Assembly (NCBI RefSeq): GCF_024138715.1
Contig: NZ_CP092074.1
Span: 1,736,001-1,800,000 of the forward strand
Source of the DNA: Emticicia sp. 21SJ11W-3
GTDB taxonomy: Bacteria; Bacteroidota; Bacteroidia; Cytophagales; Spirosomataceae
Reading direction: 5' to 3'
DNA: 64,000 nucleotides
A program made the translations under genes and the position numbers. The notes under the pieces are model-generated. The model made no database searches and was not told where the DNA came from. It was given only the letters and a program-made list of their open reading frames with translations. This document shows positions 1 to 64,000 of this stretch, one piece after another (position 1 is the stretch's first letter; every line of letters begins with the position of its first letter).

Positions 1-1
1 T

Positions 2-583
2 ATTGCGTTTGCACCCATTACTATTACATTAGGCAGCGCCATTTTCTTTGGCGAGAAGGTTACGTTTCTGAAATGGACGGGCATTCTGATATCCATAGCC
101 GGTGCTATGGTAGTAATTGTGAGGGGCGATTTCGGTAATCTGCTAGAACAAGGTACCTGGGGCATTGGCGAGTGGTTTATTATGGGTGCGGTGTTGTCGT
201 GGACGGCCTACACCCTAACCGGAAAACTGGCTTTAAGAACCATGCCTGCACTAACACTCAGCGCTTTTTCGGCCTTAATAGGCTGTGTTCTTTTATTTAT
301 ACCCGCCATGCAGCATCAATTGTTTGAGCGCATGGTTACTGCCAGCTGGCAGGCTTATGTGTCGGTGGTATATATGGGCGCAGCTGCTACAGCTCTGGGT
401 TTTATCTGGTATTATGAGGCCGTTCGGTTAATAGGTGTAACCAAGTCTGCCATTATTGGTAATCTTACACCAGTATTTGCAGTGCTGATTGCCGTTTCTT
501 TTTTAGGCGAAAAGCTCACCATCCCTACGCTTATCGGGGGTGCGCTGGTTCTTTTGGGGATTCTGCTAACCAGTAGGAAATGA
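2..583 (+). CDS. EamA/DMT-family transporter, 3' part (5' end outside window)
   Basis: The reading frame is open from the left edge and stops at 583, so only the C-terminal ~193 residues are present. They form alternating hydrophobic helices typical of the second EamA repeat of the drug/metabolite transporter superfamily. The first visible segment (IAFAPITITLGSAIFFGEK) and a later one (GNLTPVFAVLIAVSFLGEKLT) are the paired EamA signature ending in a GE-K loop. The protein is an inner-membrane permease; the family moves amino acids, nucleotides or other metabolites, and the substrate cannot be read from sequence. Family assignment is firm, specific function unknown. Confidence 0.88.
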   Translation: MAFAPITITLGSAIFFGEKVTFLKWTGILISIAGAMVVIVRGDFGNLLEQGTWGIGEWFIMGAVLSWTAYTLTGKLALRTMPALTLSAFSALIGCVLLFIPAMQHQLFERMVTASWQAYVSVVYMGAAATALGFIWYYEAVRLIGVTKSAIIGNLTPVFAVLIAVSFLGEKLTIPTLIGGALVLLGILLTSRK

Positions 584-908
584 TGTTTTCCGGACGGCTA
601 GTTAAGGACTTTTATCTTTAGTTGTTATTTTTATCTGGTACTTCAAATTATACCTTTGTGAAGCTCCGTGCTAAACTTCGTGACTCTCCGAGGTTAAAAT
701 TTTAATTGGTATTTATTTCACCCTGTATGGGTGAGGCTGAACTAAATTTTTAAGCAATAATTTCGGTCTTGCATTGGGTAAGGAAGAGCACGCAGGGAAT
801 ATTAAAGTTCAAATGCCGAAATCTTAGTCCTATGCTAATTTATTTGTATGGACAACAACCTTTTTTGTTTAATTTAGCAACCCAAAATCATCCTTCATTT
901 ACCAGACT
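584..908. other. 325-bp intergenic region with degenerate CTYYGTG repeat
   Basis: No convincing gene is seen. A perfect TAnnTTTG box (TACCTTTG, 651-658) lies about 250 bp before the next gene. Overlapping it, 654-695 contains four loosely spaced variants of CTTTGTG / CTCCGTG / CTTCGTG / CTCCGAG followed by an A-rich stretch. It resembles a short intergenic repeat rather than a promoter. The remainder is AT-rich and featureless to the eye. Confidence 0.4.
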
Positions 909-3095
909 ATGCTAAGAAAATTATTAGGCTTTTGTTTCTTTATTTGGGCATTTAATGCTACTGCACAACCGGGTCAATCTTCCAAATGGACACCCGATGG
1001 CAATGGATATTATTCTGTTGAAAAACAGGAAATTGTAAAATTTGATTTGCTTACTCAGCAGGCACGAGTAATTGTGAGCAAAGATTTACTGACACCCAAG
1101 GGCAGTAATGCTCCGCTGGCTGTTCGTGATTTCAGTTTCTCAGACGACCAGAAAAAATTATTGATTTTTACCAACACCAAACGCGTATGGCGTTACGAAA
1201 CCAAAGGCGACTACTGGCTGCTGGATTTAACTACCAAAGATCTTAAAAAACTGGGGGCGTCTTTGCCTGAGGCCTCTCTGATGTTTGCAAAGATTTCGCC
1301 CGATGGTAAAAAGGCAGCCTATGTAAGCAAAAACAATATTTATGTAGAAGAACTGGCTGGCGGCAAACCCAAAGTGCTTACTACAACCAATGGTACCAAG
1401 AAATTGATTAACGGTACCTTCGACTGGGTTTATGAAGAAGAATTTGACTGCCGCGATGGTTTCCGTTGGAGCCCCGACAGTAAGTCTATCGCCTACTGGC
1501 AGATAGATGCCAACACCATCCGTGATTTTTACATGATTAACAATACAGACTCTATCTATTCATTTGTAGTGCCGGTAGAGTACCCCAAAGTTGGTGAAGC
1601 CCCATCTGCCTGCAGAGTAGGGGTGGTAAATGTTACAACAGCAAAAACTATCTGGATGAAAGTGCCGGGCGACAGCCGCCAGAATTATATTCCGCGTATG
1701 GACTGGGCGGGTAGCTCTAACCAGCTGATTTTGCAACAACTGAACCGCAAGCAGAACCAAAGTAAGCTGATGTATGCCAATGCCCTGACAGGTGCAGTGA
1801 GTACTTTTTATCAGGAAGCAGACGATGCCTGGGTAGATATAAGCACCCATTGGGCTGATGAGAATCCTGCGGGATGGAGATGGTTAAAAGGCGGTAAGGA
1901 ATTTATTTGGATAAGCGAAAAAGATGGCTGGAGACACCTGTTCAGGGTGTCGGCAGATGGCAAGAAAGAAACCTTAATCACCAAAGGAAACTTTGATGTG
2001 ATATCGCCCGAAGCAATAGATGAAGCAAATGGTTATGTCTATTTTATGGCTTCTCCTGCCAATGCTACCCAGAAATACCTGTATCGTGCCGGGCTTGATG
2101 GTGCTGGTGAGGCCGTAAGAATTTCGCCTGCTATGGAAGAAGGTACACATGGGTATCAGATTTCGCCAAACGGAAAGTTTGCCTACCATAGTTTTACTAA
2201 CTACTTTACCCCTACGGCCATTGAATGGGTTGCTTTGCCTGAACACCAACCCCTTGACCCTCAAAAAGACATCAGCAAAAAGATTGATGTTGAAAGAAAG
2301 AAAAAATCAAATGTTGAGTTTTTCAGAATAACCACCGAAGAGGGAATTGAAATGGACGGTTGGATAGCCAAACCGAAAAATTTTGATGCCTCAAAAAAAT
2401 ACCCGATTGTATTTATGGTATATAGTGAGCCGGCATCTCAAACCGTCACAGACCGCTTTGGTGTAGGCCGCAATGGGCTTTATAACGGCGATATGGCTGC
2501 GGATGGATACATTTATGTGTCGCTTGATAACCGGGGTACTCCAGCGCCGAAGGGCAGAATGTGGAGGAAATCAATTTACAGAAAAATTGGCCTTTTAAAC
2601 ACCCGGGACCAGGCCATGGCTGCCAAAAAGATATTGGAATGGCCCTATGTAGACAAAGAGCGTGTGGCTGTGCACGGTTGGAGTGGTGGTGGGTCATGCA
2701 CACTTAACCTGATGTTTCAGTATCCTGAAATCTATAAAACCGGAATTTCGGTAGCTGCAGTGGGGAACCAGCTTACTTACGACAACATTTATCAGGAGCG
2801 TTACATGGGCTTACCGCAGGAAAACCGGGAAGATTTTATTAAAGGTTCGCCCATTACTTATGCCAAAAATCTGAAAGGAAACCTGTTGTATATTCATGGC
2901 ACCGGCGATGACAACGTTCATTACCAGAATGCAGAGCTGATTGTTAACGAATTAATCAGGCACAACAGACAGTTTCAGTTTATGGCTTATCCAAACCGCT
3001 CGCACGGCATATATGAAGGAGAGGGTACAAGAATGCACCTGAATACCCTTTTTACTAATTACCTGAAACAATATTGCCCTCCGGGAGGGAAATAA
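909..3095 (+). CDS. S9B dipeptidyl-peptidase IV family serine peptidase
   Basis: A 728-residue exported peptidase with a signal peptide (hydrophobic residues 4-17, cleavage near Ala-Thr-Ala-Gln at 19-20). Residues ~60-430 are the eight-bladed propeller (DPPIV_N) and ~480-728 the alpha/beta-hydrolase Peptidase_S9 domain. The nucleophile is Ser592 in GWSGGGS, the acid Asp667 in GTGDDNVH and the base His699 in RSHGIY. The DWVYEEEF segment carries the Glu-Glu pair that binds the free N-terminus of substrates in DPP IV. It should cleave X-Pro (or X-Ala) dipeptides from peptides in the periplasm or at the surface. Length is normal for the family. It ends at a strong terminator shared with the convergent glycosyltransferase gene. 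Confidence 0.93.
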   Translation: MLRKLLGFCFFIWAFNATAQPGQSSKWTPDGNGYYSVEKQEIVKFDLLTQQARVIVSKDLLTPKGSNAPLAVRDFSFSDDQKKLLIFTNTKRVWRYETKGDYWLLDLTTKDLKKLGASLPEASLMFAKISPDGKKAAYVSKNNIYVEELAGGKPKVLTTTNGTKKLINGTFDWVYEEEFDCRDGFRWSPDSKSIAYWQIDANTIRDFYMINNTDSIYSFVVPVEYPKVGEAPSACRVGVVNVTTAKTIWMKVPGDSRQNYIPRMDWAGSSNQLILQQLNRKQNQSKLMYANALTGAVSTFYQEADDAWVDISTHWADENPAGWRWLKGGKEFIWISEKDGWRHLFRVSADGKKETLITKGNFDVISPEAIDEANGYVYFMASPANATQKYLYRAGLDGAGEAVRISPAMEEGTHGYQISPNGKFAYHSFTNYFTPTAIEWVALPEHQPLDPQKDISKKIDVERKKKSNVEFFRITTEEGIEMDGWIAKPKNFDASKKYPIVFMVYSEPASQTVTDRFGVGRNGLYNGDMAADGYIYVSLDNRGTPAPKGRMWRKSIYRKIGLLNTRDQAMAAKKILEWPYVDKERVAVHGWSGGGSCTLNLMFQYPEIYKTGISVAAVGNQLTYDNIYQERYMGLPQENREDFIKGSPITYAKNLKGNLLYIHGTGDDNVHYQNAELIVNELIRHNRQFQFMAYPNRSHGIYEGEGTRMHLNTLFTNYLKQYCPPGGK

Positions 3096-3110
3096 TAAAT
3101 ATTTGACACG

Positions 3111-3143
3111 AAAAATCCTCCGGCTTGCCGGAGGATTTTTTTT
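3111..3143. terminator. bidirectional Rho-independent terminator
   Basis: Perfect hairpin with arms AAAAATCCTCCGG and CCGGAGGATTTTT around a CTTG loop, with A and T runs on either side. It serves the DPP IV gene and overlaps the last base pairs of the convergent gene. Confidence 0.92.
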
Positions 3144-4881
3144 AGTACCTGCTTTTTTTCAAATCAGTTATCAGTATCTCGCGGCCATCAGATTTTTTAA
3201 TGAAAATTCTGTTTTGCTCTTCAGGATTAACTCTCTGAATAATATCTGAGTTTTTGGGTAGATAAAAATTGGTAAGCTGCGCATCAACCACCGAAAACGG
3301 TGGCAAGTCTTTGCCGCCCGGTGTGCTGTTGTCCAGAAAAGAACAATAAATTACCGTATCACCTTTGGCATAAAGGTTCACTATTTTGTCAGCAGCCAGT
3401 TTATATGGGTTTTCTTTTCTTGGTTCAGCAAAATGCATAAAATACCTGGGTGCTTTGTCTTCCCAGATGTTTACCACTATTCCGCATACCAACACCAGTT
3501 GCACGCCCAGAAGCAACACTAAAGCATACTTAACGCTTGATTCCAGCAATAACATCTGCCTGATAAGCAAGGCTGTCAGCACAATGCCAAAGGCATACAT
3601 ATAGCCTATGTATCGGGGCATAATTCTGAACGTATTGCCATCCTGAATTGAAAATAATATCAGAAACACAAAAGGCAACAAAGTGAGCATTGATAAAAAT
3701 ACCAGTAATGGGTGATTGGCTGCTTTACTTTTCTTTAATAATGTGCTTAGCAGAATAACCAGCAGTGCTATATTAAGGGTTAGCACCATAAAATGAAGCC
3801 TGGCGGTGCTGTAAAGAAAGAAATCGAGTACCAGCAACCCGCAGATACCGGCAACTTTCAGTTTGTCAGACGGTAGCCATCTGAAACAAGACACCCCAGC
3901 CAAAACACTTACCAGTGCAATGATTGTATTTTTTAGACCTGATAAATGAATATATAGCCCCTCGCTGGTTATAAATGCCGATGAAACTACAAAGCGCAAC
4001 TGTTTAAAAATGTTGGGCAGGGTTGCCACCGACAGGTAGTCGTCAGGGGCTGTTCTGGCCATTATATTGTATGATTTTACGCTGTTTTCAACGTATTCAA
4101 TTAACCAGCGGCCACCGTCTGATTTTAGCCAGACAACCACACCCATAGCCGGAATGAGCATGGCAAGCGCAAGCCCGACCCATACCCTGAGTTTCCTCAC
4201 GTAAATGATTACATAAAGCCCGTGAATCAAAAAAAGCGGAAATGCCGAGATGTGGCATAGCTCGCAGGCTAGTGCGCTCAGGCCATAATACAAATAAAAG
4301 GCAAGGCTGCTTTTATTGTTTTTTTCTTTCTCTAAAATAATCAGAAACAAGTGGGTGGCCAGCAATGAAAAAAAGAAGAGCAGCGCATAATTGCGGGCAA
4401 CCTGTGAATAGGTAATATTAAAGGGCGAAACAGCGGCTAAAAATGATGCCAGCAAAGCCAGATTAGATGATTTAAAATGTCTGTTAACAAACACGTATGT
4501 CAAAAACACCGTCAACAGGTTAAATATTAAAGACATAAACCGCAGGTCAGCATCCTGAAGGCCAACCAGCTGTGTCCAGTAGTGTAAAGAATACGTATAT
4601 AAAGCCCCATTGCCGGTGTCAATCCGCGCTATTGAATCAAAAAAATCATGAATACTTTTTTCTGACCAGAACTCCCTTGGGGTGAAATAGGGGCTGTCGG
4701 GCTTTCTTACTGAGTTCCGCTGGTTATTGCCTTCGTAGCTCACAAACTGGCTCACAAAAAGCGAGTATTTCTCGTCGCCTGCCAGGCCATGTTTGCCTAT
4801 GTTATGAAAACGCAATAAAAAAGCAAGCACCATAATGCCTGCTAATATAATAAAGGTTGTTTTTCGGCTCAGAGAGAACAT
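3142..4881 (-). CDS. GT39/ArnT-like membrane glycosyltransferase
   Basis: A 579-residue polytopic inner-membrane protein with about 11-12 hydrophobic helices. The N-terminus has one helix followed by a periplasmic loop with the HGLAGDEKYSL segment, where the Asp-Glu pair is the conserved acidic site of GT-C fold enzymes (PMT/ArnT/GT39) that transfer sugar from a polyprenyl-phosphate donor. A soluble C-terminal portion of ~100 residues follows. Acceptor and sugar cannot be inferred. It lies 16 bp downstream of rpe and is probably co-transcribed with it. Superfamily assignment is good, exact activity unknown. Confidence 0.75.
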   Translation of the reverse strand: MFSLSRKTTFIILAGIMVLAFLLRFHNIGKHGLAGDEKYSLFVSQFVSYEGNNQRNSVRKPDSPYFTPREFWSEKSIHDFFDSIARIDTGNGALYTYSLHYWTQLVGLQDADLRFMSLIFNLLTVFLTYVFVNRHFKSSNLALLASFLAAVSPFNITYSQVARNYALLFFFSLLATHLFLIILEKEKNNKSSLAFYLYYGLSALACELCHISAFPLFLIHGLYVIIYVRKLRVWVGLALAMLIPAMGVVVWLKSDGGRWLIEYVENSVKSYNIMARTAPDDYLSVATLPNIFKQLRFVVSSAFITSEGLYIHLSGLKNTIIALVSVLAGVSCFRWLPSDKLKVAGICGLLVLDFFLYSTARLHFMVLTLNIALLVILLSTLLKKSKAANHPLLVFLSMLTLLPFVFLILFSIQDGNTFRIMPRYIGYMYAFGIVLTALLIRQMLLLESSVKYALVLLLGVQLVLVCGIVVNIWEDKAPRYFMHFAEPRKENPYKLAADKIVNLYAKGDTVIYCSFLDNSTPGGKDLPPFSVVDAQLTNFYLPKNSDIIQRVNPEEQNRIFIKKSDGREILITDLKKSRY

Positions 4882-4897
4882 ACAGCTTCAGTTGTAT

Positions 4898-5566
4898 TTA
4901 ATGATGAGTATCACATATATTTTTAAGGTCTCTGATGGTTTGCGCAGGGTCGGTCGAGTTAAAAACAAAACTACCGGCTACCAAAGCATTGGCACCTGCA
5001 TCTACTAAAAGGCCTGCATTGGCAGTGGTTACACCACCGTCAATTTCTATCATTGTGCCAAGTCCGCGTTCATCTGCCATCCGGCGCACTTTCCTTACTT
5101 TTTCGTAGGTATGTTCAATAAATTTTTGTCCGCCAAAACCAGGGTTAACAGACATAATCAGAACCATGTCAATATCATGAAGAATGTCTTCAAGTACGTT
5201 TACCGGGGTATGCGGGTTAAGCGCCACACCGGCCTTGCAGCCAGTATCTTTTATTTGTTGCAAAGTACGATGCAAATGCGGGCAGGCCTCGTAGTGTACA
5301 GTAATAATTTCAGCGCCTAGCTTTTTAAATGTTTCAATATAACGCTCAGGCTGAACAATCATCAGGTGTACATCCAGCGGTTTCGTTGCATGGCGTTGAA
5401 TGGCTTCAAGCACGGGCATTCCGAATGAAATATTAGGCACAAAAACACCATCCATAATATCAATATGAAACCAGTCTGCAACAGAGTTGTTCAACATTTC
5501 GGCATCTCTTTGCAAATTGGCGAAGTCGGCCGCCAGTACAGAGGGGGCAATAATCGTATTTTTCAT
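4898..5566 (-). CDS. rpe: ribulose-phosphate 3-epimerase
   Basis: A 222-residue TIM-barrel enzyme that interconverts D-ribulose 5-phosphate and D-xylulose 5-phosphate in the pentose phosphate pathway. The start (IIAPSVLAADFANL), the metal-binding HIDIMDGVFVPNISFG block, the DVHLMI strand, MSVNPGFGGQKFI and EIDGGV are all present, including the two catalytic aspartates. Length is standard. A perfect -7 box (TACCTTTG) ends only 4 nt before the ATG, so the transcript may be leaderless. First gene of a likely two-gene unit with the membrane glycosyltransferase. Confidence 0.97.
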   Translation of the reverse strand: MKNTIIAPSVLAADFANLQRDAEMLNNSVADWFHIDIMDGVFVPNISFGMPVLEAIQRHATKPLDVHLMIVQPERYIETFKKLGAEIITVHYEACPHLHRTLQQIKDTGCKAGVALNPHTPVNVLEDILHDIDMVLIMSVNPGFGGQKFIEHTYEKVRKVRRMADERGLGTMIEIDGGVTTANAGLLVDAGANALVAGSFVFNSTDPAQTIRDLKNICDTHH

Positions 5567-5570
5567 ACTG

Positions 5571-5578
5571 CAAAGGTA
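5571..5578 (-). promoter_or_regulatory. -7 box of rpe
   Basis: TACCTTTG on the minus strand matches the Bacteroidota -7 consensus TAnnTTTG. It ends 4 nt from the rpe ATG, which puts the expected transcription start at or within a base or two of the start codon. Confidence 0.6.
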
Positions 5579-5697
5579 TGCTATTTTCGTTAAAAAAATG
5601 TGTGTAACCGGAAAGACAATTCAGCCTGGTACCCGTTTATCAGTGCTTCCAATACAGAAACATACGCCGGTTTTATCAAAAACAACTAAAAAAAGAT

Positions 5698-5705
5698 TAG
5701 TTTTG
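5698..5705 (+). promoter_or_regulatory. -7 box of the 2OG-oxygenase gene
   Basis: TAGTTTTG matches TAnnTTTG and lies 20 nt before the ATG at 5726. No clear TTTG -33 box at the usual distance. Confidence 0.5.
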
Positions 5706-5725
5706 CAGAAAAAATAAATCATTTC

Positions 5726-6682
5726 ATGGAACAAGCACTGCTTGACGAAATACCGTCATTAGACCTTGCAGACTTTACCTCCGGCGACCCTGAGCGTAAA
5801 GCCAGATTTGTGCAGGATATCGGAAATGCCTTTAACACCATAGGCTTTGTAGCAATAAAAAATCATGGTTTGACAGAAGACCTGCGGGTAAAACTTTATG
5901 ATGCCGTTCAGAAGTTTTTTTATCAGGCAGACGAATTGAAAACAAAATATGAGTTTCCGGAGCTGGCAGGGCAGAGGGGTTATGTGGGCAAAGGAAAAGA
6001 AACCGCCAAAGGGCATAATCGCCCGGATCTGAAAGAGTTTTATCATGTGGGTCAGCCGATTGCCGAAGGCGAGATGCCCAGCAATGTTTTCCCGTCTGAG
6101 GTTCCGGAGTTTGAAACTTACACGCTGGCCGTTTATAAAACTTTTGAAAATACAGGTAAAACACTATTAAGCGCCATTGCCCTTTATCTGGGCTTGCCCG
6201 AAGATTACTTTGAAGAAAAAGTAAGAAACGGCGATAGCATTTTGCGTGCCTTGCACTATTTTCCGATTGAAAACCCCGATACATTGCCAGAAGGAGCCGT
6301 AAGAGCTGCGGCACATGGAGATATAAATCTGATTACCTTGCTGATGGGTGCTTCTGCCGAAGGGTTGGAAGTATTACGCCTGGATGGCAAATGGATTCCG
6401 GTTACGGCATTGCCAGATCAGATAATCATCAACGTAGGTGATATGCTTGACCGCCTGACGAATCATAAACTGAAATCGACGATTCACCGGGTAGTAAATC
6501 CGCCTCGTGAAAAAATGAAAACGTCCAGATTCTCTATTCCTTTTTTCATGCATGCCAGAGCAGAAACAGACCTTACCTGCCTTGAAAGTTGCATTGATGA
6601 GGCCAATCCGCGCAGATATGAAAACATGACAGCCGGCGAATTTCTGGACGAAAGACTAAGAGAACTGGGGCTTAAAAAATAG
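5726..6682 (+). CDS. isopenicillin N synthase-like 2OG-Fe(II) oxygenase
   Basis: A 318-residue cytosolic non-haem iron oxygenase. An N-terminal DIOX_N domain (residues ~10-125) contains FNTIGFVAIKNHG, and the catalytic 2OG-FeII_Oxy jelly-roll follows. The iron triad is visible as His197 and Asp199 in AHGDIN and His254 in STIHRVV; Arg268 and Ser270 in SRFS bind the 2-oxoglutarate carboxylate. The RxS motif argues for 2-oxoglutarate use rather than IPNS-type chemistry. Bacterial homologues are commonly labelled isopenicillin N synthase family without a proven substrate, and no biosynthetic cluster lies nearby. Single-gene unit with its own promoter and terminator. Confidence 0.88.
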   Translation: MEQALLDEIPSLDLADFTSGDPERKARFVQDIGNAFNTIGFVAIKNHGLTEDLRVKLYDAVQKFFYQADELKTKYEFPELAGQRGYVGKGKETAKGHNRPDLKEFYHVGQPIAEGEMPSNVFPSEVPEFETYTLAVYKTFENTGKTLLSAIALYLGLPEDYFEEKVRNGDSILRALHYFPIENPDTLPEGAVRAAAHGDINLITLLMGASAEGLEVLRLDGKWIPVTALPDQIIINVGDMLDRLTNHKLKSTIHRVVNPPREKMKTSRFSIPFFMHARAETDLTCLESCIDEANPRRYENMTAGEFLDERLRELGLKK

Positions 6683-6705
6683 GCTTCATGTACTGTTATT
6701 TCCGC

Positions 6706-6737
6706 ATAGCACAGAAAAATCAAATTTTCTGTGCTAT
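6706..6737. terminator. hairpin terminator after the oxygenase gene
   Basis: Perfect 13-bp arms ATAGCACAGAAAA / TTTTCTGTGCTAT, AT-rich loop, followed by ATTTATTTAATTT. It separates the oxygenase gene from the chromate-transporter gene. Confidence 0.75.
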
Positions 6738-6777
6738 ATTTATTTAATTTATCGACATATATCCAGGAAAACCTTAA

Positions 6778-7959
6778 ATGAGTAAAACCCGCCAGATTCG
6801 ATACTTCATTTTTTTAAAAGATGTTATGATTCTTGCGCTCACCTGTTTTGGCGGGCCTCAGGTGCATTTAACCATGTTTCTGGACAGATTCGTAAAAAAA
6901 AGAAACTACCTGACAGAAGCCGAATTGCTGGAGCTGCAATCGTTGTGTCAGATACTCCCCGGGCCAACTTCAACACAAACCATTACAGCCCTCGGATTTC
7001 GGCTCGGCGGAGCCAACCTTGCCTATATTACGCTGTTTATCTGGGTGCTTCCGGGCGCTATCTTAATGACGCTCGCAGCCTTGGGTATTACTTATATAGA
7101 AAAAGAGCAACTGGCCAGCCTCACACGTTTTATTAAACCTATGGGGGTGGCATTTATCATTTTTGCCGCCTATTCTATTGGTATAAAAGTAATAAAAACA
7201 CAGGTTAGCGTTATTTTAATGGTGCTGGCAGCTATGGCCGGCTATTTTTTTCCTTCGCCTTATATTACGCCAATCTGGATATTACTCGGTGGCCTGGCCA
7301 CCGCACTTAAATTTAATGAGCAGGAGAAAATGCAGAAAGAGCCGATCAGAATTGAGTGGGGCAATTTCTTTTTATGGATAGGCGTATTGCTTTCTTCAGC
7401 TATTCTGGGGGCTGTTACGCACTCTTTACCGATACGTTTATTTGAAAATTTTTATCGTAACGGCAGTCTTACTTTTGGCGGGGGGCATATCCTTAAACCG
7501 CTTTTGTATAATGAGTTTGTAAAGTTTAAGCACTACCTTACCGCCGACGAGTTTTTGTCGGGGCTGGCAATAGTTGAAGTAGCTCCGGGGCCTGTTTTCT
7601 CAATTTCTTCGTTTGTAGGTACTTTATCTATGCGAGAATGGGGGATATACGGCGAGTTGCTTGGAAGTTTTGTTTCAACAGCAGGTATTTTTTTGCCGGG
7701 TACATTTCTGATATTCTTTGTAATCCGTTTCTGGGACCAGCTAAAAAAATACAGGGGTATCAGGGCCTCGCTGGAAGGCATTAATGCCGCCAGCACCGGT
7801 TTAACGGCAGCGGCGGCATTTTCTCTGTCTCAACCAATGTATGTGGATTTAGTATCGGTAATGACAATAATACTTACTTTTATTCTTTTACTGACCCGAT
7901 ACGTGCCAGTGTATCTGATTATAACAGGCGGCCTGCTTATGGGTTGGGCAAGCTCCTGA
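6778..7959 (+). CDS. chrA: bidomain chromate transporter (CHR family)
   Basis: A 393-residue inner-membrane protein made of two homologous CHR domains. The first (residues ~12-185) has the FGGPQVHLTMF and LCQILPGPTSTQ signatures; the second (~200-393) has FGGGHILKPLLYNEF and IVEVAPGPVFSISSF. The paired PGP motifs and FGG motifs are the hallmark of long-chain CHR proteins, which export chromate in characterised cases, probably by exchange or proton-linked transport. The native substrate here could be another oxyanion. The ATG at 6778 follows an AT-rich stretch with no obvious Shine-Dalgarno, as is usual in this phylum. Confidence 0.92.
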   Translation: MSKTRQIRYFIFLKDVMILALTCFGGPQVHLTMFLDRFVKKRNYLTEAELLELQSLCQILPGPTSTQTITALGFRLGGANLAYITLFIWVLPGAILMTLAALGITYIEKEQLASLTRFIKPMGVAFIIFAAYSIGIKVIKTQVSVILMVLAAMAGYFFPSPYITPIWILLGGLATALKFNEQEKMQKEPIRIEWGNFFLWIGVLLSSAILGAVTHSLPIRLFENFYRNGSLTFGGGHILKPLLYNEFVKFKHYLTADEFLSGLAIVEVAPGPVFSISSFVGTLSMREWGIYGELLGSFVSTAGIFLPGTFLIFFVIRFWDQLKKYRGIRASLEGINAASTGLTAAAAFSLSQPMYVDLVSVMTIILTFILLLTRYVPVYLIITGGLLMGWASS

Positions 7960-7975
7960 TGTGGTTGTGAAAATA

Positions 7976-8461
7976 CTATTTAATGGCAAATCTGGCCGTA
8001 AGAGCTATGTCGTCAAGCCATAATCCCTGATACCCAATCACGTTTATTGCCGGTTTCCAGTCAACGCTTAAATTAAGCGGAATCTCTCTGAAAGTGTACT
8101 CCAGCCCGAGTATACCATCTGCCCCTACAATAGCGTGCGAATCGTTGTTATCAAACCAGGGGTTACCATATTGGCCTCCGTTACCCCAAACACCTACGTG
8201 TCCACCAACACCGTAGTACCATCTCCAACCGGCAGTCTGAAAAGCAGGAGCATGAATTTCATACAAACCCGTAATGTTTATGCCGCGCCAGCGTGTATAA
8301 ACTATACCTTCTATGGCTTTTCTTTCAGACATGTTGTGTTTGATACTCAAACCGTATCCATAATTTAAACGTAGGCCGACTCCCGTTTTGTAGTCAGATT
8401 GGGCAGTAGCTGCTGTAATCGAAAAAATAATAAGGCCTGTTAACAAAAATAATTTACGCAT
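7976..8461 (-). CDS. small outer-membrane beta-barrel-like exported protein
   Basis: 161 residues with a clear signal peptide (hydrophobic residues 4-18, Ala-Thr-Ala-Gln cleavage region at 18-21). The mature part has alternating aromatic/glycine-rich strands (GVGLRLNYGYGLSIKHN, WRWYYGVGGHVGVWG) and ends in Lys after a strand (ALTARFAIK), the pattern of a small 8-stranded outer-membrane porin-like protein of Bacteroidota. No specific family or substrate is recognised. It is convergent with chrA (16 bp apart) and divergent from the DUF4382 gene. Confidence 0.7.
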   Translation of the reverse strand: MRKLFLLTGLIIFSITAATAQSDYKTGVGLRLNYGYGLSIKHNMSERKAIEGIVYTRWRGINITGLYEIHAPAFQTAGWRWYYGVGGHVGVWGNGGQYGNPWFDNNDSHAIVGADGILGLEYTFREIPLNLSVDWKPAINVIGYQGLWLDDIALTARFAIK

Positions 8462-8765
8462 AGTGCTGAATAATTATTGATTAATAAAGAATAGTTAGCG
8501 TATATAAACGATAAAAACCTATTCCAAATCTGTAAAAGGGTTAATTGACAATCTGAAGGATATGAATTGTAGAAAATCTTGTGAATGATGGGTATAAAAT
8601 TCCACATCTCAGGTTTTTTGGAGCCGGATTTTACCAATGGTACGCTGTTTTGATTAGTCAGGTTGTCAATTACAACACAGAACATTTACAATTAACAACC
8701 ATTCTTAAATGATATGAAGCACACCTGTACTTTAGTAATCATTTTTTAACTAAATCCTGTTTTTT
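8462..8765. other. 304-bp divergent intergenic region
   Basis: AT-rich spacer between the outer-membrane protein gene and the DUF4382 gene. It must hold both promoters, but only an imperfect -7 box (TACTTTAG, 8730-8737) is visible for the rightward gene. No conserved RNA or second gene is seen. Confidence 0.35.
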
Positions 8766-9749
8766 ATGAAAGTTACAAGATTGTTTCTCGGCGCAGCGCT
8801 TATTGGCACACTCGGATTCCTGCAAATGTCTTGCGAAGACTCCTCAAACGACATGGGTCCCGACGGGGGCTCAGGCTCCGGCACTCTGAAAGTTAGTATT
8901 ACTGATTCACCCATTGACTCACCGGAGGTTAAAGGGGCATTTGTAACAGTAACCGAAATTAAAGTAGATGGAAAAACATTTGATGGCTTTAAAGGCCCCA
9001 AAACCGTAAATCTGCTTGAATTGCAAAACGGTAATTCGCTTGAGCTGGGAAGCGGAAATTTTAACGCTGGCACATTCAGCAAAATAACATTGGTGCTTGA
9101 TTACGAAAAAGATGCATCTGGTACGGCGCCTGGATGCTACATTCAGAAGGCAGATAATACCAAACAAAAACTTCAACTTAACGGAAGTACCCAGAATGCA
9201 ATAGAACTGACAGCCAAGCAATTTGCTGTGCAGGAAGGTAAAGCCACTGAGCTGGTAATGGATTTTGACCTCAGAAAAGCCATTAAGTCAGAGACATCGG
9301 GCTCACAAACCACTTATTCATTTGTAAGTTATGGCGAGCTTCAGGCTGCCATCCGTACCGTAGATAAACCGTCTTCAAGCGACATTAGTGGTAAAATAGA
9401 TAATTACAACTCAACCACAATGGGCGACGTAGTGGTTTACGTTTACAAAAAAGGTACGTTTAACCAATCAACTGAAACTCAGGGACAGGGAGAAAGCCAG
9501 ATAAAATTTAAAAATGCAGTTACCAGCGCCAAAGTTGATGGCAGCGGTAATTTCAAGGCGGCCTTTTTAGAGCAGGGCGATTATGAAGTACATTGTGCTT
9601 CTTACAGCAAGCCAACCGGAGGTTTCTTTGGTCTGAAAGCCCTTCTGAATATCCAAAGCAAAAACAATGTAGATTTAAGCAGTATTGTACTGAAATCTGA
9701 TGCCGATGTAAGTCTGTCAATCTCGGTTAGCACTATACTTGGCTTGTAA
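8766..9749 (+). CDS. DUF4382-domain lipoprotein
   Basis: 327 residues. The N-terminal signal ends at Cys23 (LQMSC), a relaxed Bacteroidota lipobox, followed by an Asp/Gly/Ser-rich linker typical of surface or outer-membrane lipoproteins. Residues ~38-190 are a DUF4382 domain, recognised from GTLKVSITDSPIDSPEVKGAFVTV and the following VTEIKVDG strand. The C-terminal ~110 residues look like an Ig/CarboxypepD-like beta-sandwich. DUF4382 proteins are widespread in Bacteroidota and have no established biochemical role. Own transcription unit ended by a strong terminator. Confidence 0.85.
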   Translation: MKVTRLFLGAALIGTLGFLQMSCEDSSNDMGPDGGSGSGTLKVSITDSPIDSPEVKGAFVTVTEIKVDGKTFDGFKGPKTVNLLELQNGNSLELGSGNFNAGTFSKITLVLDYEKDASGTAPGCYIQKADNTKQKLQLNGSTQNAIELTAKQFAVQEGKATELVMDFDLRKAIKSETSGSQTTYSFVSYGELQAAIRTVDKPSSSDISGKIDNYNSTTMGDVVVYVYKKGTFNQSTETQGQGESQIKFKNAVTSAKVDGSGNFKAAFLEQGDYEVHCASYSKPTGGFFGLKALLNIQSKNNVDLSSIVLKSDADVSLSISVSTILGL

Positions 9750-9822
9750 TAGAGCCTAAAAGATACTGGAACAAAATGTGTTACACTGTTCGGAATAAGT
9801 AAAACACATTTAACTCAAAGAA

Positions 9823-9870
9823 GGAGCCATAAGGCTCCCATAAAAACCGCCAAACCGGCGGTTTTTATTT
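9823..9870 (+). terminator. double hairpin terminator
   Basis: Two consecutive hairpins: GGAGCC-ATAA-GGCTCC (9823-9838), then AAAAACCGCC-AAA-(C)CGGCGGTTTTT (9842-9866) followed by T-rich sequence. Placed between convergent genes, it can serve both strands. Confidence 0.88.
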
Positions 9871-9897
9871 TTACCCGCCTACGTATACAAAGGCAAG

Positions 9898-11331
9898 TTA
9901 AACAGAAAGGAGTTTTTCAAATTGATTACCTTTGGCAGGATTAAAAGTTTTTGGGAAAAACAAATGAAACCTGGCGCCTTTATTAACTTGCCCCTCGGCA
10001 AATATAAAACCATTGTGGTTGCCCATAACTCTTTTGCATATAGCTAAGCCTATGCCGGTTCCTTCGTATTCATGCCGCCCGTGCAGCCTCTGAAAAATAA
10101 CAAATATTTTTTCGGCATAACCAGGTTCAAAACCTATACCGTTATCCTGAAAACACAAATGGTAGAAAGTGCTTTCTTCTCTCAGTCCTTCAATAAAAAA
10201 TATGTCTTTTCCTGACATCTCCTCCGACGATATTTCAATAATCGGTGCAATGTCATTCTGAGAAAATTTAATGGAATTGTTAATCAGGTTATAAAATAAC
10301 TGTTTTATCTGAAACGGGAACGCCTTTATTACCGGAAGTTCCTCGGTAATAATCCTTACTTTTTTCTCTTCAATGGCCAGTGATAAGTCGGTTTCAACTT
10401 CTTCCAGCATCTGGTTAAGATCTACCGTCTGTAATTCCTGATCGTAATGATTAACCGTTCTCGAGAACGTGAGTAAATCGTCAATCAGTAATTGCATTCT
10501 TTCGGCAGACTTCTCAATTTTATTGAGCGATTCCTGCCCGTCCTGATTCAGTGACGAGTAGTGTTTTTTAAGCAGTATACCGCTGAAAGCCCGAATTTTA
10601 CGCAGGGGTTCTTTCAGGTCGTGAGAGGCCACATAAGCAAATTGTTCCAGCTCGGAGTTTGTGCGCTGTAATTTATCCAGATTATTTTCAAGCGCCTTCT
10701 GAAACCTGATGCGCTTGCGAAGCTCGTAAATCAGAAACCCGAAAGAAGCCAGCAGTAACAGTGCCGACGATGCCGATAGTGAAATAATGTAGCCGGGCAG
10801 GTGTTTATCGTTACTTATTTTCAGCGCATATTTGTTATTAAGAATCTGCTTTTCGGTAAGTAAAAACAGATTCATTACATTTCTGATTTCATCCATTTTC
10901 AGTTTATCGCTTTTCAGGCTCTCGGCACTTACAGCGGTTTTTATTCGTGCAAGTTTAATGTTGGTTTCTGTAATCTGTATTTTTTCGGCAATGAGTTTTT
11001 TCAGTTGCATCAACCGTTGGGTTTGCCCTTCGTTATGCTCTACCAGGTCTTCCAGTTCGTTTATTATTTTGCCAATAACACGGTAAGCATCGTAGTAAGG
11101 GTTCAGAAAAACATTTCGTTGGGTAAGCAAATAGCCTCTTTGCCCGGTTTCCATGTCTTTCATTTTAGATATCAGCTCTTCTCCTTTCATCATTACCTGG
11201 TAGTTGCGCTCAATGTCTTCCATATAAGCCAGTGTCTGATGTACTTTCAGATAAGAAACAACCGTAAGTATCATCAATAGGATAATACAGGAGATAAACG
11301 AAATCGTTACGTATCTGAACGGTTTGCGCAT
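9898..11331 (-). CDS. CHASE3-domain sensor histidine kinase
   Basis: 477 residues. TM1 at ~8-27, a periplasmic CHASE3 sensor (30-178, with the METGQRGYLLT signature), TM2 at ~181-203, a short coiled coil, then HisKA with phospho-acceptor His237 in VASHDLKEPL and HATPase_c with NLINNSIKFSQ (N box), DNGIGF (G1) and GTGIGLAICKRV (G2). The SHDLKEPL type of dimerisation domain is that of phytochrome-like and other orphan Bacteroidota kinases. No receiver or cognate response regulator is adjacent, so it is an orphan kinase and the signal is unknown. Confidence 0.92.
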   Translation of the reverse strand: MRKPFRYVTISFISCIILLMILTVVSYLKVHQTLAYMEDIERNYQVMMKGEELISKMKDMETGQRGYLLTQRNVFLNPYYDAYRVIGKIINELEDLVEHNEGQTQRLMQLKKLIAEKIQITETNIKLARIKTAVSAESLKSDKLKMDEIRNVMNLFLLTEKQILNNKYALKISNDKHLPGYIISLSASSALLLLASFGFLIYELRKRIRFQKALENNLDKLQRTNSELEQFAYVASHDLKEPLRKIRAFSGILLKKHYSSLNQDGQESLNKIEKSAERMQLLIDDLLTFSRTVNHYDQELQTVDLNQMLEEVETDLSLAIEEKKVRIITEELPVIKAFPFQIKQLFYNLINNSIKFSQNDIAPIIEISSEEMSGKDIFFIEGLREESTFYHLCFQDNGIGFEPGYAEKIFVIFQRLHGRHEYEGTGIGLAICKRVMGNHNGFIFAEGQVNKGARFHLFFPKTFNPAKGNQFEKLLSV

Positions 11332-11406
11332 GAGTAGTGAATGTTTTTTTGGCTATTTATATGTAGGCATTGCATGGTATCTGCAATACCCGGGGCTTTC
11401 GTCAGT

Positions 11407-11414
11407 CAAAGTTA
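11407..11414 (-). promoter_or_regulatory. -7 box of the CHASE3 kinase gene
   Basis: TAACTTTG on the minus strand matches TAnnTTTG; it implies a leader of about 70 nt. Confidence 0.4.
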
Positions 11415-11526
11415 GGTATTCTCATCTTTATTCAGGGGTAAAAACCCGAAAATTCATCTTTCTTTGTTCTATTTTTAATTTAATAGTTACTTTTTGTAGA
11501 ATATATTTCTCGGTTTGGCTGTGTTT

Positions 11527-11554
11527 TTGCCTTTTGCCGGCAGGCAAAAGGCAA
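11527..11554. repeat. perfect 12-bp inverted repeat in divergent intergenic region
   Basis: Arms TTGCCTTTTGCC and GGCAAAAGGCAA around GGCA. It lies between two divergent genes (11331 and 11627), so it is not placed as a terminator for either. It could be an operator or a cruciform-forming site. No second copy was noticed in the window. Confidence 0.6.
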
Positions 11555-11626
11555 TGGTACAACAATTTTAAAGTATAAATTGGAAATATCCGCAAGGTAA
11601 TTATATTCATTTAGCGATACTTTAAT

Positions 11627-12592
11627 ATGGAAAATTTAACACAATCAAGAAGAAGAGCATTTGCCGGGGCAATGGTTGTGGCACTTACGTTTGCTACTGC
11701 TTTTGGGATTTTTCAGGCATATAGATCAAGCGCCATTTCTGACGAGCGCGACAGATTTACGATACAGGCTGATTCGCTGATGACGGTGAAGCAAAACCTG
11801 GAAGAGGAAATAAGCGGCCTGACCAAAGATTTAAACGATGAGCGTGATGAAAACGCCGAACTGGTAAACAGAACCGAGTACATAAATGGCTTGCTGGCAG
11901 AAAAAGAAAAAATAATGGCAAGGCTTAATAAAGAAGCTGAAGTGCTAAAAGGTAAGAATAAGTCTAAAGATGAGCAACTGGCTTTACTGAATAATCAGAT
12001 TATTGAACTGAACGACGTAAAAACTCTGATGGAAAGAAACTTAACAGATTTGCAGGCAAGTAATGCCAATCTGGTTTCGGAAAATACCGAATGGAAAGTA
12101 AAATATGATGAACTGCGCGCACAGAGAGATGAACTGAATACACACATTGCCTCGCTCAATAAAAGGATAGATGAAATTATTTATGACGCTCCTGCCGATA
12201 ACTTCAAGGTTGAAGTACTAAAGACCAACGACAAACTTACCGCCAAAGCAAAAAAAGCACATTCGTTAAGGGTTTCTTTTTTGGTGCCAGAGAGTTTAAA
12301 GAATAGCAAAGAGGGCCAACAGAAGGTGTACCTTACTGTTCTTGACCAAAAAAATATGCCTGTAAAAGGTTCAATAAAAGAAGTGAGCGTTATGCGCGGA
12401 GAAAAGCTGATGCCTGTGGCCGTTCATGCCATGCAAACTGTTGATTTGGCACGGGGTCCTCAAAATGCAACATTTGAGTTTGATTTGAAAGAAAAATTAA
12501 AACCCGGTACTTATAAAGCTACTGCATACGCAGACAATGATTACCTGGGTACAGTAGAATTTAAGGTAAGAAACAGTTTCCTGTTTTTCTGA
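11627..12592 (+). CDS. single-pass membrane coiled-coil protein with C-terminal beta domain, unknown function
   Basis: 321 residues. A short basic N-terminus (SRRR) is followed by one hydrophobic segment (residues ~11-29), then a long heptad-like coiled coil (~45-180, rich in Glu/Lys/Leu/Asn), a linker and a C-terminal beta-rich domain (~205-321) containing KVYLTVLDQKNMPVKGSIKE and KLKPGTYKATAYADNDYLGTV, which resembles an Ig-like extracytoplasmic fold. Topology suggests an inner-membrane-anchored rod reaching into the periplasm. Not matched to a named family from memory. An imperfect -7 box (TACTTTAA) lies just before the ATG. Confidence 0.7.
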   Translation: MENLTQSRRRAFAGAMVVALTFATAFGIFQAYRSSAISDERDRFTIQADSLMTVKQNLEEEISGLTKDLNDERDENAELVNRTEYINGLLAEKEKIMARLNKEAEVLKGKNKSKDEQLALLNNQIIELNDVKTLMERNLTDLQASNANLVSENTEWKVKYDELRAQRDELNTHIASLNKRIDEIIYDAPADNFKVEVLKTNDKLTAKAKKAHSLRVSFLVPESLKNSKEGQQKVYLTVLDQKNMPVKGSIKEVSVMRGEKLMPVAVHAMQTVDLARGPQNATFEFDLKEKLKPGTYKATAYADNDYLGTVEFKVRNSFLFF

Positions 12593-12680
12593 TGCTCAGC
12601 ATTTTGATTTTAAAGGGGCGGCGAACATGGGTTCATCGTCCCTTTTACGTTATTGGGCTTTTTAATTTAATTCAGATTGG

Positions 12681-12688
12681 TATATTTG
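12681..12688 (+). promoter_or_regulatory. -7 box of the AraC-type regulator gene
   Basis: TATATTTG, a perfect TAnnTTTG, 18 nt before the ATG at 12707. It lies inside the longest possible reading frame (TTG at 12677) and so supports the shorter start. Confidence 0.6.
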
Positions 12689-12706
12689 TATTTTGCAAAT
12701 ATCATA

Positions 12707-13612
12707 ATGAAAGTAACAACACTTGAAGATTTTTATAAAGAGGCCTCGTTAGTTGTACCTGAAGGAATTAACAAAGAGCTGGGGCATTTTAATGTGTTTA
12801 AGCTGCATGAGTTAGCGGCGGCAGGTAACAAGCGTACAACGATGCCTTACAACAGGCGGGATTATTATAAAATAAGCCTGATAAGTGGCAAAAACAGAGC
12901 AGAATATGCCGATAAGGTAATTGACATTGAAAAAAATGCCTTGCTATTTGCCACACCTAAAATTCCGTATCACTGGTTGCCGCAAGACGATAAGCAGCAC
13001 GGGCATTTCTGTATTTTTACGGCTGAGTTTCTGACCCAGAGCAAAAGTGGAGTAGTGCTTGACGACCTGCCGATATTCAGACCCGGGGGCTATCCTATCT
13101 TTCAGTTATCAGATAAAGTGGCCGAAGATATTCTTCATGTTTTTAATAAAATGTTTGATGAAATCGCATCCGACTATATCTATAAGTATGATTTGCTGCG
13201 CAATTATGTTTTAGAACTAATACACTACGGCCAGAAATTGCAGCCATTAACTGCCTTGCACCCAACCCACAATGCCTCGGCCAGAGTTTCTTCTTTGTTT
13301 ATTGAGTTACTTGAGCGCCAGTTTCCAATAGAATCTCCGCATCAGAAATTATCTTTGCGCTCAGCCAAAGACTATGCAGACAGGCTTTCGGTACATGTGA
13401 ATCACCTCAATAAAGTGCTTAAACAGAATACAGGTAAAACCACTACCGATATCATCAGCAGCCGCGTTGTTCAGGAAGCCAAGATTCTGCTGAAACAAAC
13501 AGACTGGAACATATCTGAAATTGCCTATTCGCTGGGCTTTGATGAGATTGCTCATTTCTCTAATTTTTTCAGGAAGCATACTTCATTTTCGCCGTTGGGT
13601 TTTCGTGCGTAA
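12707..13612 (+). CDS. AraC-family transcriptional regulator
   Basis: About 301 residues from the ATG at 12707, chosen over an upstream TTG because the -7 box overlaps the extension. Residues ~20-150 form an AraC-type cupin sensory domain with the HFNVFKL start; the C-terminal ~100 residues contain the double HTH, with LSVHVNHLNKVLKQNTGKTTTDII for helix set one and WNISEIAYSLGFDEIAHFSNFFRKHTSFSPLGFR for the second. The last segment is the AraC signature. The SDR gene starts ~100 bp downstream on the same strand with its own -7 box; such regulators often control the adjacent reductase. Effector unknown. Confidence 0.9.
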   Translation: MKVTTLEDFYKEASLVVPEGINKELGHFNVFKLHELAAAGNKRTTMPYNRRDYYKISLISGKNRAEYADKVIDIEKNALLFATPKIPYHWLPQDDKQHGHFCIFTAEFLTQSKSGVVLDDLPIFRPGGYPIFQLSDKVAEDILHVFNKMFDEIASDYIYKYDLLRNYVLELIHYGQKLQPLTALHPTHNASARVSSLFIELLERQFPIESPHQKLSLRSAKDYADRLSVHVNHLNKVLKQNTGKTTTDIISSRVVQEAKILLKQTDWNISEIAYSLGFDEIAHFSNFFRKHTSFSPLGFRA

Positions 13613-13677
13613 GGCAATTGATTGATTTTTGCAATTTACGGATTGATACACGTAACCGGTCTGTTGGGTATGGGTTA

Positions 13678-13685
13678 TACTTTTG
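13678..13685 (+). promoter_or_regulatory. -7 box of the SDR gene
   Basis: TACTTTTG matches TAnnTTTG, 25 nt before the ATG at 13711, and supports that start over an upstream in-frame one at 13618. Confidence 0.55.
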
Positions 13686-13710
13686 TGTCATCATTTTAAA
13701 TAATAAAATT

Positions 13711-14475
13711 ATGGCACAAACAAACAACATTGCTTTAGTAACAGGCGGAAGCCGGGGCTTAGGAAAAAACATGGCGCTACAACTTGCCCGTAAAGGTTTA
13801 GATGTAATACTTACGTATAATCAAAAAAAGGAGGAGGCGTTTCAGACAGTAAACGAAATAACTGAATTAGGCCAAAAGGCAGCAGCATTACCACTGAATA
13901 CAGGCGATTCTAAAAGTTTTGATTCATTTTTTGAACAGGTAAAGCAGGTGCTCACAGACCAATTCAATGCAGAGAATTTTAATTTTCTGATAAATAATGC
14001 CGGTATTGGGATTCATGCCTCTTTGTCTGAAACCACCGAAGAGCAATTTGATACCCTGATGAATATTCATTTTAAAGGCGCTTTCTTCCTTACACAAAAA
14101 GCCCTGCCGCTGATTGCTGACGGAGGCGGAATAGTAAATATTTCTACAGGTCTTACACGTTTTTCTTTTGCGGGTTATGGGGCTTATGCTTCAATGAAAG
14201 GAGCAATTGAAGTACTTACTAAATATCAGGCAAAAGAACTGGGCAGCAGAAAAATAAGAGTGAACGCCGTAGCGCCGGGCGCTATTGAAACAGATTTTGG
14301 TGGAGGTGCAGTAAGAGACAATGCTGATATAAATGCTCAAATATCGTCTATAACGGCACTGGGCAGAGTGGGTTTGCCAAACGACATAGGTAGTGTAGTA
14401 GCCTTTTTATGTACCGACGATGCAAAATGGATAAACGCGCAACGCATTGAAGTGTCTGGCGGAATGATGCTATAA
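13711..14475 (+). CDS. short-chain dehydrogenase/reductase (SDR)
   Basis: 254 residues, a classical SDR size. The cofactor motif TGGSRGLG (TGxxxGxG) is near residues 11-18, NNAG follows in LINNAGIG, the catalytic Ser is in IVNISTGL, and Tyr-x-x-x-Lys appears as YASMKGA. PGAIETDF and the C-terminal ...NAQRIEVSGGMML are typical of the FabG-like group. It is probably an NADP(H)-dependent oxidoreductase in the cytosol; the substrate is unknown. It follows an AraC regulator and converges on an acyl-CoA synthetase gene. Confidence 0.92.
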   Translation: MAQTNNIALVTGGSRGLGKNMALQLARKGLDVILTYNQKKEEAFQTVNEITELGQKAAALPLNTGDSKSFDSFFEQVKQVLTDQFNAENFNFLINNAGIGIHASLSETTEEQFDTLMNIHFKGAFFLTQKALPLIADGGGIVNISTGLTRFSFAGYGAYASMKGAIEVLTKYQAKELGSRKIRVNAVAPGAIETDFGGGAVRDNADINAQISSITALGRVGLPNDIGSVVAFLCTDDAKWINAQRIEVSGGMML

Positions 14476-14484
14476 TGTTTTGGT

Positions 14485-14518
14485 TTATGGGGGAGCGAGC
14501 TACCAGGCGCCCCCATAA
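14485..14518. terminator. bidirectional hairpin terminator
   Basis: Arms TTATGGGGG and CCCCCATAA separated by a 16-nt loop, between the convergent SDR and synthetase genes, with CTTTT following on the plus strand. Confidence 0.75.
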
Positions 14519-14521
14519 CTT

Positions 14522-16183
14522 TTACTGCCATACTACGGATTCTTTTCTGTTGTACCAGGTTTCCAGATACGACTCAAATTCTTTTTCTATGTTACCCCTT
14601 TTTATCTTCATGGTTGGGGTAAGTTTGTTGTTATCAATTGTCCATGGTTCATTCAATACAACCATTCTGCGTACTTTTTCATAGGGTTTCAGGGTCGCGT
14701 TTACAGCATGGAGGGTTTCCTGCAGGCTTTCATTAACCTTCTCCACGCTTTCGGCTTTTCCTATGTCAGACAATATCACCAGCGCAATGGGTTGGGGTAA
14801 GTTATTACCTGCCACGCATATCTGTTCTATCATGCAATTGGCAGAAAAACCGGCTTCAATAGGGGCAGGGGCCACGTACTCGCCTTTAGCTGTTTTATAC
14901 ATTTCTTTTACCCTGCCGGTTATTTTCAGGTAACCTTCATTATCTATTTCGCCAACGTCGCCAGTATGAATCCAGCCTTCTGTATCAATGGTTGCGGCTG
15001 TCATTTCCGGTTCGCGGTAATAACCTTTCATGTTCCAGGCCGAGAGTGTGCATATCTCGTTAGTTTCGGGCATCAGTTTTATCTCCATTCCGGGGTAAGG
15101 CTTGCCAATTGTTCCGTTTTTTATTTTTTCTCGGGGCATCATGGTGGCTACACCCAGGTTTTCGGTCATTCCGTAGGCTTCCTGAATTATTATACCCAGT
15201 TTTTTAAACCACTCAATTAACAATACAGGCATAGGCGCAGCAGAAGCCAGAATAATGATGGCATCATTCAGCCCCAATCCTTTGCGTATTTTTGTTTTAA
15301 TCAGGTTATTTACAATGGGAATCTTCAATAATATATCCAGCTTGCTCTGCGAAATTTTTGACAATATACCCAACTGAAATTTGGTCCAGATACGCGGAAC
15401 GGCCAAAAAATGTGTCGGACTGGCCACTGCCAGATTTCTGGCAAAACTCTCTACTGTTTCTGCAAAGTAAACCGTTGCGCCGGCAATGGTTGCTCCAGAC
15501 TCTATCACCATTCTTTCGGCCACATGGCACAATGGCAGATAAGATATAAACCGCGATTCAGGGTAGTCGAGTTTTGTATAATGCCGGGTATAATAAAGTG
15601 CCATAGTTAAAGCCTTGTAAGTTACCATTACACCTTTTGGGTTGCCGGTAGTGCCAGAGGTGTAAATAATACTGAAGAGGTCGTTCAAATCGGGTATAAA
15701 ATTATCCTGCTTAGGCTTAAAACTATTCATGATTAATTCCCATTGCACATGCTTTGCCTGTGGGTTATAAGTAGGAAATGAAATACACTTTACGCCCTCA
15801 GGTATACCAGGCTCAATGCTTTTGGCGTCGTCCATTTTACCTATAAATAGTACCCGGCAGCCACTGTGCGTCATTACCTGATTCAACTGTTCGGCATTTA
15901 ATGTTCCATAAAAAGGCACAGATACATGGCCTGCCATCAGAATACCGAAATCGGCAATCAGCCATTCTGCACAGTTTTTTGAAATAAGGCCAATGTTTGT
16001 TTTGGGCGGCAGGTTAAGCGATTCCAGATAGCTGGCTATTGTACGGGCCTGCAGCCCTACTTCTTTCCATGAAAAATCTTTGTATGTATTGCCAAATGGC
16101 TGTTTTAGAAATATCTTGTCAGGCTGGTTTTTTTCATGGTCATAAAAATACTCCAGGAAGGTTTTATCTGGTAAAAGTTCCAT
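14522..16183 (-). CDS. AMP-dependent synthetase, long-chain fatty acid-CoA ligase type
   Basis: A 553-residue ANL-superfamily adenylating enzyme. The P-loop is IIYTSGTTGNPKGVMV, followed by SYLPLCHVAERM, the A5 motif QEAYGMTEN, and GWIHTGDVGEID with KITGRVKEMYKTAKGEYVAPAPIE, the long-chain ligase hinge and catalytic lysine region. It should activate long-chain fatty acids to acyl-CoA (FadD15/ACSL type), although it is ~40-50 residues shorter than many relatives. A role in fatty-acid uptake or degradation is inferred; no beta-oxidation genes are adjacent. Confidence 0.9.
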   Translation of the reverse strand: MELLPDKTFLEYFYDHEKNQPDKIFLKQPFGNTYKDFSWKEVGLQARTIASYLESLNLPPKTNIGLISKNCAEWLIADFGILMAGHVSVPFYGTLNAEQLNQVMTHSGCRVLFIGKMDDAKSIEPGIPEGVKCISFPTYNPQAKHVQWELIMNSFKPKQDNFIPDLNDLFSIIYTSGTTGNPKGVMVTYKALTMALYYTRHYTKLDYPESRFISYLPLCHVAERMVIESGATIAGATVYFAETVESFARNLAVASPTHFLAVPRIWTKFQLGILSKISQSKLDILLKIPIVNNLIKTKIRKGLGLNDAIIILASAAPMPVLLIEWFKKLGIIIQEAYGMTENLGVATMMPREKIKNGTIGKPYPGMEIKLMPETNEICTLSAWNMKGYYREPEMTAATIDTEGWIHTGDVGEIDNEGYLKITGRVKEMYKTAKGEYVAPAPIEAGFSANCMIEQICVAGNNLPQPIALVILSDIGKAESVEKVNESLQETLHAVNATLKPYEKVRRMVVLNEPWTIDNNKLTPTMKIKRGNIEKEFESYLETWYNRKESVVWQ

Positions 16184-16296
16184 AGCAGTGAAAGGTGTTA
16201 ATAGGTTTCGGTTTTGTAAAATTAAATTAAAAAAGCAGAATTGCTAATTTGTGTGGCAAATTGCCTTTTGTATATTGTGCTTTTTGCGACAAAACA

Positions 16297-16333
16297 AAAG
16301 CAGCATGACTCAAGTGCTGAATCATGCTGCTTT
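16297..16333. terminator. hairpin terminator between synthetase and glycyl-tRNA synthetase genes
   Basis: 12-bp arms AAAGCAGCATGA / TCATGCTGCTTT with a 13-nt loop. On the minus strand it follows the glycyl-tRNA synthetase gene and is followed by TTTTGTCGC. Confidence 0.75.
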
Positions 16334-16356
16334 CTAGTTAATTCAATTCTTTATAA

Positions 16357-17844
16357 TCAGATATTTTCAAGGATACGCTCCATTGAAACTTCGTATCCGA
16401 TTTTCTCTTTTAAAGCGCTTACAGGAACCCTTTCCTGCGCCATTGTATCGCGGTAGCGGATTGTAACCGTATCATCTTCCATTGTCTGGTAATCAACGGC
16501 AATACAGTAGGGCGTGCCAATTAAGTCCTGGCGCGTATAACGCTTACCGATAGCACCGCCGTCGTCATAGATAGTTCTGAAAGAAGATTTAAGCGATTGC
16601 GTAATGGCTTCGGCTTTTTCTGCCAATCCGTCTCTTTTTACCAAAGGCAATATAGCAGCCTTAATAGGAGCCAGAGCCGGGTGCAGTTTCAAGTAAGTAC
16701 GTTCTTTTTCGTTTTCACCTTCGCCTACAGTTTCTCTGGTAAAGGCGTTACAGAAAGTAGCCAGGAATAGTCTGTCTGCACCTACTGATGTTTCAACCAC
16801 GTAAGGAATATAATTGCCGTACGGCTTACCGTTGGCATCAAGGTCAGCATCAAAGTATTGTTGTTTTTTCTTCGATAGCTCCTGATGGTTACGTAAATCG
16901 AAATCGGTTCTTGAGTGGATACCCTCAATTTCACGGAAGCCAAAAGGGAACTGGAACTCAATATCAACCGCGGCATTGGCATAGTGAGCCAGTTTCTCGT
17001 GGTCATGGAATTTCAGTTTCTCAGCCGGTAAGCCCACCGCCTTATGGAATTTCAAACGGGTTTCTTTCCATTCTTTATACCATTCCATTTCTGTTCCGGG
17101 GCGTACAAAAAACTGCATTTCCATTTGTTCAAACTCACGCATACGGAAAGTAAACTGGCGCGCCACAATCTCGTTTCTGAAAGCCTTACCAATCTGAGCA
17201 ATACCGAAAGGCACTTTCATACGGCCTGTTTTTTGTACGTTCAGGAAGTTAACAAAAATACCCTGTGCAGTTTCAGGGCGCAGATAAATCATGCTGGCAT
17301 CTTCTGCCACCGAACCTACCTGCGTAGAGAACATCAGGTTAAACTGGCGTACTTCCGTCCAGTTAGCTGTTTTTGATATAGGGCAAACAATATTTTCAGC
17401 AATAATTAATTCACGTACACCGGCCAGGTCTTCAGCGCCTAACAAACGGCCCATTTCTGCCAGCAATGCCTGCGCTTTTTCCGCCTGCCCTGCTGCTTCA
17501 TATTCTTCTGCTTTGCCTTCCAATAACTGGTCGGCGCGGTAGCGCTTCTTGCTGTCTTTGTTGTCAATCATCGGGTCGTTGAAACCATCCACGTGGCCTG
17601 AGGCTTTCCAGGTAAGGGGGTGCATAAAAATAGCCGCATCAATCCCCACAATGTTATCATGCAGTTGGGTCATGGCTTTCCACCATGCTGTTTTCAGGTT
17701 ATTTTTTAGCTCTACACCGTTTTGGCCATAATCATAAACGGCCTGAAGACCGTCGTAGATTTCAGATGAAGGAAACACAAAGCCATATTCTTTGGCATGA
17801 GAAATAATATCTTGCAGTGAATTAGTTAGTGCTGGTTTGCTCAT
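16357..17844 (-). CDS. glyQS: glycine--tRNA ligase (homodimeric type)
   Basis: A 495-residue class II aminoacyl-tRNA synthetase that charges tRNA-Gly. The N-terminus has GFVFPSSEIYDGLQAVYDYGQNGVELKNNL and motif 1, then motif 2 in KVPFGIAQIGKAFRNEI with FRMREFEQMEMQFF, and motif 3 around ETSVGADRLFLA. The C-terminus is the HGTP anticodon-binding domain. This is the alpha2 eukaryote-like form common in Bacteroidota, not the alpha2beta2 GlyQ/GlyS pair. Length and motifs are complete. Confidence 0.97.
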   Translation of the reverse strand: MSKPALTNSLQDIISHAKEYGFVFPSSEIYDGLQAVYDYGQNGVELKNNLKTAWWKAMTQLHDNIVGIDAAIFMHPLTWKASGHVDGFNDPMIDNKDSKKRYRADQLLEGKAEEYEAAGQAEKAQALLAEMGRLLGAEDLAGVRELIIAENIVCPISKTANWTEVRQFNLMFSTQVGSVAEDASMIYLRPETAQGIFVNFLNVQKTGRMKVPFGIAQIGKAFRNEIVARQFTFRMREFEQMEMQFFVRPGTEMEWYKEWKETRLKFHKAVGLPAEKLKFHDHEKLAHYANAAVDIEFQFPFGFREIEGIHSRTDFDLRNHQELSKKKQQYFDADLDANGKPYGNYIPYVVETSVGADRLFLATFCNAFTRETVGEGENEKERTYLKLHPALAPIKAAILPLVKRDGLAEKAEAITQSLKSSFRTIYDDGGAIGKRYTRQDLIGTPYCIAVDYQTMEDDTVTIRYRDTMAQERVPVSALKEKIGYEVSMERILENI

Positions 17845-17929
17845 TTAATTATTTTAAATAGATTTATGTCCTGATATTGAAAATCTTACAAAATTAGCGA
17901 AAACCTGACAAATACGTTAGCTATCTTAT

Positions 17930-17937
17930 TATTTTTG
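17930..17937 (+). promoter_or_regulatory. -7 box of the HhH protein gene
   Basis: TATTTTTG matches TAnnTTTG, 26 nt before the ATG at 17964. Confidence 0.5.
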
Positions 17938-17963
17938 GAGTAATTTGTCTGTGACCATTATTT

Positions 17964-18929
17964 ATGAACCGAATCCTGAAATTTATTCGTGCTTCTCTTA
18001 GCATGTCTTCGCACGAGGCCAAAGGGGTTTTAGTGGCCTTTTTCATTATTATGGCTGCTATGCTATTCATGGCAGGCGCCGACTACTTTTTTAGCCAGAA
18101 ACCACAGAATCTGACTATTTCGTCTCCCAAAGATATTGACAGCCTCACGGTAGCACTAGATGCCAAGGCCAGTGCGTATAGCCCGTATGGTGAAGCCAAA
18201 TCAGGCTTTGGTAGTTCGGGCGGTAAAAATTACAAACATTTTCATTTCGACCCGAATACTGCCACAGTGCAACAATTTCAAGAATTGGGTTTACCTAAGT
18301 TTATTGCTGAGCGTGTAGAAAAGTATCGAAGTAAAGGCGGGAAGTTCCGTAAGAAGGAAGACTTCAAGAAAATTTACGGTTTGTACCCAGAAACCTACGA
18401 GCGCCTGGCACCTTATATTGATTTACCTTCGGCAGATGAAACATCGGTCATTTCCCCACAAACTAACTCAGTAACCCAGCCGGCAAATCCTGAAAAGAAC
18501 GAAGCGCCAGCCAGAGAGCTGAAGAAGGAAAACAAACTAACCAGGTTTGATTTGAATACAGCTGATACCACGCAACTTAAGTTAATTAACGGAATTGGCT
18601 CCGGCTATGCCAGGCGGATTGTGAAGTTCAGAGATGCACTGGGTGGTTTTGCCAAAGCAGAGCAGGTACGAGAAACTTACGGTTTACCCCCCGAGACGGC
18701 AGACGAATTGTTAAAATATGGATTTGTGAGCGGAAGTATAAAGAAGCTGAAAATTAATCAGGTGGCAGTATCTGAACTAAGGCATTTGTATCTGAAGTAT
18801 CACCAGGCAAAGGCCATTGTTGCTTACCGTGAGCAGCACGGAAGTTTTAAATCAATTGAAGATTTGAGACAGATAAAAGTACTGGACGAAGCCACTATTC
18901 AGAAAATTGAACCGTATCTGGAGTATTAA
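17964..18929 (+). CDS. membrane-anchored helix-hairpin-helix (ComEA-like) protein
   Basis: 321 residues. One hydrophobic segment at ~22-43 anchors the protein; the remainder carries repeated helix-hairpin-helix DNA-binding motifs. The first (residues ~92-155) reads FDPNTATVQQFQELGLPKF, the second (~192-250) FDLNTADTTQLKLINGIGSG with YARRIVKFRD, and the third (~255-320) KINQVAVSELRHLYLKYHQAK. ComEA proteins with such repeats bind DNA during natural transformation, but other HhH proteins of Bacteroidota are uncharacterised. No other competence genes lie nearby, so the role is open. Confidence 0.82.
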   Translation: MNRILKFIRASLSMSSHEAKGVLVAFFIIMAAMLFMAGADYFFSQKPQNLTISSPKDIDSLTVALDAKASAYSPYGEAKSGFGSSGGKNYKHFHFDPNTATVQQFQELGLPKFIAERVEKYRSKGGKFRKKEDFKKIYGLYPETYERLAPYIDLPSADETSVISPQTNSVTQPANPEKNEAPARELKKENKLTRFDLNTADTTQLKLINGIGSGYARRIVKFRDALGGFAKAEQVRETYGLPPETADELLKYGFVSGSIKKLKINQVAVSELRHLYLKYHQAKAIVAYREQHGSFKSIEDLRQIKVLDEATIQKIEPYLEY

Positions 18930-18939
18930 AAAAAAACAA

Positions 18940-18957
18940 GAGGGGCGTGGGCCCCTC
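18940..18957. terminator. GC-rich hairpin between convergent genes
   Basis: Stem GAGGGGC-GTGG-GCCCCTC, preceded by an A run on the plus strand (T run for the minus-strand gene, whose stop is at 18961). Likely terminator for the minus-strand gene. Confidence 0.6.
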
Positions 18958-18960
18958 CGG

Positions 18961-19479
18961 TTATCTTGTATTTTTGCAAATTTTCACCGATTCTTCAAAC
19001 TTGTTCACAATCTCTTTCACCAGCCGCTCATCTTTTGTGTGAAGCGAGAAATTTGTTTTGCTTTCATTTTCATCATCACTTTTAAGATTAAACGAGCCGC
19101 CAATATTATGATTCTGGCCAAAGCCCACTTTCACTTTCATTCTGTCGGCAGGTACAATCATCTTCAGTTGGTATTCTCCACCATCTTCTTTGGCGTAAGA
19201 AATCTTTTGTACATCTTTCAATAACCAGGAGATTCTCATTCCGAAATTCAGGTCTGAGTCTCTGGCATCAATATTCATATTCATCTGGCAGCCTTTAAAT
19301 TTAAAAGTAGGTACGGCTTCATTGTCGTTAACTTTTAAATGGCTGCCATCTTTCTCTTTTACCAGTTGGTCTAGCTGGTAGCTCAGCCATTTGGTATTTG
19401 ATTCTAAAGTTTGAGCAAAGGCAAGGTTTGAGCCAAATAAAAGAATGACTGAGGTAATTAATAATTGTAGCTTTTTCAT
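18961..19479 (-). CDS. exported protein of unknown function
   Basis: 172 residues with a signal peptide (MKKLQLLITSVILLFGSNLAFAQ, cleavage after Ala-Phe-Ala). The mature ~150 residues are charged and beta-rich, and start LESNTKWLSYQLDQLVKEKDG. No family is recognised. It has two Cys (in FKGCQMNM and VKICKNTR near the end) that could form a disulfide in the periplasm. It lies downstream of, but probably separate from, the TonB/DUF4249 operon. Confidence 0.65.
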   Translation of the reverse strand: MKKLQLLITSVILLFGSNLAFAQTLESNTKWLSYQLDQLVKEKDGSHLKVNDNEAVPTFKFKGCQMNMNIDARDSDLNFGMRISWLLKDVQKISYAKEDGGEYQLKMIVPADRMKVKVGFGQNHNIGGSFNLKSDDENESKTNFSLHTKDERLVKEIVNKFEESVKICKNTR

Positions 19480-19550
19480 AATTCAGATAGTTTACTTGTT
19501 AGTTTATAAGTAGATGCAGAACAGTTATTGAGGGTTGCTTATAAACAAAA

Positions 19551-19575
19551 ATAAGTCCCCGGGCAGAGGACTTAT
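19551..19575 (-). terminator. terminator of the DUF4249/TonB operon
   Basis: Arms ATAAGTCC / GGACTTAT with a 9-nt loop. On the minus strand the right arm is followed by TTTTTGTTT, as expected for a terminator of the gene ending at 19601. Confidence 0.75.
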
Positions 19576-19600
19576 CTTCAAAATGCCGTAAATATTGGCC

Positions 19601-21988
19601 TTACATAAACTTGAAGTTGTAAGATAATGATACAATTGGCGCACCAAATACAACCAGTTTATAGGCCGATACAGCAGTGCCTTGTGTACGAATAAATACA
19701 GAGTAGGCGTTTTTCTTACCGTAAAGGTTAAAAACGGTGAATGTCCAGTTACCTTTAAAACGTTTGTCTTTCATGCTCGGTTGATAGATGTTCCACGCAA
19801 AGTCAAGGCGATGGTAATCTGGCAGTCGGGCGTTGTTACGAACACCATAGTAGGGGTAGCTGGTTCCCTGATAGATAATGAAACCCTCTGGCATGGTAAA
19901 GGGGCGGCCGGTGCTATATGAGAAGTTAAACGAAAAATCGTGGTGCTTACCCTGATTAATAATTACAGAAGCATTGAAAGAGTGCGGGCGGTCATAATTA
20001 GCGGCATACCACTTGCCAAAGTTAATCTGCTCGCCAAAGGTTGTGCCTTCAGATACCATATTCTGAGAGCGGCTGTAGGTATAGTTTACCCAGCCTGTCA
20101 TTTCACCTTTTTTCTTTGAAATCATAAATTCCAGCCCATAAGAGCGGTTTTTACCTTGCAGCAATTGCATTTCAGGGTGAGCGTCAAGCAGGAAGTCGGC
20201 ACCGGGCTTATAATCAATAATGTTATTGGTCATCCGATAGTAGCCTTCAACCGATAGCTCGTAGATATTGCCCGGCAGGTTATGAAACAAACCTGCTGCT
20301 ACCAATGAGCTTATTTGCGGACGAACGTGGGTGTCAGAAGTTTTCCAGCGGGATGTAGGCAGGGGAGTAGTTGTATTAGTAACTACCTGCATATACTGGC
20401 GCATGATGTTATAACCTACCTTTATAGAGGTTTTGTCGCTAAGCGAATACTTAAAGCCTAATCTTGGCTCAAAGCCGCCGTACGATTTAATGATTTTGCC
20501 TCTTGCATAGGAAATGGTATCTCTGACCGACAGTGCATCTTTTGGCTGGTTAGGCTCATAAATCTGCACATCGGCAGGCCCCAGTGCAAAAAACTGAGAG
20601 TATCTTACACCTAATGCCAGCGTGGCTTTAGGAGAAAGGGTGATTTCGTCTTCTGCATAAATACCGGTTTCTAACGAATATTCGTTCGGTGTTTTCAGAG
20701 CAAGCACACTGCGGCTTGTGCCGGGTTTTAATTCACCGGGGCCAACTCTGTATTTTGTAGCACTGATACCGACCTCAATGTTATGCTTTGCATAGTTAAA
20801 GTTAACATTGGTTTTGGCTTGTTTGTAGTCGATGTCTGACATTAAAACTACTTTGTTGTCAGAGTTCAGTTCTGGCAGCAATGTTTTAGGTAAATAATAA
20901 GCTGATACCACCGTAGTTTGCATATTGATTTTTGGCGATATGGCATAAAACCAACGTGCAGAGAAGCTTCTACTCCGGTAATCATACTGAGTTGATGTAG
21001 CATTAATGTTACCAATGCCACCCAGCAACTGGGTCTGAAAGAAGTCTTTACTGTAATAGCCTGAAGCGGTAATGGTATTTTTGGCATTGACACGATAAAA
21101 AAGCTTTGCTACTACATCGGTAAAGTTTGCTTTGATATCGTCCAGTTTTTGGGAAGCCAATGGCAAAAGGAAGTCGTTATAAGATGCCCGGCCTGAAATC
21201 ATTACGCCCAGTTTGTCTTTTATAACAGGGACATCAAGCGAGAGCCGATTTGATACCAGACTGATACCGCCATTCATTTTAAATTTATCAAGTGACGGCT
21301 GAGCCAGCGTTACATCCATTACTGAGGCTGCTCTGCCACCAAAACGCGCAGGCGTATTGCCTTTGTAAACCTCAACGCCTGATGCCGCCTCAGAAGGAAA
21401 CGCCGTAAACAAACCAAACATATGGGTGGGGTTGAAAATCGGGATGTCGTCTAGTAATAAAAGGTTCTGGTCAGTTGTACCGCCTCTGATATTTACCCCG
21501 TTTGAGGCCTCGCCGACACTGGTTACACCGGGCAGCATCTGCAAACCCCGCAGAATGTCTATTTCGCCTACGGCAGCAGGTAGTTTTCTGAGGGTTTTTA
21601 TATTTAATTGATTAACCCCCAGTAAAGGGCGCTGAATGTTGGCTTCTACACCTTTGCTTGATACAATCACTTCTTCCAGCTCGTTTTCAACACGGCCCAT
21701 TGAGTAATTGCGTCTCATATCTGCATTTATTTTAATACCGTCTCTTACAGGTCTGTAGCCTACAAACTTAACAGTTACGGCGTGTTCGCCATACGGAATA
21801 TTAATGTCAAAATATCCGTTTTCATCGGTAACGGCGCCAAACTTCCCATAATCAACATTGATAGATGCCTTGGCAAGTGGTTTACCATCAAGTGTATCTT
21901 TTACATAGCCGCTAAAGCGGTAAAAAACCTGTGCCCTGGCTGCTATGGTAAGTAATAGAAATGAACTTACGATGTAAAGTTTTCTCAT
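19601..21988 (-). CDS. TonB-dependent receptor with CarboxypepD_reg-like domain
   Basis: A 795-residue outer-membrane receptor. Signal peptide (1-19), CarboxypepD_reg-like domain (~25-105, FSGYVKDTLDGKPLAKASINV), plug (~120-220, with VNIRGGTTDQNLLLLDDIPIFNP) and a 22-strand barrel to the C-terminal Phe-Met. It should take up a nutrient using TonB energy. It starts 41 bp after the fourth DUF4249 gene with no terminator between them, so it is likely the last gene of that operon. The lipoproteins may be surface partners for it, as SusD is for SusC, although they belong to a different family. Confidence 0.92.
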   Translation of the reverse strand: MRKLYIVSSFLLLTIAARAQVFYRFSGYVKDTLDGKPLAKASINVDYGKFGAVTDENGYFDINIPYGEHAVTVKFVGYRPVRDGIKINADMRRNYSMGRVENELEEVIVSSKGVEANIQRPLLGVNQLNIKTLRKLPAAVGEIDILRGLQMLPGVTSVGEASNGVNIRGGTTDQNLLLLDDIPIFNPTHMFGLFTAFPSEAASGVEVYKGNTPARFGGRAASVMDVTLAQPSLDKFKMNGGISLVSNRLSLDVPVIKDKLGVMISGRASYNDFLLPLASQKLDDIKANFTDVVAKLFYRVNAKNTITASGYYSKDFFQTQLLGGIGNINATSTQYDYRSRSFSARWFYAISPKINMQTTVVSAYYLPKTLLPELNSDNKVVLMSDIDYKQAKTNVNFNYAKHNIEVGISATKYRVGPGELKPGTSRSVLALKTPNEYSLETGIYAEDEITLSPKATLALGVRYSQFFALGPADVQIYEPNQPKDALSVRDTISYARGKIIKSYGGFEPRLGFKYSLSDKTSIKVGYNIMRQYMQVVTNTTTPLPTSRWKTSDTHVRPQISSLVAAGLFHNLPGNIYELSVEGYYRMTNNIIDYKPGADFLLDAHPEMQLLQGKNRSYGLEFMISKKKGEMTGWVNYTYSRSQNMVSEGTTFGEQINFGKWYAANYDRPHSFNASVIINQGKHHDFSFNFSYSTGRPFTMPEGFIIYQGTSYPYYGVRNNARLPDYHRLDFAWNIYQPSMKDKRFKGNWTFTVFNLYGKKNAYSVFIRTQGTAVSAYKLVVFGAPIVSLSYNFKFM

Positions 21989-22029
21989 TTTTTAAAATAG
22001 AACAATTGATGGTGAATATGAATATAAAA

Positions 22030-23190
22030 TCAGTTTTTAGGCTTTTTTACTCTTGGAACCCAGCCTTTGGGTTCAATTTTTGTACGGGTGGCACTTTCAA
22101 TACACAAGGCCAGCGGAGGCCTGTCAGGTACACCGTTCACTGTGGGTTCTGGTATAATCTGGTGGTCTAATAACCCAACAGGATACGCTTTGCCAGCTGC
22201 ATTTTCACGGCTTATCCAGTATCTTATTTTTTTCATACTTGTTACCATAAAGAATCCGGCAACCATTTCATTACTTTCGTTGATATTCTTTACGTTACCA
22301 ATTATGGCTGCGGGTGGTGTGTCAACCAAACTGCCATTGTTCTGAACCTGGTCGGCTAACAACTTTAAATATCTGTATGCACCAGGCGAAATAGATTGTT
22401 GAGTAATTTCTATCAGGCTTCCGCCTTCTTGATAATAAGGTATTTTAGCTACAAGCCTGCCGCTTATGGTTTTTCCGTTACTATAAATATCACTGAAAAC
22501 GTTCAGGTCTTTGCTTTTCAGTATTTCCCAGCAATTGCCATCGCAGAAATAATCATAGCTTAGATTTTCATACCCTGCTTCCTTTCTGCATCCGGGGGGC
22601 GTATTGGTTGTTCCTGTAAGATGATAACGACCATCATTGCAGGTAGTGCAGATATCCTGAAGCTCCCATAATTTCCACGACCACATATAATTGTTATTCT
22701 GGTCGCCGGGGTCAGGGGTATCTATGTAAACATAATTGGCGGGGTCATAATACACGCCGCGGGGTACTCCACTTGGCATAAACTCATCATACACCTTTAC
22801 CATATCTGCCACCTTTATCAGCGTTTCTTTGTCAGATTTATATTGCCTGCCATCTGCTTTCTGAATATTTAACTGATACGAGCTTCCTTGTTTCAGCCGG
22901 AAAGACAGCGGTAAACTATAAATGCCGTTTTCTTCTTCTGCAAACCTGATTTTTTCCTTTTCGTCTACTATTAATTCAATTACAGCATTTTTTACAGGTA
23001 TGGTATAATTGTTGTTTTCAGACGAAACAGACTCGTGTATTTTTATTCTCTGTTGCTCGTCAAGGTCAGTAAGGGTTGCATCAATTGTCAGAAAAATGCT
23101 TTTTCCATCAAAAGTTGCAGAAAACGGCTCAACACAGGAACAAACCCATAGCAGCAAAGAGATACAAAAAACACCTATAAATTTGTTCAT
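22030..23190 (-). CDS. DUF4249 lipoprotein (fourth in tandem by transcription)
   Basis: 386 residues. Signal peptide with Cys at the end of LLLWVCSC. An N-terminal beta domain begins at FLTIDATLTDLDEQQRIKIHES; the core has NVFSDIYSNGKTISGRLVAKIPYY and the hallmark SLVDTPPAAIIGNVKN shared by all four paralogues. A cysteine cluster precedes the core (C-x2-C, then C, then C-x3-C before Trp), probably disulfides or a metal site. The C-terminus differs from its siblings in a basic tail (VPRVKKPKN). DUF4249 proteins are predicted outer-membrane lipoproteins next to TonB receptors; function unproven. Confidence 0.87.
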   Translation of the reverse strand: MNKFIGVFCISLLLWVCSCVEPFSATFDGKSIFLTIDATLTDLDEQQRIKIHESVSSENNNYTIPVKNAVIELIVDEKEKIRFAEEENGIYSLPLSFRLKQGSSYQLNIQKADGRQYKSDKETLIKVADMVKVYDEFMPSGVPRGVYYDPANYVYIDTPDPGDQNNNYMWSWKLWELQDICTTCNDGRYHLTGTTNTPPGCRKEAGYENLSYDYFCDGNCWEILKSKDLNVFSDIYSNGKTISGRLVAKIPYYQEGGSLIEITQQSISPGAYRYLKLLADQVQNNGSLVDTPPAAIIGNVKNINESNEMVAGFFMVTSMKKIRYWISRENAAGKAYPVGLLDHQIIPEPTVNGVPDRPPLALCIESATRTKIEPKGWVPRVKKPKN

Positions 23191-23232
23191 TTTAATGGTA
23201 ATTAGGTTTATATCATGGCCTTACAAGCTACC

Positions 23233-24363
23233 TTAATCAATCCAGCCATCTGGCTTGCTTGGGGTTCGGTACTTGCCTTCCAGGCACGGTGCCAGTGGTG
23301 GTCTTGTTAAATCGGGCCCTGATGGCTCTGGTATAAATGTATGCCCCAAAAGTCCGATTGGTCTGGCTAAGCCTGAAGCATTTTCGCGTCCGATCCAATA
23401 TCTCCAAGCTCTTACAGACGTTACCATGAAAAATCCGGCCACGGCTTCATCAGGGTTGGTAATATTCTTTACATTGCCAATAATGGCTGCGGGCGGGGTA
23501 TCTACCAGACTACCGTTGTTCTGTACCTGATTCACAAGCAGTTTCATGTATTGAAAAGCATTAGGTGAAACCGACTGCTGTTTTATTTCAATTAAGGCTC
23601 CTCTGGCAGCATAATAAGGTATTTTAGCAATCAGCCTGCCTAAAATTGGTTTTCCGTTTGAATAAACATCACTAAAAACATTCAGGTCTTTATTATAAAA
23701 AATCTGCCAGCAGTCGCCGTTGCAATTATAATCATAAGTTGCATTGGCATAATTGGCTTCTATCTTACATTCGCCGGGCGATGGATTCAGAAAAAACCTG
23801 CCACCATAACAGGTTGCGCATATACTTTGCTTCTCCCACAGTTTCCAGGTCCACATGTAGCTGTTTTTTTCATTGGCAGGGTCTTCGGTGTCAAGGTAAA
23901 TATAGTGTGCCGGTTCTGTTCCGAGCGATGCCTCAATGCCATCTACCTTAAACTCATCATACACATTTGTAATAGCCGGAATACCGCCCAGTTTCTCTAC
24001 TTCAGATTCATATCTGGTGCCATCTGCCCGCTGAAAAGCAAGTTTATAACTTCGGCCAACTTGGGTATGAAAAGATAAAGGAAGTACATATACCCCGCCT
24101 GAACGCTCAGTAAGCGGAATTCTCTCGGTGTTGTCTACTATGATTTCTACCTTGGCACCGGCTACAGGAATGGCATAAACAGTATTGGCGGCACTGTAAG
24201 ACTCTATAATTTTTACCGATTGCTCTTCGGCTAAATCGGTAATGGTAGCATCAATTGTCAGTATTTTTCTTTCTTGCTGAACATTCAGGTCGTAAGGCTC
24301 TACGCAGGCATAAAACATTACACAAATTGAAATCAGGTATGCGAGGTTTTTGCTTTTGAGCAT
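23233..24363 (-). CDS. DUF4249 lipoprotein (third in tandem by transcription)
   Basis: 376 residues with a lipoprotein signal ending at Cys (CVMFYACVEP) and the same architecture as its neighbours: TIDATITDLAEEQSVKIIES, the C-x2-C...C...C-x3-C-W cluster, NVFSDVYSNGKPILGRLIAKIPYY, SLVDTPPAAIIGNVKN and the C-terminal KPDGW motif. It is separated from its neighbours by 27 and 42 bp, consistent with one mRNA. The pattern of identity to the copies on either side indicates tandem duplication followed by divergence. Confidence 0.87.
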   Translation of the reverse strand: MLKSKNLAYLISICVMFYACVEPYDLNVQQERKILTIDATITDLAEEQSVKIIESYSAANTVYAIPVAGAKVEIIVDNTERIPLTERSGGVYVLPLSFHTQVGRSYKLAFQRADGTRYESEVEKLGGIPAITNVYDEFKVDGIEASLGTEPAHYIYLDTEDPANEKNSYMWTWKLWEKQSICATCYGGRFFLNPSPGECKIEANYANATYDYNCNGDCWQIFYNKDLNVFSDVYSNGKPILGRLIAKIPYYAARGALIEIKQQSVSPNAFQYMKLLVNQVQNNGSLVDTPPAAIIGNVKNITNPDEAVAGFFMVTSVRAWRYWIGRENASGLARPIGLLGHTFIPEPSGPDLTRPPLAPCLEGKYRTPSKPDGWID

Positions 24364-24390
24364 TTGATTGATTATAAAAATGATGTTTTC

Positions 24391-25539
24391 TTAATTTACC
24401 CAACCTTCCGGTTTGGCATCGGTACGGAATCTGCCCGGTATGCACGGCGCCAGAGGTGGCCTGGGTGGATCTGGCGGTAATGACGCGGGCTCATAGTTGA
24501 GCTTATGCCCCAGAATACCGGTTGGTACAGCGCCGCTGCCTTCGGCGTTCCGGCGGCTCAGCCAGTAGTTTACTTTTCTGACACCCGTTACCATAAAAAA
24601 GCCTGCTACTGCTTCTGTAGCATTATTAGTGTTTCTGATGTTACCAATAACGGGTGCAGGCGGGGTATCAACCAGGCTTCCTGTTGTTTGCGCCTGGTCT
24701 GCCAGTATTTTCAGATACCTGTATGCTGCAGCCGTAACCGATTGCTGGGTAATTTCTATTAAGGCACCTTCTGCCGAGTAATAGGGTATTTGTGCTACCA
24801 ACCTTCCGGTTATGGGTTTGCCATTGCTAAACACATCACTGAAAACATTCAGTTGCGCACTATAAAAAATATCCCAGCAATTGCCATTACAAGCATAATC
24901 AAAAAATGGCGTCTGGTTATATTTTTCTTCTCTTACACAATCGCCAAAAGGCAATGGTGAAGTATAATACCTGCCATAAGAGCACGATTTACAAATGATT
25001 TGTTTCTCCCATAATCTCCACGACCATACGTAATTGTTTTTCTCGCCGGCGGGGTCATTGGTGTCAATGTAAACATAATTTGCCGGCGCTTTACCAAAGG
25101 CAGTTTCAAGGCCTTTCAGCATGAAGCCATCATAAACTTTTTCTATTTCGGGTACGGTTGTCATTATTTCTTCTGCCGACTCATATTTTGTTCCGTCAGG
25201 TTTTACGAAAACAAGTTTATACGCATTTCCTGCCTTTACTTTGAACGACGCAGGTAACGCATAAATACCACCGTCTTTTTCTGTAAGTGTTATCTTATCT
25301 GTATTATTGACAATAACTTCCACTTTCAGATTGCTAACCGGAAAAGCATAAACCGAGCTATTACGGCTTTCAGACTCTGTGATAGTAAAAGTCTGCTGCT
25401 CGTCGGTGTCTTTAATGGTAGCGTCTACAGTTAGTATTTTTCTTCCATAGGGGAACGCAACTTCAAACGGTTCAACGCAGGCAAACACGCCAAAAACAAT
25501 TGACAAAAACACCCAGGTCTTTTTAGCACTCATTAACAT
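24391..25539 (-). CDS. DUF4249 lipoprotein (second in tandem by transcription)
   Basis: 382 residues. Lipoprotein signal (VFGVFACVEP), TVDATIKDTDEQQTFTITES, the C-x2-C cluster (CKSC), NVFSDVFSNGKPITGRLVAQIPYY, SLVDTPPAPVIGNIRN (one Ala to Pro and one Val substitution in the otherwise fixed core), VAGFFMVTGVRKVNYWLSRRN and C-terminal KPEGWVN. An ATG three codons further in is also possible. Same predicted role as its paralogues. Confidence 0.87.
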   Translation of the reverse strand: MLMSAKKTWVFLSIVFGVFACVEPFEVAFPYGRKILTVDATIKDTDEQQTFTITESESRNSSVYAFPVSNLKVEVIVNNTDKITLTEKDGGIYALPASFKVKAGNAYKLVFVKPDGTKYESAEEIMTTVPEIEKVYDGFMLKGLETAFGKAPANYVYIDTNDPAGEKNNYVWSWRLWEKQIICKSCSYGRYYTSPLPFGDCVREEKYNQTPFFDYACNGNCWDIFYSAQLNVFSDVFSNGKPITGRLVAQIPYYSAEGALIEITQQSVTAAAYRYLKILADQAQTTGSLVDTPPAPVIGNIRNTNNATEAVAGFFMVTGVRKVNYWLSRRNAEGSGAVPTGILGHKLNYEPASLPPDPPRPPLAPCIPGRFRTDAKPEGWVN

Positions 25540-25563
25540 CTGTATTTATTATTTGTTGTGTGA

Positions 25564-26607
25564 TTAATTTAACCAGCCATCTGGTTTTTCAGGTGTGCGT
25601 GTCGGCCCTTTTTCACAGGCATAAGAGATAGGAAAAGTAGATAAATTAGGTTTACGACCTAATAACCCGATTGGGGCAGCTTTGCCAATGCCATTTTCCC
25701 GACTTAACCAATACTTTTGAACCACCATACTTGCTACCGAAAAAACACCTGTAACAGGTTCATCAGCGTTACTTAAATTCCTGATGTTTCCTATGATAGC
25801 CGCAGGGGGTGTGTCTACCAGGGTTCCATTGGTTTGCTGTTGTTCGCTTACCAGTTTAAAATATTTATATGCCTTTTCTGATACAGTCAGTTGTTTAATT
25901 TCAAGCAGGGCACCATCAGAAGAATAATAGGGTATTTTTGCTACCAGCCTTGATGTAACCAGTTTTCCGTTTGAAAATCTATCGCTGAAAACATTAAAAT
26001 CTTTGTTATTCAAAATTTCCCAGCAGTTAGTTTTACAGTAATAATCGTAATAATCGATACGGCAAAATTTCTGGCTCTCCCAAAGTTTCCATGTCCATAC
26101 ATAATAATCGGTGGTATTACGGTTGTCCTGAAAATCCAGAAAAACATAGCTGGCCGGTATATCATTGAAATCGCCTTTCAGACCTTTTACCTCAAAATTA
26201 TCAAAGATGCGGTCTATGGCAGGTACTGGCGTTGTTTTTTCCTCTGTCGACTCATAGGTAGTTCCATCAGGTTTCTTAAACCGCAGCTTGTAAGTTCTGC
26301 CGGGTTCAATCCGGAAAAACTCAGGCAAATAATAAACTCCGTTTTGGTTTTCGTGCAGGCTGATTTTCTCTGAGCCACTCACTATTAATTCAACATCCAG
26401 GCGCTTAACAGGCGTATTGTAAATGTCTCCGCTAAAATTGTTGGTTTCGTTAATACGAATGGCCTGTGTCGGTTCTACATCATTTAAATTAGCTTCTACA
26501 ACCAGGTACCGGGCATTATTTGGCAGTGGAATCTCATAAGGCATAACACAGGCGCATAGGAGTTGTGCAAGCAAAAAAAGTATAGCTTTTGAGAATCTTT
26601 CCATCAC
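25564..26607 (-). CDS. DUF4249 lipoprotein, first of four in tandem, shorter variant
   Basis: 347 residues, the shortest and most divergent copy. Lipoprotein signal (LLCACVMP), VVEANLNDVEPTQAIRINET, NVFSDRFSNGKLVTSRLVAKIPYY, TLVDTPPAAIIGNIRN and C-terminal KPDGWLN. It lacks about 20-30 residues of the cysteine-rich insert: only one Cys and the C-x3-C-W pair remain, and the C-x2-C pair is gone. It has its own perfect -7 box 36 nt upstream and is therefore the operon leader. Confidence 0.87.
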   Translation of the reverse strand: MMERFSKAILFLLAQLLCACVMPYEIPLPNNARYLVVEANLNDVEPTQAIRINETNNFSGDIYNTPVKRLDVELIVSGSEKISLHENQNGVYYLPEFFRIEPGRTYKLRFKKPDGTTYESTEEKTTPVPAIDRIFDNFEVKGLKGDFNDIPASYVFLDFQDNRNTTDYYVWTWKLWESQKFCRIDYYDYYCKTNCWEILNNKDFNVFSDRFSNGKLVTSRLVAKIPYYSSDGALLEIKQLTVSEKAYKYFKLVSEQQQTNGTLVDTPPAAIIGNIRNLSNADEPVTGVFSVASMVVQKYWLSRENGIGKAAPIGLLGRKPNLSTFPISYACEKGPTRTPEKPDGWLN

Positions 26608-26643
26608 AACAATATTTACCGGCTATTGTGAAACTAATTATTA

Positions 26644-26651
26644 CAAATATA
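26644..26651 (-). promoter_or_regulatory. -7 box of the DUF4249 operon
   Basis: TATATTTG on the minus strand, 36 nt before the ATG at 26607, identical to the -7 box of the TonB receptor gene upstream (29165-29172), which suggests separate but similar promoters. Confidence 0.55.
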
Positions 26652-26753
26652 AATATTCAAAGAGAGATTAGAAATTAATAATGTGTAGTGAAGACATTTA
26701 ATAGATGAAACCCCTTAATGAGCCGTTGAAAAGCCTTAATTATACTTACTCGG

Positions 26754-29144
26754 TTAGAAGTCAACCTGAAAACTCAGAACCGGCACCAGGCCGTTTCCGG
26801 TTTTTCGGGTTTCAAGCCGGTTTTCAACGCTGTTGTATTGCACGCTTGTTGTGTTTATCCGATTGGTGGCGTTCTGAACATCAAGCGACACAACCGTTGC
26901 GTATTTACTTTTATTGGCTCTGTACGATACCCGGCCATCCAAACGGAAATAGGCAGGTGCCTGCAACGAATAGTCGGCTCCTTTAAGCTGAACGTAGGTT
27001 TTCTGACTGGCAGATGCAGCCTCGTCAATAGGAGTATACCTAAACCCGCCGTTATAAATGGACCTGGCGCCTATCTGAAAAACAGAGCCGTTTTTAAAAG
27101 TAAATTCACGCCCGAAAGTAAATGCAGTGCTGAACACATCATTGAAAGAAGAGTTGTAGGTCTTACCATCAAAGGTCTGATATCGGGCATTAAACAATGA
27201 GCCTGTAAGAACCAGGTAGTATTTTTTTGAAAAGAACCGCTCAACAGATAGGTCTATTCCGTAGTTTTTACCTTTGCCCTTGCTTACAGTAGTAGACTCA
27301 GGGAAGTAGTCAGAGTAATTTAACATCCAGTAAGATGACCCGGCTACAGGCTCAACCGGAATTTTTCTCAGTAGTTGGTAATAGGTTTCAGCCGAGAATT
27401 TCCAGAGGCCGGGTGTTACATAACTATAACTCAAAATAAAATGGTTAGACCTTGGAAAAGACAAATTCTTGTTGGGTTTAGACGAGGTAATTACCCCTGC
27501 TATGGTATCTCTTTTGCTGTAAAAATAGGCGCTCATAGGCAAAAGCTGTGCGTAAAGCCCATAAGCGAAACTGATGGTATGCGCTTTGGGTGAACGATAC
27601 AGGATAGATAACCGTGGCTCTAAAGAGGCGGTATTGTTCAGAAAAAGGTGCATACTATGCAAGCCGGCGTTTAGCGTAAAGCCATTGCCGAGGTTTTGAA
27701 CTAGCTGCGCATAGACCTGCGCGGTTTGTGTGCTACCGCTGCCGCTTACAGATACCTGCCGCCCGGCCTGAAGCTGGTTAATGTCTGTTACGTTATTACG
27801 GGGGGCGGTTTCTCTGAAAAAGTCGAAGTCGATGTAATTCAATATCAACCCGGTTTTCAGCCTTGTTTGGCTGCTGAACTTATAATTGTAGCTAAGCGAA
27901 CCCGCAAGCCTGAATTCAGAGAATCGCTGGGTGTCGTACCTGAACCGTTCGTCTTTCAGGTTCAGAGTGTCAGAGTTACGTCTGATTGAGCTACCTATTA
28001 CCGCCACAACATATTTGAGCGACGATTTCTCGTTGATATTACTGGTATGGGTAATGCCCATAGCACCCATGTTGGCCGGGCGCAGCCGGTCTTCCCAGTT
28101 GTCGGGTTTTCCGGGTATGCGTTTATCAGGGTCTTCTACCGGAAAATAGTGTTCGGTGCTTAGCCCGCCTAATCCGAAAACGGTAGTGGTTTTCTTACCG
28201 TCTTTACTATGAAAAGCCAGATTGAACGACAAATCCTGAAAAAGATTGGATACCCGTTCGCCCACAAGGTAATATCCCATCTGGCTCAACAGCCCCAGGG
28301 TAGAGTATCTGTAATTAACCAGATAAGACGAACGACCTTTGGTGATTAGCCCTTCGGTAGAAAAATCCAGCCCAAGTAAGCCTATTTTTGTGCGATACTC
28401 TCTTTTTTGCTGATTCCCCTCTCTGAACCGGATATCAAAGGCGCCGGTAATGGCATTGCCGTATTCGGCAGGCATACCGCCGGTAAAGAAGTCTGAGCGG
28501 CTCAGTAGTTGTGCACTGAAAACCGTGATGCCTCCACCGCCCGAACCCGGCTGCGCAAAGTGGTTGGGGTTAGGAATATCAATTCCTTCCAGCCGCCATA
28601 AAATGCCATAAGGCGAGTTACCTCTTACAATAATTTTATTTTCGTTTTCGTCGCGGCCGGGTTTAACGCCCGGATACGCCAGCGCCATCCGGCCGGGGTC
28701 GTTAACCGATGCCGGGATACGCTCGGTTTCTTCAACCGTAAAAGACCTTGCACTTACAAAAGCCAGGTCATTTACCGGTCGGCTGGTGTTTTGCGAAGCC
28801 GTTACTTTTACTTCCTGCAAATCGCTGCTTGCTTCTGCCATCTCTATGGTTAGCACGGCTTCTTTTACTGAATTAAGAATAAACTCTTCGCTTGAGTAAG
28901 CCTCATACCCAATTGAAGTACACTTGACAGAACGACGCCCTATGACAACATCAGGAATTGAAAAAAGCCCCGAAGCATCGGTAATGGCTCCTTGTGTAGT
29001 GCCGGTTACCTGTACTGAGGCACCGGTAATGGGCTGGCGGGTTATGCGGTCAATTACGCTGCCTCTCACCACCTGAGTTTTGGTTTGAGCCAGTACTGAT
29101 ACACAGCAGAAAAAAGTTAACAAAAGAGTAATCGGTATTTTCAT
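26754..29144 (-). CDS. TonB-dependent receptor with CarboxypepD_reg-like domain
   Basis: A 796-residue outer-membrane receptor: signal peptide (1-19), CarboxypepD_reg-like domain (~25-105, VRGSVIDRITRQPITGASVQV), plug (~115-225, IIVRGNSPYGILWRLEGIDI) and barrel to the terminal Phe (VLSFQVDF). It precedes the four DUF4249 genes on the same strand with a 146-bp gap and its own promoter. Its 5' end (first 35 coding bases) and promoter are duplicated on the far side of the insertion sequence at 31438-31919, but this copy is complete. Confidence 0.92.
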   Translation of the reverse strand: MKIPITLLLTFFCCVSVLAQTKTQVVRGSVIDRITRQPITGASVQVTGTTQGAITDASGLFSIPDVVIGRRSVKCTSIGYEAYSSEEFILNSVKEAVLTIEMAEASSDLQEVKVTASQNTSRPVNDLAFVSARSFTVEETERIPASVNDPGRMALAYPGVKPGRDENENKIIVRGNSPYGILWRLEGIDIPNPNHFAQPGSGGGGITVFSAQLLSRSDFFTGGMPAEYGNAITGAFDIRFREGNQQKREYRTKIGLLGLDFSTEGLITKGRSSYLVNYRYSTLGLLSQMGYYLVGERVSNLFQDLSFNLAFHSKDGKKTTTVFGLGGLSTEHYFPVEDPDKRIPGKPDNWEDRLRPANMGAMGITHTSNINEKSSLKYVVAVIGSSIRRNSDTLNLKDERFRYDTQRFSEFRLAGSLSYNYKFSSQTRLKTGLILNYIDFDFFRETAPRNNVTDINQLQAGRQVSVSGSGSTQTAQVYAQLVQNLGNGFTLNAGLHSMHLFLNNTASLEPRLSILYRSPKAHTISFAYGLYAQLLPMSAYFYSKRDTIAGVITSSKPNKNLSFPRSNHFILSYSYVTPGLWKFSAETYYQLLRKIPVEPVAGSSYWMLNYSDYFPESTTVSKGKGKNYGIDLSVERFFSKKYYLVLTGSLFNARYQTFDGKTYNSSFNDVFSTAFTFGREFTFKNGSVFQIGARSIYNGGFRYTPIDEAASASQKTYVQLKGADYSLQAPAYFRLDGRVSYRANKSKYATVVSLDVQNATNRINTTSVQYNSVENRLETRKTGNGLVPVLSFQVDF

Positions 29145-29591
29145 AGGGTGGAAGAAGGTTTAAACAAATATATTGAAATAATGCCGAAATCAGATAGCTA
29201 ATAAAAAATGTTACAATTGCTCATTTTTTTTAATGACCCCGAATTATCTTTGGGAACGTCAATCAAACTAAACATCATGAAAAAAATCTACCTGTTTGTG
29301 TTTTTTTATATAACTGTCAACCATGTTTTTTCACAGAATGCAATTCCGCTCATTCTTTCTGAGCGAGAGCGGGCAGTGGTGATAGATGAAATTCTGGAAG
29401 ACAGAATGAATAATCTGTTGCCACAACTGATGCGCAAAGAAGGCATTGATATGTGGGTGCTGATAGCAAGAGAATATAACGAAGACCCCGTTATGAAAAC
29501 CATGCTCCCTTCTGTTTGGCTTTCGGCACGCCGACGGACAATTATGGTGTTTTTTGACAAAGGGCCAAAAGAAGGTGTAGAAAGACTGGCC
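29110..29591. repeat. 482-bp direct repeat, left copy (IS target duplication)
   Basis: Identical base for base, as far as I could compare by eye, to 31438-31919 (offset 2328). It contains the first 35 bp of the TonB receptor gene, the divergent promoter region and the first 105 codons of the M24 aminopeptidase gene. It directly abuts the insertion sequence. The boundary is ambiguous by up to 2 bp (AG present on both sides). Confidence 0.93.
29165..29172 (-). promoter_or_regulatory. -7 box of the TonB receptor gene
   Basis: TATATTTG on the minus strand, 20 nt before the ATG at 29144. An identical copy sits at 31493-31500 in the right direct repeat, where it would fire into the end of the IS. 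Confidence 0.55.
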
Positions 29592-29636
29592 CTTAAGTTT
29601 GACAGTTGTTTTTGGAAAAAGCTCTTGGATGGCTAA
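29277..29636 (+). pseudogene. truncated 5' copy of the M24 aminopeptidase gene fused to IS end
   Basis: The first 105 codons are identical to the intact gene at 31605. At 29592 the frame runs into the IS left end and adds 14 IS-encoded residues (LKFDSCFWKKLLDG) before a stop. It keeps the native promoter box (TATCTTTG, 29245-29252) and signal peptide, so a short exported fragment lacking the catalytic domain could be made. It is a by-product of the long target duplication, not a second enzyme. Confidence 0.9.
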
Positions 29637-31437
29637 CTGGGGGCTATTTTGGCTATTTTTCGGAAAAAGTGTAGAGAGCCGATTGTGTTTTTGTCTATTG
29701 ACATTCAAAGCTATATGGTTGTAATTTTGCATTATGGCATATTTGAAAGTAGAGAGAAAGCAATCAGGCACTTATTTGCGCATTTTGGAGAGTTTCCGAA
29801 ATGGGTCAGGGAAGCCTAGTTCGAGGGTTTTGTATTCTCTTGGTAAGGTTGAAGATTATAAGCCTGAAGAACTTCGTAACATTGGCATCAGATTTTACGA
29901 ATTAGGTGGAGGAGAGTTGAAGACTATTTTGGAAGGGGACCTAATCGAATTAGGTCGATACAATTATGGTTATCAAAAAGTATTTGGTTATGCCCTGGAG
30001 CAGTATGGGTTAAGGCTTCTTTTGGATCGTCTTCAGCAAAAGAGCAAGCTTCAGTTCAGTCTTTTTGACAGTGTATTTCTGATGCTTTTGGAACGACTGC
30101 AAAGCCCTTGCAGCAAACGCAGCAACTTTCAGCATCGTGATGAGTACATAAACCTTCCCGAATTGTCATTACAGCACTTGTATCGGGCTCTGGATAAGTT
30201 GGCTCAGTATACTGAGTTAATCCAGCAGCAGATTTTTCAAACGGGTCGGAATCTTTTCAATCAAAGCCTGGATGTGGTATTTTATGATGTAACGACCTTC
30301 TACTTTGCCAGCGAAGTTGAGAAAGAAGGACAACTTAGACAAATGGGTTTTGGTAAGGATGGCAAAATAGGTAAAACACAAGTTCTTTTTTGTATGCTCA
30401 TAGACCACCTGAAAAACCCTATCGGTTATAGGGTTTTCAAAGGCAACACCTATGAAGGGGATACTTTTAGGGAAGCACTGGGCGACCTTAAAAAGCGATA
30501 CCAGATTGACAAAGTAATTGTAGTAGCCGATAGGGGGATGCTTTCAAAGAAAAACCTGGAAATAACAAATAGCAAAGGCTACGAATTTATCATTGGAGAA
30601 CGTTTGAAAAGCCTGCCCCAAAAAACGCAGCAAACCCTACTCGACTTAAAGAATTACCATCAGCAGTGGATATACAAAGATGCTACCGGACAAGATGTTT
30701 TGATTCGCTACACCACATTAAAACAGGAAGGCAAGACCTTTATTACTACCTACTCGGCAAAAAGAGCGGCCAAAGACAAGCAAGACCGGGAAGATAAACT
30801 ACAGCACGCACAGCACCTCTTGAAGAACCCTTCGAAAATCAACAATAAAGCCACCAGATTCTTCTTAAAATCAGATGAAAACCAGAAATATAGCCTGAAT
30901 GAAGAAAAAATAAAGGTCTCCGAAAAGTATGATGGGTTTTTAGCTATAAGCACCAATAATCAAAGCATGCCGGTAGCCGAAGTTCTGGACCAATACAAAC
31001 AACTATTCAAAATAGAACATAGCTTCAGAACCTTCAAATCCCATCTGGAAACCAGGCCCATGTTTCACTGGACAGACCAGCGAATCGAAGGACATATATG
31101 CCTGTGTTACATAGCCTTCGCCATACAAAACTTTGTCTTACAAAAAATTAACCGCGATAAAAATGTAATCACTGAAAAAGGGTTGAGGGATACCCTTGAC
31201 AAAATGCAAGTAAGCCTGATAGAAAATAACGGAGCCAAATCTTATCTAAGGTCTATGCCAACAGAAAACGAAAAAACTATCCTCCAAAAACTGGGCTTAA
31301 AACCAATATTACCCATACAAACGCAAGCAAAGTTTAAAATCTGAACTCGCACTCCAAATAACGGTTTGTAGAGAGCCGATTGGATATTCATGTGCCTTAT
31401 TATCAGCCACTTATCCCAAAATCGTGTCAAACTCAAG
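29592..31437 (+). mobile_element. IS1634-family insertion sequence, 1846 bp
   Basis: Bounded by imperfect terminal inverted repeats: left end CTTAAGTTTGACA, right end (reverse complement) CTTGAGTTTGACA, 12 of 13 identical. It carries one complete transposase gene. The size is close to IS1634 itself (about 1.87 kb). It is flanked by 482-bp identical direct repeats, as known for IS1634 and IS1549, which make long, variable target duplications. The intact transposase and identical repeats point to a recent insertion. A further internal inverted pair, GTAGAGAGCCGATTG, occurs in the same orientation at 29670 and 31369 near both ends. Confidence 0.92.
29734..31344 (+). CDS. IS1634-family DDE transposase
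   Basis: 536 residues, the usual length for the family. The catalytic triad of an IS4-superfamily DDE enzyme is visible: Asp185 in VVFYDVTTFYF, Asp266 in VIVVADRGM, and Glu428 in a Y421-(2)-L424-(3)-E428-(6)-K435 arrangement matching the YREK signature except for Leu in place of Arg. The insertion domain between the second Asp and Glu is beta-rich. There is no frameshift or stop, so it looks active. The truncated aminopeptidase promoter upstream reads in the same direction and may boost its transcription. Confidence 0.95.
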   Translation: MAYLKVERKQSGTYLRILESFRNGSGKPSSRVLYSLGKVEDYKPEELRNIGIRFYELGGGELKTILEGDLIELGRYNYGYQKVFGYALEQYGLRLLLDRLQQKSKLQFSLFDSVFLMLLERLQSPCSKRSNFQHRDEYINLPELSLQHLYRALDKLAQYTELIQQQIFQTGRNLFNQSLDVVFYDVTTFYFASEVEKEGQLRQMGFGKDGKIGKTQVLFCMLIDHLKNPIGYRVFKGNTYEGDTFREALGDLKKRYQIDKVIVVADRGMLSKKNLEITNSKGYEFIIGERLKSLPQKTQQTLLDLKNYHQQWIYKDATGQDVLIRYTTLKQEGKTFITTYSAKRAAKDKQDREDKLQHAQHLLKNPSKINNKATRFFLKSDENQKYSLNEEKIKVSEKYDGFLAISTNNQSMPVAEVLDQYKQLFKIEHSFRTFKSHLETRPMFHWTDQRIEGHICLCYIAFAIQNFVLQKINRDKNVITEKGLRDTLDKMQVSLIENNGAKSYLRSMPTENEKTILQKLGLKPILPIQTQAKFKI

Positions 31438-31472
31438 AAAAAAGTTAACAAAAGAGTAATCGGTATTTTCAT
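31438..31472 (-). pseudogene. orphan 5' fragment of the TonB receptor gene
   Basis: Thirty-five bases identical to the start of the receptor gene at 29144, encoding MKIPITLLLTF, then running into the IS right end; the frame stays open to 31242 antisense to the transposase 3' end. Its -7 box (31493-31500) is retained, so antisense transcription into the IS is possible. Confidence 0.85.
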
Positions 31473-31572
31473 AGGGTGGAAGAAGGTTTAAACAAATATA
31501 TTGAAATAATGCCGAAATCAGATAGCTAATAAAAAATGTTACAATTGCTCATTTTTTTTAATGACCCCGAAT

Positions 31573-31580
31573 TATCTTTG
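31573..31580 (+). promoter_or_regulatory. -7 box of the aminopeptidase gene
   Basis: TATCTTTG, perfect TAnnTTTG, 24 nt before the ATG at 31605. Identical copy at 29245-29252. Confidence 0.6.
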
Positions 31581-31604
31581 GGAACGTCAATCAAACTAAA
31601 CATC

Positions 31605-32957
31605 ATGAAAAAAATCTACCTGTTTGTGTTTTTTTATATAACTGTCAACCATGTTTTTTCACAGAATGCAATTCCGCTCATTCTTTCTGAGCGAGAGCGG
31701 GCAGTGGTGATAGATGAAATTCTGGAAGACAGAATGAATAATCTGTTGCCACAACTGATGCGCAAAGAAGGCATTGATATGTGGGTGCTGATAGCAAGAG
31801 AATATAACGAAGACCCCGTTATGAAAACCATGCTCCCTTCTGTTTGGCTTTCGGCACGCCGACGGACAATTATGGTGTTTTTTGACAAAGGGCCAAAAGA
31901 AGGTGTAGAAAGACTGGCCATTGCACGCTACGACGTAGGTAATTTGCTGAAAGGTGAATGGGACCTGAACACAAACCCCGACCAGTGGGATGCCCTTATA
32001 AAGGTAATTAAAGAAAAGAACCCTAAGAAAATAGGTCTTAATTTTTCGACCCACTATGCCCATGCTGATGGGCTGACCTACACTGAACACAAGGAGTTTT
32101 TAGATAAACTGCCTACAGATTTACAGGGAAGAATAGTGTCGGCAGCCAACCTTGCCGTTAACTGGCTGGAAACTCGCACCACCCGCGAAATGATTATTTA
32201 CCAGCAGATATGCCGCATTTCTCACGAAATTATTCAGGAGGCATTTTCAGATAAGGTTATTCAGCCCGGCATTACCACTACCGACGACGTGGTGTGGTGG
32301 CTTCGCCAGCGTGTAACTGATTTAGGCCTGGAAACCTGGTTTCACCCAACGGTGGATATTCAAAGATTTGACCCTGAAAACTTTGACCACCTGCGGACAT
32401 TTTCAAAGCGGCCGCAAAAGCAGGTAATTATGCCCGGCGATTTGTTGCATTGCGACTTCGGCATTACCTATCTGCGCCTTAATACCGACCAGCAGCAGCA
32501 TGCCTATGTGCTTAAACCCGGCGAGGCAGATGTACCCGGGTATCTGAAAGCTGCTTTCAGACAAGGCAACCGTTTACAGGATAACCTCACTGATAATTTC
32601 AAGGCAGGTTTAACCGGAAACGAGATTCTGGCAAAGGCACTTGCGCAGTCTAAGAAAGAGGGTTTAAGAGGCACAATTTATACGCATCCCATCGGGAATC
32701 ACGGCCATGCAGCGGGGCCAACCATAGGCATGTGGGACAATCAGGGCAAAACCATTGGCAGCGGAGACTACCCACTCAATTTCAATACGGCTTATTCAAT
32801 TGAACTGAATGTGTCTGTAGATTTACCTGAATGGAAGAAGCCCGTCAGAATAATGCTGGAAGAAGACGGATTCTTTGACGAGAAGGGTTTTCGCTACATT
32901 GATGGCAGGCAGACAGAGATTATTCCGATTCCTAAACCGATGAGCGGTGTGAAGTAA
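31605..32957 (+). CDS. exported M24-family (Xaa-Pro aminopeptidase-like) protein
   Basis: 450 residues from the ATG at 31605, chosen because it begins a signal peptide (MKKIYLFVFFYITVNHVFSQ) and follows a -7 box. An upstream ATG at 31536 precedes that box and is unlikely. The C-terminal ~230 residues have the pita-bread fold with CDFGITY, THPIGNHGHAAGPTIG and NTAYSIELNVSVDLPEW. Some metal ligands of true aminopeptidases P are not obvious, so activity is uncertain. Members in Bacteroidota are exported, M24-type peptidase homologues. The gene is intact because the IS duplicated its 5' region. Confidence 0.88.
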   Translation: MKKIYLFVFFYITVNHVFSQNAIPLILSERERAVVIDEILEDRMNNLLPQLMRKEGIDMWVLIAREYNEDPVMKTMLPSVWLSARRRTIMVFFDKGPKEGVERLAIARYDVGNLLKGEWDLNTNPDQWDALIKVIKEKNPKKIGLNFSTHYAHADGLTYTEHKEFLDKLPTDLQGRIVSAANLAVNWLETRTTREMIIYQQICRISHEIIQEAFSDKVIQPGITTTDDVVWWLRQRVTDLGLETWFHPTVDIQRFDPENFDHLRTFSKRPQKQVIMPGDLLHCDFGITYLRLNTDQQQHAYVLKPGEADVPGYLKAAFRQGNRLQDNLTDNFKAGLTGNEILAKALAQSKKEGLRGTIYTHPIGNHGHAAGPTIGMWDNQGKTIGSGDYPLNFNTAYSIELNVSVDLPEWKKPVRIMLEEDGFFDEKGFRYIDGRQTEIIPIPKPMSGVK

Positions 32958-32965
32958 TGAAAAAG

Positions 32966-33000
32966 AAATTGGTAAAGATAATTGCAATCTTTACCAATTT
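32966..33000 (+). terminator. terminator of the aminopeptidase gene
   Basis: 14-bp perfect arms AAATTGGTAAAGAT / ATCTTTACCAATTT with a 7-nt loop, 9 bp after the stop codon. Confidence 0.85.
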
Positions 33001-33650
33001 TATAATATGAATCCCAAAGCTAAGAAATGCTTTCGCACCTGTGGTTGACAGAAAATTTCCTTAAACTCATGCTCATAGGCCGTTAAACACGTTCTCTGTA
33101 AAGGTTTTGGCTAAATAAACTACCGGCTTACCGTATTGCCCTGCCTTTAGCCCGGGTTATTGGTTCTGGCGGGTAAGTAAGCGGGTTTATTGTTTTCATG
33201 GTTATAATTCAGAGAGATAAAAATAAGAGCTGATGTTTTTGCCAGGCCGGGCATAAACCTGCCTGATAAAAGCGCAATTACCCAGCCAATAAAATTGAAA
33301 GCTGCGGTAAATCCGGAATCTTCAAACGTTGCATTGAAAACCGACAAACCACCGGGCATCTGGTCGTTTATAGGTTTGAAATAATTCATTGAAAAGGCTC
33401 CGATACCCTGTTATAAGCCACTAAACCCTAGTACAATGTTAGCCCATAATTCTTTTTTGGCCTTGAAATGCTCCTTAATTGTTTGTTAGAAAAACCTTAA
33501 AAAAAAATAAATGCCTGAAACACTAGTTTTAGCTTTGTATCTTTGAGTAAGTTATAGGCTTGAAAATAGATGCTGTCAGCCGCTGAAACCAGCTTTCGGC
33601 CAAAGCAATATGATTAAGATTAAGTACAATTATAAAGATTCAGAAAGGAA
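33001..33650. other. 650-bp region without a convincing gene
   Basis: Between the aminopeptidase terminator and the response-regulator gene. 33147-33389 has an 80-codon minus-strand frame, and nearby minus-strand frames (for example YGKPVVYLAKTFTENVFNGL around 33070-33135) look protein-like but are broken by stops and shifts. This suggests a decayed gene of unknown identity. The right part carries the -7 box of the next gene at 33538. Confidence 0.35.
33538..33545 (+). promoter_or_regulatory. -7 box of the two-component operon
   Basis: TATCTTTG matches TAnnTTTG and implies a ~100-nt leader before the response-regulator ATG at 33651. Confidence 0.5.
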
Positions 33651-34343
33651 ATGTCGGTAAAGAAAATTCTTGTAATTGAAGATGATCAGCGAATTGCTCA
33701 ATTACTTACACGCGGCCTGGCCAACAAGGGTTTTGAAATAGACGTGGCTCACAATGGTACACTTGGCCTAAAAAGGGCAGAGTCAATAGATTTTGACCTG
33801 ATAATATTAGACATTAACCTGCCCGAAATGAATGGCTTTGATGTTTGCAAGCACCTGAGAGTTGTTAAACCTACATTACCGATTCTGATGCTGACAGCCA
33901 TGAGCGAGATTGAAGATAAAATAGAGGGTTTTGAGGCAGGAGCAGATGATTATATAGTTAAACCATTCGATTTCAGAGAATTGTATCACCGTGTAATGGT
34001 GGCTTTAAGACATAATAATTCTGAGCCTGAAAATGTGAGTAATATAATGCGAATTGCTGACCTGGAGATTTTTCTGGACAGTAAACTGGTGAAACGAGCA
34101 GGGCAGGAGATAAGACTGACCGCCCGCGAGTACGATTTCCTGCTGTTTCTGGTACGAAATCAGGGAAGAATTATTTCGAAGCCAGAAATTGCCACAAACG
34201 TATGGGATATTCACTTCGACACCGGCACCAATGTAATAGAGGTTTATATTAATATTCTGCGTCGTAAAATTGATAAGGGCTTTGAGCCTAAGTTGATTCA
34301 TACCCGCCCTGGGCTGGGTTATATGATTAGAGAAAGTGCATGA
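33651..34343 (+). CDS. OmpR-family response regulator
   Basis: 230 residues: receiver domain (1-120) with the acidic pair Glu10-Asp11/Asp12, phospho-acceptor Asp54 (LIILDINLPEMNG), Thr in LMLTAMSE and Lys in DYIVKPFD; then an OmpR/PhoB winged helix (~130-228) with LTAREYDFLLFLVRNQGRIISK and NVIEVYINILRRKID. It overlaps the next gene by 4 bp (ATGA), so it is translationally coupled to its partner kinase. It probably regulates envelope functions; the immediately downstream small exported protein is a candidate target. Confidence 0.95.
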   Translation: MSVKKILVIEDDQRIAQLLTRGLANKGFEIDVAHNGTLGLKRAESIDFDLIILDINLPEMNGFDVCKHLRVVKPTLPILMLTAMSEIEDKIEGFEAGADDYIVKPFDFRELYHRVMVALRHNNSEPENVSNIMRIADLEIFLDSKLVKRAGQEIRLTAREYDFLLFLVRNQGRIISKPEIATNVWDIHFDTGTNVIEVYINILRRKIDKGFEPKLIHTRPGLGYMIRESA

Positions 34344-35713
34344 AAATTCAAACCAAAATAGCAATCCAGTTTTCAATAATTGTTGCCAGTTTATTGTCTT
34401 TGTTTTCGTGGATTATCTACCAGCAATCGGCCTCTTACAGAGAAGAAGAGTTTCTGGAACGTCTGAAAAACAAGGCCCTGACAACCGCATCCTTTTTTAT
34501 TAAAGTAGATGAAATTGACATGGCATTGCTCAGAATCATAGATAAAAACACCCTCACCGCCCTTCACGACGAAAAAATCCTGATTTTTTCAGATAAAGAC
34601 GAGTTGCTCTACAGCAACATTGACGACATTGTCATTGATTATGACGCCGCCCTGCTGGACCGCGTGCGTGAAGCAAAATTCTTAGAGCTTTCAAAAGGCG
34701 AAAACGAATCGCTGGGGCTGGTTTATAATCTGGGTAAGCAAAACTATGTGGTTCTGGCCTCGGCCTATGATAAATTCGGTAAAAGCAAACTCAAAAATCT
34801 GCGACATACACTGGTAGTGGGTTTATTGGTGGGTATATTAATTACTATTATACTGGGGGTTTTCTTTGCTGGCAATGCCCTAAAGCCTGTTAATGTGTTT
34901 ATCAGTAAAATAAGCACAATTACGGCCAACAACCTAAGGCAGCGTATTGAAGGATACGATACCAAAAATGAAATTGGTATGCTGGCTGCGGCCTTTAACA
35001 AGATGCTTTCGCGGCTGGAGCAGTCGTTCGAACTCCAGAAAAGCTTTGTTTCTCATGCCTCTCACGAACTACGCACACCATTGGCGGCGTTGAAGTCGGA
35101 GGTAGAAATTAGTCTGGAAGAAAACCTGACTATCGACCAGCACAAAGGCATTCTAAAGAATATCCGGCACGATATCAACAGGTTGATAAATTTGTCGAAC
35201 GGGTTGCTGCAAATTGTACGTCCGTTTAAATCGCCTCTCATTAATTTTGGCGAAGTACGGATTGACGACATTATTTTTCAGGCGCAAGACGAGCTGGGGC
35301 TAGGTAAGCCGGAGTATAGAATTACCGTGAAATACGCCCAGGAACCCGAAAACGAATATTCAATTATTGTATTTGGCAATGAGGCATTGTTGAAAACCAC
35401 TTTTATTAATCTGATAGATAATGCCTGCAAGTATTCGCCCTTGCAGCAGGCAGAGGTAATTATAGATTTTACAAAAAACCACACCCTGTTAAGTATAAAA
35501 GACGAAGGCATAGGTATACCTAAAGAAGACCTCGACTCAATTTTTGAGCCTTTCTACCGCTCAAAGAATGCACTCAATATATCCGGTTTTGGTATCGGGT
35601 TGTCTGTTTGTAATAAAATAGTAGAGCTGCACAAAGGCAAAATAAGTATTCAGAGTGAGCTCAATTCGGGCACCAAAGTGACGGTTCAGTTACCCAATGC
35701 AGATACCCACTGA
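34340..35713 (+). CDS. HAMP sensor histidine kinase, partner of the OmpR-type regulator
   Basis: 457 residues: TM1 ~8-27, periplasmic sensor ~28-155, TM2 ~157-178, HAMP ~180-232, HisKA with phospho-acceptor His242 (SHASHELRTPLAAL), HATPase_c with NLIDNACKYSP, DEGIGIP and GFGIGLSVCNKIV. Classic EnvZ/PhoR-like membrane kinase. The ATG overlaps the stop of the regulator gene. The input signal is unknown; the sensor region has no recognisable domain. Confidence 0.95.
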   Translation: MKIQTKIAIQFSIIVASLLSLFSWIIYQQSASYREEEFLERLKNKALTTASFFIKVDEIDMALLRIIDKNTLTALHDEKILIFSDKDELLYSNIDDIVIDYDAALLDRVREAKFLELSKGENESLGLVYNLGKQNYVVLASAYDKFGKSKLKNLRHTLVVGLLVGILITIILGVFFAGNALKPVNVFISKISTITANNLRQRIEGYDTKNEIGMLAAAFNKMLSRLEQSFELQKSFVSHASHELRTPLAALKSEVEISLEENLTIDQHKGILKNIRHDINRLINLSNGLLQIVRPFKSPLINFGEVRIDDIIFQAQDELGLGKPEYRITVKYAQEPENEYSIIVFGNEALLKTTFINLIDNACKYSPLQQAEVIIDFTKNHTLLSIKDEGIGIPKEDLDSIFEPFYRSKNALNISGFGIGLSVCNKIVELHKGKISIQSELNSGTKVTVQLPNADTH

Positions 35714-35778
35714 ACAGTAATTTAATGTGGGTACTTATAGTTTAATCGGCATTTAATACCGGCTTATAATGATTTTAA

Positions 35779-35786
35779 TACTTTTG
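35779..35786 (+). promoter_or_regulatory. -7 box of the lysine-rich protein gene
   Basis: TACTTTTG, perfect TAnnTTTG; predicted transcription start ~35790, where a stem-loop begins. Confidence 0.5.
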
Positions 35787-35789
35787 GCT

Positions 35790-35839
35790 GAGATTTGTCA
35801 CAGAAAGTTCGCCAGACAGGCGGACAATTAACAAATCTC
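35790..35839 (+). promoter_or_regulatory. 5' UTR stem-loop
   Basis: Outer arms GAGATTTGT (35790-35798) and ACAAATCTC (35831-35839), with an inner stem GTTCGCC/GGCGGAC (one G-T pair). It would form at the extreme 5' end of the mRNA, 15 nt before the ATG at 35855. Confidence 0.55.
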
Positions 35840-35854
35840 AAAACTATTAAAAAC

Positions 35855-36049
35855 ATGAAAAAGTCAATCTCATTAGCAGCTTTAGCAGTTGCTATCCTTT
35901 TCGCCCCTGTTACATTTGCTGCCAAAGGTGGCATTAAACAACAAGCTCCTAAAGAAAAACCGGCCAAAGTAGAGAAAAAAGAAGCCAAAGCTGAAAACAA
36001 ACCTACCGAACCAGCCAAAAAACACCATAAAAAAGAAAAGAAAGATTGA
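35855..36049 (+). CDS. small lysine-rich exported protein
   Basis: 64 residues from ATG 35855, chosen because it starts a clean signal peptide (MKKSISLAALAVAILFAPVTFA) and lies after the 5' UTR hairpin. The mature ~42 residues are almost only Lys, Glu, Ala and Pro with a His pair (KKHHKK): disordered and highly basic. It sits directly behind a two-component system and has its own promoter. It could bind anionic polymers or metals in the periplasm; this is a guess. No family recognised. Confidence 0.7.
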   Translation: MKKSISLAALAVAILFAPVTFAAKGGIKQQAPKEKPAKVEKKEAKAENKPTEPAKKHHKKEKKD

Positions 36050-36068
36050 TTTGAAGAAGAATGATACA

Positions 36069-36100
36069 AGGGGCTACCTGCAAGGGTAGCCTTTATATTT
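36069..36100. terminator. terminator between the small protein and mscS-type genes
   Basis: Stem GGCTACC / GGTAGCC with flanking AAGG/CCTT pairing, then TTTATATTTTTA on the plus strand. It overlaps the last codons of the convergent channel gene. Confidence 0.7.
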
Positions 36101-36905
36101 TTATACCTTCGGCCGTAAAGCGTTTTTTGATGGCCAGCAACAGGTCAGACCTCATACCAGAGGCTTTGGCTGAAGACTTACACCATACGCTCAGGCGCAG
36201 GGCAATCCATGAGTCCATCAAGTCTACTACCTGCACCATAACAGGCTTTAATTCATCGGTCGAAACCCGGTTTCCTTCAGATGCTGAGGCATTATAAAAA
36301 TCGGGGTGTGAAGAAGCAATCTCCTGAAGCAGCAGTATGGCTCTGTCTACATCATCAGTCATGATTTTCAGGTTGATAAGATTACACACCTTGTCATCTA
36401 TAATTGTTGAATTTACCACGTAATCTCTGGTAATAACCGCGTTCGGAACAATAATATGCCCGTTTTCAGGATTATTGATAACTGTAAACTGTAACGTGAT
36501 GTCTTCCACAATGCCCTGATTACCGTTGGGGAGCTTGATAGAATCCCCAATCCGGAAGGGCTTTGATACAACAATAAAGATACCACTGACAATATTGCCA
36601 AAGGTTTGTTGCGTTGCCAGACCAATCACTACCGATAATATACCTGCACTGGCCCAAAGCGTGGTGGCCAGTTTCTCCAGACCAGGTATAAGATGAATAA
36701 CGGCTATCAACGCCAAGGCAAAAATGACAAAGCTGGAAGCATTTTTCAGGAAACTGAAAGTAGTGGCATTGATACGCATATTGCCGGCACTGCGTAGGGC
36801 GTATCTGTTTAATGCCTTACGCGCCACCTGCGACACAATTAATGCCACAACCAGAATAATAAGAATACTTACCGAATGGAAAAAATCAAGAAACGCACCT
36901 TTCAT
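36093..36905 (-). CDS. small-conductance mechanosensitive channel (MscS family)
   Basis: 270 residues from ATG 36905; a longer TTG-started frame (36935) is rejected because the -7 box TACCTTTG (36933-36940) overlaps it. Three N-terminal hydrophobic helices include the pore helix with VIGLATQQTFGNIVSGIFIV, followed by the MscS beta domain (RIGDSIKLPNGNQGIVEDITLQFTVI, IIVPNAVITRDYVVN) and a C-terminal alpha/beta domain. The channel releases solutes when membrane tension rises in hypo-osmotic shock. Confidence 0.92.
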   Translation of the reverse strand: MKGAFLDFFHSVSILIILVVALIVSQVARKALNRYALRSAGNMRINATTFSFLKNASSFVIFALALIAVIHLIPGLEKLATTLWASAGILSVVIGLATQQTFGNIVSGIFIVVSKPFRIGDSIKLPNGNQGIVEDITLQFTVINNPENGHIIVPNAVITRDYVVNSTIIDDKVCNLINLKIMTDDVDRAILLLQEIASSHPDFYNASASEGNRVSTDELKPVMVQVVDLMDSWIALRLSVWCKSSAKASGMRSDLLLAIKKRFTAEGIKI

Positions 36906-36932
36906 ACTATGGCAACAAAATGTTTTATGCCA

Positions 36933-36940
36933 CAAAGGTA
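36933..36940 (-). promoter_or_regulatory. -7 box of the MscS gene
   Basis: TACCTTTG on the minus strand, 27 nt before ATG 36905; decides the start. Confidence 0.55.
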
Positions 36941-36981
36941 ATCTACACCTCCTGTAATTACCAAAATACCGGCTTCTGGTT

Positions 36982-37488
36982 TTATTGAATGGCAGATACT
37001 ACCCTGATACTGACCACTTCTCTTACCCAACGGGCGTGTTTTTTGTCTTTAGGCACAACGAATCGAAAGGAGCCTTCGCCTTTGGGCAGTGCCTGCCCAT
37101 CTACCTTATCGGCAATGATGATTAGCTGGTCTGTAAATTCGGGGTCCAGTTCAGGTAAAGCAAAAACTGCCTGGTATCCGTCAGCCGCTTTGGCAATCAG
37201 ATATTTGGTCAGGTTTTTGCCACGCAGCTGGCCACCAAGTGTGGCTCCGGCCTGCTTTAAGATTTCTGATACGGCAACACCACTGAACAAATGCTCTTTA
37301 CCGTCTTTGTCTCTGCCTTTAACCTCGGTGCGTGGCAGTTTCGCAAAATCAGATTCAGTAATGGTAATTGGTTTTTCAACCTCGCCTTCTACTTTCAGGG
37401 TGGTTGTCTGTGCATCAGCAAAGCCTGAAACAAGCATAAGCACCAGGATGCTGAGCACTAATTGAATTCGGAAATATCTGGTCATCAT
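36982..37488 (-). CDS. exported molybdopterin-binding-domain protein
   Basis: 168 residues with a signal peptide (~1-26). The mature part is a compact oxidoreductase molybdopterin-binding (sulfite-oxidase-like) fold: LKVEGEVEKPITITESDFAKLP, FSGVAVSEILKQAG, AADGYQAVFALPELDPEF, FRFVVPKDKKHARWVREVVSIRVV. It has no cysteine, so the Mo-ligating Cys of true sulfite oxidases is absent and catalysis is doubtful. It may bind molybdopterin or act as an accessory protein. A ModE-like palindrome overlaps its promoter, and a ModE-like regulator is divergent from it. Confidence 0.82.
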   Translation of the reverse strand: MMTRYFRIQLVLSILVLMLVSGFADAQTTTLKVEGEVEKPITITESDFAKLPRTEVKGRDKDGKEHLFSGVAVSEILKQAGATLGGQLRGKNLTKYLIAKAADGYQAVFALPELDPEFTDQLIIIADKVDGQALPKGEGSFRFVVPKDKKHARWVREVVSIRVVSAIQ

Positions 37489-37512
37489 TCGTTTGGTAGT
37501 TTTATGTAGAGT

Positions 37513-37536
37513 CGCTATATTTTTTCAAATATAGCG
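37513..37536. promoter_or_regulatory. ModE-like operator A
   Basis: 24-bp perfect palindrome with arms CGCTATATTT and AAATATAGCG and a TTTC centre. It resembles the ModE consensus half-sites CGnTATAT and ATATAnCG in sequence and spacing. The minus-strand -7 box TATATTTG (37526-37533) of the molybdopterin-domain gene lies inside it, so binding would repress. A repeat of the right half without GCG follows at 37538-37547. Confidence 0.7.
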
Positions 37537-37635
37537 TTCAAATATAGAACATTTCCTGCAAACGCAATAAATGCAGAGGCTATAAATAATCGGGTAATTA
37601 GTAATGGGGTGGGTATTTCTTTCAAGGCTTTATAC

Positions 37636-37643
37636 TATTTTTG
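37636..37643 (+). promoter_or_regulatory. -7 box of the ModE-like regulator gene
   Basis: TATTTTTG matches TAnnTTTG, 31 nt before ATG 37675; it overlaps an upstream in-frame start at 37609 and supports the later one. Confidence 0.5.
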
Positions 37644-37674
37644 TAAAAAGAGCTTTATTTTAAACGCAACAACT

Positions 37675-38040
37675 ATGCAGGAGTTACTCTCTGGCGTGAA
37701 AGACATAAAAGTGGCCGGTAGTATCTGGATTGAACGCGCTGATGGCTCAGAGCGGTATCTGGGCAAGGGGCGCATTCAGCTAATGGAACTTATCATTGAG
37801 CATGGTTCAATCTCTAAAGCGGCACAGGCCATGCAGATGTCGTACAAAAGAGCCTGGGACCTGATTACTTCTATGAACACCCAGTCAGAAAAACCCTTAG
37901 TGGCTACACAAGTAGGTGGCAAACAGGGCGGCGGAGCCATAGTAACTGACGAGGGCCACCGGGCCATAGAGACCTATAAAGCATTGCAACAACGATTCGA
38001 GGCATTTATGAGACAGGAGACCCAAAAATTATCGGAGTAA
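37675..38040 (+). CDS. single-domain ModE-like winged-helix regulator
   Basis: 121 residues from ATG 37675. It is the ModE N-terminal winged helix: LGKGRIQLMELIIEHGSISKAAQAM then QMSYKRAWDLITSMN and PLVATQVGGKQGGGAIVTDEG, the diagnostic GGxxGGGAxxT stretch. The C-terminal TOBE (molybdate-binding) domains of E. coli ModE are missing and the protein ends after the dimerisation helix. It should bind the palindromes at 37513 and 38075. How it would sense molybdate or molybdopterin is unclear. Confidence 0.88.
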   Translation: MQELLSGVKDIKVAGSIWIERADGSERYLGKGRIQLMELIIEHGSISKAAQAMQMSYKRAWDLITSMNTQSEKPLVATQVGGKQGGGAIVTDEGHRAIETYKALQQRFEAFMRQETQKLSE

Positions 38041-38074
38041 ATGTTTTATTGCCTTCAGTAAAATACTGATATTG

Positions 38075-38098
38075 CGTTGTGTTTTAATAAATATAGCG
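38075..38098 (+). promoter_or_regulatory. ModE-like operator B
   Basis: The right arm AAATATAGCG is identical to operator A. The left arm CGTTGTGTTT matches A at 7 of 10 positions, the differences being transitions. Overall 18 of 24 match with the same spacing. It ends one base before the ATG of the TauE-type permease gene. Confidence 0.6.
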
Positions 38099-38099
38099 A

Positions 38100-38855
38100 A
38101 TGGCTCAATCTATTCTCATGGACTCTTCCACCTATCTTCTGCTTTTTCTGATGGCCATTGTGGCGTTTCTTTATTCTTCTGTTGGGCACGGAGGGGCAAG
38201 CGGATACCTGGCAGTAATGGCATTGGCAGGAGTAGCGCCATCGATGATGAAATCGTCTGCGTTAATCATGAACCTGGCCGTTTCATTGTTCTCTTTTATA
38301 GGGTTTTACAGAGCGGGTTATTTCAGAGTCAACCTGTTTCTGCCGTTTGCACTGGCAAGTATTCCAATGGCGTATCTGGGGGGGACCATGACACTGCCCG
38401 ACAGCCTGTATAAAAAAATTCTGGCGGCCTGCATTCTTATATCTATTGCACGTTTGTTATACCAGTTCAGGTCTGAAGAGACCCCTAATCGCCCTGTGCC
38501 ACTATGGGCAAGTCTGTTTTCGGGCGCCGGCATCGGTTTGTTGTCGGGTATGATAGGTATTGGCGGTGGTATTATCCTTAGCCCCTTGATGTTGCTGATG
38601 CGCTGGGCAAAACTCAAAGAAACCGCGGCGGTATCGGCGTTGTTTATCTTTGTCAATTCACTTTCCGGTTTGTATGGCCAGTTATCAAAAGGGGGCATTC
38701 ATCTCACGCCAGACCTGCAATGGGCAGTAGGCGCTACCATAGCAGGCGGGCTGCTTGGGTCTTATTTTGGTAGCCGGCGTTTCAATGTTCCAACGCTCCG
38801 ATACCTGCTTGCCACCGGGCTTGTCATAGCCACTATCAAGCTTTTCTTTACCTGA
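38100..38855 (+). CDS. TauE/SafE-family permease
   Basis: 251 residues with eight hydrophobic helices in two repeats: SSVGHGGASGYLAVMAL in the first and SGMIGIGGGIILSPLMLLMRW in the second, the TauE/SafE signature. Family members export sulfite, sulfoacetate or related anions. An alternative start is at 38118 (MDSSTYLL). The gene is 59 bp downstream of the ModE-like gene with operator B at its start codon, so its substrate may be linked to molybdenum metabolism (a Mo/W/S oxyanion); this is inference. Confidence 0.88.
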   Translation: MAQSILMDSSTYLLLFLMAIVAFLYSSVGHGGASGYLAVMALAGVAPSMMKSSALIMNLAVSLFSFIGFYRAGYFRVNLFLPFALASIPMAYLGGTMTLPDSLYKKILAACILISIARLLYQFRSEETPNRPVPLWASLFSGAGIGLLSGMIGIGGGIILSPLMLLMRWAKLKETAAVSALFIFVNSLSGLYGQLSKGGIHLTPDLQWAVGATIAGGLLGSYFGSRRFNVPTLRYLLATGLVIATIKLFFT

Positions 38856-39018
38856 TTTCTTAATGGGTCAAATTCTCCTTTTTTAACACCGAAACACCAA
38901 AAGGTTTCCGGAAGCTGTTATATTTGTTGCACAATTGCTCTTTGCTTTTCCATAACTGCTGCTTTTCTACCCGGCAAAGTAAGATTGAATAATTTAACAA
39001 CCCTGTACACTTCCTTTT

Positions 39019-41466
39019 ATGAAAAGAATCTTATTCATTCTTATATTTTTTACTACGGCCCTGCAAGCCCAGCAGGCCAACCTTAAGCTCTGGTACAAGC
39101 AACCTGCCAATACCACCTGGACCAAAGCCTTGCCATTAGGCAACGGACGTTTAGGCGCTATGGTTTATGGTAATGTAAAGACTGAAACTTTTCAGCTGAA
39201 CGAATCTTCATTCTGGTCGGGTAGCCCCAGCCGCAACGATAACCCCGATGCCAAAGCCGCATTGCCGGGCATCAGAAAATTAATTTTTGAAGGTAAAAAT
39301 CAGGAAGCACAGGAGTTGGCACAGAAAAGCATCATTGCCAGAAAAAACCACGGGCAGATGTTTTTGCCTGTCGGTAATTTGCAACTGGATTTCCCCGACC
39401 ATGAAAGTTACGATAATTACAAACGAGAACTGGACATTGAACAGGCCATACAAACCACCACTTATCAGGCCAACGGAATAAAATATACACGTACTGCATT
39501 TATATCTATCCCCGACCAGATAATGGTCATTCGCCTGAATGCCAATAAGCCTAAAAGCATTTCGTTCCGCTTATCAATGAACAGCCCTTTTAAAACGGCA
39601 TCGGCAGTTCAAAAAGACGAGTTATCGGTCTGGGGGCTGGGCAAAGACCACGAAGGCGTAAAAGGCGCGGTAAGGTTTAACACCATTGCCAGAATACTAC
39701 CCAACGATGGGCAAATGAGTAGAAACGACTCAAGCCTGAATGTTGAAAACGCCACGGCCATTACACTTCTGGTATCTGTTGCCACCAACTTTGTCAATTA
39801 TCAGGATATAAGCGGTGACGAAAGCAGAAAAGCCAGGGGCTACATGGAAAAAGCAGCAAAAATACCATACAGCAATTTGTTCAATAACCATATATGCGAG
39901 TACCAGCAATTGTTTAGGCGCGTAACATTAGATTTAGGCTCAACAGAAGCAGCAAAACTGCCTACCGACGAACGCCTGAAAGCTTTTGCACAAGGTAACG
40001 ACCCATCTTTGGTGTCGTTGTATTTTCAGTTTGGCCGGTACCTGCTCATATCTTGTTCACAACCCGGCGGGCAACCCGCAAACTTGCAGGGCATCTGGAA
40101 TAATCAGGAGAATCCGCCCTGGGACAGCAAGTACACGATTAATATCAACACCGAAATGAACTATTGGCCTGCCGAACTCACCAACCTGCCAGAAACGCAT
40201 GAGCCGCTGTTTGATATGGTGCATGAGTTGTCGGAAACCGGCGCTGAAACTGCTCGCAGAATGTATGGCGTCAATGGCTGGGTGGCACACCACAATACCG
40301 ATTTATGGCGTATAAACGGAGCAGTAGACGGGGCTTTCTGGGGTATGTGGCCAATGGGCGGCGCCTGGCTGAGCCAGCACCTGTGGCAAAGGTATTTATA
40401 TAGTGGCAACAAAGCATTTCTGCAAAAATATTATCCGGTTCTAAAGGGCGTTGCTACTTTCTACCATGATATTCTGGTTACAGAGCCAACGCATCAATGG
40501 TTGGTGGTAACACCCAGCACATCGCCTGAAAACTCGCCAGCCGGTAGGCCCAACTCATCTATTACAGCGGGTGCAACTATGGATAACCAACTGGTGTTTG
40601 ATGTGTTTTCTAACCTTATCAAAGCTGCCGAAATTCTGAAAACAGATACTGAATTTGCGAATCAGATTAAAGCCAGACTGAAATTGCTGCCCCCAATGCA
40701 GATAGGGCAGTATAATCAGTTGCAGGAATGGCTGGAAGACCTGGACGACCCCAAAGACCAGCACCGGCATGTTTCGCATCTGTATGGTCTTTTTCCGTCT
40801 AATCAGATTTCCCCCTATCAAAACCCAGCCTTATTTGCTGCCGCACGTAATTCATTAATTTACAGGGGCGATGTGTCTACAGGCTGGTCAATGGGCTGGA
40901 AAGTAAACTGGTGGGCAAGGCTGCTGGATGGTAATCGCGCCTATAAACTGATAACCGACCAATTGTCGCCCGCCGAAGCGCCCGGCCGGAAAGGAGGTGG
41001 TACCTACGACAACCTGTTTGATGCCCACCCGCCGTTTCAGATTGACGGCAACTTTGGCTGCACCGCCGGTATTGCTGAAATGCTGGTACAAAGCCATGAC
41101 GGGGCCATTCATTTACTGCCTGCCCTGCCTGACCAATGGACAGAAGGCCGCGTGAGCGGTTTAAGAACCAGAGGCGGCTTTGAAATTGTAAAAATGGCCT
41201 GGAAAGACAGCAAAATAACAGAATTGGTTATTAAATCTACCATTGGGGGTAACTGCCGTCTGCGCGTAGGCAATGCACTGAACCCGGATATAACCATGAG
41301 TAAAGCAGAGGGCATAAATCCTAATCTGTTTTTCCAGACGGCGGCTATTAAAGAGCCACTGGTATCACCCAAAGCCAAAGTCAATGCCGATTTTATCAGG
41401 CAAAAATTTGAGTATGACTTGCCTACTGATGCAGACGAAACGTATGTAATATTGTTGGAGAGGTGA
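39019..41466 (+). CDS. glycoside hydrolase family 95 (alpha-L-fucosidase type)
   Basis: 815 residues with a signal peptide (1-18). The N-terminal GH95 beta domain begins [20 protein letters not shown], with [12 protein letters not shown]. The (alpha/alpha)6 barrel contains [18 protein letters not shown] (the Asn pair that activates water in BbAfcA-type enzymes), [16 protein letters not shown] (catalytic Glu region) and [14 protein letters not shown]. It should remove alpha-1,2-fucose or related L-galactose residues from plant, algal or host glycans in the periplasm. Family length is normal. No SusC/D pair is adjacent. Confidence 0.94.
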
Positions 41467-41726
41467 GTGATATGCCAAGGCGAATACTTAGCTTACAGCA
41501 TATTTATCAACACAAAAATAAGCAGCCATACTACAATGAAATGGCTGCTAAAAGTAATGCTATCAATGCCTGAAGGCTAAATAGGTAGCAGTGTAAGTAG
41601 TACATATCTGCATAACTCAGTATAATCTTATATATATTCTCAAAAAAATACTTTTAATGTATTGCTGACACTTATTCTTTGCTTTTTGATTACATTTGTT
41701 GGTCATTCAAATTATTAGAAATTCTA
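41467..41726. other. 260-bp intergenic region
   Basis: It contains a 9-bp hairpin (AGCAGCCAT 41521-41529 / ATGGCTGCT 41541-41549) whose T-rich flank is on the minus-strand side, and the -7 box TACATTTG (41691-41698) 28 nt before the next ATG. No gene seen. Confidence 0.45.
41691..41698 (+). promoter_or_regulatory. -7 box of the ThuA/PQQ-dehydrogenase gene
   Basis: TACATTTG matches TAnnTTTG, 28 nt before ATG 41727, and supports that start over an ATG at 41679. Confidence 0.5.
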
Positions 41727-44700
41727 ATGAAAAAACAATTCAATCCTATTCTTATTCTACTATTTCTGCTTGTGAGTGCAAGCTCTTTTGCACAGCAAAA
41801 AAAAGTTTTGGTTTTTTCTTTAACAAAAGGTTTTCATCACAACTCCATTAAAGAAGGTAACCAGTTTTTTCTTGACTTAGGCAAAAAGGAGGGTATTGTG
41901 GTAGACACCACAACCGACGCCACTAAGTTTAATGAAGCCAATCTGAAAAACTACAATGCTGTTGTGTTTTTAAGTACTACCGGCGACGTGCTGAATCCGG
42001 CACAACAGGCCGATTTTGAGCGGTATATTCAGGCCGGTGGCGGGTACTTTGGTATCCATGCGGCATCAGATACCGAATATAACTGGCCCTGGTACAACGA
42101 CCTGATGGGAGGGTATTTTGCCAGCCATCCGGGCGGCAGAGTATCAAACGTGCAAAAAGGTAAAATGATTACGCTCGACAAGACCTTCCCGGCTTCGGCG
42201 CATTTCCCTGATACTTTTGAAAAAACCGACGAGTTCTATGATTTCAAATCTTTGAAAAAAGATATCCTGAAGTTTATTGTAAGGGTAGACGAAAGCAGCT
42301 ACCAGATGGGTAGAATGGGTGACTTCCACCCGATGGCCTGGTATCATGAGTTTGACGGCGGTAAAGCCTTTTACTCAAACTTTGGTCATACACCTGAAAC
42401 CTTTACCAAAGAGCCATTAATAGCAGAACACTTCTGGCAGGGTTTAAAATGGGTAATGGCAAACAAGCTTGACTACTCAAAAGCCCGCTCGGTACGCGCA
42501 CCGGAAGAAAACCGTTTTGAGCGCATTACATTGGCAAATAACCTGAACGAACCTACCGAGCTGGCTGTGCTACCTAACGGCAAGGTAATTTTTGTAGAGC
42601 GCAAAGGAGCCGTAAAAGTATGGAACCCCGCTACCAAAAAAGTGAAAGTGGCAGGCCAAATGCCGGTTTACACCAAGTTTGAATATGGCCTGATGGGTGT
42701 GGGTGCTGACCCTGACTATGAAAAAAATCACTGGATTTACCTGTACTATACACCAGACGAAACCCGCGAGGCAACGAAAGATAATTTCCTGTCAAGATTT
42801 GTGTATGACGACAAGAAAGACACCGTGGTGATGTCGTCAGAAAAAGTGGTGTTGCGTGTGTTTGTCAAACGCGATGAGTGTTGCCACACAGGTGGTTCAA
42901 TAGACTGGGACGGTAAAGGAAATCTTTTCCTTTCAACCGGCGACGACACCAACCCGTTTGCTTCAGAAGGTTATGCACCTATTGACTTTCAACCGGGTCG
43001 TGAAGGATGGGACGCCCTTCGTTCATCGGGTAATACCAACGATTTGCGCGGTAAAGTACTAAGAATAAAACCGGAAGACAACGGCACCTACAGTATTCCT
43101 GAAGGCAACCTGTATCCGGTAGGAACCGACAAAACCCGCCCTGAAATATATGCAATGGGTATGCGTAACCCATACAGAATTGCGGTTGATAAACGCAACG
43201 GCTATTTATATTGGGGCGATGTAGGCCCTGATGCCGGTAAAACTAACGACAAACGCGGCCCTGAGGGTATTGTAGAGTTTAATCAGGCGCGTAAACCGGG
43301 CTTTTTCGGCTGGCCTATTTTTACGGGCGACAACTTTGCTTACAACCACTATAATTTTGCAACCAAAGAGTCAGGCCCTAAATATGATGCAGCTAAGCCA
43401 ATCAACGATTCACCAAACAATACAGGTCTGAAAGAACTGATGCCTGCCACAAAAGCCTGGATGTACTATGGTTATGGTCCATCGAGACAATATCCTGAGT
43501 TTGGTAAGGGTGGTTGTAACCCAATGGCAGGGCCGGTGTATTATTCAGACGATTATACAAAAAATCCGAAACGTTTCCCGAGTTACTTTGATGGCAAGTT
43601 CTTTGCCTATGAGTGGATGCGCGACTGGATTTACCTGATAAGTATGGATAAAGACGGCAACTATCAGGGTATGGAAAGATTTATGCCTAATACCCGTTTT
43701 TATCACCCGATGGACATGGCTTTCTCAAAAGATGGCCGTCTGTTTGTGTTAGACTACGGTATGAACTGGTTTGCCCAGAACGAAGAAGCCACCCTGTCGG
43801 TAATAGAGTATAACCCCGGTAACAGAAAACCGGTTATTACCATGGCAGCCGATAAAAAGGCCGGTGCCGCTCCGCTAGCAGTGGCGTTTTCATCAACCGG
43901 AACAATGGATTACGATAAAGATGCGCTGAAATACGCCTGGAATTTCGGCAAGGGTTTACCTGTAAGCACACAGGCTAACCCGAAGTTTACTTTCACCAAA
44001 CCAGGTGAATACAACGTGGTATTGACCGTAACTGATGCCGCCGGAAACAAATCGTCGCAAACTACGATTGTAAAAGTAGGAAATGCCGAACCGACAGTAA
44101 ACATTTCAATAAAGGGTAATAAGACGTTCTTCTTCGATAACGAAAAAATTGCTTACGACGTAAAAGTAACCGATAAAGAAGACGGTACCCTAAGCAAAGG
44201 TATTGACCCTGAAGATGTAGTGGTAAACATCAATTATCTGGAAGGTTACGACAAAACCATGCTTGAACAAGGACACAAGGAAAATGTGAACTTTGCAGCA
44301 GGTAAACGTCTGATTGACCTGAGCGACTGTAAGGCTTGTCACTCGGTAGATAAAAAATCAATCGGGCCTGCTTATATAGATGTAGCCAAGAAGTACCGTC
44401 GCGGACAAACCGCTATCAACCAGTTGGCTGAAAAGGTTATTAAAGGTGGCGGCGGTGTATGGGGCGAACAAGCCATGGCTGCTCACCCGCAATTATCAAT
44501 ATCTGATGCCAGAGACATGGTTGACTACATATTGTCATTGAACGACACCAGAAAAACTTCTCAACCTGTAACAGGTACTTATGAAGGCGCGGCTCATAAA
44601 GGCAAAAAAGAAGGTGCGTATATCATTCAGGCTACTTATACCGACAAAGGCGGCAAAGTAATAGGCCCGCTGACAACCAGCAGATCTTTAGCTTTGCGTA

Positions 44701-45083
44701 GCCCTAAAATGAAGGCTGTTACTTATGATGACGCAAAAGCCGTATCGAAATTTGCAGTAGAACAATTAGGTGGCGATGTAGCCGTGGCGAACGAAAACGA
44801 CAGCTACCTGGTTTTCAAAGGTATTGACCTGACGGGCATTAAAACCATTGTGGTAGGGGCAATTTCGCAGAAAGGCACAACCGTAGGTGGTACCCTGGAA
44901 GTAAGACTGGGCTCACCGACCGGAACAGTGGTAGGCACCGGCGAAGTGCAGGAAGCAAGCATGGCTCCTGTTAAAGTAAAGGTAAACACAGCCGGCGAGC
45001 AGGATATTTATTTTGTATTCAAGAATCCGAAAGCTGAAGGCAAACCATTGTTTGCTGTAAACACCATTGAGTTTCAGAACTGA
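41727..45083 (+). CDS. ThuA-PQQ dehydrogenase-PKD-cytochrome c-CBM multidomain protein
   Basis: 1118 residues from ATG 41727, which starts the signal peptide ([23 protein letters not shown]). Domains in order: ThuA-like (~25-250; [40 protein letters not shown]), a soluble glucose/sorbosone dehydrogenase beta-propeller (~260-700; [29 protein letters not shown]), a PKD domain (~705-800), a linker, a cytochrome c (~850-935, CKACH haem site with distal Met in the AAHPQ region) and a CBM6-like C-terminal domain (~965-1118). An exported sugar-oxidising electron-donor enzyme is inferred. This fused architecture recurs in Bacteroidota and Planctomycetes. Confidence 0.9.
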   Translation: [1118 protein letters not shown]

Positions 45084-45102
45084 TTGATGGCTGAAAGATA
45101 AT

Positions 45103-45140
45103 AAAAAGCGTACTTATGGCTTGCCGTAAGTACGCTTTTT
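45103..45140. terminator. bidirectional terminator
   Basis: 14-bp perfect arms AAAAAGCGTACTTA / TAAGTACGCTTTTT, 10-nt loop, between convergent genes. Confidence 0.92.
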
Positions 45141-45155
45141 GTTTGAATTTTACAT

Positions 45156-46580
45156 TTACAGAATACCTTTTACCTGACTTCTTAAAGATTTAGTTGCGTA
45201 ATCCCATACAATAAATGTGGTCGTTTTCTTCTTTACTTCTACTTCAATACCTTTATTATGAATCTTATCGGCCTCAATAATGAATGGTTCAATTTGCTTT
45301 GCCCAGATATCTAGCTGCGAAATTAGTTTATCGTTTTTAACGAAATTACTGATGAAATGGCTTTTTAAAGTATTATACTCCTGATCAAAACTTACCCACG
45401 TAGCTGCCAGTTTTTCACAAGCGGCAGAAAGCTGCATTTTGCCGATACTGGTTTTAAAGGGCAGGCAGCCGTTAGATATACCTCCCCATTTATCAACCAT
45501 GCCTGTGTAGTCGTTCGAGTTCAGGATTATATGTTCAAAAGTGCCATCCATATCCCAAGGAATAAGGTGCATTTTCTTATTTTTCTTGTCTTCAAACCAA
45601 TAATAATTATGGTTTTCACAAGAGTTTACGGTTTCATCTTTACAATACCAGTGAAAAGGCCCATCGTCATGTCTGATTGCTCTATCTACCACCACGTATG
45701 ACATTATCTCATCAATTTTCATGTATTTTTTTACCACGTCTTTACTATTTGCCGGGGTAGAGGCAGCTAGTGCCTGGCCGAATTCTTTTATTAAATTAAT
45801 ATTCTGCTCTTCTTCATTGGTTTTTAAGGCTTCAATAAAAGCTTTATCAGATTGAACTTCGCCGTTGGGTTTCACCGGCCACACTTCCTTATATACATTG
45901 CCTTTTCCTTCCTTATAAAAATACTCAGCAAAACGATTGTCAATTTCTTCGGTAAGACCATATAAACCGGAATATTTTTTATTAATAATTAATCTGGCGT
46001 GAACCGAGCGGGGGGCAGGAACACCCATTTCGGCAAAAAGCCAATAGGAAAGGCGTTCACGAAGCTGCGATTTATCATAGTTCTGCGAATGGAACTGAAG
46101 TTTGTTCAAATCAAAAAAGCGTTCTTTGCGGTCATTCCAATTGATTTTTACTTGCATGCTGAGCTTTTCACAAATTTTCCATCCACTGGGGTGCCCCCAA
46201 TCAGGGTCTGACAAACAGCCTGCAAAAGCCCCGATTGAACCTTTGTAACGCACACCGACCGGGCTGATGGTGTCACCTTCAAATATCAAAGCGGCTTCTA
46301 CGTATTCTTCTGCGGCGGGATTGGCATCTATTTTTGCCAGGTCTTCCGGTTTAATCATCAACTCATAAGTCCTTACTTTTTCCTGATTGTAGACATAATC
46401 AGATTTCTGTCTCAGATAATTCTCATTACCTTTGGGTTTTATATTGGGTAGGTCGTAGTTGGGAAGATTAGATTTTATTGGAGTAGGGATATCCTCTTTT
46501 GAGCAGGAAACAATTATTATTACACCCAAAATGGCGAGTGCCAATAATTTGTAAAGCTTTTTTAGTCGAAGTACAGCCAT
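45156..46580 (-). CDS. CotH-kinase-family lipoprotein
   Basis: 474 residues from ATG 46580, selected because it starts a lipoprotein signal (ALAILGVIIIVSCSKED, lipidated Cys ~26) whereas the longer frame adds an unlikely extension. The CotH domain shows VRYKGSIGAF, LQFHSQNYDKSQLRERLSYWLF, ARLIINKKYSGLYGLTEEID and the catalytic-loop-like YVVVDRAIRHDDGPFHWY with DMDGTFEH near the metal site. CotH proteins are atypical protein kinases of spore coats; Bacteroidota members are cell-surface lipoproteins whose substrates are unknown. Confidence 0.88.
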   Translation of the reverse strand: MAVLRLKKLYKLLALAILGVIIIVSCSKEDIPTPIKSNLPNYDLPNIKPKGNENYLRQKSDYVYNQEKVRTYELMIKPEDLAKIDANPAAEEYVEAALIFEGDTISPVGVRYKGSIGAFAGCLSDPDWGHPSGWKICEKLSMQVKINWNDRKERFFDLNKLQFHSQNYDKSQLRERLSYWLFAEMGVPAPRSVHARLIINKKYSGLYGLTEEIDNRFAEYFYKEGKGNVYKEVWPVKPNGEVQSDKAFIEALKTNEEEQNINLIKEFGQALAASTPANSKDVVKKYMKIDEIMSYVVVDRAIRHDDGPFHWYCKDETVNSCENHNYYWFEDKKNKKMHLIPWDMDGTFEHIILNSNDYTGMVDKWGGISNGCLPFKTSIGKMQLSAACEKLAATWVSFDQEYNTLKSHFISNFVKNDKLISQLDIWAKQIEPFIIEADKIHNKGIEVEVKKKTTTFIVWDYATKSLRSQVKGIL

Positions 46581-46790
46581 TGATTGGTAGGGTTTTATTA
46601 TGAAAATAAATAACCGGGCAAAACAGAGCATCTGTTTTTATGAACTCAGTGCTTTTATTAGCTTAAACGTTGAAGTGTTCGCTCAGTCTTTTGTAGATAC
46701 AAAAGAGGTTTCGGTAATAGTATTCTTAGCAAGATATAATATTTTCACAATAAATACATACAAATTGGCTTGAATCTCTATGCTTACCTT

Positions 46791-47591
46791 TTAAGGTTTC
46801 CCCCCAAGCCTCTGCTTTATTTCCTCAATTCCTCTGGTAAGGCCACTCATCTGCTGAAACAGATTGTTCAGCGAGTATTCGTCAGGGGCATATTCTTTTG
46901 TGCTGATGTAGCACTTAAATTCCCATAGCTCCAGTACACTCTCCAGCGGTATTTCATAGGGGCTATACATTTTGTTGTCAGATACCAGCAGTAAAACGCC
47001 TTCCTGCTTTTTTATATATACGCGCTTATACGCAATGCCAGAGGTAGCCACTACCACATACGTGCGGCCGTCTTTTACATCACTCATACGTTCTATGAAT
47101 CGCCCGATAATGATAGATTCATCGGGGATAGGCAGCATCGAATCGCCGGTAAGCGGAAACCCCCGGTGTGTACCGTTACCTATAAATGGTAGAGCTGCCT
47201 TGGGGAGTGTTTCTATAAATTCGGGGTCGGCATAGCCGCTCAAATACCCTGCCGAGGCTTTTACCGGCACTACTTCTATGCTTTCAAACTTGCCATCATC
47301 CTTAATCAGAATCGGAAACAACAATCGGTTTTCGCCTACGTGCATCAATCCTTTCAAATCAACCTTGCTTAAGTCAGACTTCACCAGGGCATCAAGCGCC
47401 AGATGAAAATAAGAAGAAATAGCCACCAGCGTATCAATAGGTATTGCCCTTGTACCCTGTTCATAATTGGCATAGCGGGTGCTCGGAATGGCCAGCGCAT
47501 CGGCCAGTTGCTCTTGTGTGAGCCCTTTGCTTAACCGCATTAATTTGATGTTACGCGCAATTTTTATCTGACTAACTAATTGATTTTCCAT
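46791..47591 (-). CDS. LexA-like HTH-S24 autocleaving regulator 1
   Basis: 266 residues. An XRE/Cro HTH (~10-65, LSKGLTQEQLADALAIPSTRYANYEQG) is fused to an S24 peptidase-like domain with cleavage site Ala114-Gly115 (KASAGYLSG), nucleophile Ser151 (TGDSMLP) and Lys189 (IAYKRVY), the same 38-residue Ser-Lys spacing as LexA/UmuD. It is divergent from a Y-family polymerase and a DnaE2-type polymerase, so it probably represses them and is inactivated on DNA damage through RecA-ssDNA. Its paralogue is at 56034-56819. A 17-bp near-palindrome begins 3 nt from its ATG. Confidence 0.9.
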   Translation of the reverse strand: MENQLVSQIKIARNIKLMRLSKGLTQEQLADALAIPSTRYANYEQGTRAIPIDTLVAISSYFHLALDALVKSDLSKVDLKGLMHVGENRLLFPILIKDDGKFESIEVVPVKASAGYLSGYADPEFIETLPKAALPFIGNGTHRGFPLTGDSMLPIPDESIIIGRFIERMSDVKDGRTYVVVATSGIAYKRVYIKKQEGVLLLVSDNKMYSPYEIPLESVLELWEFKCYISTKEYAPDEYSLNNLFQQMSGLTRGIEEIKQRLGGKP

Positions 47592-47594
47592 AAG

Positions 47595-47611
47595 CTACAC
47601 AATTTGTATAG
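47595..47611. promoter_or_regulatory. candidate operator of the LexA-like regulator
   Basis: 17-bp dyad of form CTAYACAA-T-TTGTRTAG with a single mismatched pair, 3 nt upstream of the regulator ATG. Related half-sites occur at 47618-47627 (TTACACAAAA) and 47677-47685 (TTTTGTATA, overlapping the polymerase start). Confidence 0.5.
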
Positions 47612-47673
47612 ACAATATTACACAAAATGATTATACTTTTATCGCAGAATCCCTGTAAAATTTTTCCACATTA

Positions 47674-47681
47674 TAATTTTG
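47674..47681 (+). promoter_or_regulatory. -7 box of the Y-family polymerase gene
   Basis: TAATTTTG matches TAnnTTTG and ends 3 nt before the ATG at 47685: a leaderless start is implied. Confidence 0.5.
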
Positions 47682-47684
47682 TAT

Positions 47685-48875
47685 ATGGACAAAGCCATAG
47701 TACACTATGATCTCGATTCCTTTTTTGTGTCAGTCGAACGATTAAAAAATCCGTCACTTATTGGCAAACCTGTGGTTGTGGGTGGGTCAAGCGAGCGGGG
47801 TGTGGTGGCCTCGGCCAGTTATGAAGCCCGCAAATTCGGAGTGCATTCGGCCATGTCTTCACAACTGGCTAAACGGCTGTGCCCCGATGCCATTTTTGTA
47901 AAAGGCGACCACGAGTCGTACATCAAATATTCAGGTATGGTTACTGATATCATTACTGAAGATGTACCCGTAGTAGAAAAAGCCAGTATTGATGAGTTCT
48001 ATTGTGATTTTACGGGCATGGATAAATTTTTTGGCTGTTATAAATGGGCAAAAGGAATTAAAGAGCGCATTGCGAAAGAAACGGGCCTTAATACCACCTT
48101 TGGCCTCAGTACAAGCAAGACCGTTAGCAAAGTAGCCACCAATGAGGCCAAGCCTAACGGCAAAATGCAGGTACTTACAGGTTACGAAAGGCCGTTTCTG
48201 AACCCCCTGTCAATCAATAAACTACCTATGGTTGGCGACACCACCGCCAAAACCCTGAGAACCATGGGCGTAAAAAACATAGGTACACTGGCCGCTATGC
48301 CCATAAAAATGATGGAGGCCGTATTTGGCAAAAACGGAAAGTTATTCTGGGAGCGGGCCAATGGCATTGATGATACCCCCATTGTGCCGTATCATGACCA
48401 GAAATCTTTTTCAAAAGAAATGACTTTCGATAAAGACACCACCGATGTGGCCCGGCTTAAATCAATACTGGTGTATATGGTAGAAAGCCTGACTTTCGAT
48501 TTGCGGAGCCAGATAAAATGTGCCGGATGTATTACGGTTAAAATACGCTATTCAAATTTTGATACCTACACCCGGCAAACCCATGTACTTTATACTTCTG
48601 ACGACCAGGTGATTATTGAAAAAGTACTCGATTTGTTTGATAACCTGTACGATAAAAGGCTTTTAATAAGGCTGATAGGGGTAAGGCTCAGCAAACTGGT
48701 GCAGGGGTACTCACAGATAAACCTGTTCGACAATTCATCCAGGTTTGCCTCGCTGCATCAGGCTATGGACAAAGTGAAGTACAAACATGGCGAAAAAATA
48801 CTGGGCAGGGCTTACGGCATGCAATTGGGTAAAGCCCCTATGGTAAATGCAAAAAGCCTGCAACTGACCAGGTAA
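47685..48875 (+). CDS. dinB: Y-family translesion DNA polymerase (DinB/Pol IV type)
   Basis: 396 residues from ATG 47685 (a TTG two codons earlier is less likely). Catalytic acids are present: Asp9 in YDLDSFFVSVERL, and Asp103-Glu104 in SIDEFYCDFTG, so unlike ImuB it should be catalytically active. HhH thumb motif LPMVGDTTAKTLRTMGV and little-finger domain follow. QINLF at ~344-348 matches the beta-clamp-binding motif QxxLF. It forms an operon with the downstream DnaE gene (27 bp) and is divergent from the LexA-like regulator; together a damage-induced mutagenesis cassette is expected. The symbol is by family and not orthology-tested. Confidence 0.92.
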   Translation: MDKAIVHYDLDSFFVSVERLKNPSLIGKPVVVGGSSERGVVASASYEARKFGVHSAMSSQLAKRLCPDAIFVKGDHESYIKYSGMVTDIITEDVPVVEKASIDEFYCDFTGMDKFFGCYKWAKGIKERIAKETGLNTTFGLSTSKTVSKVATNEAKPNGKMQVLTGYERPFLNPLSINKLPMVGDTTAKTLRTMGVKNIGTLAAMPIKMMEAVFGKNGKLFWERANGIDDTPIVPYHDQKSFSKEMTFDKDTTDVARLKSILVYMVESLTFDLRSQIKCAGCITVKIRYSNFDTYTRQTHVLYTSDDQVIIEKVLDLFDNLYDKRLLIRLIGVRLSKLVQGYSQINLFDNSSRFASLHQAMDKVKYKHGEKILGRAYGMQLGKAPMVNAKSLQLTR

Positions 48876-48902
48876 TCATCAAACATTTAACATCTATAAT
48901 AT

Positions 48903-51890
48903 ATGTATTTAAACTGCCACAGCCATTTCAGTTTCAATTATGGTACGCTCAGCATCAAAGATTTGGTTGCCAGAGCCAAAGCCGCCGGATGCCGTAACCT
49001 TGCGCTTACTGATATTAACACCACCAGCGGCCTGTTCGATTTCATAAAAGAGTGTAAAAAAGCCGATATTAAAGCCATTGTAGGGGTAGAGTTCAGAAAC
49101 AGCGATGAAGTAAAATACACTGTACTGGCAAAGAACCAGAATGGGCTGCATGAAATCAACCGGTTTTTGTCTGAGTATCTGGCTTCCGGAAAGCCCTATC
49201 CGCAAAAGGCGCCGCCATTCCGGGATAGTTTTGCTATTTATCCGATGAGCTATTTTGAATCAAACCCAACGCTTGACGAACACGAGTATATAGGCGTGCG
49301 GTTCTGGGAGCTAACCCGGCTTTTTAAGTTTCAGAAGCACCCGGCTATTCAGAAGGTGCTGGCCATACATACGGTTACGTTTCATGACAAGATTACCTTT
49401 AACCTGCACCGTTTGCTGCGGGCCATCAGTAAGAATGTACTTTTGAGCAAGCTGCCTAAAAATGAAGAGGCTTGCCCTGACGAGATTTTTGTTGATATCC
49501 CAACTCTGATAGACAAATTTACCGATTACCGTATGTTCATGAAAAATACTGCTCTGGTAATTAACCATTGCAATTTTGAGTTTAACACGCACACCGATAA
49601 GAATAAAAGATTCTATACTAAAAATAAAGAAACTGATATGGAGTTTCTGCGGAAACTTACTTTAGATGGTGCTTCTAACCGGTATGATATAACAAATGCT
49701 GAAGTAATCAGGCGGATAGATAAGGAGCTGGAGATTATCAGCCAGATGAACTTTGCGGCGTATTTTCTCATGACCTGGGACATCATCAATTATGCCAGAT
49801 CAAGAGGGTATTTTCATGTAGGCAGGGGCTCTGGGGCTAATTCAATTGTAGCCTATTGCATAGGTATTACAGATGTAGATCCTATTGAATTAAACCTGTT
49901 CTTTGAGCGGTTCATCAATCCTGAACGCACATCACCGCCTGATTTTGATATTGATTTTTCGTGGGATGAGCGCGACGAAATCATTCAGTATATTTTTAAG
50001 CGCTACGGTAAAGAGCACGTTTGCCTGCTGGCCACCTATAACACTTTTCAGCGTAACTCAGCCATACGTGAGCTGGCCAAGGTTTTTGGCCTGCCCAAGC
50101 CAGAGGTGGATATGTACCTACGCTACCCCGAAAGGGCCCAGAGCAACGAATACATGCGGTATATTCTGAAATACGCTCCGTTGATGGACGAAATGCCTAA
50201 CAACCTGTCTATCCATGCAGGGGGTATTCTGATTTCGGAAGAACCCCTGTTTAATTATACCGCACTGCAACCCATGCCCAAGGGGTTTCCGATATGCCAG
50301 TGGGATATGTACGTAGCTGAAGAAATTGGTTTTGCCAAGTTTGACGTGTTGTCGCAACGGGGGCTGGGGCATATAAAAATGGCTGTTGACCTGGTGCGTG
50401 ACAACCACAGAATTAACATTGATATCCATCAGGTACATAAATTCAAAAAAGATGAAAACATCAGGAAGCAACTACAGGCCAACGAAACCATGGGCTGCTT
50501 TTATATAGAGTCGCCGGCTATGCGCCAGCTGATGTGGAAACTCAGATGCGATAATTACCTTACCCTGGTAGCGGCCAGCTCTATTATACGGCCGGGTGTT
50601 GCCAGCAGTGGCATGATGAAAGCCTACATAGAACGGCACCACGACCCCCACAATATTCAGTACCTGCATCCAAGAATGAAAGATTTGCTGGAAGATACCT
50701 ACGGAGTAATGATTTATCAGGAAGATGTGATAAAAGTGGCTCATGGATTTGCAAAAATGACATTGGGCGAGGCCGATATGCTCAGGCGTGCCATGTCTGG
50801 CAAATATAGAGCCAGAATGGAATTTCAGAAAATAGTAGACAAATGGTTTGCCAATTGCCGGGCTGAAGGCTACAGCGACGAACTGGCAAAAGAAGTATGG
50901 CGGCAGGTAGAGAGTTTTGCAGGTTATAGTTTTTCAAAGGCGCATTCGGCGTCTTATGCAGTAGAGAGTTACCAGAGTTTGTATCTGAAAACCTATTTCC
51001 CATTAGAGTTTATTACGGCTGTTATTAACAATTTTGGTGGTTTTTACCGAACCGAGTTTTATATACATGAAGCCAAACGTTGCGGAGCAACTATTGAAGT
51101 GCCGGATATTAATGAAAGTAATATGCTTACAGGCATTAAGGGAAAAACCATCTGGCTGGGTTGGATTCATATCAAAAGCCTTGAAGTAAAAATTGTTAAA
51201 AACATACTCGACGAAAGGAACCAGAAAGGCCGTTTCTTGTCTTTTGCTGATTTTGCCCATCGCGTTCCGATTGGCCTTGAACAACTGATTGTGTTAATAA
51301 GAGTGGGGGCATTCAGGAATTTCGGCATGACCAAGAAAGAACTGCTGTGGGAAGCCCACTTGCTGTTGCATAATAATTTCAAGCCGTCGGCATATAAAGA
51401 GGCACTGTTTGAGTACCTGGAGCCAGAATCCCATCTGCCGGCTTTGTCTTATGACCCCCTGGAAGATATGTATGACGAAATAGAATTTCTTGATTTTACC
51501 GTAGGCTCCCCCTTCGATTTATGTGCCGAGCCCGTGGCCGATACCTGCACCATAGATAAACTGCACGAAATGCTGGGCCAGCCTGTTAACATATACGGCT
51601 ACCTGATAACCTGGAAATCAATACGTGCCAAAAACGGCCAGTTGATGGGCTTTGGTTATTTTTATGATTACTCAGGGAAATTTTTTGATACCGTACATTT
51701 TCCTAAAACGGTTGAGAAATACCCGTTGCGTGGTTCTGGTATCTATCATCTTTGTGGTAAAGTGGTAGAAGATTTCGGCTTTTATTCAATAGAAGTAGAG
51801 GCTATGCGTAAAGTTGAACTAAAGCCAGACCCCAGAAGTGTATCAGAACCTATCTCTGATGCCTCACTGGCTTTTGTAATCAGCGATTAA
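48903..51890 (+). CDS. error-prone DNA polymerase III alpha subunit (DnaE2/ImuC-like)
   Basis: 995 residues, shorter than a replicative DnaE (~1150 or more). An N-terminal PHP domain (1-~200, NCHSHFSFNYGTLSIKDLV), palm with GRGSGANSIVAYCIGITDVDP and PDFDIDFSWDERDEI, fingers with GMMKAYIERHHDP and FSKAHSASYAVESYQSLYLK, HhH and a C-terminal OB region. The short length and its operon with a Y-family polymerase fit DnaE2 (ImuC), the extender of SOS mutagenesis, here without an ImuA homologue. Its stop is directly followed by the stop of the convergent gene (0 bp). Confidence 0.92.
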   Translation: MYLNCHSHFSFNYGTLSIKDLVARAKAAGCRNLALTDINTTSGLFDFIKECKKADIKAIVGVEFRNSDEVKYTVLAKNQNGLHEINRFLSEYLASGKPYPQKAPPFRDSFAIYPMSYFESNPTLDEHEYIGVRFWELTRLFKFQKHPAIQKVLAIHTVTFHDKITFNLHRLLRAISKNVLLSKLPKNEEACPDEIFVDIPTLIDKFTDYRMFMKNTALVINHCNFEFNTHTDKNKRFYTKNKETDMEFLRKLTLDGASNRYDITNAEVIRRIDKELEIISQMNFAAYFLMTWDIINYARSRGYFHVGRGSGANSIVAYCIGITDVDPIELNLFFERFINPERTSPPDFDIDFSWDERDEIIQYIFKRYGKEHVCLLATYNTFQRNSAIRELAKVFGLPKPEVDMYLRYPERAQSNEYMRYILKYAPLMDEMPNNLSIHAGGILISEEPLFNYTALQPMPKGFPICQWDMYVAEEIGFAKFDVLSQRGLGHIKMAVDLVRDNHRINIDIHQVHKFKKDENIRKQLQANETMGCFYIESPAMRQLMWKLRCDNYLTLVAASSIIRPGVASSGMMKAYIERHHDPHNIQYLHPRMKDLLEDTYGVMIYQEDVIKVAHGFAKMTLGEADMLRRAMSGKYRARMEFQKIVDKWFANCRAEGYSDELAKEVWRQVESFAGYSFSKAHSASYAVESYQSLYLKTYFPLEFITAVINNFGGFYRTEFYIHEAKRCGATIEVPDINESNMLTGIKGKTIWLGWIHIKSLEVKIVKNILDERNQKGRFLSFADFAHRVPIGLEQLIVLIRVGAFRNFGMTKKELLWEAHLLLHNNFKPSAYKEALFEYLEPESHLPALSYDPLEDMYDEIEFLDFTVGSPFDLCAEPVADTCTIDKLHEMLGQPVNIYGYLITWKSIRAKNGQLMGFGYFYDYSGKFFDTVHFPKTVEKYPLRGSGIYHLCGKVVEDFGFYSIEVEAMRKVELKPDPRSVSEPISDASLAFVISD

Positions 51891-52394
51891 CTAAGCTATA
51901 AAGCGCCGCCAGCCTAAATAAATAAGTACAAAGAGAACCACAAAAATACCCAGTAGCACAGTAATAGGCATATAAGAGAAAACAACAATATGAATTTTCT
52001 CTAAAAACCACATGAAAGCCATAGTGGCAAAGAGCATAAACCACAGGCCTGCTATTTTACCGAAACCCGGAATCAGAGCCAATCGCACGTTTTTGCTGAT
52101 AATGAAAATAGTAACCAGCATCACCACTACAGGTAGAATTTGCATGTACACGTCCATTTCCATCACGTTGCCATGCTGAAATACAAAAAAGTAGATATTA
52201 GGTGCAACAGCAAAAACACCGGGTATACTTACCAGATATATCAGCACGGCATACAGGTATTTCCAGGGCGACAGGTGTCCTTCATTTTTGCCTAGCAACC
52301 CCGCCAGAATGGCTGCGGCAGGAATCCCCGCAAAATAAAACAGCAATAAGCCCGGTTGTGCGCCAATTTGCTGAAAAAGCTGCTGTAAGGTCAT
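51891..52394 (-). CDS. five-helix membrane protein, unknown function
   Basis: 167 residues with about five hydrophobic helices (~16-34, 45-63, 83-100, 108-135, 140-162) and short charged loops, ending RRFIA. No family recognised. It is convergent with the DnaE gene with no gap. The -7 box TACATTTG lies 19 nt upstream of its ATG, with TTTG 22 nt further upstream. Confidence 0.7.
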   Translation of the reverse strand: MTLQQLFQQIGAQPGLLLFYFAGIPAAAILAGLLGKNEGHLSPWKYLYAVLIYLVSIPGVFAVAPNIYFFVFQHGNVMEMDVYMQILPVVVMLVTIFIISKNVRLALIPGFGKIAGLWFMLFATMAFMWFLEKIHIVVFSYMPITVLLGIFVVLFVLIYLGWRRFIA

Positions 52395-52413
52395 TCTTTT
52401 GTTATTATTTTAG

Positions 52414-52447
52414 CAAATGTAATAGGTTTTTTTCAGAGAAAAACAAA
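52414..52447 (-). promoter_or_regulatory. -7/-33 promoter of the membrane protein gene
   Basis: On the minus strand TTTG (52444-52447), 22 nt, then TACATTTG (52414-52421): one of the few near-canonical Bacteroidota promoters here with both boxes. Confidence 0.55.
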
Positions 52448-52538
52448 AGTAAAAGATGGCTGGATAAAAATCCTGACCAGTGTATCTTTCAACTTTTATT
52501 GTTGTATTCCGGGCTATGCATACGGACTATCTGGCATA

Positions 52539-52546
52539 TACTTTTG
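52539..52546 (+). promoter_or_regulatory. possible -7 box of the PIG-L gene
   Basis: TACTTTTG matches TAnnTTTG but implies a ~100-nt leader before ATG 52652. Confidence 0.4.
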
Positions 52547-52651
52547 GGTAATGTAAAATTATTGAGTAGTTTGAATAGATTGTTTAACACCTGAAAATAT
52601 TATATTTTTATCCGTAAATTAGTCATATTCAACCCTTTAAACAACACTAGT

Positions 52652-53527
52652 ATGATCAGACGTATATTTTTACTGGCTTTTTTGCTGGTAACCGCTATGG
52701 TATACAGCCAGACCCAAAAACCGCTGAGAATTATTATGATTGGCGCCCACCCCGATGATTGTGATTTGAAATCGGGCGGAACAGGTATTTTATTCTCAAA
52801 AATGGGCCATGCCGTTAAATTTGTATCTGTAACCAATGGCGATGCCGGGCATCAGAGCGAGGGTGGGGGCATGCTGGCCAAAAGAAGGCTGGCCGAAGCT
52901 AAAGAAGCCGGCAAACGCTTTGGTGTAGAATACGATGTGCTAGACAACCACGATGGTGAACTATTACCCAGCCTCAATGTAAGGCTGCAGATTATCCGTA
53001 AAATAAGAGAATGGGAGGCCGATGTGGTAATTGCACCACGGCCGAATGATTACCACCCCGACCACCGCTATACTGGTGTATTGGTGCAGGATGCCGCCTA
53101 TATGGTAGGTGTGCCTAATGTGGCGCCTGATGTGCCGCCATTGAAGAAGAATCCGGTATTTTTGTATTTTCAGGATGGTTTCCAGCGCCCAAACCCTTTC
53201 AGGCCTGATGTAGCCATTGATATATCTGGCGTGTATGACCAGAAGATTCATGCCCTGGATGCGCACATGTCGCAGTTTTATGAGTGGCTGCCCTGGATAG
53301 GCGGTTTCCTGGATCAGGTTCCACAAGGCAAAGCAGAAAGAAAAGCCTGGCTTACAAAGACCCGTGCCGTAACCATAACCCCCGAAGCCAGAACATCGCT
53401 GGAAAAATGGTATGGAAAAGCGCACGCAGCCAATGTAAAACACGCCGAAACTTTTGAGGTATGCGAATATGGCTCCAGACCTACTGATGAAGATTTAAAG
53501 AGGCTGTTCCCGATGCTGAAGAATTAA
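52652..53527 (+). CDS. PIG-L family deacetylase
   Basis: 291 residues with a signal peptide (1-20). The metal site is seen as GAHPDDCDLKSGG (HPDD motif) and DYHPDHRYTG with a later His-containing block. PIG-L (LmbE-like) enzymes are zinc-dependent N-acetylglucosaminide deacetylases (MshB, BshB, GlcNAc-PI). The signal peptide means this member acts outside the cytoplasm, so a role in glycan or cell-wall sugar deacetylation rather than bacillithiol synthesis is more likely. Single-gene unit. Confidence 0.88.
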   Translation: MIRRIFLLAFLLVTAMVYSQTQKPLRIIMIGAHPDDCDLKSGGTGILFSKMGHAVKFVSVTNGDAGHQSEGGGMLAKRRLAEAKEAGKRFGVEYDVLDNHDGELLPSLNVRLQIIRKIREWEADVVIAPRPNDYHPDHRYTGVLVQDAAYMVGVPNVAPDVPPLKKNPVFLYFQDGFQRPNPFRPDVAIDISGVYDQKIHALDAHMSQFYEWLPWIGGFLDQVPQGKAERKAWLTKTRAVTITPEARTSLEKWYGKAHAANVKHAETFEVCEYGSRPTDEDLKRLFPMLKN

Positions 53528-53532
53528 AAAAA

Positions 53533-53560
53533 AGCGGGCTATTCATTTGAGTAGCCCGCT
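53533..53560. terminator. bidirectional terminator
   Basis: Arms AGCGGGCTA / TAGCCCGCT, preceded by an A run, between convergent PIG-L and PBP2 genes. Confidence 0.82.
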
Positions 53561-53578
53561 GCATTTATAAAGTCGATG

Positions 53579-55441
53579 TTAATTTTCAGGTGTTAAGTTC
53601 TTTGGTTGCTGTCCTTTGCTGGCGGCTGTGGTACGGTAGCTGGTATTCATAATCTGTACGGCATATTCTTTACGTTTCACCTGGCCGTTCAGGTACTTCT
53701 CTATCAGCAACGAGGCTATCGGTGCAGCCGCGCGTGCTCCCCAGATACCATTCTCAACCACTACGGCAATAGCAATTTTAGGATTTACCCTAGGGGCAAA
53801 TGCAATAAAAAGAGAGTGGTCGCCTCCCTTTTTGTTTTGTGACGTACCTGTTTTGCCGCAAACCTCAATGCCTTCTATGCGCGCCACACGGCCTGTGCCG
53901 CTTTCAACCACGGCATACATGCCATTTACCACAGGCTCAAAGTATCGGGCGTCTACACCTGTCTGATGTACTTTTACCAGGTCAGGTTTTACACCTCCTT
54001 TGGGTTGCCCTACACCTTTTATCAGGTGAGGTGTTACCCAATATCCCCGATTCGCCAATGCTGCGCACAGGTTAGCCAGTTTCAGTACGTTTACTCCCAG
54101 TTCTCCTTCGCCGATACTCAATGAATAAATATTTGAGAATTTCCATTCGTTTTTGCCATACACTTTATCGTAACGTTCAACACTTGGCAAAAGCCCGGCT
54201 TTTTCGCCCGGCAGGTCTATACCCAGCTTAATACCGAAACCAAATTTCTCCATCATGGTATGCCATACAGCAAGGCCTTCACGGGCCGAAATAAACGGGT
54301 TAGATTCGTTATTATTACCAATTATTTTCTTGAAAACATTAAAGAAATAAGGGTTACAAGAGCTTTGAATGGCATTATGCAGGTTGGCGGTATGCAATGC
54401 AGAGTGCCCATGGCAGGCCATTGGAGACGGGTAACCCGTAAATGACGTAGTAGGTGTAATGACGCCCTCCTGCAACGCAACGGCTGCCTGCACCAGCTTG
54501 AATGTTGAACCCGGGCGATAGAACGAGTTAGTTACCCGGTTGATTAGCGGCTTATCGGGGTTTTTTGACAGCTCTCTGAATTTTGTAGAAAAAAGTTTAC
54601 CCGACAGCTCGTTGGGGTCATAGGTAGGGTAAGAGCCCAGCGTCAGAATTTCGCCGGTATTGGGTTCAATAGCCACCACACCCCCCACCTTGTTCTGGAA
54701 AAGGCTGTCGGCAAACTGTTGTAAGCCCATGTCAACCGTTGAGTGCAAGTCTTTACCAATTACTGCCAGTGTATCAAAGCTGCCACCGCCATATGCTCCT
54801 TTCTCTTCTCCTTTTACGTTAACAAGCGTAAAGCGCGTGCCTTTCTGGCCGCGTAAGTCAAGCTCATATTCTTTTTCCAGCCCTGTAAGGCCTATGTAAT
54901 CTCCTTTGCGGTAGTATTTATTATCTCCCTGGGCTTCGTATTGCGTTTTTGATAACTCACCTATATACCCAAGTGCATTGGCCATAGTAGCCGCCGGATA
55001 AGTGCGGAAAAACGACTGCTCAAAATTAAAGCCAGAGAAATTCACCATGGCGTCGGCCACTTTTGCGTAGTCTTCTTTTGATAATTGTCTGATAAAGATT
55101 GAGGCTTTGTTGACCGAATATTCTTTGGCCACACGCATGGTGCTATCAAAGAATTTTCGGGTAATGCCAAACAGGTTGCAAAAGGTAAGCGTATCCATGG
55201 GCTTCACCTTGCGTGGTGTTACATACATATCATATACCTCTACATTGGCTACCAGTAGTTTTCCGTTGCGGTCATATATTTGCCCGCGTAAGGGTATCTG
55301 TATGTTTTTTCTGATGGCATTGCTAGAACCCAGCGAACGGTAGCGGTCGTCAATAACCTGTAAATAAAGTAATCTTGAGATGTAAATCAGAAGAACTGTA
55401 AAAAATATAAAAAGTATGGTTGTTTTACGATTTTCGAGCAT
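53579..55441 (-). CDS. mrdA: penicillin-binding protein 2 (peptidoglycan transpeptidase)
   Basis: 620 residues. TM helix ~8-26; PBP dimerisation domain (LRGQIYDRNGKLLVANVEVYDMYVTP) ~50-240; transpeptidase ~250-600 with active Ser312 in PGSTFK, Ser361-x-Asn363 in SSCN and KTG in CGKTGTSQN. It is the class B PBP that elongates the side wall with RodA. mreC, mreD and rodA are not in the window. A perfect 10-bp inverted repeat overlaps its start codon. Confidence 0.95.
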   Translation of the reverse strand: MLENRKTTILFIFFTVLLIYISRLLYLQVIDDRYRSLGSSNAIRKNIQIPLRGQIYDRNGKLLVANVEVYDMYVTPRKVKPMDTLTFCNLFGITRKFFDSTMRVAKEYSVNKASIFIRQLSKEDYAKVADAMVNFSGFNFEQSFFRTYPAATMANALGYIGELSKTQYEAQGDNKYYRKGDYIGLTGLEKEYELDLRGQKGTRFTLVNVKGEEKGAYGGGSFDTLAVIGKDLHSTVDMGLQQFADSLFQNKVGGVVAIEPNTGEILTLGSYPTYDPNELSGKLFSTKFRELSKNPDKPLINRVTNSFYRPGSTFKLVQAAVALQEGVITPTTSFTGYPSPMACHGHSALHTANLHNAIQSSCNPYFFNVFKKIIGNNNESNPFISAREGLAVWHTMMEKFGFGIKLGIDLPGEKAGLLPSVERYDKVYGKNEWKFSNIYSLSIGEGELGVNVLKLANLCAALANRGYWVTPHLIKGVGQPKGGVKPDLVKVHQTGVDARYFEPVVNGMYAVVESGTGRVARIEGIEVCGKTGTSQNKKGGDHSLFIAFAPRVNPKIAIAVVVENGIWGARAAAPIASLLIEKYLNGQVKRKEYAVQIMNTSYRTTAASKGQQPKNLTPEN

Positions 55442-55473
55442 TCGTATTGTAATTGTTTAAAGCACAATACGAA
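55441..55473 (-). promoter_or_regulatory. inverted repeat overlapping the PBP2 start codon
   Basis: Arms TTCGTATTGT (55441-55450) and ACAATACGAA (55464-55473), perfect over 10 bp, 13-nt spacer. In mRNA the downstream arm ends with the A of the AUG, so it could hide the start site. Confidence 0.55.
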
Positions 55474-55751
55474 ATTAGCTAAGTTTTGGTTAATATTCTT
55501 GCCTGGATGCAGAATATTTTTCTGGCTTGCAGAAAGCCTGAACCGTCACTATTGCAGTTGGGGTATGCTATTTGCCCGGCTGTGTGCGCAATATTTAATT
55601 TATATATTATAGTGCGCAAGTTATAAAGTATAAAAGCAGAGAGAAGCAGCCCGTTTCGGTTAAAGGACATTAATTACCGGGTTTTTTGTGTGGATACCCT
55701 GCTTCTCTGCTAATGCTTTTTTATGGATGGGATGGGATTCAATCATATAAA
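55474..55751. other. intergenic region with a structured 77-nt element
   Basis: Between PBP2 and the small gene. 55635-55711 has outer arms AGCAGAGAGAAGCAG and CTGCTTCTCTGCT (pairing with a 2-nt bulge) and an internal short stem (CCCG...CGGG). Read on the minus strand it lies ~40 nt after the small gene's stop and is followed by TTTTATACTTT, so it may be its terminator, or a structured RNA. Confidence 0.45.
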
Positions 55752-55946
55752 TTATTTGGTGTCTGACAGGGCTATTAAGTTGAGGTATGTGGGTTTCTGA
55801 TAGCCCATTTTGGCAATAGTTACTTTCACTTTTTTAATGGCTTGTTTTTTATTGGAAGCCGGCAGAAAATCGTGCATCTTGAAGTCGATACCTTCAGCCA
55901 TAAATTCATAAATTTTCATACTCAAATCTAATTTAGCGGTTTGCAT
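55752..55946 (-). CDS. small protein of unknown function (55-64 residues)
   Basis: 64 codons from ATG 55946, or 55 from ATG 55919. The longer start has an A-rich stretch before it; the shorter one is preceded by a perfect -7 box (TAGATTTG, 55923-55930) just 3 nt away. The protein is soluble and basic: KIYEFMAEGIDFKMHDFLPASNKKQAIKKVKVTIAKMG. It looks like a real coding frame and is followed by a terminator-like hairpin. It lies just downstream of the second LexA-like regulator. No family recognised. Confidence 0.5.
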   Translation of the reverse strand: MQTAKLDLSMKIYEFMAEGIDFKMHDFLPASNKKQAIKKVKVTIAKMGYQKPTYLNLIALSDTK

Positions 55947-56033
55947 TTTTCTGGATATTTTAGAATTAATAGATATTTTAAAAATGATTTTAATAATCAG
56001 CCAGCCTTAACGAGGTCCTTACTATCGATATAA

Positions 56034-56819
56034 TCACAACTTCATGTTTAACTTAATGGTATTTACATCGCTCTGAATGCTCTGTAAAACCGAGAAAAGT
56101 AAATCTGAAGGTTGTGTGTCGGCAGGGTTTATGCTGCAGACAAACTCCCATATTTCGAAAACTTCTTTAAATGGTAATTTATATGGTGCGTAATACGTAT
56201 TATCAGAGTGTAACATTAAGTACCCGTCGGCTTTGTTAAACCGGTGAATTCTTTTATAAACCAGGCCATCGTTTTGTGTAAGTATCACATAGGTTTTACC
56301 GTCTTTTATATCGGCGAGGTTTTCCAGGTATTTACCTATCACAAAAGCACCTTTTTCAAGCGGGGGCATAGAGTCTCCTACAATCGGGAAACCCCTGTAT
56401 TTACCGTTGGCAATGTAAGGCAGAGATATGCGGGGCAGATTCTGTATAAAGCCGGGGTCGTTATAGCCGCTCAGGTAACCTGCCGAGGCTTTTACCGGTA
56501 CCAGCTCAATCATATCATTGCCTTGTTCATCAACCATAATCGGAAACAACACCCGTTTGCCGCCTATTTCCATCAGGCTTTGAGGGTCGGTTACAGTAGT
56601 CAGGTCAATTGTTATCAATGCATCTATTGACACGCCAAAAAACTTTGCTATATTTGTCAGACCATCAATGGTTGGAGAAGATTTGCCCTCTTCCCATGAC
56701 CCCAGCGTGGTTCTGGGTACATTGAGCGTTTCTGCCAATGCACCCTGGCTTAATTCTTTCAGCTTACGTAAATGAGCTATATTGAGTGAAAGCAAAGTTT
56801 TGTTTGTACCTGTCTTCAT
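56034..56819 (-). CDS. LexA-like HTH-S24 autocleaving regulator 2
   Basis: 261 residues from ATG 56819 (a longer frame to 56891 is rejected because the promoter and two operators lie in it). HTH (LRKLKELSQGALAETLNVPRTTLGSWEEG) plus S24 domain with Ala113-Gly114 cleavage site (KASAGYLSG), Ser150 (GDSMPP) and Lys189 (VYKRIHRF). The catalytic residues and spacing match those of the paralogue at 46791-47591. Its HTH recognition helix differs, so its targets probably differ too. Two 17-bp palindromes at its own promoter indicate autorepression. Confidence 0.9.
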   Translation of the reverse strand: MKTGTNKTLLSLNIAHLRKLKELSQGALAETLNVPRTTLGSWEEGKSSPTIDGLTNIAKFFGVSIDALITIDLTTVTDPQSLMEIGGKRVLFPIMVDEQGNDMIELVPVKASAGYLSGYNDPGFIQNLPRISLPYIANGKYRGFPIVGDSMPPLEKGAFVIGKYLENLADIKDGKTYVILTQNDGLVYKRIHRFNKADGYLMLHSDNTYYAPYKLPFKEVFEIWEFVCSINPADTQPSDLLFSVLQSIQSDVNTIKLNMKL

Positions 56820-56823
56820 GTTC

Positions 56824-56862
56824 TGCCGATATTTTCGGATTGTTGTGCCGAAATATTCGGCA
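56824..56862. promoter_or_regulatory. tandem palindromic operators of LexA-like regulator 2
   Basis: Perfect 17-bp palindrome TGCCGAA-ATA-TTCGGCA (56846-56862) and a degenerate copy TGCCGAT-ATT-TTCGGAT (56824-56840), 22 bp centre to centre, i.e. two helical turns and the same DNA face. Confidence 0.7.
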
Positions 56863-56892
56863 ATGATAAATATTATTTTTTTATCTTCCAAA
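56861..56892 (-). promoter_or_regulatory. promoter of LexA-like regulator 2
   Basis: On the minus strand TTTG (56889-56892), 20 nt, then TATCATTG (56861-56868; one mismatch from TAnnTTTG). The perfect operator overlaps the end of the -7 box, consistent with repression by occlusion. Confidence 0.6.
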
Positions 56893-56952
56893 TAGTATTG
56901 GAAAAAATTTTATTTTTATTGGAAATTTTTCTGATAATGTCCTTAGATGATT

Positions 56953-57849
56953 CTATGGCTTTAAAACAGCATCGTATATATATAGCGTTGCGGCTTTATC
57001 GTCGTCAGGGCAGAAGTAGGCTCTGATGCCTTTAGGTGTTGATTCAACCCAGAAGGGGTTTTGGGTCATGGGGGCGCCTGTGGGCGACCATAATCTGACT
57101 GGTACCTGATGCACCGGGCGATGGTCTTTCAGGCTAATAAGGTCAAAACCGCCTAAACGGATTGTGTGCCCATTATGGCTGTAACGCTGCAAGCCTGAGC
57201 AAATCATCAGGTTCTGGCCCACATTGTGGCAGTCCTGGTAGTCGATATAAAATGACGGGTTAGCTATGCGTAGTTTTTCCGGCGATTCGCCTGCATTTTT
57301 TACTTTGCCTCTACGTGTGAGTTTCCATTCATAGAAATTTCTTGAGCCCCAGCTAATGCCAGACAGCGTGTGGCTGCCGGTGTTATGCACAATGCCCCCG
57401 ATATGGTCTTTAAAGCGCATTACTTCGGTTGCCTTCAGGGTAGCCGGGTTAACCTTATAGATGATAGACTGGCTGTTCGGGCGGTATTCGGCCACGGGTA
57501 CCCAGATATACTCGCCGTCATAATCGATACCACCGGGATGATACATGGTGCCTTCGCCCAAAGTGATGCCGTCAATTAATTTACCGGTGGAGTCTATCTT
57601 GAACAAGTGGCCTGTTCCATTGCCAGTACTTCCGTTTACAGGTGATGCTTTTACTTCAACTGAACTCAGATAAAAGAACTCGCCGACTTTGACCATCCCC
57701 TGTGGATGATAGGCAGAAAACTGCAAAGGTATAGCCGCCACCTGTTGCCATTGGGTGTCGTTTTTTAATTTTTTTATATCGGTAATGAGGTTTTGCGCCA
57801 GCGAGCAAGCAGGACACAGCAGCGCAATTGCAATCAGTGTGTAACGCAT
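56953..57849 (-). CDS. exported beta-propeller-like protein (DUF6454-like)
   Basis: 298 residues with a signal peptide ending near Ala-Gln 18-19. Repeated beta-strand units such as YHPQGMVKVGEFFYLSSVEV, MYHPGGIDYDGEYIWVPVAEY and DHIGGIVHNTG suggest a beta-propeller. I believe it belongs to the DUF6454 family, from the HPGGIDYDG core. Enzymatic activity is not known. It is probably the gene after parC on the minus strand but separated from it by a terminator. Confidence 0.7.
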   Translation of the reverse strand: MRYTLIAIALLCPACSLAQNLITDIKKLKNDTQWQQVAAIPLQFSAYHPQGMVKVGEFFYLSSVEVKASPVNGSTGNGTGHLFKIDSTGKLIDGITLGEGTMYHPGGIDYDGEYIWVPVAEYRPNSQSIIYKVNPATLKATEVMRFKDHIGGIVHNTGSHTLSGISWGSRNFYEWKLTRRGKVKNAGESPEKLRIANPSFYIDYQDCHNVGQNLMICSGLQRYSHNGHTIRLGGFDLISLKDHRPVHQVPVRLWSPTGAPMTQNPFWVESTPKGIRAYFCPDDDKAATLYIYDAVLKP

Positions 57850-57890
57850 AGCAATAAATGATAGTTGAATGCTAAATGGGCAGAAATATA

Positions 57891-57913
57891 AAAGGGGAAA
57901 CCGAAATTTCCCC
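57891..57913 (-). terminator. terminator of the topoisomerase A-subunit gene
   Basis: Stem GGGGAAA / TTTCCCC with 6-nt loop; on the minus strand followed by TTTTATATTTC. Confidence 0.75.
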
Positions 57914-57945
57914 CAATTTTATCATTAAATTATAGTTACCTGTGG

Positions 57946-60561
57946 TTAAAATAATGCCAGTTGCCCGTCACTATCATCAGTATTTTCAGTGGCGTCGGCC
58001 TCTGTTTGTGCATTGGTTTCTTCGGCCACTTCCTGCTTCACTTCCACCTCTTCTGGTTTTGGCTCAAGCATTTGTACATCCAGTATTTCAAATACGTTCA
58101 GTTTCTGACCAATGGCTTTCCAGCCTCTTACTTCAACAAACTCATCTACCAGAATGGTCTGGCTCTCGGCAGGCGATTTTTTATCTGCCTTAGTTTTAAC
58201 CTGTATCCTCGGGTGCTTGTCGACACTTACCGCCAGCATACGCGAGTTTTTGGTGTCTGTAATAAACAAGAATTTCTTATCTATGGTTGTGGTTTCAATC
58301 TTGAAGCGCTTAATGTAATAGGTTTTATGCTCGCCATCAAAATACAGACAAGAGATGATGCGCTCTGGCGAGAATTTTACCACTTCGGCAATTTCTTTTG
58401 GTTCGTACCGATTAGTCAATTCAAAGTTGGTCAATTCATACTGTCCGTCTTTATAAAGTACAAGTATGCGGTCTTCCGAACCAAAATTGCCCAGATATAA
58501 TCCGTGCTCGTCGCGATTCAGCTTGCCTATTACGGCATCAAACCAGATGTCTACACCACCAAGGGTTGATTTTCCGGCCGATTTCATGATGATTTTTCTG
58601 ACCGGAAACTTAGTAAGCACATTACCCATCGAATTCCGGTTCTTGATGGCCAGTACAGAGAAATCCCACTCGAATTGTTTCTTTTTAGCAGTTGAGTTGG
58701 CCGTCAGGTTTACGGTTACAATTTCTGCTTCGCCGTTATCATTAGCTGTAAAGTATAGAATTTTCGATTTCGGATTCCCCATCGTCAGGTCGTATTCCTT
58801 GTCGCGAGTAATGCCCGACACAAAGAAACGCTTGGCATAAGAGGTGCCCGACTTGGCATCAACATAAACTACATTGTAGATTTTTCGTTCATCATTTTTG
58901 CGGAACACCGAGCAATAGATGATGTCTTTACCTACAAAGACTTTATCCTGAATTTTGGTGATAATATACTTGCCGTCTCGTTTGAAAGCAATGATGTCGT
59001 CAATATCTGAGCAGTCCATTACATACTCATCTTTTTTGAGCCCATAGCCTATAAAGCCGCCTTCGCGGTCTATATATAGTTTCTGATTATTGGCGGCTAC
59101 TACTGTGGCCTGTACGGCATCAAATTGTCTGATTTCGGTTTTACGCTCACGACCTTTTCCGTATTTGCGAAGAATTTCTTTGTAGAAATCAATGGTATAG
59201 CGCACCAGATTCTGCAGGTTGTCTTCTACTTCTGCCAATTCCTGCTCCAGGCGACGCATCAGTTCATCGGCCTTGAATGAGTCATATTTAGAGATACGCT
59301 TGATTTTGATTTCACACAAACGCAGGATGTCTTCCTCTACAATTTCGCGATAAAAATCTTTCTTAAACGGTTCAAGCCCTCTATCAATTGTTTCTATAAC
59401 GGCTTCAAAGGTTTCGCACTCTTCAATGTCGCGGTATATTCGGTTTTCAATGAATATTTTCTCTAACGAGCTGTATAATAATTTCTCTTTCAGTTCATGC
59501 TTCCTTATCTCCAACTCTCGTTTCAGCAGGTGCATGGTTTGCTGTGTAGCCAGGCGCAGAATCTCACTAACGGTTACAAAATGAGGTTTTTCCTCAATAA
59601 TAACGCAGGCATTGGGCGAAATGGAAACCTCGCACTCTGTAAAGGCATACAGGGCGTCAATTGTAATGTCCGGCGATGTATTTGGTGCCAGATGCACAAT
59701 GATTGATACTTCTTTGGCGGTGTTATCCTCTACCTTCTTTATTTTTATTTTGCCGGTATCGTTGGCTTTGATGATAGAGTCAATGAGCGACGTAGTGGTT
59801 GTACCATAAGGTATTTCATTAATAATTAAGGTCTTTTTATCGGCCTCTGAAATCTTGGCTCTTACTTTTACCTTACCACCGCGCAAGCCGTCATTGTAGT
59901 TGGTTATGTCTATCATACCACCCGTCAGAAAATCAGGGAATATCTGAAACGGCTCTTTTCTGAGAAACGCCATGGCGGCCTCGCACACTTCTACAAAATT
60001 ATGTGGCAGTATTTTGGTAGAAAGACCTACCGCAATACCTTCTACGCCCTGCACCAGTAGCAAAGGGAATTTAGATGGCAGGTTGATTGGCTCACGTTTC
60101 CGGCCGTCATAAGACATCTGCCATTCGGTGGTATCTTCATTGAAGAGTACATCGTTGGCAAATTTAGATAGCCTTACCTCAATGTAACGCGGAGCAGCAG
60201 CGCCGTCGCCGGTGCGGATATCACCCCAGTTACCCTGGGTGTCTAGCAGAAGGTTTTTTTGGCCTAAAGAAACAATGGCATCACCGATGGAGGCGTCTCC
60301 ATGAGGGTGAAACTGCATGGTAGAGCCAATTACGTTAGCCACTTTGTTGAAGCGGCCATCGTCCATTTCTTTCAGGGCGTGCATTACACGGCGTTGCACG
60401 GGCTTAAGCCCGTCTTCAATGGCCGGTACGGCTCGCTCCAGAATTACATAAGAAGCATAGTCGAGAAACCAGCTCTCGAACATGTCATCGATAACTTCCT
60501 TTTGGTGAAGCGGATCATATTCCGGATTTTCGTCATTCATGGGAATCAATTCAGAAAGCAT
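57946..60561 (-). CDS. parC: DNA gyrase/topoisomerase IV subunit A
   Basis: 871 residues (ATG 60561, or 60540). The breakage-reunion domain has HPHGDASIGDAIVSLGQ and the nucleophilic Tyr in AAAPRYIEVRLS, followed by a tower/coiled coil and a C-terminal beta-pinwheel (~500-810). The acidic tail (EVEVKQEVAEETNAQTEADATENTDD) is typical of the Bacteroidota paralogue annotated as ParC/topo IV A. No GyrA box is obvious, which favours topo IV over gyrase. The partner B subunit is not adjacent in the window. Confidence 0.88.
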   Translation of the reverse strand: MLSELIPMNDENPEYDPLHQKEVIDDMFESWFLDYASYVILERAVPAIEDGLKPVQRRVMHALKEMDDGRFNKVANVIGSTMQFHPHGDASIGDAIVSLGQKNLLLDTQGNWGDIRTGDGAAAPRYIEVRLSKFANDVLFNEDTTEWQMSYDGRKREPINLPSKFPLLLVQGVEGIAVGLSTKILPHNFVEVCEAAMAFLRKEPFQIFPDFLTGGMIDITNYNDGLRGGKVKVRAKISEADKKTLIINEIPYGTTTTSLIDSIIKANDTGKIKIKKVEDNTAKEVSIIVHLAPNTSPDITIDALYAFTECEVSISPNACVIIEEKPHFVTVSEILRLATQQTMHLLKRELEIRKHELKEKLLYSSLEKIFIENRIYRDIEECETFEAVIETIDRGLEPFKKDFYREIVEEDILRLCEIKIKRISKYDSFKADELMRRLEQELAEVEDNLQNLVRYTIDFYKEILRKYGKGRERKTEIRQFDAVQATVVAANNQKLYIDREGGFIGYGLKKDEYVMDCSDIDDIIAFKRDGKYIITKIQDKVFVGKDIIYCSVFRKNDERKIYNVVYVDAKSGTSYAKRFFVSGITRDKEYDLTMGNPKSKILYFTANDNGEAEIVTVNLTANSTAKKKQFEWDFSVLAIKNRNSMGNVLTKFPVRKIIMKSAGKSTLGGVDIWFDAVIGKLNRDEHGLYLGNFGSEDRILVLYKDGQYELTNFELTNRYEPKEIAEVVKFSPERIISCLYFDGEHKTYYIKRFKIETTTIDKKFLFITDTKNSRMLAVSVDKHPRIQVKTKADKKSPAESQTILVDEFVEVRGWKAIGQKLNVFEILDVQMLEPKPEEVEVKQEVAEETNAQTEADATENTDDSDGQLALF

Positions 60562-60571
60562 TATTTTAATG

Positions 60572-60579
60572 CAAATATA
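60572..60579 (-). promoter_or_regulatory. -7 box of the topoisomerase gene
   Basis: TATATTTG on the minus strand, 10 nt before ATG 60561. Confidence 0.5.
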
Positions 60580-60603
60580 GCAAAATATTGCCTATCAATA
60601 AGC

Positions 60604-60636
60604 AAAAAAGGACTTACGGTGCGTAAATCCTTTTTT
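60604..60636. terminator. terminator of the superoxide dismutase gene
   Basis: AAAAAAGGA(C)TTACG / CGTAA(A)TCCTTTTTT around GTG, one internal mismatch, directly downstream of the sod stop on the minus strand. Confidence 0.85.
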
Positions 60637-60662
60637 GGGTAATGGTACGAAATGTCTTTTTA

Positions 60663-61358
60663 TCAGGCTGCTTCAAAATTTTCGCTTACCTTTTTCCAGT
60701 TCACTACATTCCAGAAAGCGTTAATATAATCGGCACGCTTATTCTGGTATTTAAGATAATAGGCATGCTCCCAAACATCAATGGCCAATACAGGGGTGCC
60801 CTTGTCTGGAGCTACGTCCATCAGCGGATTATCCTGATTAGGCGTTGATGTAATCTTTAGTTTTTTATTGGCATCTACAATTAACCAGGCCCAGCCCGAA
60901 CCAAAACGGGTGGTAGCTGCTTTGGCAAATTCTTCTTTGAATTTGTCGAAACTGCCAAAAGAGCTGTTAATAGCAGCCGCTAGTTTACCGGTAGGAGCGC
61001 CACTAGCATTCGGGCCGAGAATCTGCCAGAAAAAGGTATGATTCCAGTGTCCGCCACCGTTGTTTCTTACAGCTACCGGATGCTTGCTTATATCTTTCAA
61101 TATATCAGTAAGGGCTGTTTTTTCAAGCGGGGTGCCTGCAATAGCCTTATTCAGGTTGTCTACATAAGCCTTATGGTGGCGGTCATGGTGAATCTCCATG
61201 GTTAGCTTATCTATATGGGGTTCAAGCGCATCGTTGGCATAAGGAAGCGGCGCCAGGGTGTACATGCCTTCAAAGCTGACAGGTTTTGCAAAAACATCAC
61301 CCATTTTTAATAAAAAGGAGCTTCCGACGATTGCTTTGATGAAATCTTTTCTGTTCAT
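60663..61358 (-). CDS. sodA: Fe/Mn superoxide dismutase with N-terminal export-like extension
   Basis: 231 residues. The Fe/Mn SOD fold starts at [18 protein letters not shown] (~33). Metal ligands: His in [13 protein letters not shown], His in [13 protein letters not shown], Asp and His in [15 protein letters not shown]. The first ~26 residues ([20 protein letters not shown]) precede the normal SOD start and resemble a Tat-like signal (RK variant of RR) ending at Phe-Ala-Lys, so export to the periplasm is suggested. Metal specificity (Fe or Mn) cannot be read with certainty. It removes superoxide. Confidence 0.92.
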
Positions 61359-61421
61359 GGTTTATGCAGGGATTTATGGTAAAAGAATCTTTTTTAAATT
61401 TCGGTTCGTAAATATAAAAAC

Positions 61422-62150
61422 TTAAATCTTATTAACTTCATTAAAAAATGTTTCCAGTTTAAACAAATCAAGACTACCGTTTGTTCTCACGCCACTGCAC
61501 AAATCTAAACCATAAGGCTGCACACGGTCAATGGCTGCTCTTACGTTGGTGGCGTTCAGCCCACCTGCCAGAAATACCGGTACCCGCGACTGCTCTACGA
61601 TTTTCCGGCTCACATCCCAGTTGTGTACACGGCCGGTGCCACCTAATTCTTTTACTGACAGGTTCGGATTGCCGGAGTCTAACAGAAGCGCATCTACGCT
61701 TTCGGCAATAGCCAGTGCCTCATCAATCGTGCTTTCATCAATTACATGTATTACCTGCACAATTTTTACTGCAGGTATCTCAACCCTGAAGTCTTCATAA
61801 GTGCCGTCTTCAAGGGCATCTACTATCTGTACTACATTACTATTGACGGCTCTCTGGTGTTCAATAATGGCTTTACTGCCGGTGCGGCTGGTTAATAAAA
61901 ACGAGGCTATCGGTGGCGGGATTGTGGACACAATTTCACGGATTAAGTCGTCCGGAATAGGGCCGGGGCCGCTGGGCATTTTAGCCACAAGGCCTAGTGC
62001 CGACGCTCCGAAACTGATGGCCTCCTGTGCCTCCTGAACAGAACTGATGCAGCATATTTTAACACGAGGTATCAGGCTGGTCTTAGGCAGGGCTAATGGG
62101 GTTCCGGGGGTTGTCATGCTTGTAATTACATTAATGTGAAACTCGGGCAT
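61422..62150 (-). CDS. stand-alone TrpF-like phosphoribosylanthranilate isomerase family protein
   Basis: 242 residues (ATG 62150, or 62117). TIM barrel with KICCISS (catalytic Cys of KICGIT), an Asp in LLLDSGN and GGTGRVHNWDVSRKI and VFLAGGLNATNV, all TrpF landmarks. The usual SxR substrate-binding motif after strand 2 is replaced by SGPGPI and the C-terminal motif is LDLCSGVRTNG. There are no other trp genes here; the gene is 5 bp after recR, probably in an operon with it. A bona fide TrpF or a paralogue with another substrate are both possible. Confidence 0.8.
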   Translation of the reverse strand: MPEFHINVITSMTTPGTPLALPKTSLIPRVKICCISSVQEAQEAISFGASALGLVAKMPSGPGPIPDDLIREIVSTIPPPIASFLLTSRTGSKAIIEHQRAVNSNVVQIVDALEDGTYEDFRVEIPAVKIVQVIHVIDESTIDEALAIAESVDALLLDSGNPNLSVKELGGTGRVHNWDVSRKIVEQSRVPVFLAGGLNATNVRAAIDRVQPYGLDLCSGVRTNGSLDLFKLETFFNEVNKI

Positions 62151-62155
62151 TCATT

Positions 62156-62770
62156 TTATTCATAAGCTATGCGGCTCAGAATACTTCTGCCCAGGGTTAC
62201 TTCGTCGGTATATTCCAGGTCACCGCCAATGGGTATGCCCCGCGCAATGGTGCTGATTTTAACCGGAAATGCCCTTAGTTTTTTCTGCAGATAAAAAGCG
62301 GTAGTATCGCCCTCCATAGTCGGGCTTAGAGCCAGAATCACTTCCTGCACCTTTTCTGTTTCATCTGTCTGTTCTAATCTTTTCAAGAGAGAGTCTATGT
62401 GCAGGTCGTTGGGTCCTATGCCCATCATGGGCGATATAATGCCCCCCAGCACATGATACAAACCTCTGTATTGGGCTGTGTTTTCAACAGCCAGCACGTC
62501 GCGGGTGTCTTCCACCACGCAAATTATCTGGCGGTCGCGGCGTGTTGAGCTGCAAATCTGGCAAAGTTCCTGGTCTGATATGTTGTGGCACTGGCGGCAA
62601 TAGGTTGTTTGCGTACGCATGGCAACCAGTGCGTCAGCCAGTAACTGTGTTTGCGCTTCTTCTCTTTTCAGTAAATGCAAAACCAGTCTCAAGGCAGATT
62701 TTTTTCCAATACCGGGAAGCTTTGAGATTTCAACGACAGCGTCTTCTATTAATTTTGAGGGGAAATTCAA
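62156..62770 (-). CDS. recR: recombination protein RecR
   Basis: 204 residues. N-terminal HhH (LPGIGKKSALRLVLHLLKRE), C4 zinc finger (CRQCHNISDQELCQIC), Toprim domain (ICVVEDTRDVLAVENT, YHVLGGIISPMMGIGPNDL) and C-terminal Walker-like tail. It loads RecA at gaps with RecF/RecO. Normal length. Confidence 0.96.
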   Translation of the reverse strand: MNFPSKLIEDAVVEISKLPGIGKKSALRLVLHLLKREEAQTQLLADALVAMRTQTTYCRQCHNISDQELCQICSSTRRDRQIICVVEDTRDVLAVENTAQYRGLYHVLGGIISPMMGIGPNDLHIDSLLKRLEQTDETEKVQEVILALSPTMEGDTTAFYLQKKLRAFPVKISTIARGIPIGGDLEYTDEVTLGRSILSRIAYE

Positions 62771-62833
62771 TGCAATAAAGCCTTTTGTTGTAACGAATAA
62801 GATTGTACCGGATTTAATGTTGGGTAAAATACT

Positions 62834-63127
62834 TTATTTCAGCATTACTTCGGCCGAAATCTCTCTTCTGCAAATTTCATTTCTCATAGCTACCAACTCT
62901 TCAAAATCACCGGATTTTACGGCACATTGCCCTTTATAGTGTATAATAAGTGTGCATTGCTCGGCCTGCTCGGGCGAATGATGACAAACATCAATTAAAG
63001 TTTCTATCACGTGGTCGAAGGTATTAAAATCGTCATTAAACACAACCAGCTCCCATAGTTTAATACTTGCAATATCCTCTACAACTTCCTCAATGATTTC
63101 AACCTCCGGATTCGGTAATGGTGTCAT
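62834..63127 (-). CDS. clpS: ATP-dependent Clp protease adaptor ClpS
   Basis: 97 residues. Core ELVVFNDDFNTFDHVIETLIDVCHHS with the N-degron-pocket Asn/Asp residues and the following EEQ-type helix region, then EELVAMRNEICRREISAEV. It delivers N-end-rule substrates to ClpAP. The acidic N-terminal tail (EVEIIEEVVEDIAS) is the ClpA-binding disordered segment. It lies 63 bp upstream of recR on the same strand. Confidence 0.94.
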   Translation of the reverse strand: MTPLPNPEVEIIEEVVEDIASIKLWELVVFNDDFNTFDHVIETLIDVCHHSPEQAEQCTLIIHYKGQCAVKSGDFEELVAMRNEICRREISAEVMLK

Positions 63128-63331
63128 TTCTAAAAACTTTACTAAATTTAATGAAACACTTTGAATATTGAATAAACAATCAACAGCTAAACAAATACAT
63201 CTGCCGGAAATGCTCAGTTTCCGGCTATTTTTATGCTAATATAATTCATTCTTTGAAAAGAGCAGTTTTGTTATGGCAAAAAAAGTTTTGATATTTGAAG
63301 CAAATTGACACAAACAGAAAACCCCGGTACA

Positions 63332-64000
63332 ATGAGTTCTACGCTTGCCCTGACCATTCTTGTTATTTATTTTCTGGTTCTGATAATCATTTCTGTCTAC
63401 ACAGCCAAGGGGGCCGACACCAATACTTTTTTTACCGCCAACCGGCAATCGCCGTGGTACTTAGTTGCCTTTGGTATGATAGGAACATCAATTTCGGGCG
63501 TAACGTTCGTTTCTGTTCCCGGTGCGGTGGGTAAAATCCAGTTTTCTTACTTTCAGGTTGTGCTGGGTTATGCGGTGGGTTATTGGGTAATTGCCACCAT
63601 ACTGATGCCCATGTATTATAAGCTAAACCTGATTTCTATCTACGGCTATCTCGAAAAACGCTTTGGGTTCTGGTCATACAAAACCGGCTCTGCATTCTTT
63701 CTGCTTTCTCGCACCGTTGGTTCAGCAGTGCGCATGTATGTGGCGGTGCAGGTATTGCAACTGGCTATTTTTGAAGACCTTGGCGTGCCTTTTGAACTGA
63801 CAGTGGTAATAGCCATGAGCCTTATTTTTGTATATACATTTAAGGGTGGCGTAAAGACCATTATTATAACCGATACTTTGCAGACTTTCTTTCTGTTGGC
63901 TGCTCTGGTAATGACTATCTATCTGATAGCCAAACAACTGAACCTGAGCGGAAGTGAATTGCTGACTACCATTACCGATAGCCCTTATTCTAAAATATTT
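63332..64000 (+). CDS. sodium:solute symporter (SSF family), 5' part
   Basis: 223 codons from ATG 63332, open through the right edge. The ORF gives hydrophobic helices with GTSISGVTFVSVPGAVG (the SSF Na+/substrate-site region of TM1-like helix), YLEKRFGFWSYKTGSAFFLLSR and FKGGVKTIIITDTLQTFF, which are SSF signatures. It should import a small solute with Na+; the substrate is unknown. It is divergent from clpS; the 204-bp gap has only imperfect -7 boxes. Confidence 0.9.
   Translation, partial: MSSTLALTILVIYFLVLIIISVYTAKGADTNTFFTANRQSPWYLVAFGMIGTSISGVTFVSVPGAVGKIQFSYFQVVLGYAVGYWVIATILMPMYYKLNLISIYGYLEKRFGFWSYKTGSAFFLLSRTVGSAVRMYVAVQVLQLAIFEDLGVPFELTVVIAMSLIFVYTFKGGVKTIIITDTLQTFFLLAALVMTIYLIAKQLNLSGSELLTTITDSPYSKIF

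Follow-up and report, generated by a model that had tools for sequence, protein, structure and literature searches.

The window, by which we mean the whole 64,000-nucleotide stretch of Emticicia sp. 21SJ11W-3 DNA analysed here, carries an insertion sequence (IS) lodged between two divergent genes and flanked on each side by a copy of the same 482-bp repeat (Table 1). The element is 1846 bp long, its ends (CTTAAGTTTGACA and CTTGAGTTTGACA) match at 12 of 13 positions, and five full-length copies are found in the Emticicia genome, all bounded at the same bases. Its 536-aa transposase scores 348 bits against the NCBIfam IS1634 model NF033559, for which the cut-off is 100, and matches PF01609 in Pfam. 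The DDE residues are present in all 14 rows of alignment A1, and within the YREK motif of that alignment Y421, L424 (in place of the R) and E428 are invariant and K435 is nearly so, as in the IS1634 family, where the DDE triad is accompanied by an incomplete YREK from which the R is usually missing. The family table of PMC2266710 gives elements of 1500-2000 bp with terminal inverted repeats and ends of the form C-----YT; the length of the present element and its termini, CTTAAGTT and CTTGAGTT, agree with that description. The element is a new member of the already known IS1634 kind, and the original prediction of an IS1634-type element of 1846 bp with terminal inverted repeats is borne out.

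Table 1. Features of the insertion locus, in window coordinates
Feature	Position	Strand	Evidence
CarboxypepD_reg/TonB-type outer-membrane protein gene, 796 aa, complete	26754..29144	-	ORF, Pfam
Left copy of the 482-bp target-site duplication	29110..29591	.	482/482 identical to 31438-31919
TAnnTTTG box, probable TonB-type gene promoter	29165..29172	-	
TAnnTTTG box, probable peptidase promoter	29245..29252	+	
5' part of the peptidase gene, truncated; frame extends ~14 codons into the IS	29277..29636	+	ORF
IS1634-family insertion sequence, 1846 bp	29592..31437	+	5 full-length genome copies, same end bases
Left terminal inverted repeat CTTAAGTTTGACA	29592..29604	+	
Transposase, 536 aa, DDE = D185, D266, E428	29734..31344	+	NF033559, PF01609
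Right terminal inverted repeat CTTGAGTTTGACA (read on -)	31425..31437	-	
Right copy of the 482-bp target-site duplication	31438..31919	.	482/482 identical to 29110-29591
M24-family metallopeptidase gene, complete right-hand copy	31605..32957	+	ORF, PF00557

Aligned with one another, the two repeats show no differences, as had been claimed, and their length excludes chance as the source of the identity. None of ten congeneric genomes contains a match to the IS. In nine of the ten the TonB-type and M24 peptidase genes are divergent and adjacent with no IS, the start of the peptidase gene aligning in nine as well, and three congeners that align across the insertion site (L030, L031 and L032) hold the duplicated stretch in single copy. 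The other four copies in the Emticicia genome are flanked by repeats of 44, 120, 127 and 371 bp, so that five copies show five different lengths, from 44 to 482 bp; the 127-bp pair, which is 97% identical, sits at an IS copy with five SNPs. The family's target duplication thus takes its long, variable form here (44-482 bp) and not the 5-6 bp form. Given the IS-free, adjacent genes in nine congeners and the variable repeats of the other copies, we read the 482-bp repeats as one long target-site duplication (TSD), and we regard it as nearly certain that a single transposition event of an IS1634-family element made both, as the original prediction proposed. None of the outcomes that the prediction named as refuting it was observed, congeneric species standing in for sister strains. 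Second and third IS1634-type elements of the same genome have repeats of 106, 112, 174, 429 and 133 bp.

The duplication reaches from the start 35 bp into the TonB-type gene and 315 bp into the peptidase gene and includes all of the intergenic region, spanning both gene starts as predicted, and a complete gene therefore remains on each side. A TAnnTTTG box, which we take to be the promoter consensus, lies upstream of each start, one per strand; 0.70 boxes would be expected per 482 bp of the window. The earlier statement that each side keeps one complete gene with its own promoter holds for the genes, and the promoters are probable. The left duplicate of the plus-strand box faces the transposase gene. 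As for the names, Pfam assigns the predicted aminopeptidase to the M24 peptidase family; in the predicted TonB receptor the CarboxypepD_reg domains score above their Pfam cut-offs and the TonB Plug domain just below its own.

DDE transposition characteristically duplicates a target stretch of fixed length, dictated by how the two active sites are arranged; that of Tn5, for example, is fixed at 9 bp, unlike the long 482-bp TSD of the window element. Among PDB folds the predicted transposase comes closest to Tn5 transposase (3ecp; E 3.6e-8, TM-score 0.31), in a model of modest confidence (pLDDT 68.8); the element may share its fold, as it does the DDE triad, with Tn5/IS50 of the IS4 family. A short stretch of the same model gave a PC4-like match at E 0.29. 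Most IS1634-family members duplicate 5-6 bp. According to PMC2266710, IS50 duplicates 8-9 bp, and IS1549 and IS1634 have long, variable direct repeats of 8 to 514 bp. By published description the window element, also of family NF033559, resembles IS1549 of Mycobacterium smegmatis and IS1634 of Mycoplasma mycoides, although its own host belongs to the Bacteroidota. ISGka5 of Geobacillus is an IS1634-family element with the same type of transposase and ends that fit C-----YT, but its TSD is given as 6 bp in PMC8024623, against 482 bp here. The nearest relatives found, in Lacihabitans sp. LS3-19, are transposase fragments 83-87% identical; at each of the six loci the contig stops within the element, leaving no TSD to read.

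Within a clade of relatives, 50 copies with DNA on both sides were considered, defined as at least 250 bp outside both ends of the transposase match, which leaves copies near contig ends uncounted; they are not all independent lineages, 11 coming from one genome (G000) and four from another (G139). Flush repeats border 34 of them, ranging from 13 to at least 629 bp (median 127) with a single TSD below 30 bp. Five are disturbed, their repeats not flush or bearing indels or Ns (L110, L119, L128, L153 and L218), and 11 have none. Truncated or interrupted genes account for seven of these 11, L120 having an internal stop and L173, L174, L228, L229, L235 and L236 being truncated, and these are probably degenerate copies. 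As for the others, the DNA on one side of L230 is short, L137 lies directly beside a group II intron, L139 has a flank that by eye resembles another transposase gene, and L190 adjoins a second partial copy. Among 24 sister-clade copies examined, none has a flush repeat of at least 18 bp, and where resolved the duplications are 5-7 bp. In a 47-row tree (one row of which, L223, is a partial protein of 377 aa) the long-TSD clade comprises 32 rows with support 100/98, and the long/short trait changes once, the class "long" including the non-flush rows L119, L128, L153 and L218 and the 13-bp row L191. A row whose protein is identical to the window transposase (L104) forms the deepest branch of the clade, on a long end branch. 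Hosts span three phyla, Bacteroidota, Bacillota and Actinomycetota, and the clade includes a relative on a Mycobacterium plasmid whose TSD is 608 bp; in a crude profile test the distant plasmid rows L187, L189 and L192 score almost the same for two clades, and their placement rests on the tree. Within the IS1634 family, long TSDs are the mark of a single clade, a rule for which we found no published counterpart in the literature searched.

Target motif and effect on genes were analysed in 29 of the 50 copies. In addition to the disturbed copies and those without a flush repeat, L116 and L117 (swapped flanks) and L184, L191 and L192 (measured later) fall outside this set, and L141 was kept, its gene being truncated but its repeat flush. 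The first joined base is A in 24 of 29 events at the right end and in 27 of 29 at the left, the window copy's left-end break being one that begins with G. On the inner side of the breaks, an A followed by a purine occurs at 44 of 58 sites, against a control mean of 9.06 and a maximum of 18 in 2000 draws; it is found at both ends in 16 of 29 events and at neither in one. We found no target motif in the literature searched. That both breaks show the same 5'-A-R preference suggests that the two strand transfers are separate events, each guided by sequence, and that the distance between them varies. The spacing between the two breaks is 32 to >600 bp in all but one measured event, and no helical phasing of TSD lengths was apparent by eye.

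A general pathway can be proposed from these observations. The 3' ends of the element would join opposite strands of the target, each at a site chosen separately, mostly 5'-|A R, with no fixed 5-6 bp stagger between the transfers, and strand-displacement synthesis starting at the target 3' ends would then copy the stretch between the nicks, leaving a complete copy on each side. Consider the insertion in the window: breaks 35 bp into one gene and 315 bp into the divergent gene next to it would yield a duplicate carrying the intergenic region and both probable promoters, with each gene whole on one side. We give a little less than an even chance to the extension of this scheme to the clade in all three phyla, according to which the clade has lost the fixed spacing of strand transfer imposed by other DDE transposases, each end independently seeks a 5'-A-R site, the two sites lying on opposite strands and separated by tens to hundreds of bases, the host copies what lies between, and the long duplications let an insertion cross gene boundaries without breakage and leave repeats through which homologous recombination could excise it precisely. 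Uncoupled attack in either polarity would also yield target deletions, and the lack of a clear deletion product counts against it. Two candidates for such products, L137 and L139, were searched in their genus and proved to be flanked by other mobile DNA.

Sequential attack is a credible alternative to which we assign an appreciable, if distinctly smaller than even, probability: once the first end has joined, a fork or polymerase would copy DNA away from the nick until the second end joins at the next site that suits it, and the interval would determine the TSD length. Such a process would produce duplications and never deletions, and no clear target-deletion product was seen among the clade copies examined. 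It also accords with the wide spread of lengths, which is compatible with an exponential distribution (KS p 0.34 to 0.50), although a lognormal fits as well (p 0.72) and there are fewer lengths below 30 bp than a pure exponential of the same mean would give; moreover, the preference for A at +1 is nearly equal at the two ends, neither of which appears special. A short-stagger insertion at the junction of a pre-existing tandem duplication would likewise leave the IS between two copies, but the site is single-copy in the three alignable congeners and flush repeats of differing length recur across the clade, none of 18 bp or more being seen in the 24 sister-clade copies; we reject this reading as extremely improbable. 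Host replication or repair machinery might be held responsible, since the same genome has two other elements with long repeats. We judge this very unlikely, as one genome (G126) holds a family member with a 45-bp duplication and another with a 7-bp duplication, the trait tracks the transposase phylogeny with a single change, and the clade spans three phyla. Because both lengths coexist in G126, TSD length seems to be set by the element and not by the host.

The effect of long TSDs on genes is mixed. The original prediction that a long TSD makes an insertion harmless holds at the ORF level in the window and for six more of the 29 events, seven in which the struck gene stays whole thanks to the duplication, and fails for the 11 that interrupt an ORF despite a long TSD; gene sparing is therefore a frequent side effect of long TSDs and not a rule. 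Those 11 compare with 22.4 expected at random for the same lengths, under a null that applies one window's gene density to all hosts and counts ORFs of at least 100 aa as genes. Selection favouring long-TSD elements because they spare genes would fit this deficit and the seven spared genes, yet survivor bias and an AT-rich target preference account for the deficit equally well, and we consider such selection rather unlikely.

As of 2008, according to PMC2266710, no mechanistic model had been proposed for long, variable duplications. Provided that the trait is confined to one clade and that a short motif is common to both breaks, the mechanism can be tested by comparing matched relatives with long and short TSDs, one pair of which comes from a single genome. 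There is a consequence for annotation as well: a search for 5-6 bp repeats would misread such elements or overlook the duplicated gene ends that flank them, and in several draft genomes the assembly breaks at long-TSD elements.

The insertion in the window is of an element kind already known; its interest comes from a clade-wide rule on target-site duplication (TSD) and a shared target motif, which together open a previously noted peculiarity to mechanistic testing. One paper gives the target duplication of the IS1634 family as 5-6 bp, makes an exception of IS1549 and IS1634 (8-514 bp), and states that no mechanistic model had yet been put forward for the long duplications (PMC2266710); for ISGka5, a 6-bp duplication is reported (PMC8024623). 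The element described here shares a long, variable duplication with IS1549 and IS1634, and its 482 bp contrasts with the 6 bp of ISGka5. The available sections of PMC3852290 and PMC11004492 hold nothing further on the long-TSD clade, and neither a clade-level survey nor a target motif was found in the literature searched, whose coverage mostly omits subscription papers, so that such work may exist.

Features of the insertion in the window
Feature	Position	Strand	Remarks
Left copy of 482-bp repeat	29110-29591		identical to right copy
Truncated peptidase gene fragment	29277-29636		
IS1634-family element, 1846 bp	29592-31437		imperfect 13-bp inverted ends
Transposase gene, 536 aa	29734-31344	+	sole gene of element
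Right copy of 482-bp repeat	31438-31919		identical to left copy

The original prediction of an IS1634-type element between identical 482-bp repeats, produced by a single transposition event, is borne out on each point. The transposase scores 348 bits against NCBIfam IS1634 (cut-off 100), carries a Pfam DDE_Tnp_1 match and has its nearest relatives in Lacihabitans and a Cytophagales MAG, which suggests a host in the Bacteroidota; for its predicted structure, a model of modest confidence (mean pLDDT 68.8), the best fold match is Tn5 transposase (3ecp; TM-score 0.31, E 3.6e-8). A transposase match is absent from all 10 other genomes of the genus. The peptidase gene is present in every one of them, divergently adjoined by the TonB-type gene in 9/10, and in the tenth (G006) no TonB-type match lies near it within the stretch examined. 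At three congeneric loci (L030, L031 and L032), one continuous alignment at 73-75% identity covers the left flank in the window together with the whole duplicated stretch, in single copy and adjoining the peptidase gene; in the remaining seven congeners the intergenic DNA is too diverged for full-length alignment. Given congeners free of the IS and a single-copy site in these three, we conclude from the sequence comparison that the insertion created the 482-bp repeats.

Repeat length also proved variable among the copies in the host genome (one contig, 5.18 Mb). Five full copies, three identical and two with 1 and 5 differences, have flush direct repeats of 482, 371, 120, 44 and 127 bp, no two alike; the 127-bp repeat, which flanks the copy with 5 differences, has 97% identity between its two sides. 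Two further IS1634-type elements reside in the same genome, one with a 133-bp repeat and the other with repeats of 106, 112, 174 and 429 bp in 4/5 copies. The fifth of these copies (L110, G000:C1:452700-462700) is disturbed: its repeat (235 bp, 98%) is adjacent at left and 379 bp off at right. By eye, this copy lies within an apparent IS3-type transposase gene, in its 3' portion.

For the wider survey of family members we drew on 392 genomes of the phylum, 50 of which gave a match, 395 genomes of the class (18 matching the long-clade profile at E 1e-60) and 72,556 plasmid records (118 matching, 12 picked by hand). Among 50 long-TSD-clade copies with at least 250 bp beyond both match ends, 34 have flush repeats, from 13 to at least 629 bp (median 127; the longest runs into a contig end): 29 anchored by script, two of 156 and 281 bp from G139 copies with exchanged flanks, and three from plasmids (406 bp, 13 bp, and one of ~308 bp that is split in two and entered as 309). 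In 5/50 the repeats are broken up by indels, Ns or additional sequence, and 11/50 have no flush repeat, seven of them with truncated or interrupted genes and the others being L137, L139, L190 and L230. Other clade members stand at draft contig ends (L134, L135, L138, L181, L182, L183 and Lacihabitans L023-L028), and TSDs are therefore undercounted in draft assemblies.

In G139 (C1), L116 at ~2.01 Mb and L117 at ~2.06 Mb are copies of one IS whose right flanks have been swapped, the left repeat of one being the right repeat of the other, which suggests recombination between copies, probably an inversion because the two stand on opposite strands. L137 holds a group II intron at ~4662-6513 (Rfam matches 4709-4825 and 6438-6513, with an RT-like ORF between) that seems, by eye, to start ~1 base past the right end of the IS1634-family element, and in L192, on a Carnobacterium plasmid, the left TSD copy has since taken up an insert (~115 bp, overlap 10 bp) that may be a small non-autonomous element.

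Sister clades behave differently from the long-TSD clade: none of 24 copies examined has a flush repeat of at least 18 bp, and the six of these in which ends and duplication could be resolved show 6-7 bp (TTACGT, TTAGAA, TTGAGA, TTGTAA, TTACAA, TTATTAT). Three plasmid family members likewise have short duplications, 5 to 7 bp. In a phylogeny of 47 transposases, of which 38 were assigned a length class (29 long, counting a 13-bp Ligilactobacillus element, and 9 short), the long-TSD elements form a single clade (bootstrap 100, SH-aLRT 98) and length class switches once. Named members span Bacteroidota (Persicobacter), Bacillota (Carnobacterium, Ligilactobacillus) and Actinomycetota (Mycobacterium, and Rhodococcus without a repeat). 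Genome G126 hosts one element of each kind, at 45 bp and 7 bp, and this therefore points to the element rather than the host as what sets duplication length.

The breaks themselves share a preference. With each break of the 29 anchored events read on the strand that is joined to the element, A is the first base at 24/29 right ends and 27/29 left ends (background 0.29); a purine occupies the second position at 24/29 and 26/29, respectively. A then purine occurs at 44/58 break sites, against a mean of 9.06 and a maximum of 18 for random sites 15-200 bp away (2000 draws); it is found at both ends in 16 events, at one in 12 and at neither in 1. Both repeat copies contain these bases, which therefore belong to the target. 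In the window copy the right end (AAAAAAG) fits the preference and the left end (GGCC) does not. Since the preference is alike at both ends, both breaks look like the same type of event on opposite strands, and the spacing between them varies among events; on this basis we propose a two-site model, wherein two like target breaks would be made on opposite strands a variable distance apart. Taken alone, this evidence does not distinguish simultaneous attack from a sequential one.

The duplicated stretch runs from 35 bp within the TonB-type gene to 315 bp within the peptidase gene and therefore takes in the whole intergenic region. Within it, TAnnTTTG boxes, which we take to be the Bacteroidota promoter consensus, occur once per strand, 20-35 bp ahead of each start (chance expectation 0.70 per 482 bp). 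A complete TonB-type gene thus stands on the left of the element and a complete peptidase gene on the right, each side also retaining a truncated end of the opposite gene, and the left duplicate of the putative peptidase promoter faces the transposase gene, which it might drive. Downstream of the TonB-type gene lie three tandem DUF4249 genes (23233-26607), perhaps forming one outer-membrane operon.

With ORFs of at least 100 aa as gene stand-ins, 11/29 events interrupt an ORF, 11 fall between ORFs, and 7 place one or both breaks within an ORF that the duplication keeps whole; the window insertion is among these seven, with both breaks inside spared ORFs. Random placement, applying the gene density of the window to all hosts, predicts 22.4/29 interruptions at the same lengths and 26.0/29 with 6-bp duplications. 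Survivor bias and AT-rich target choice, singly or together, may account for the deficit.
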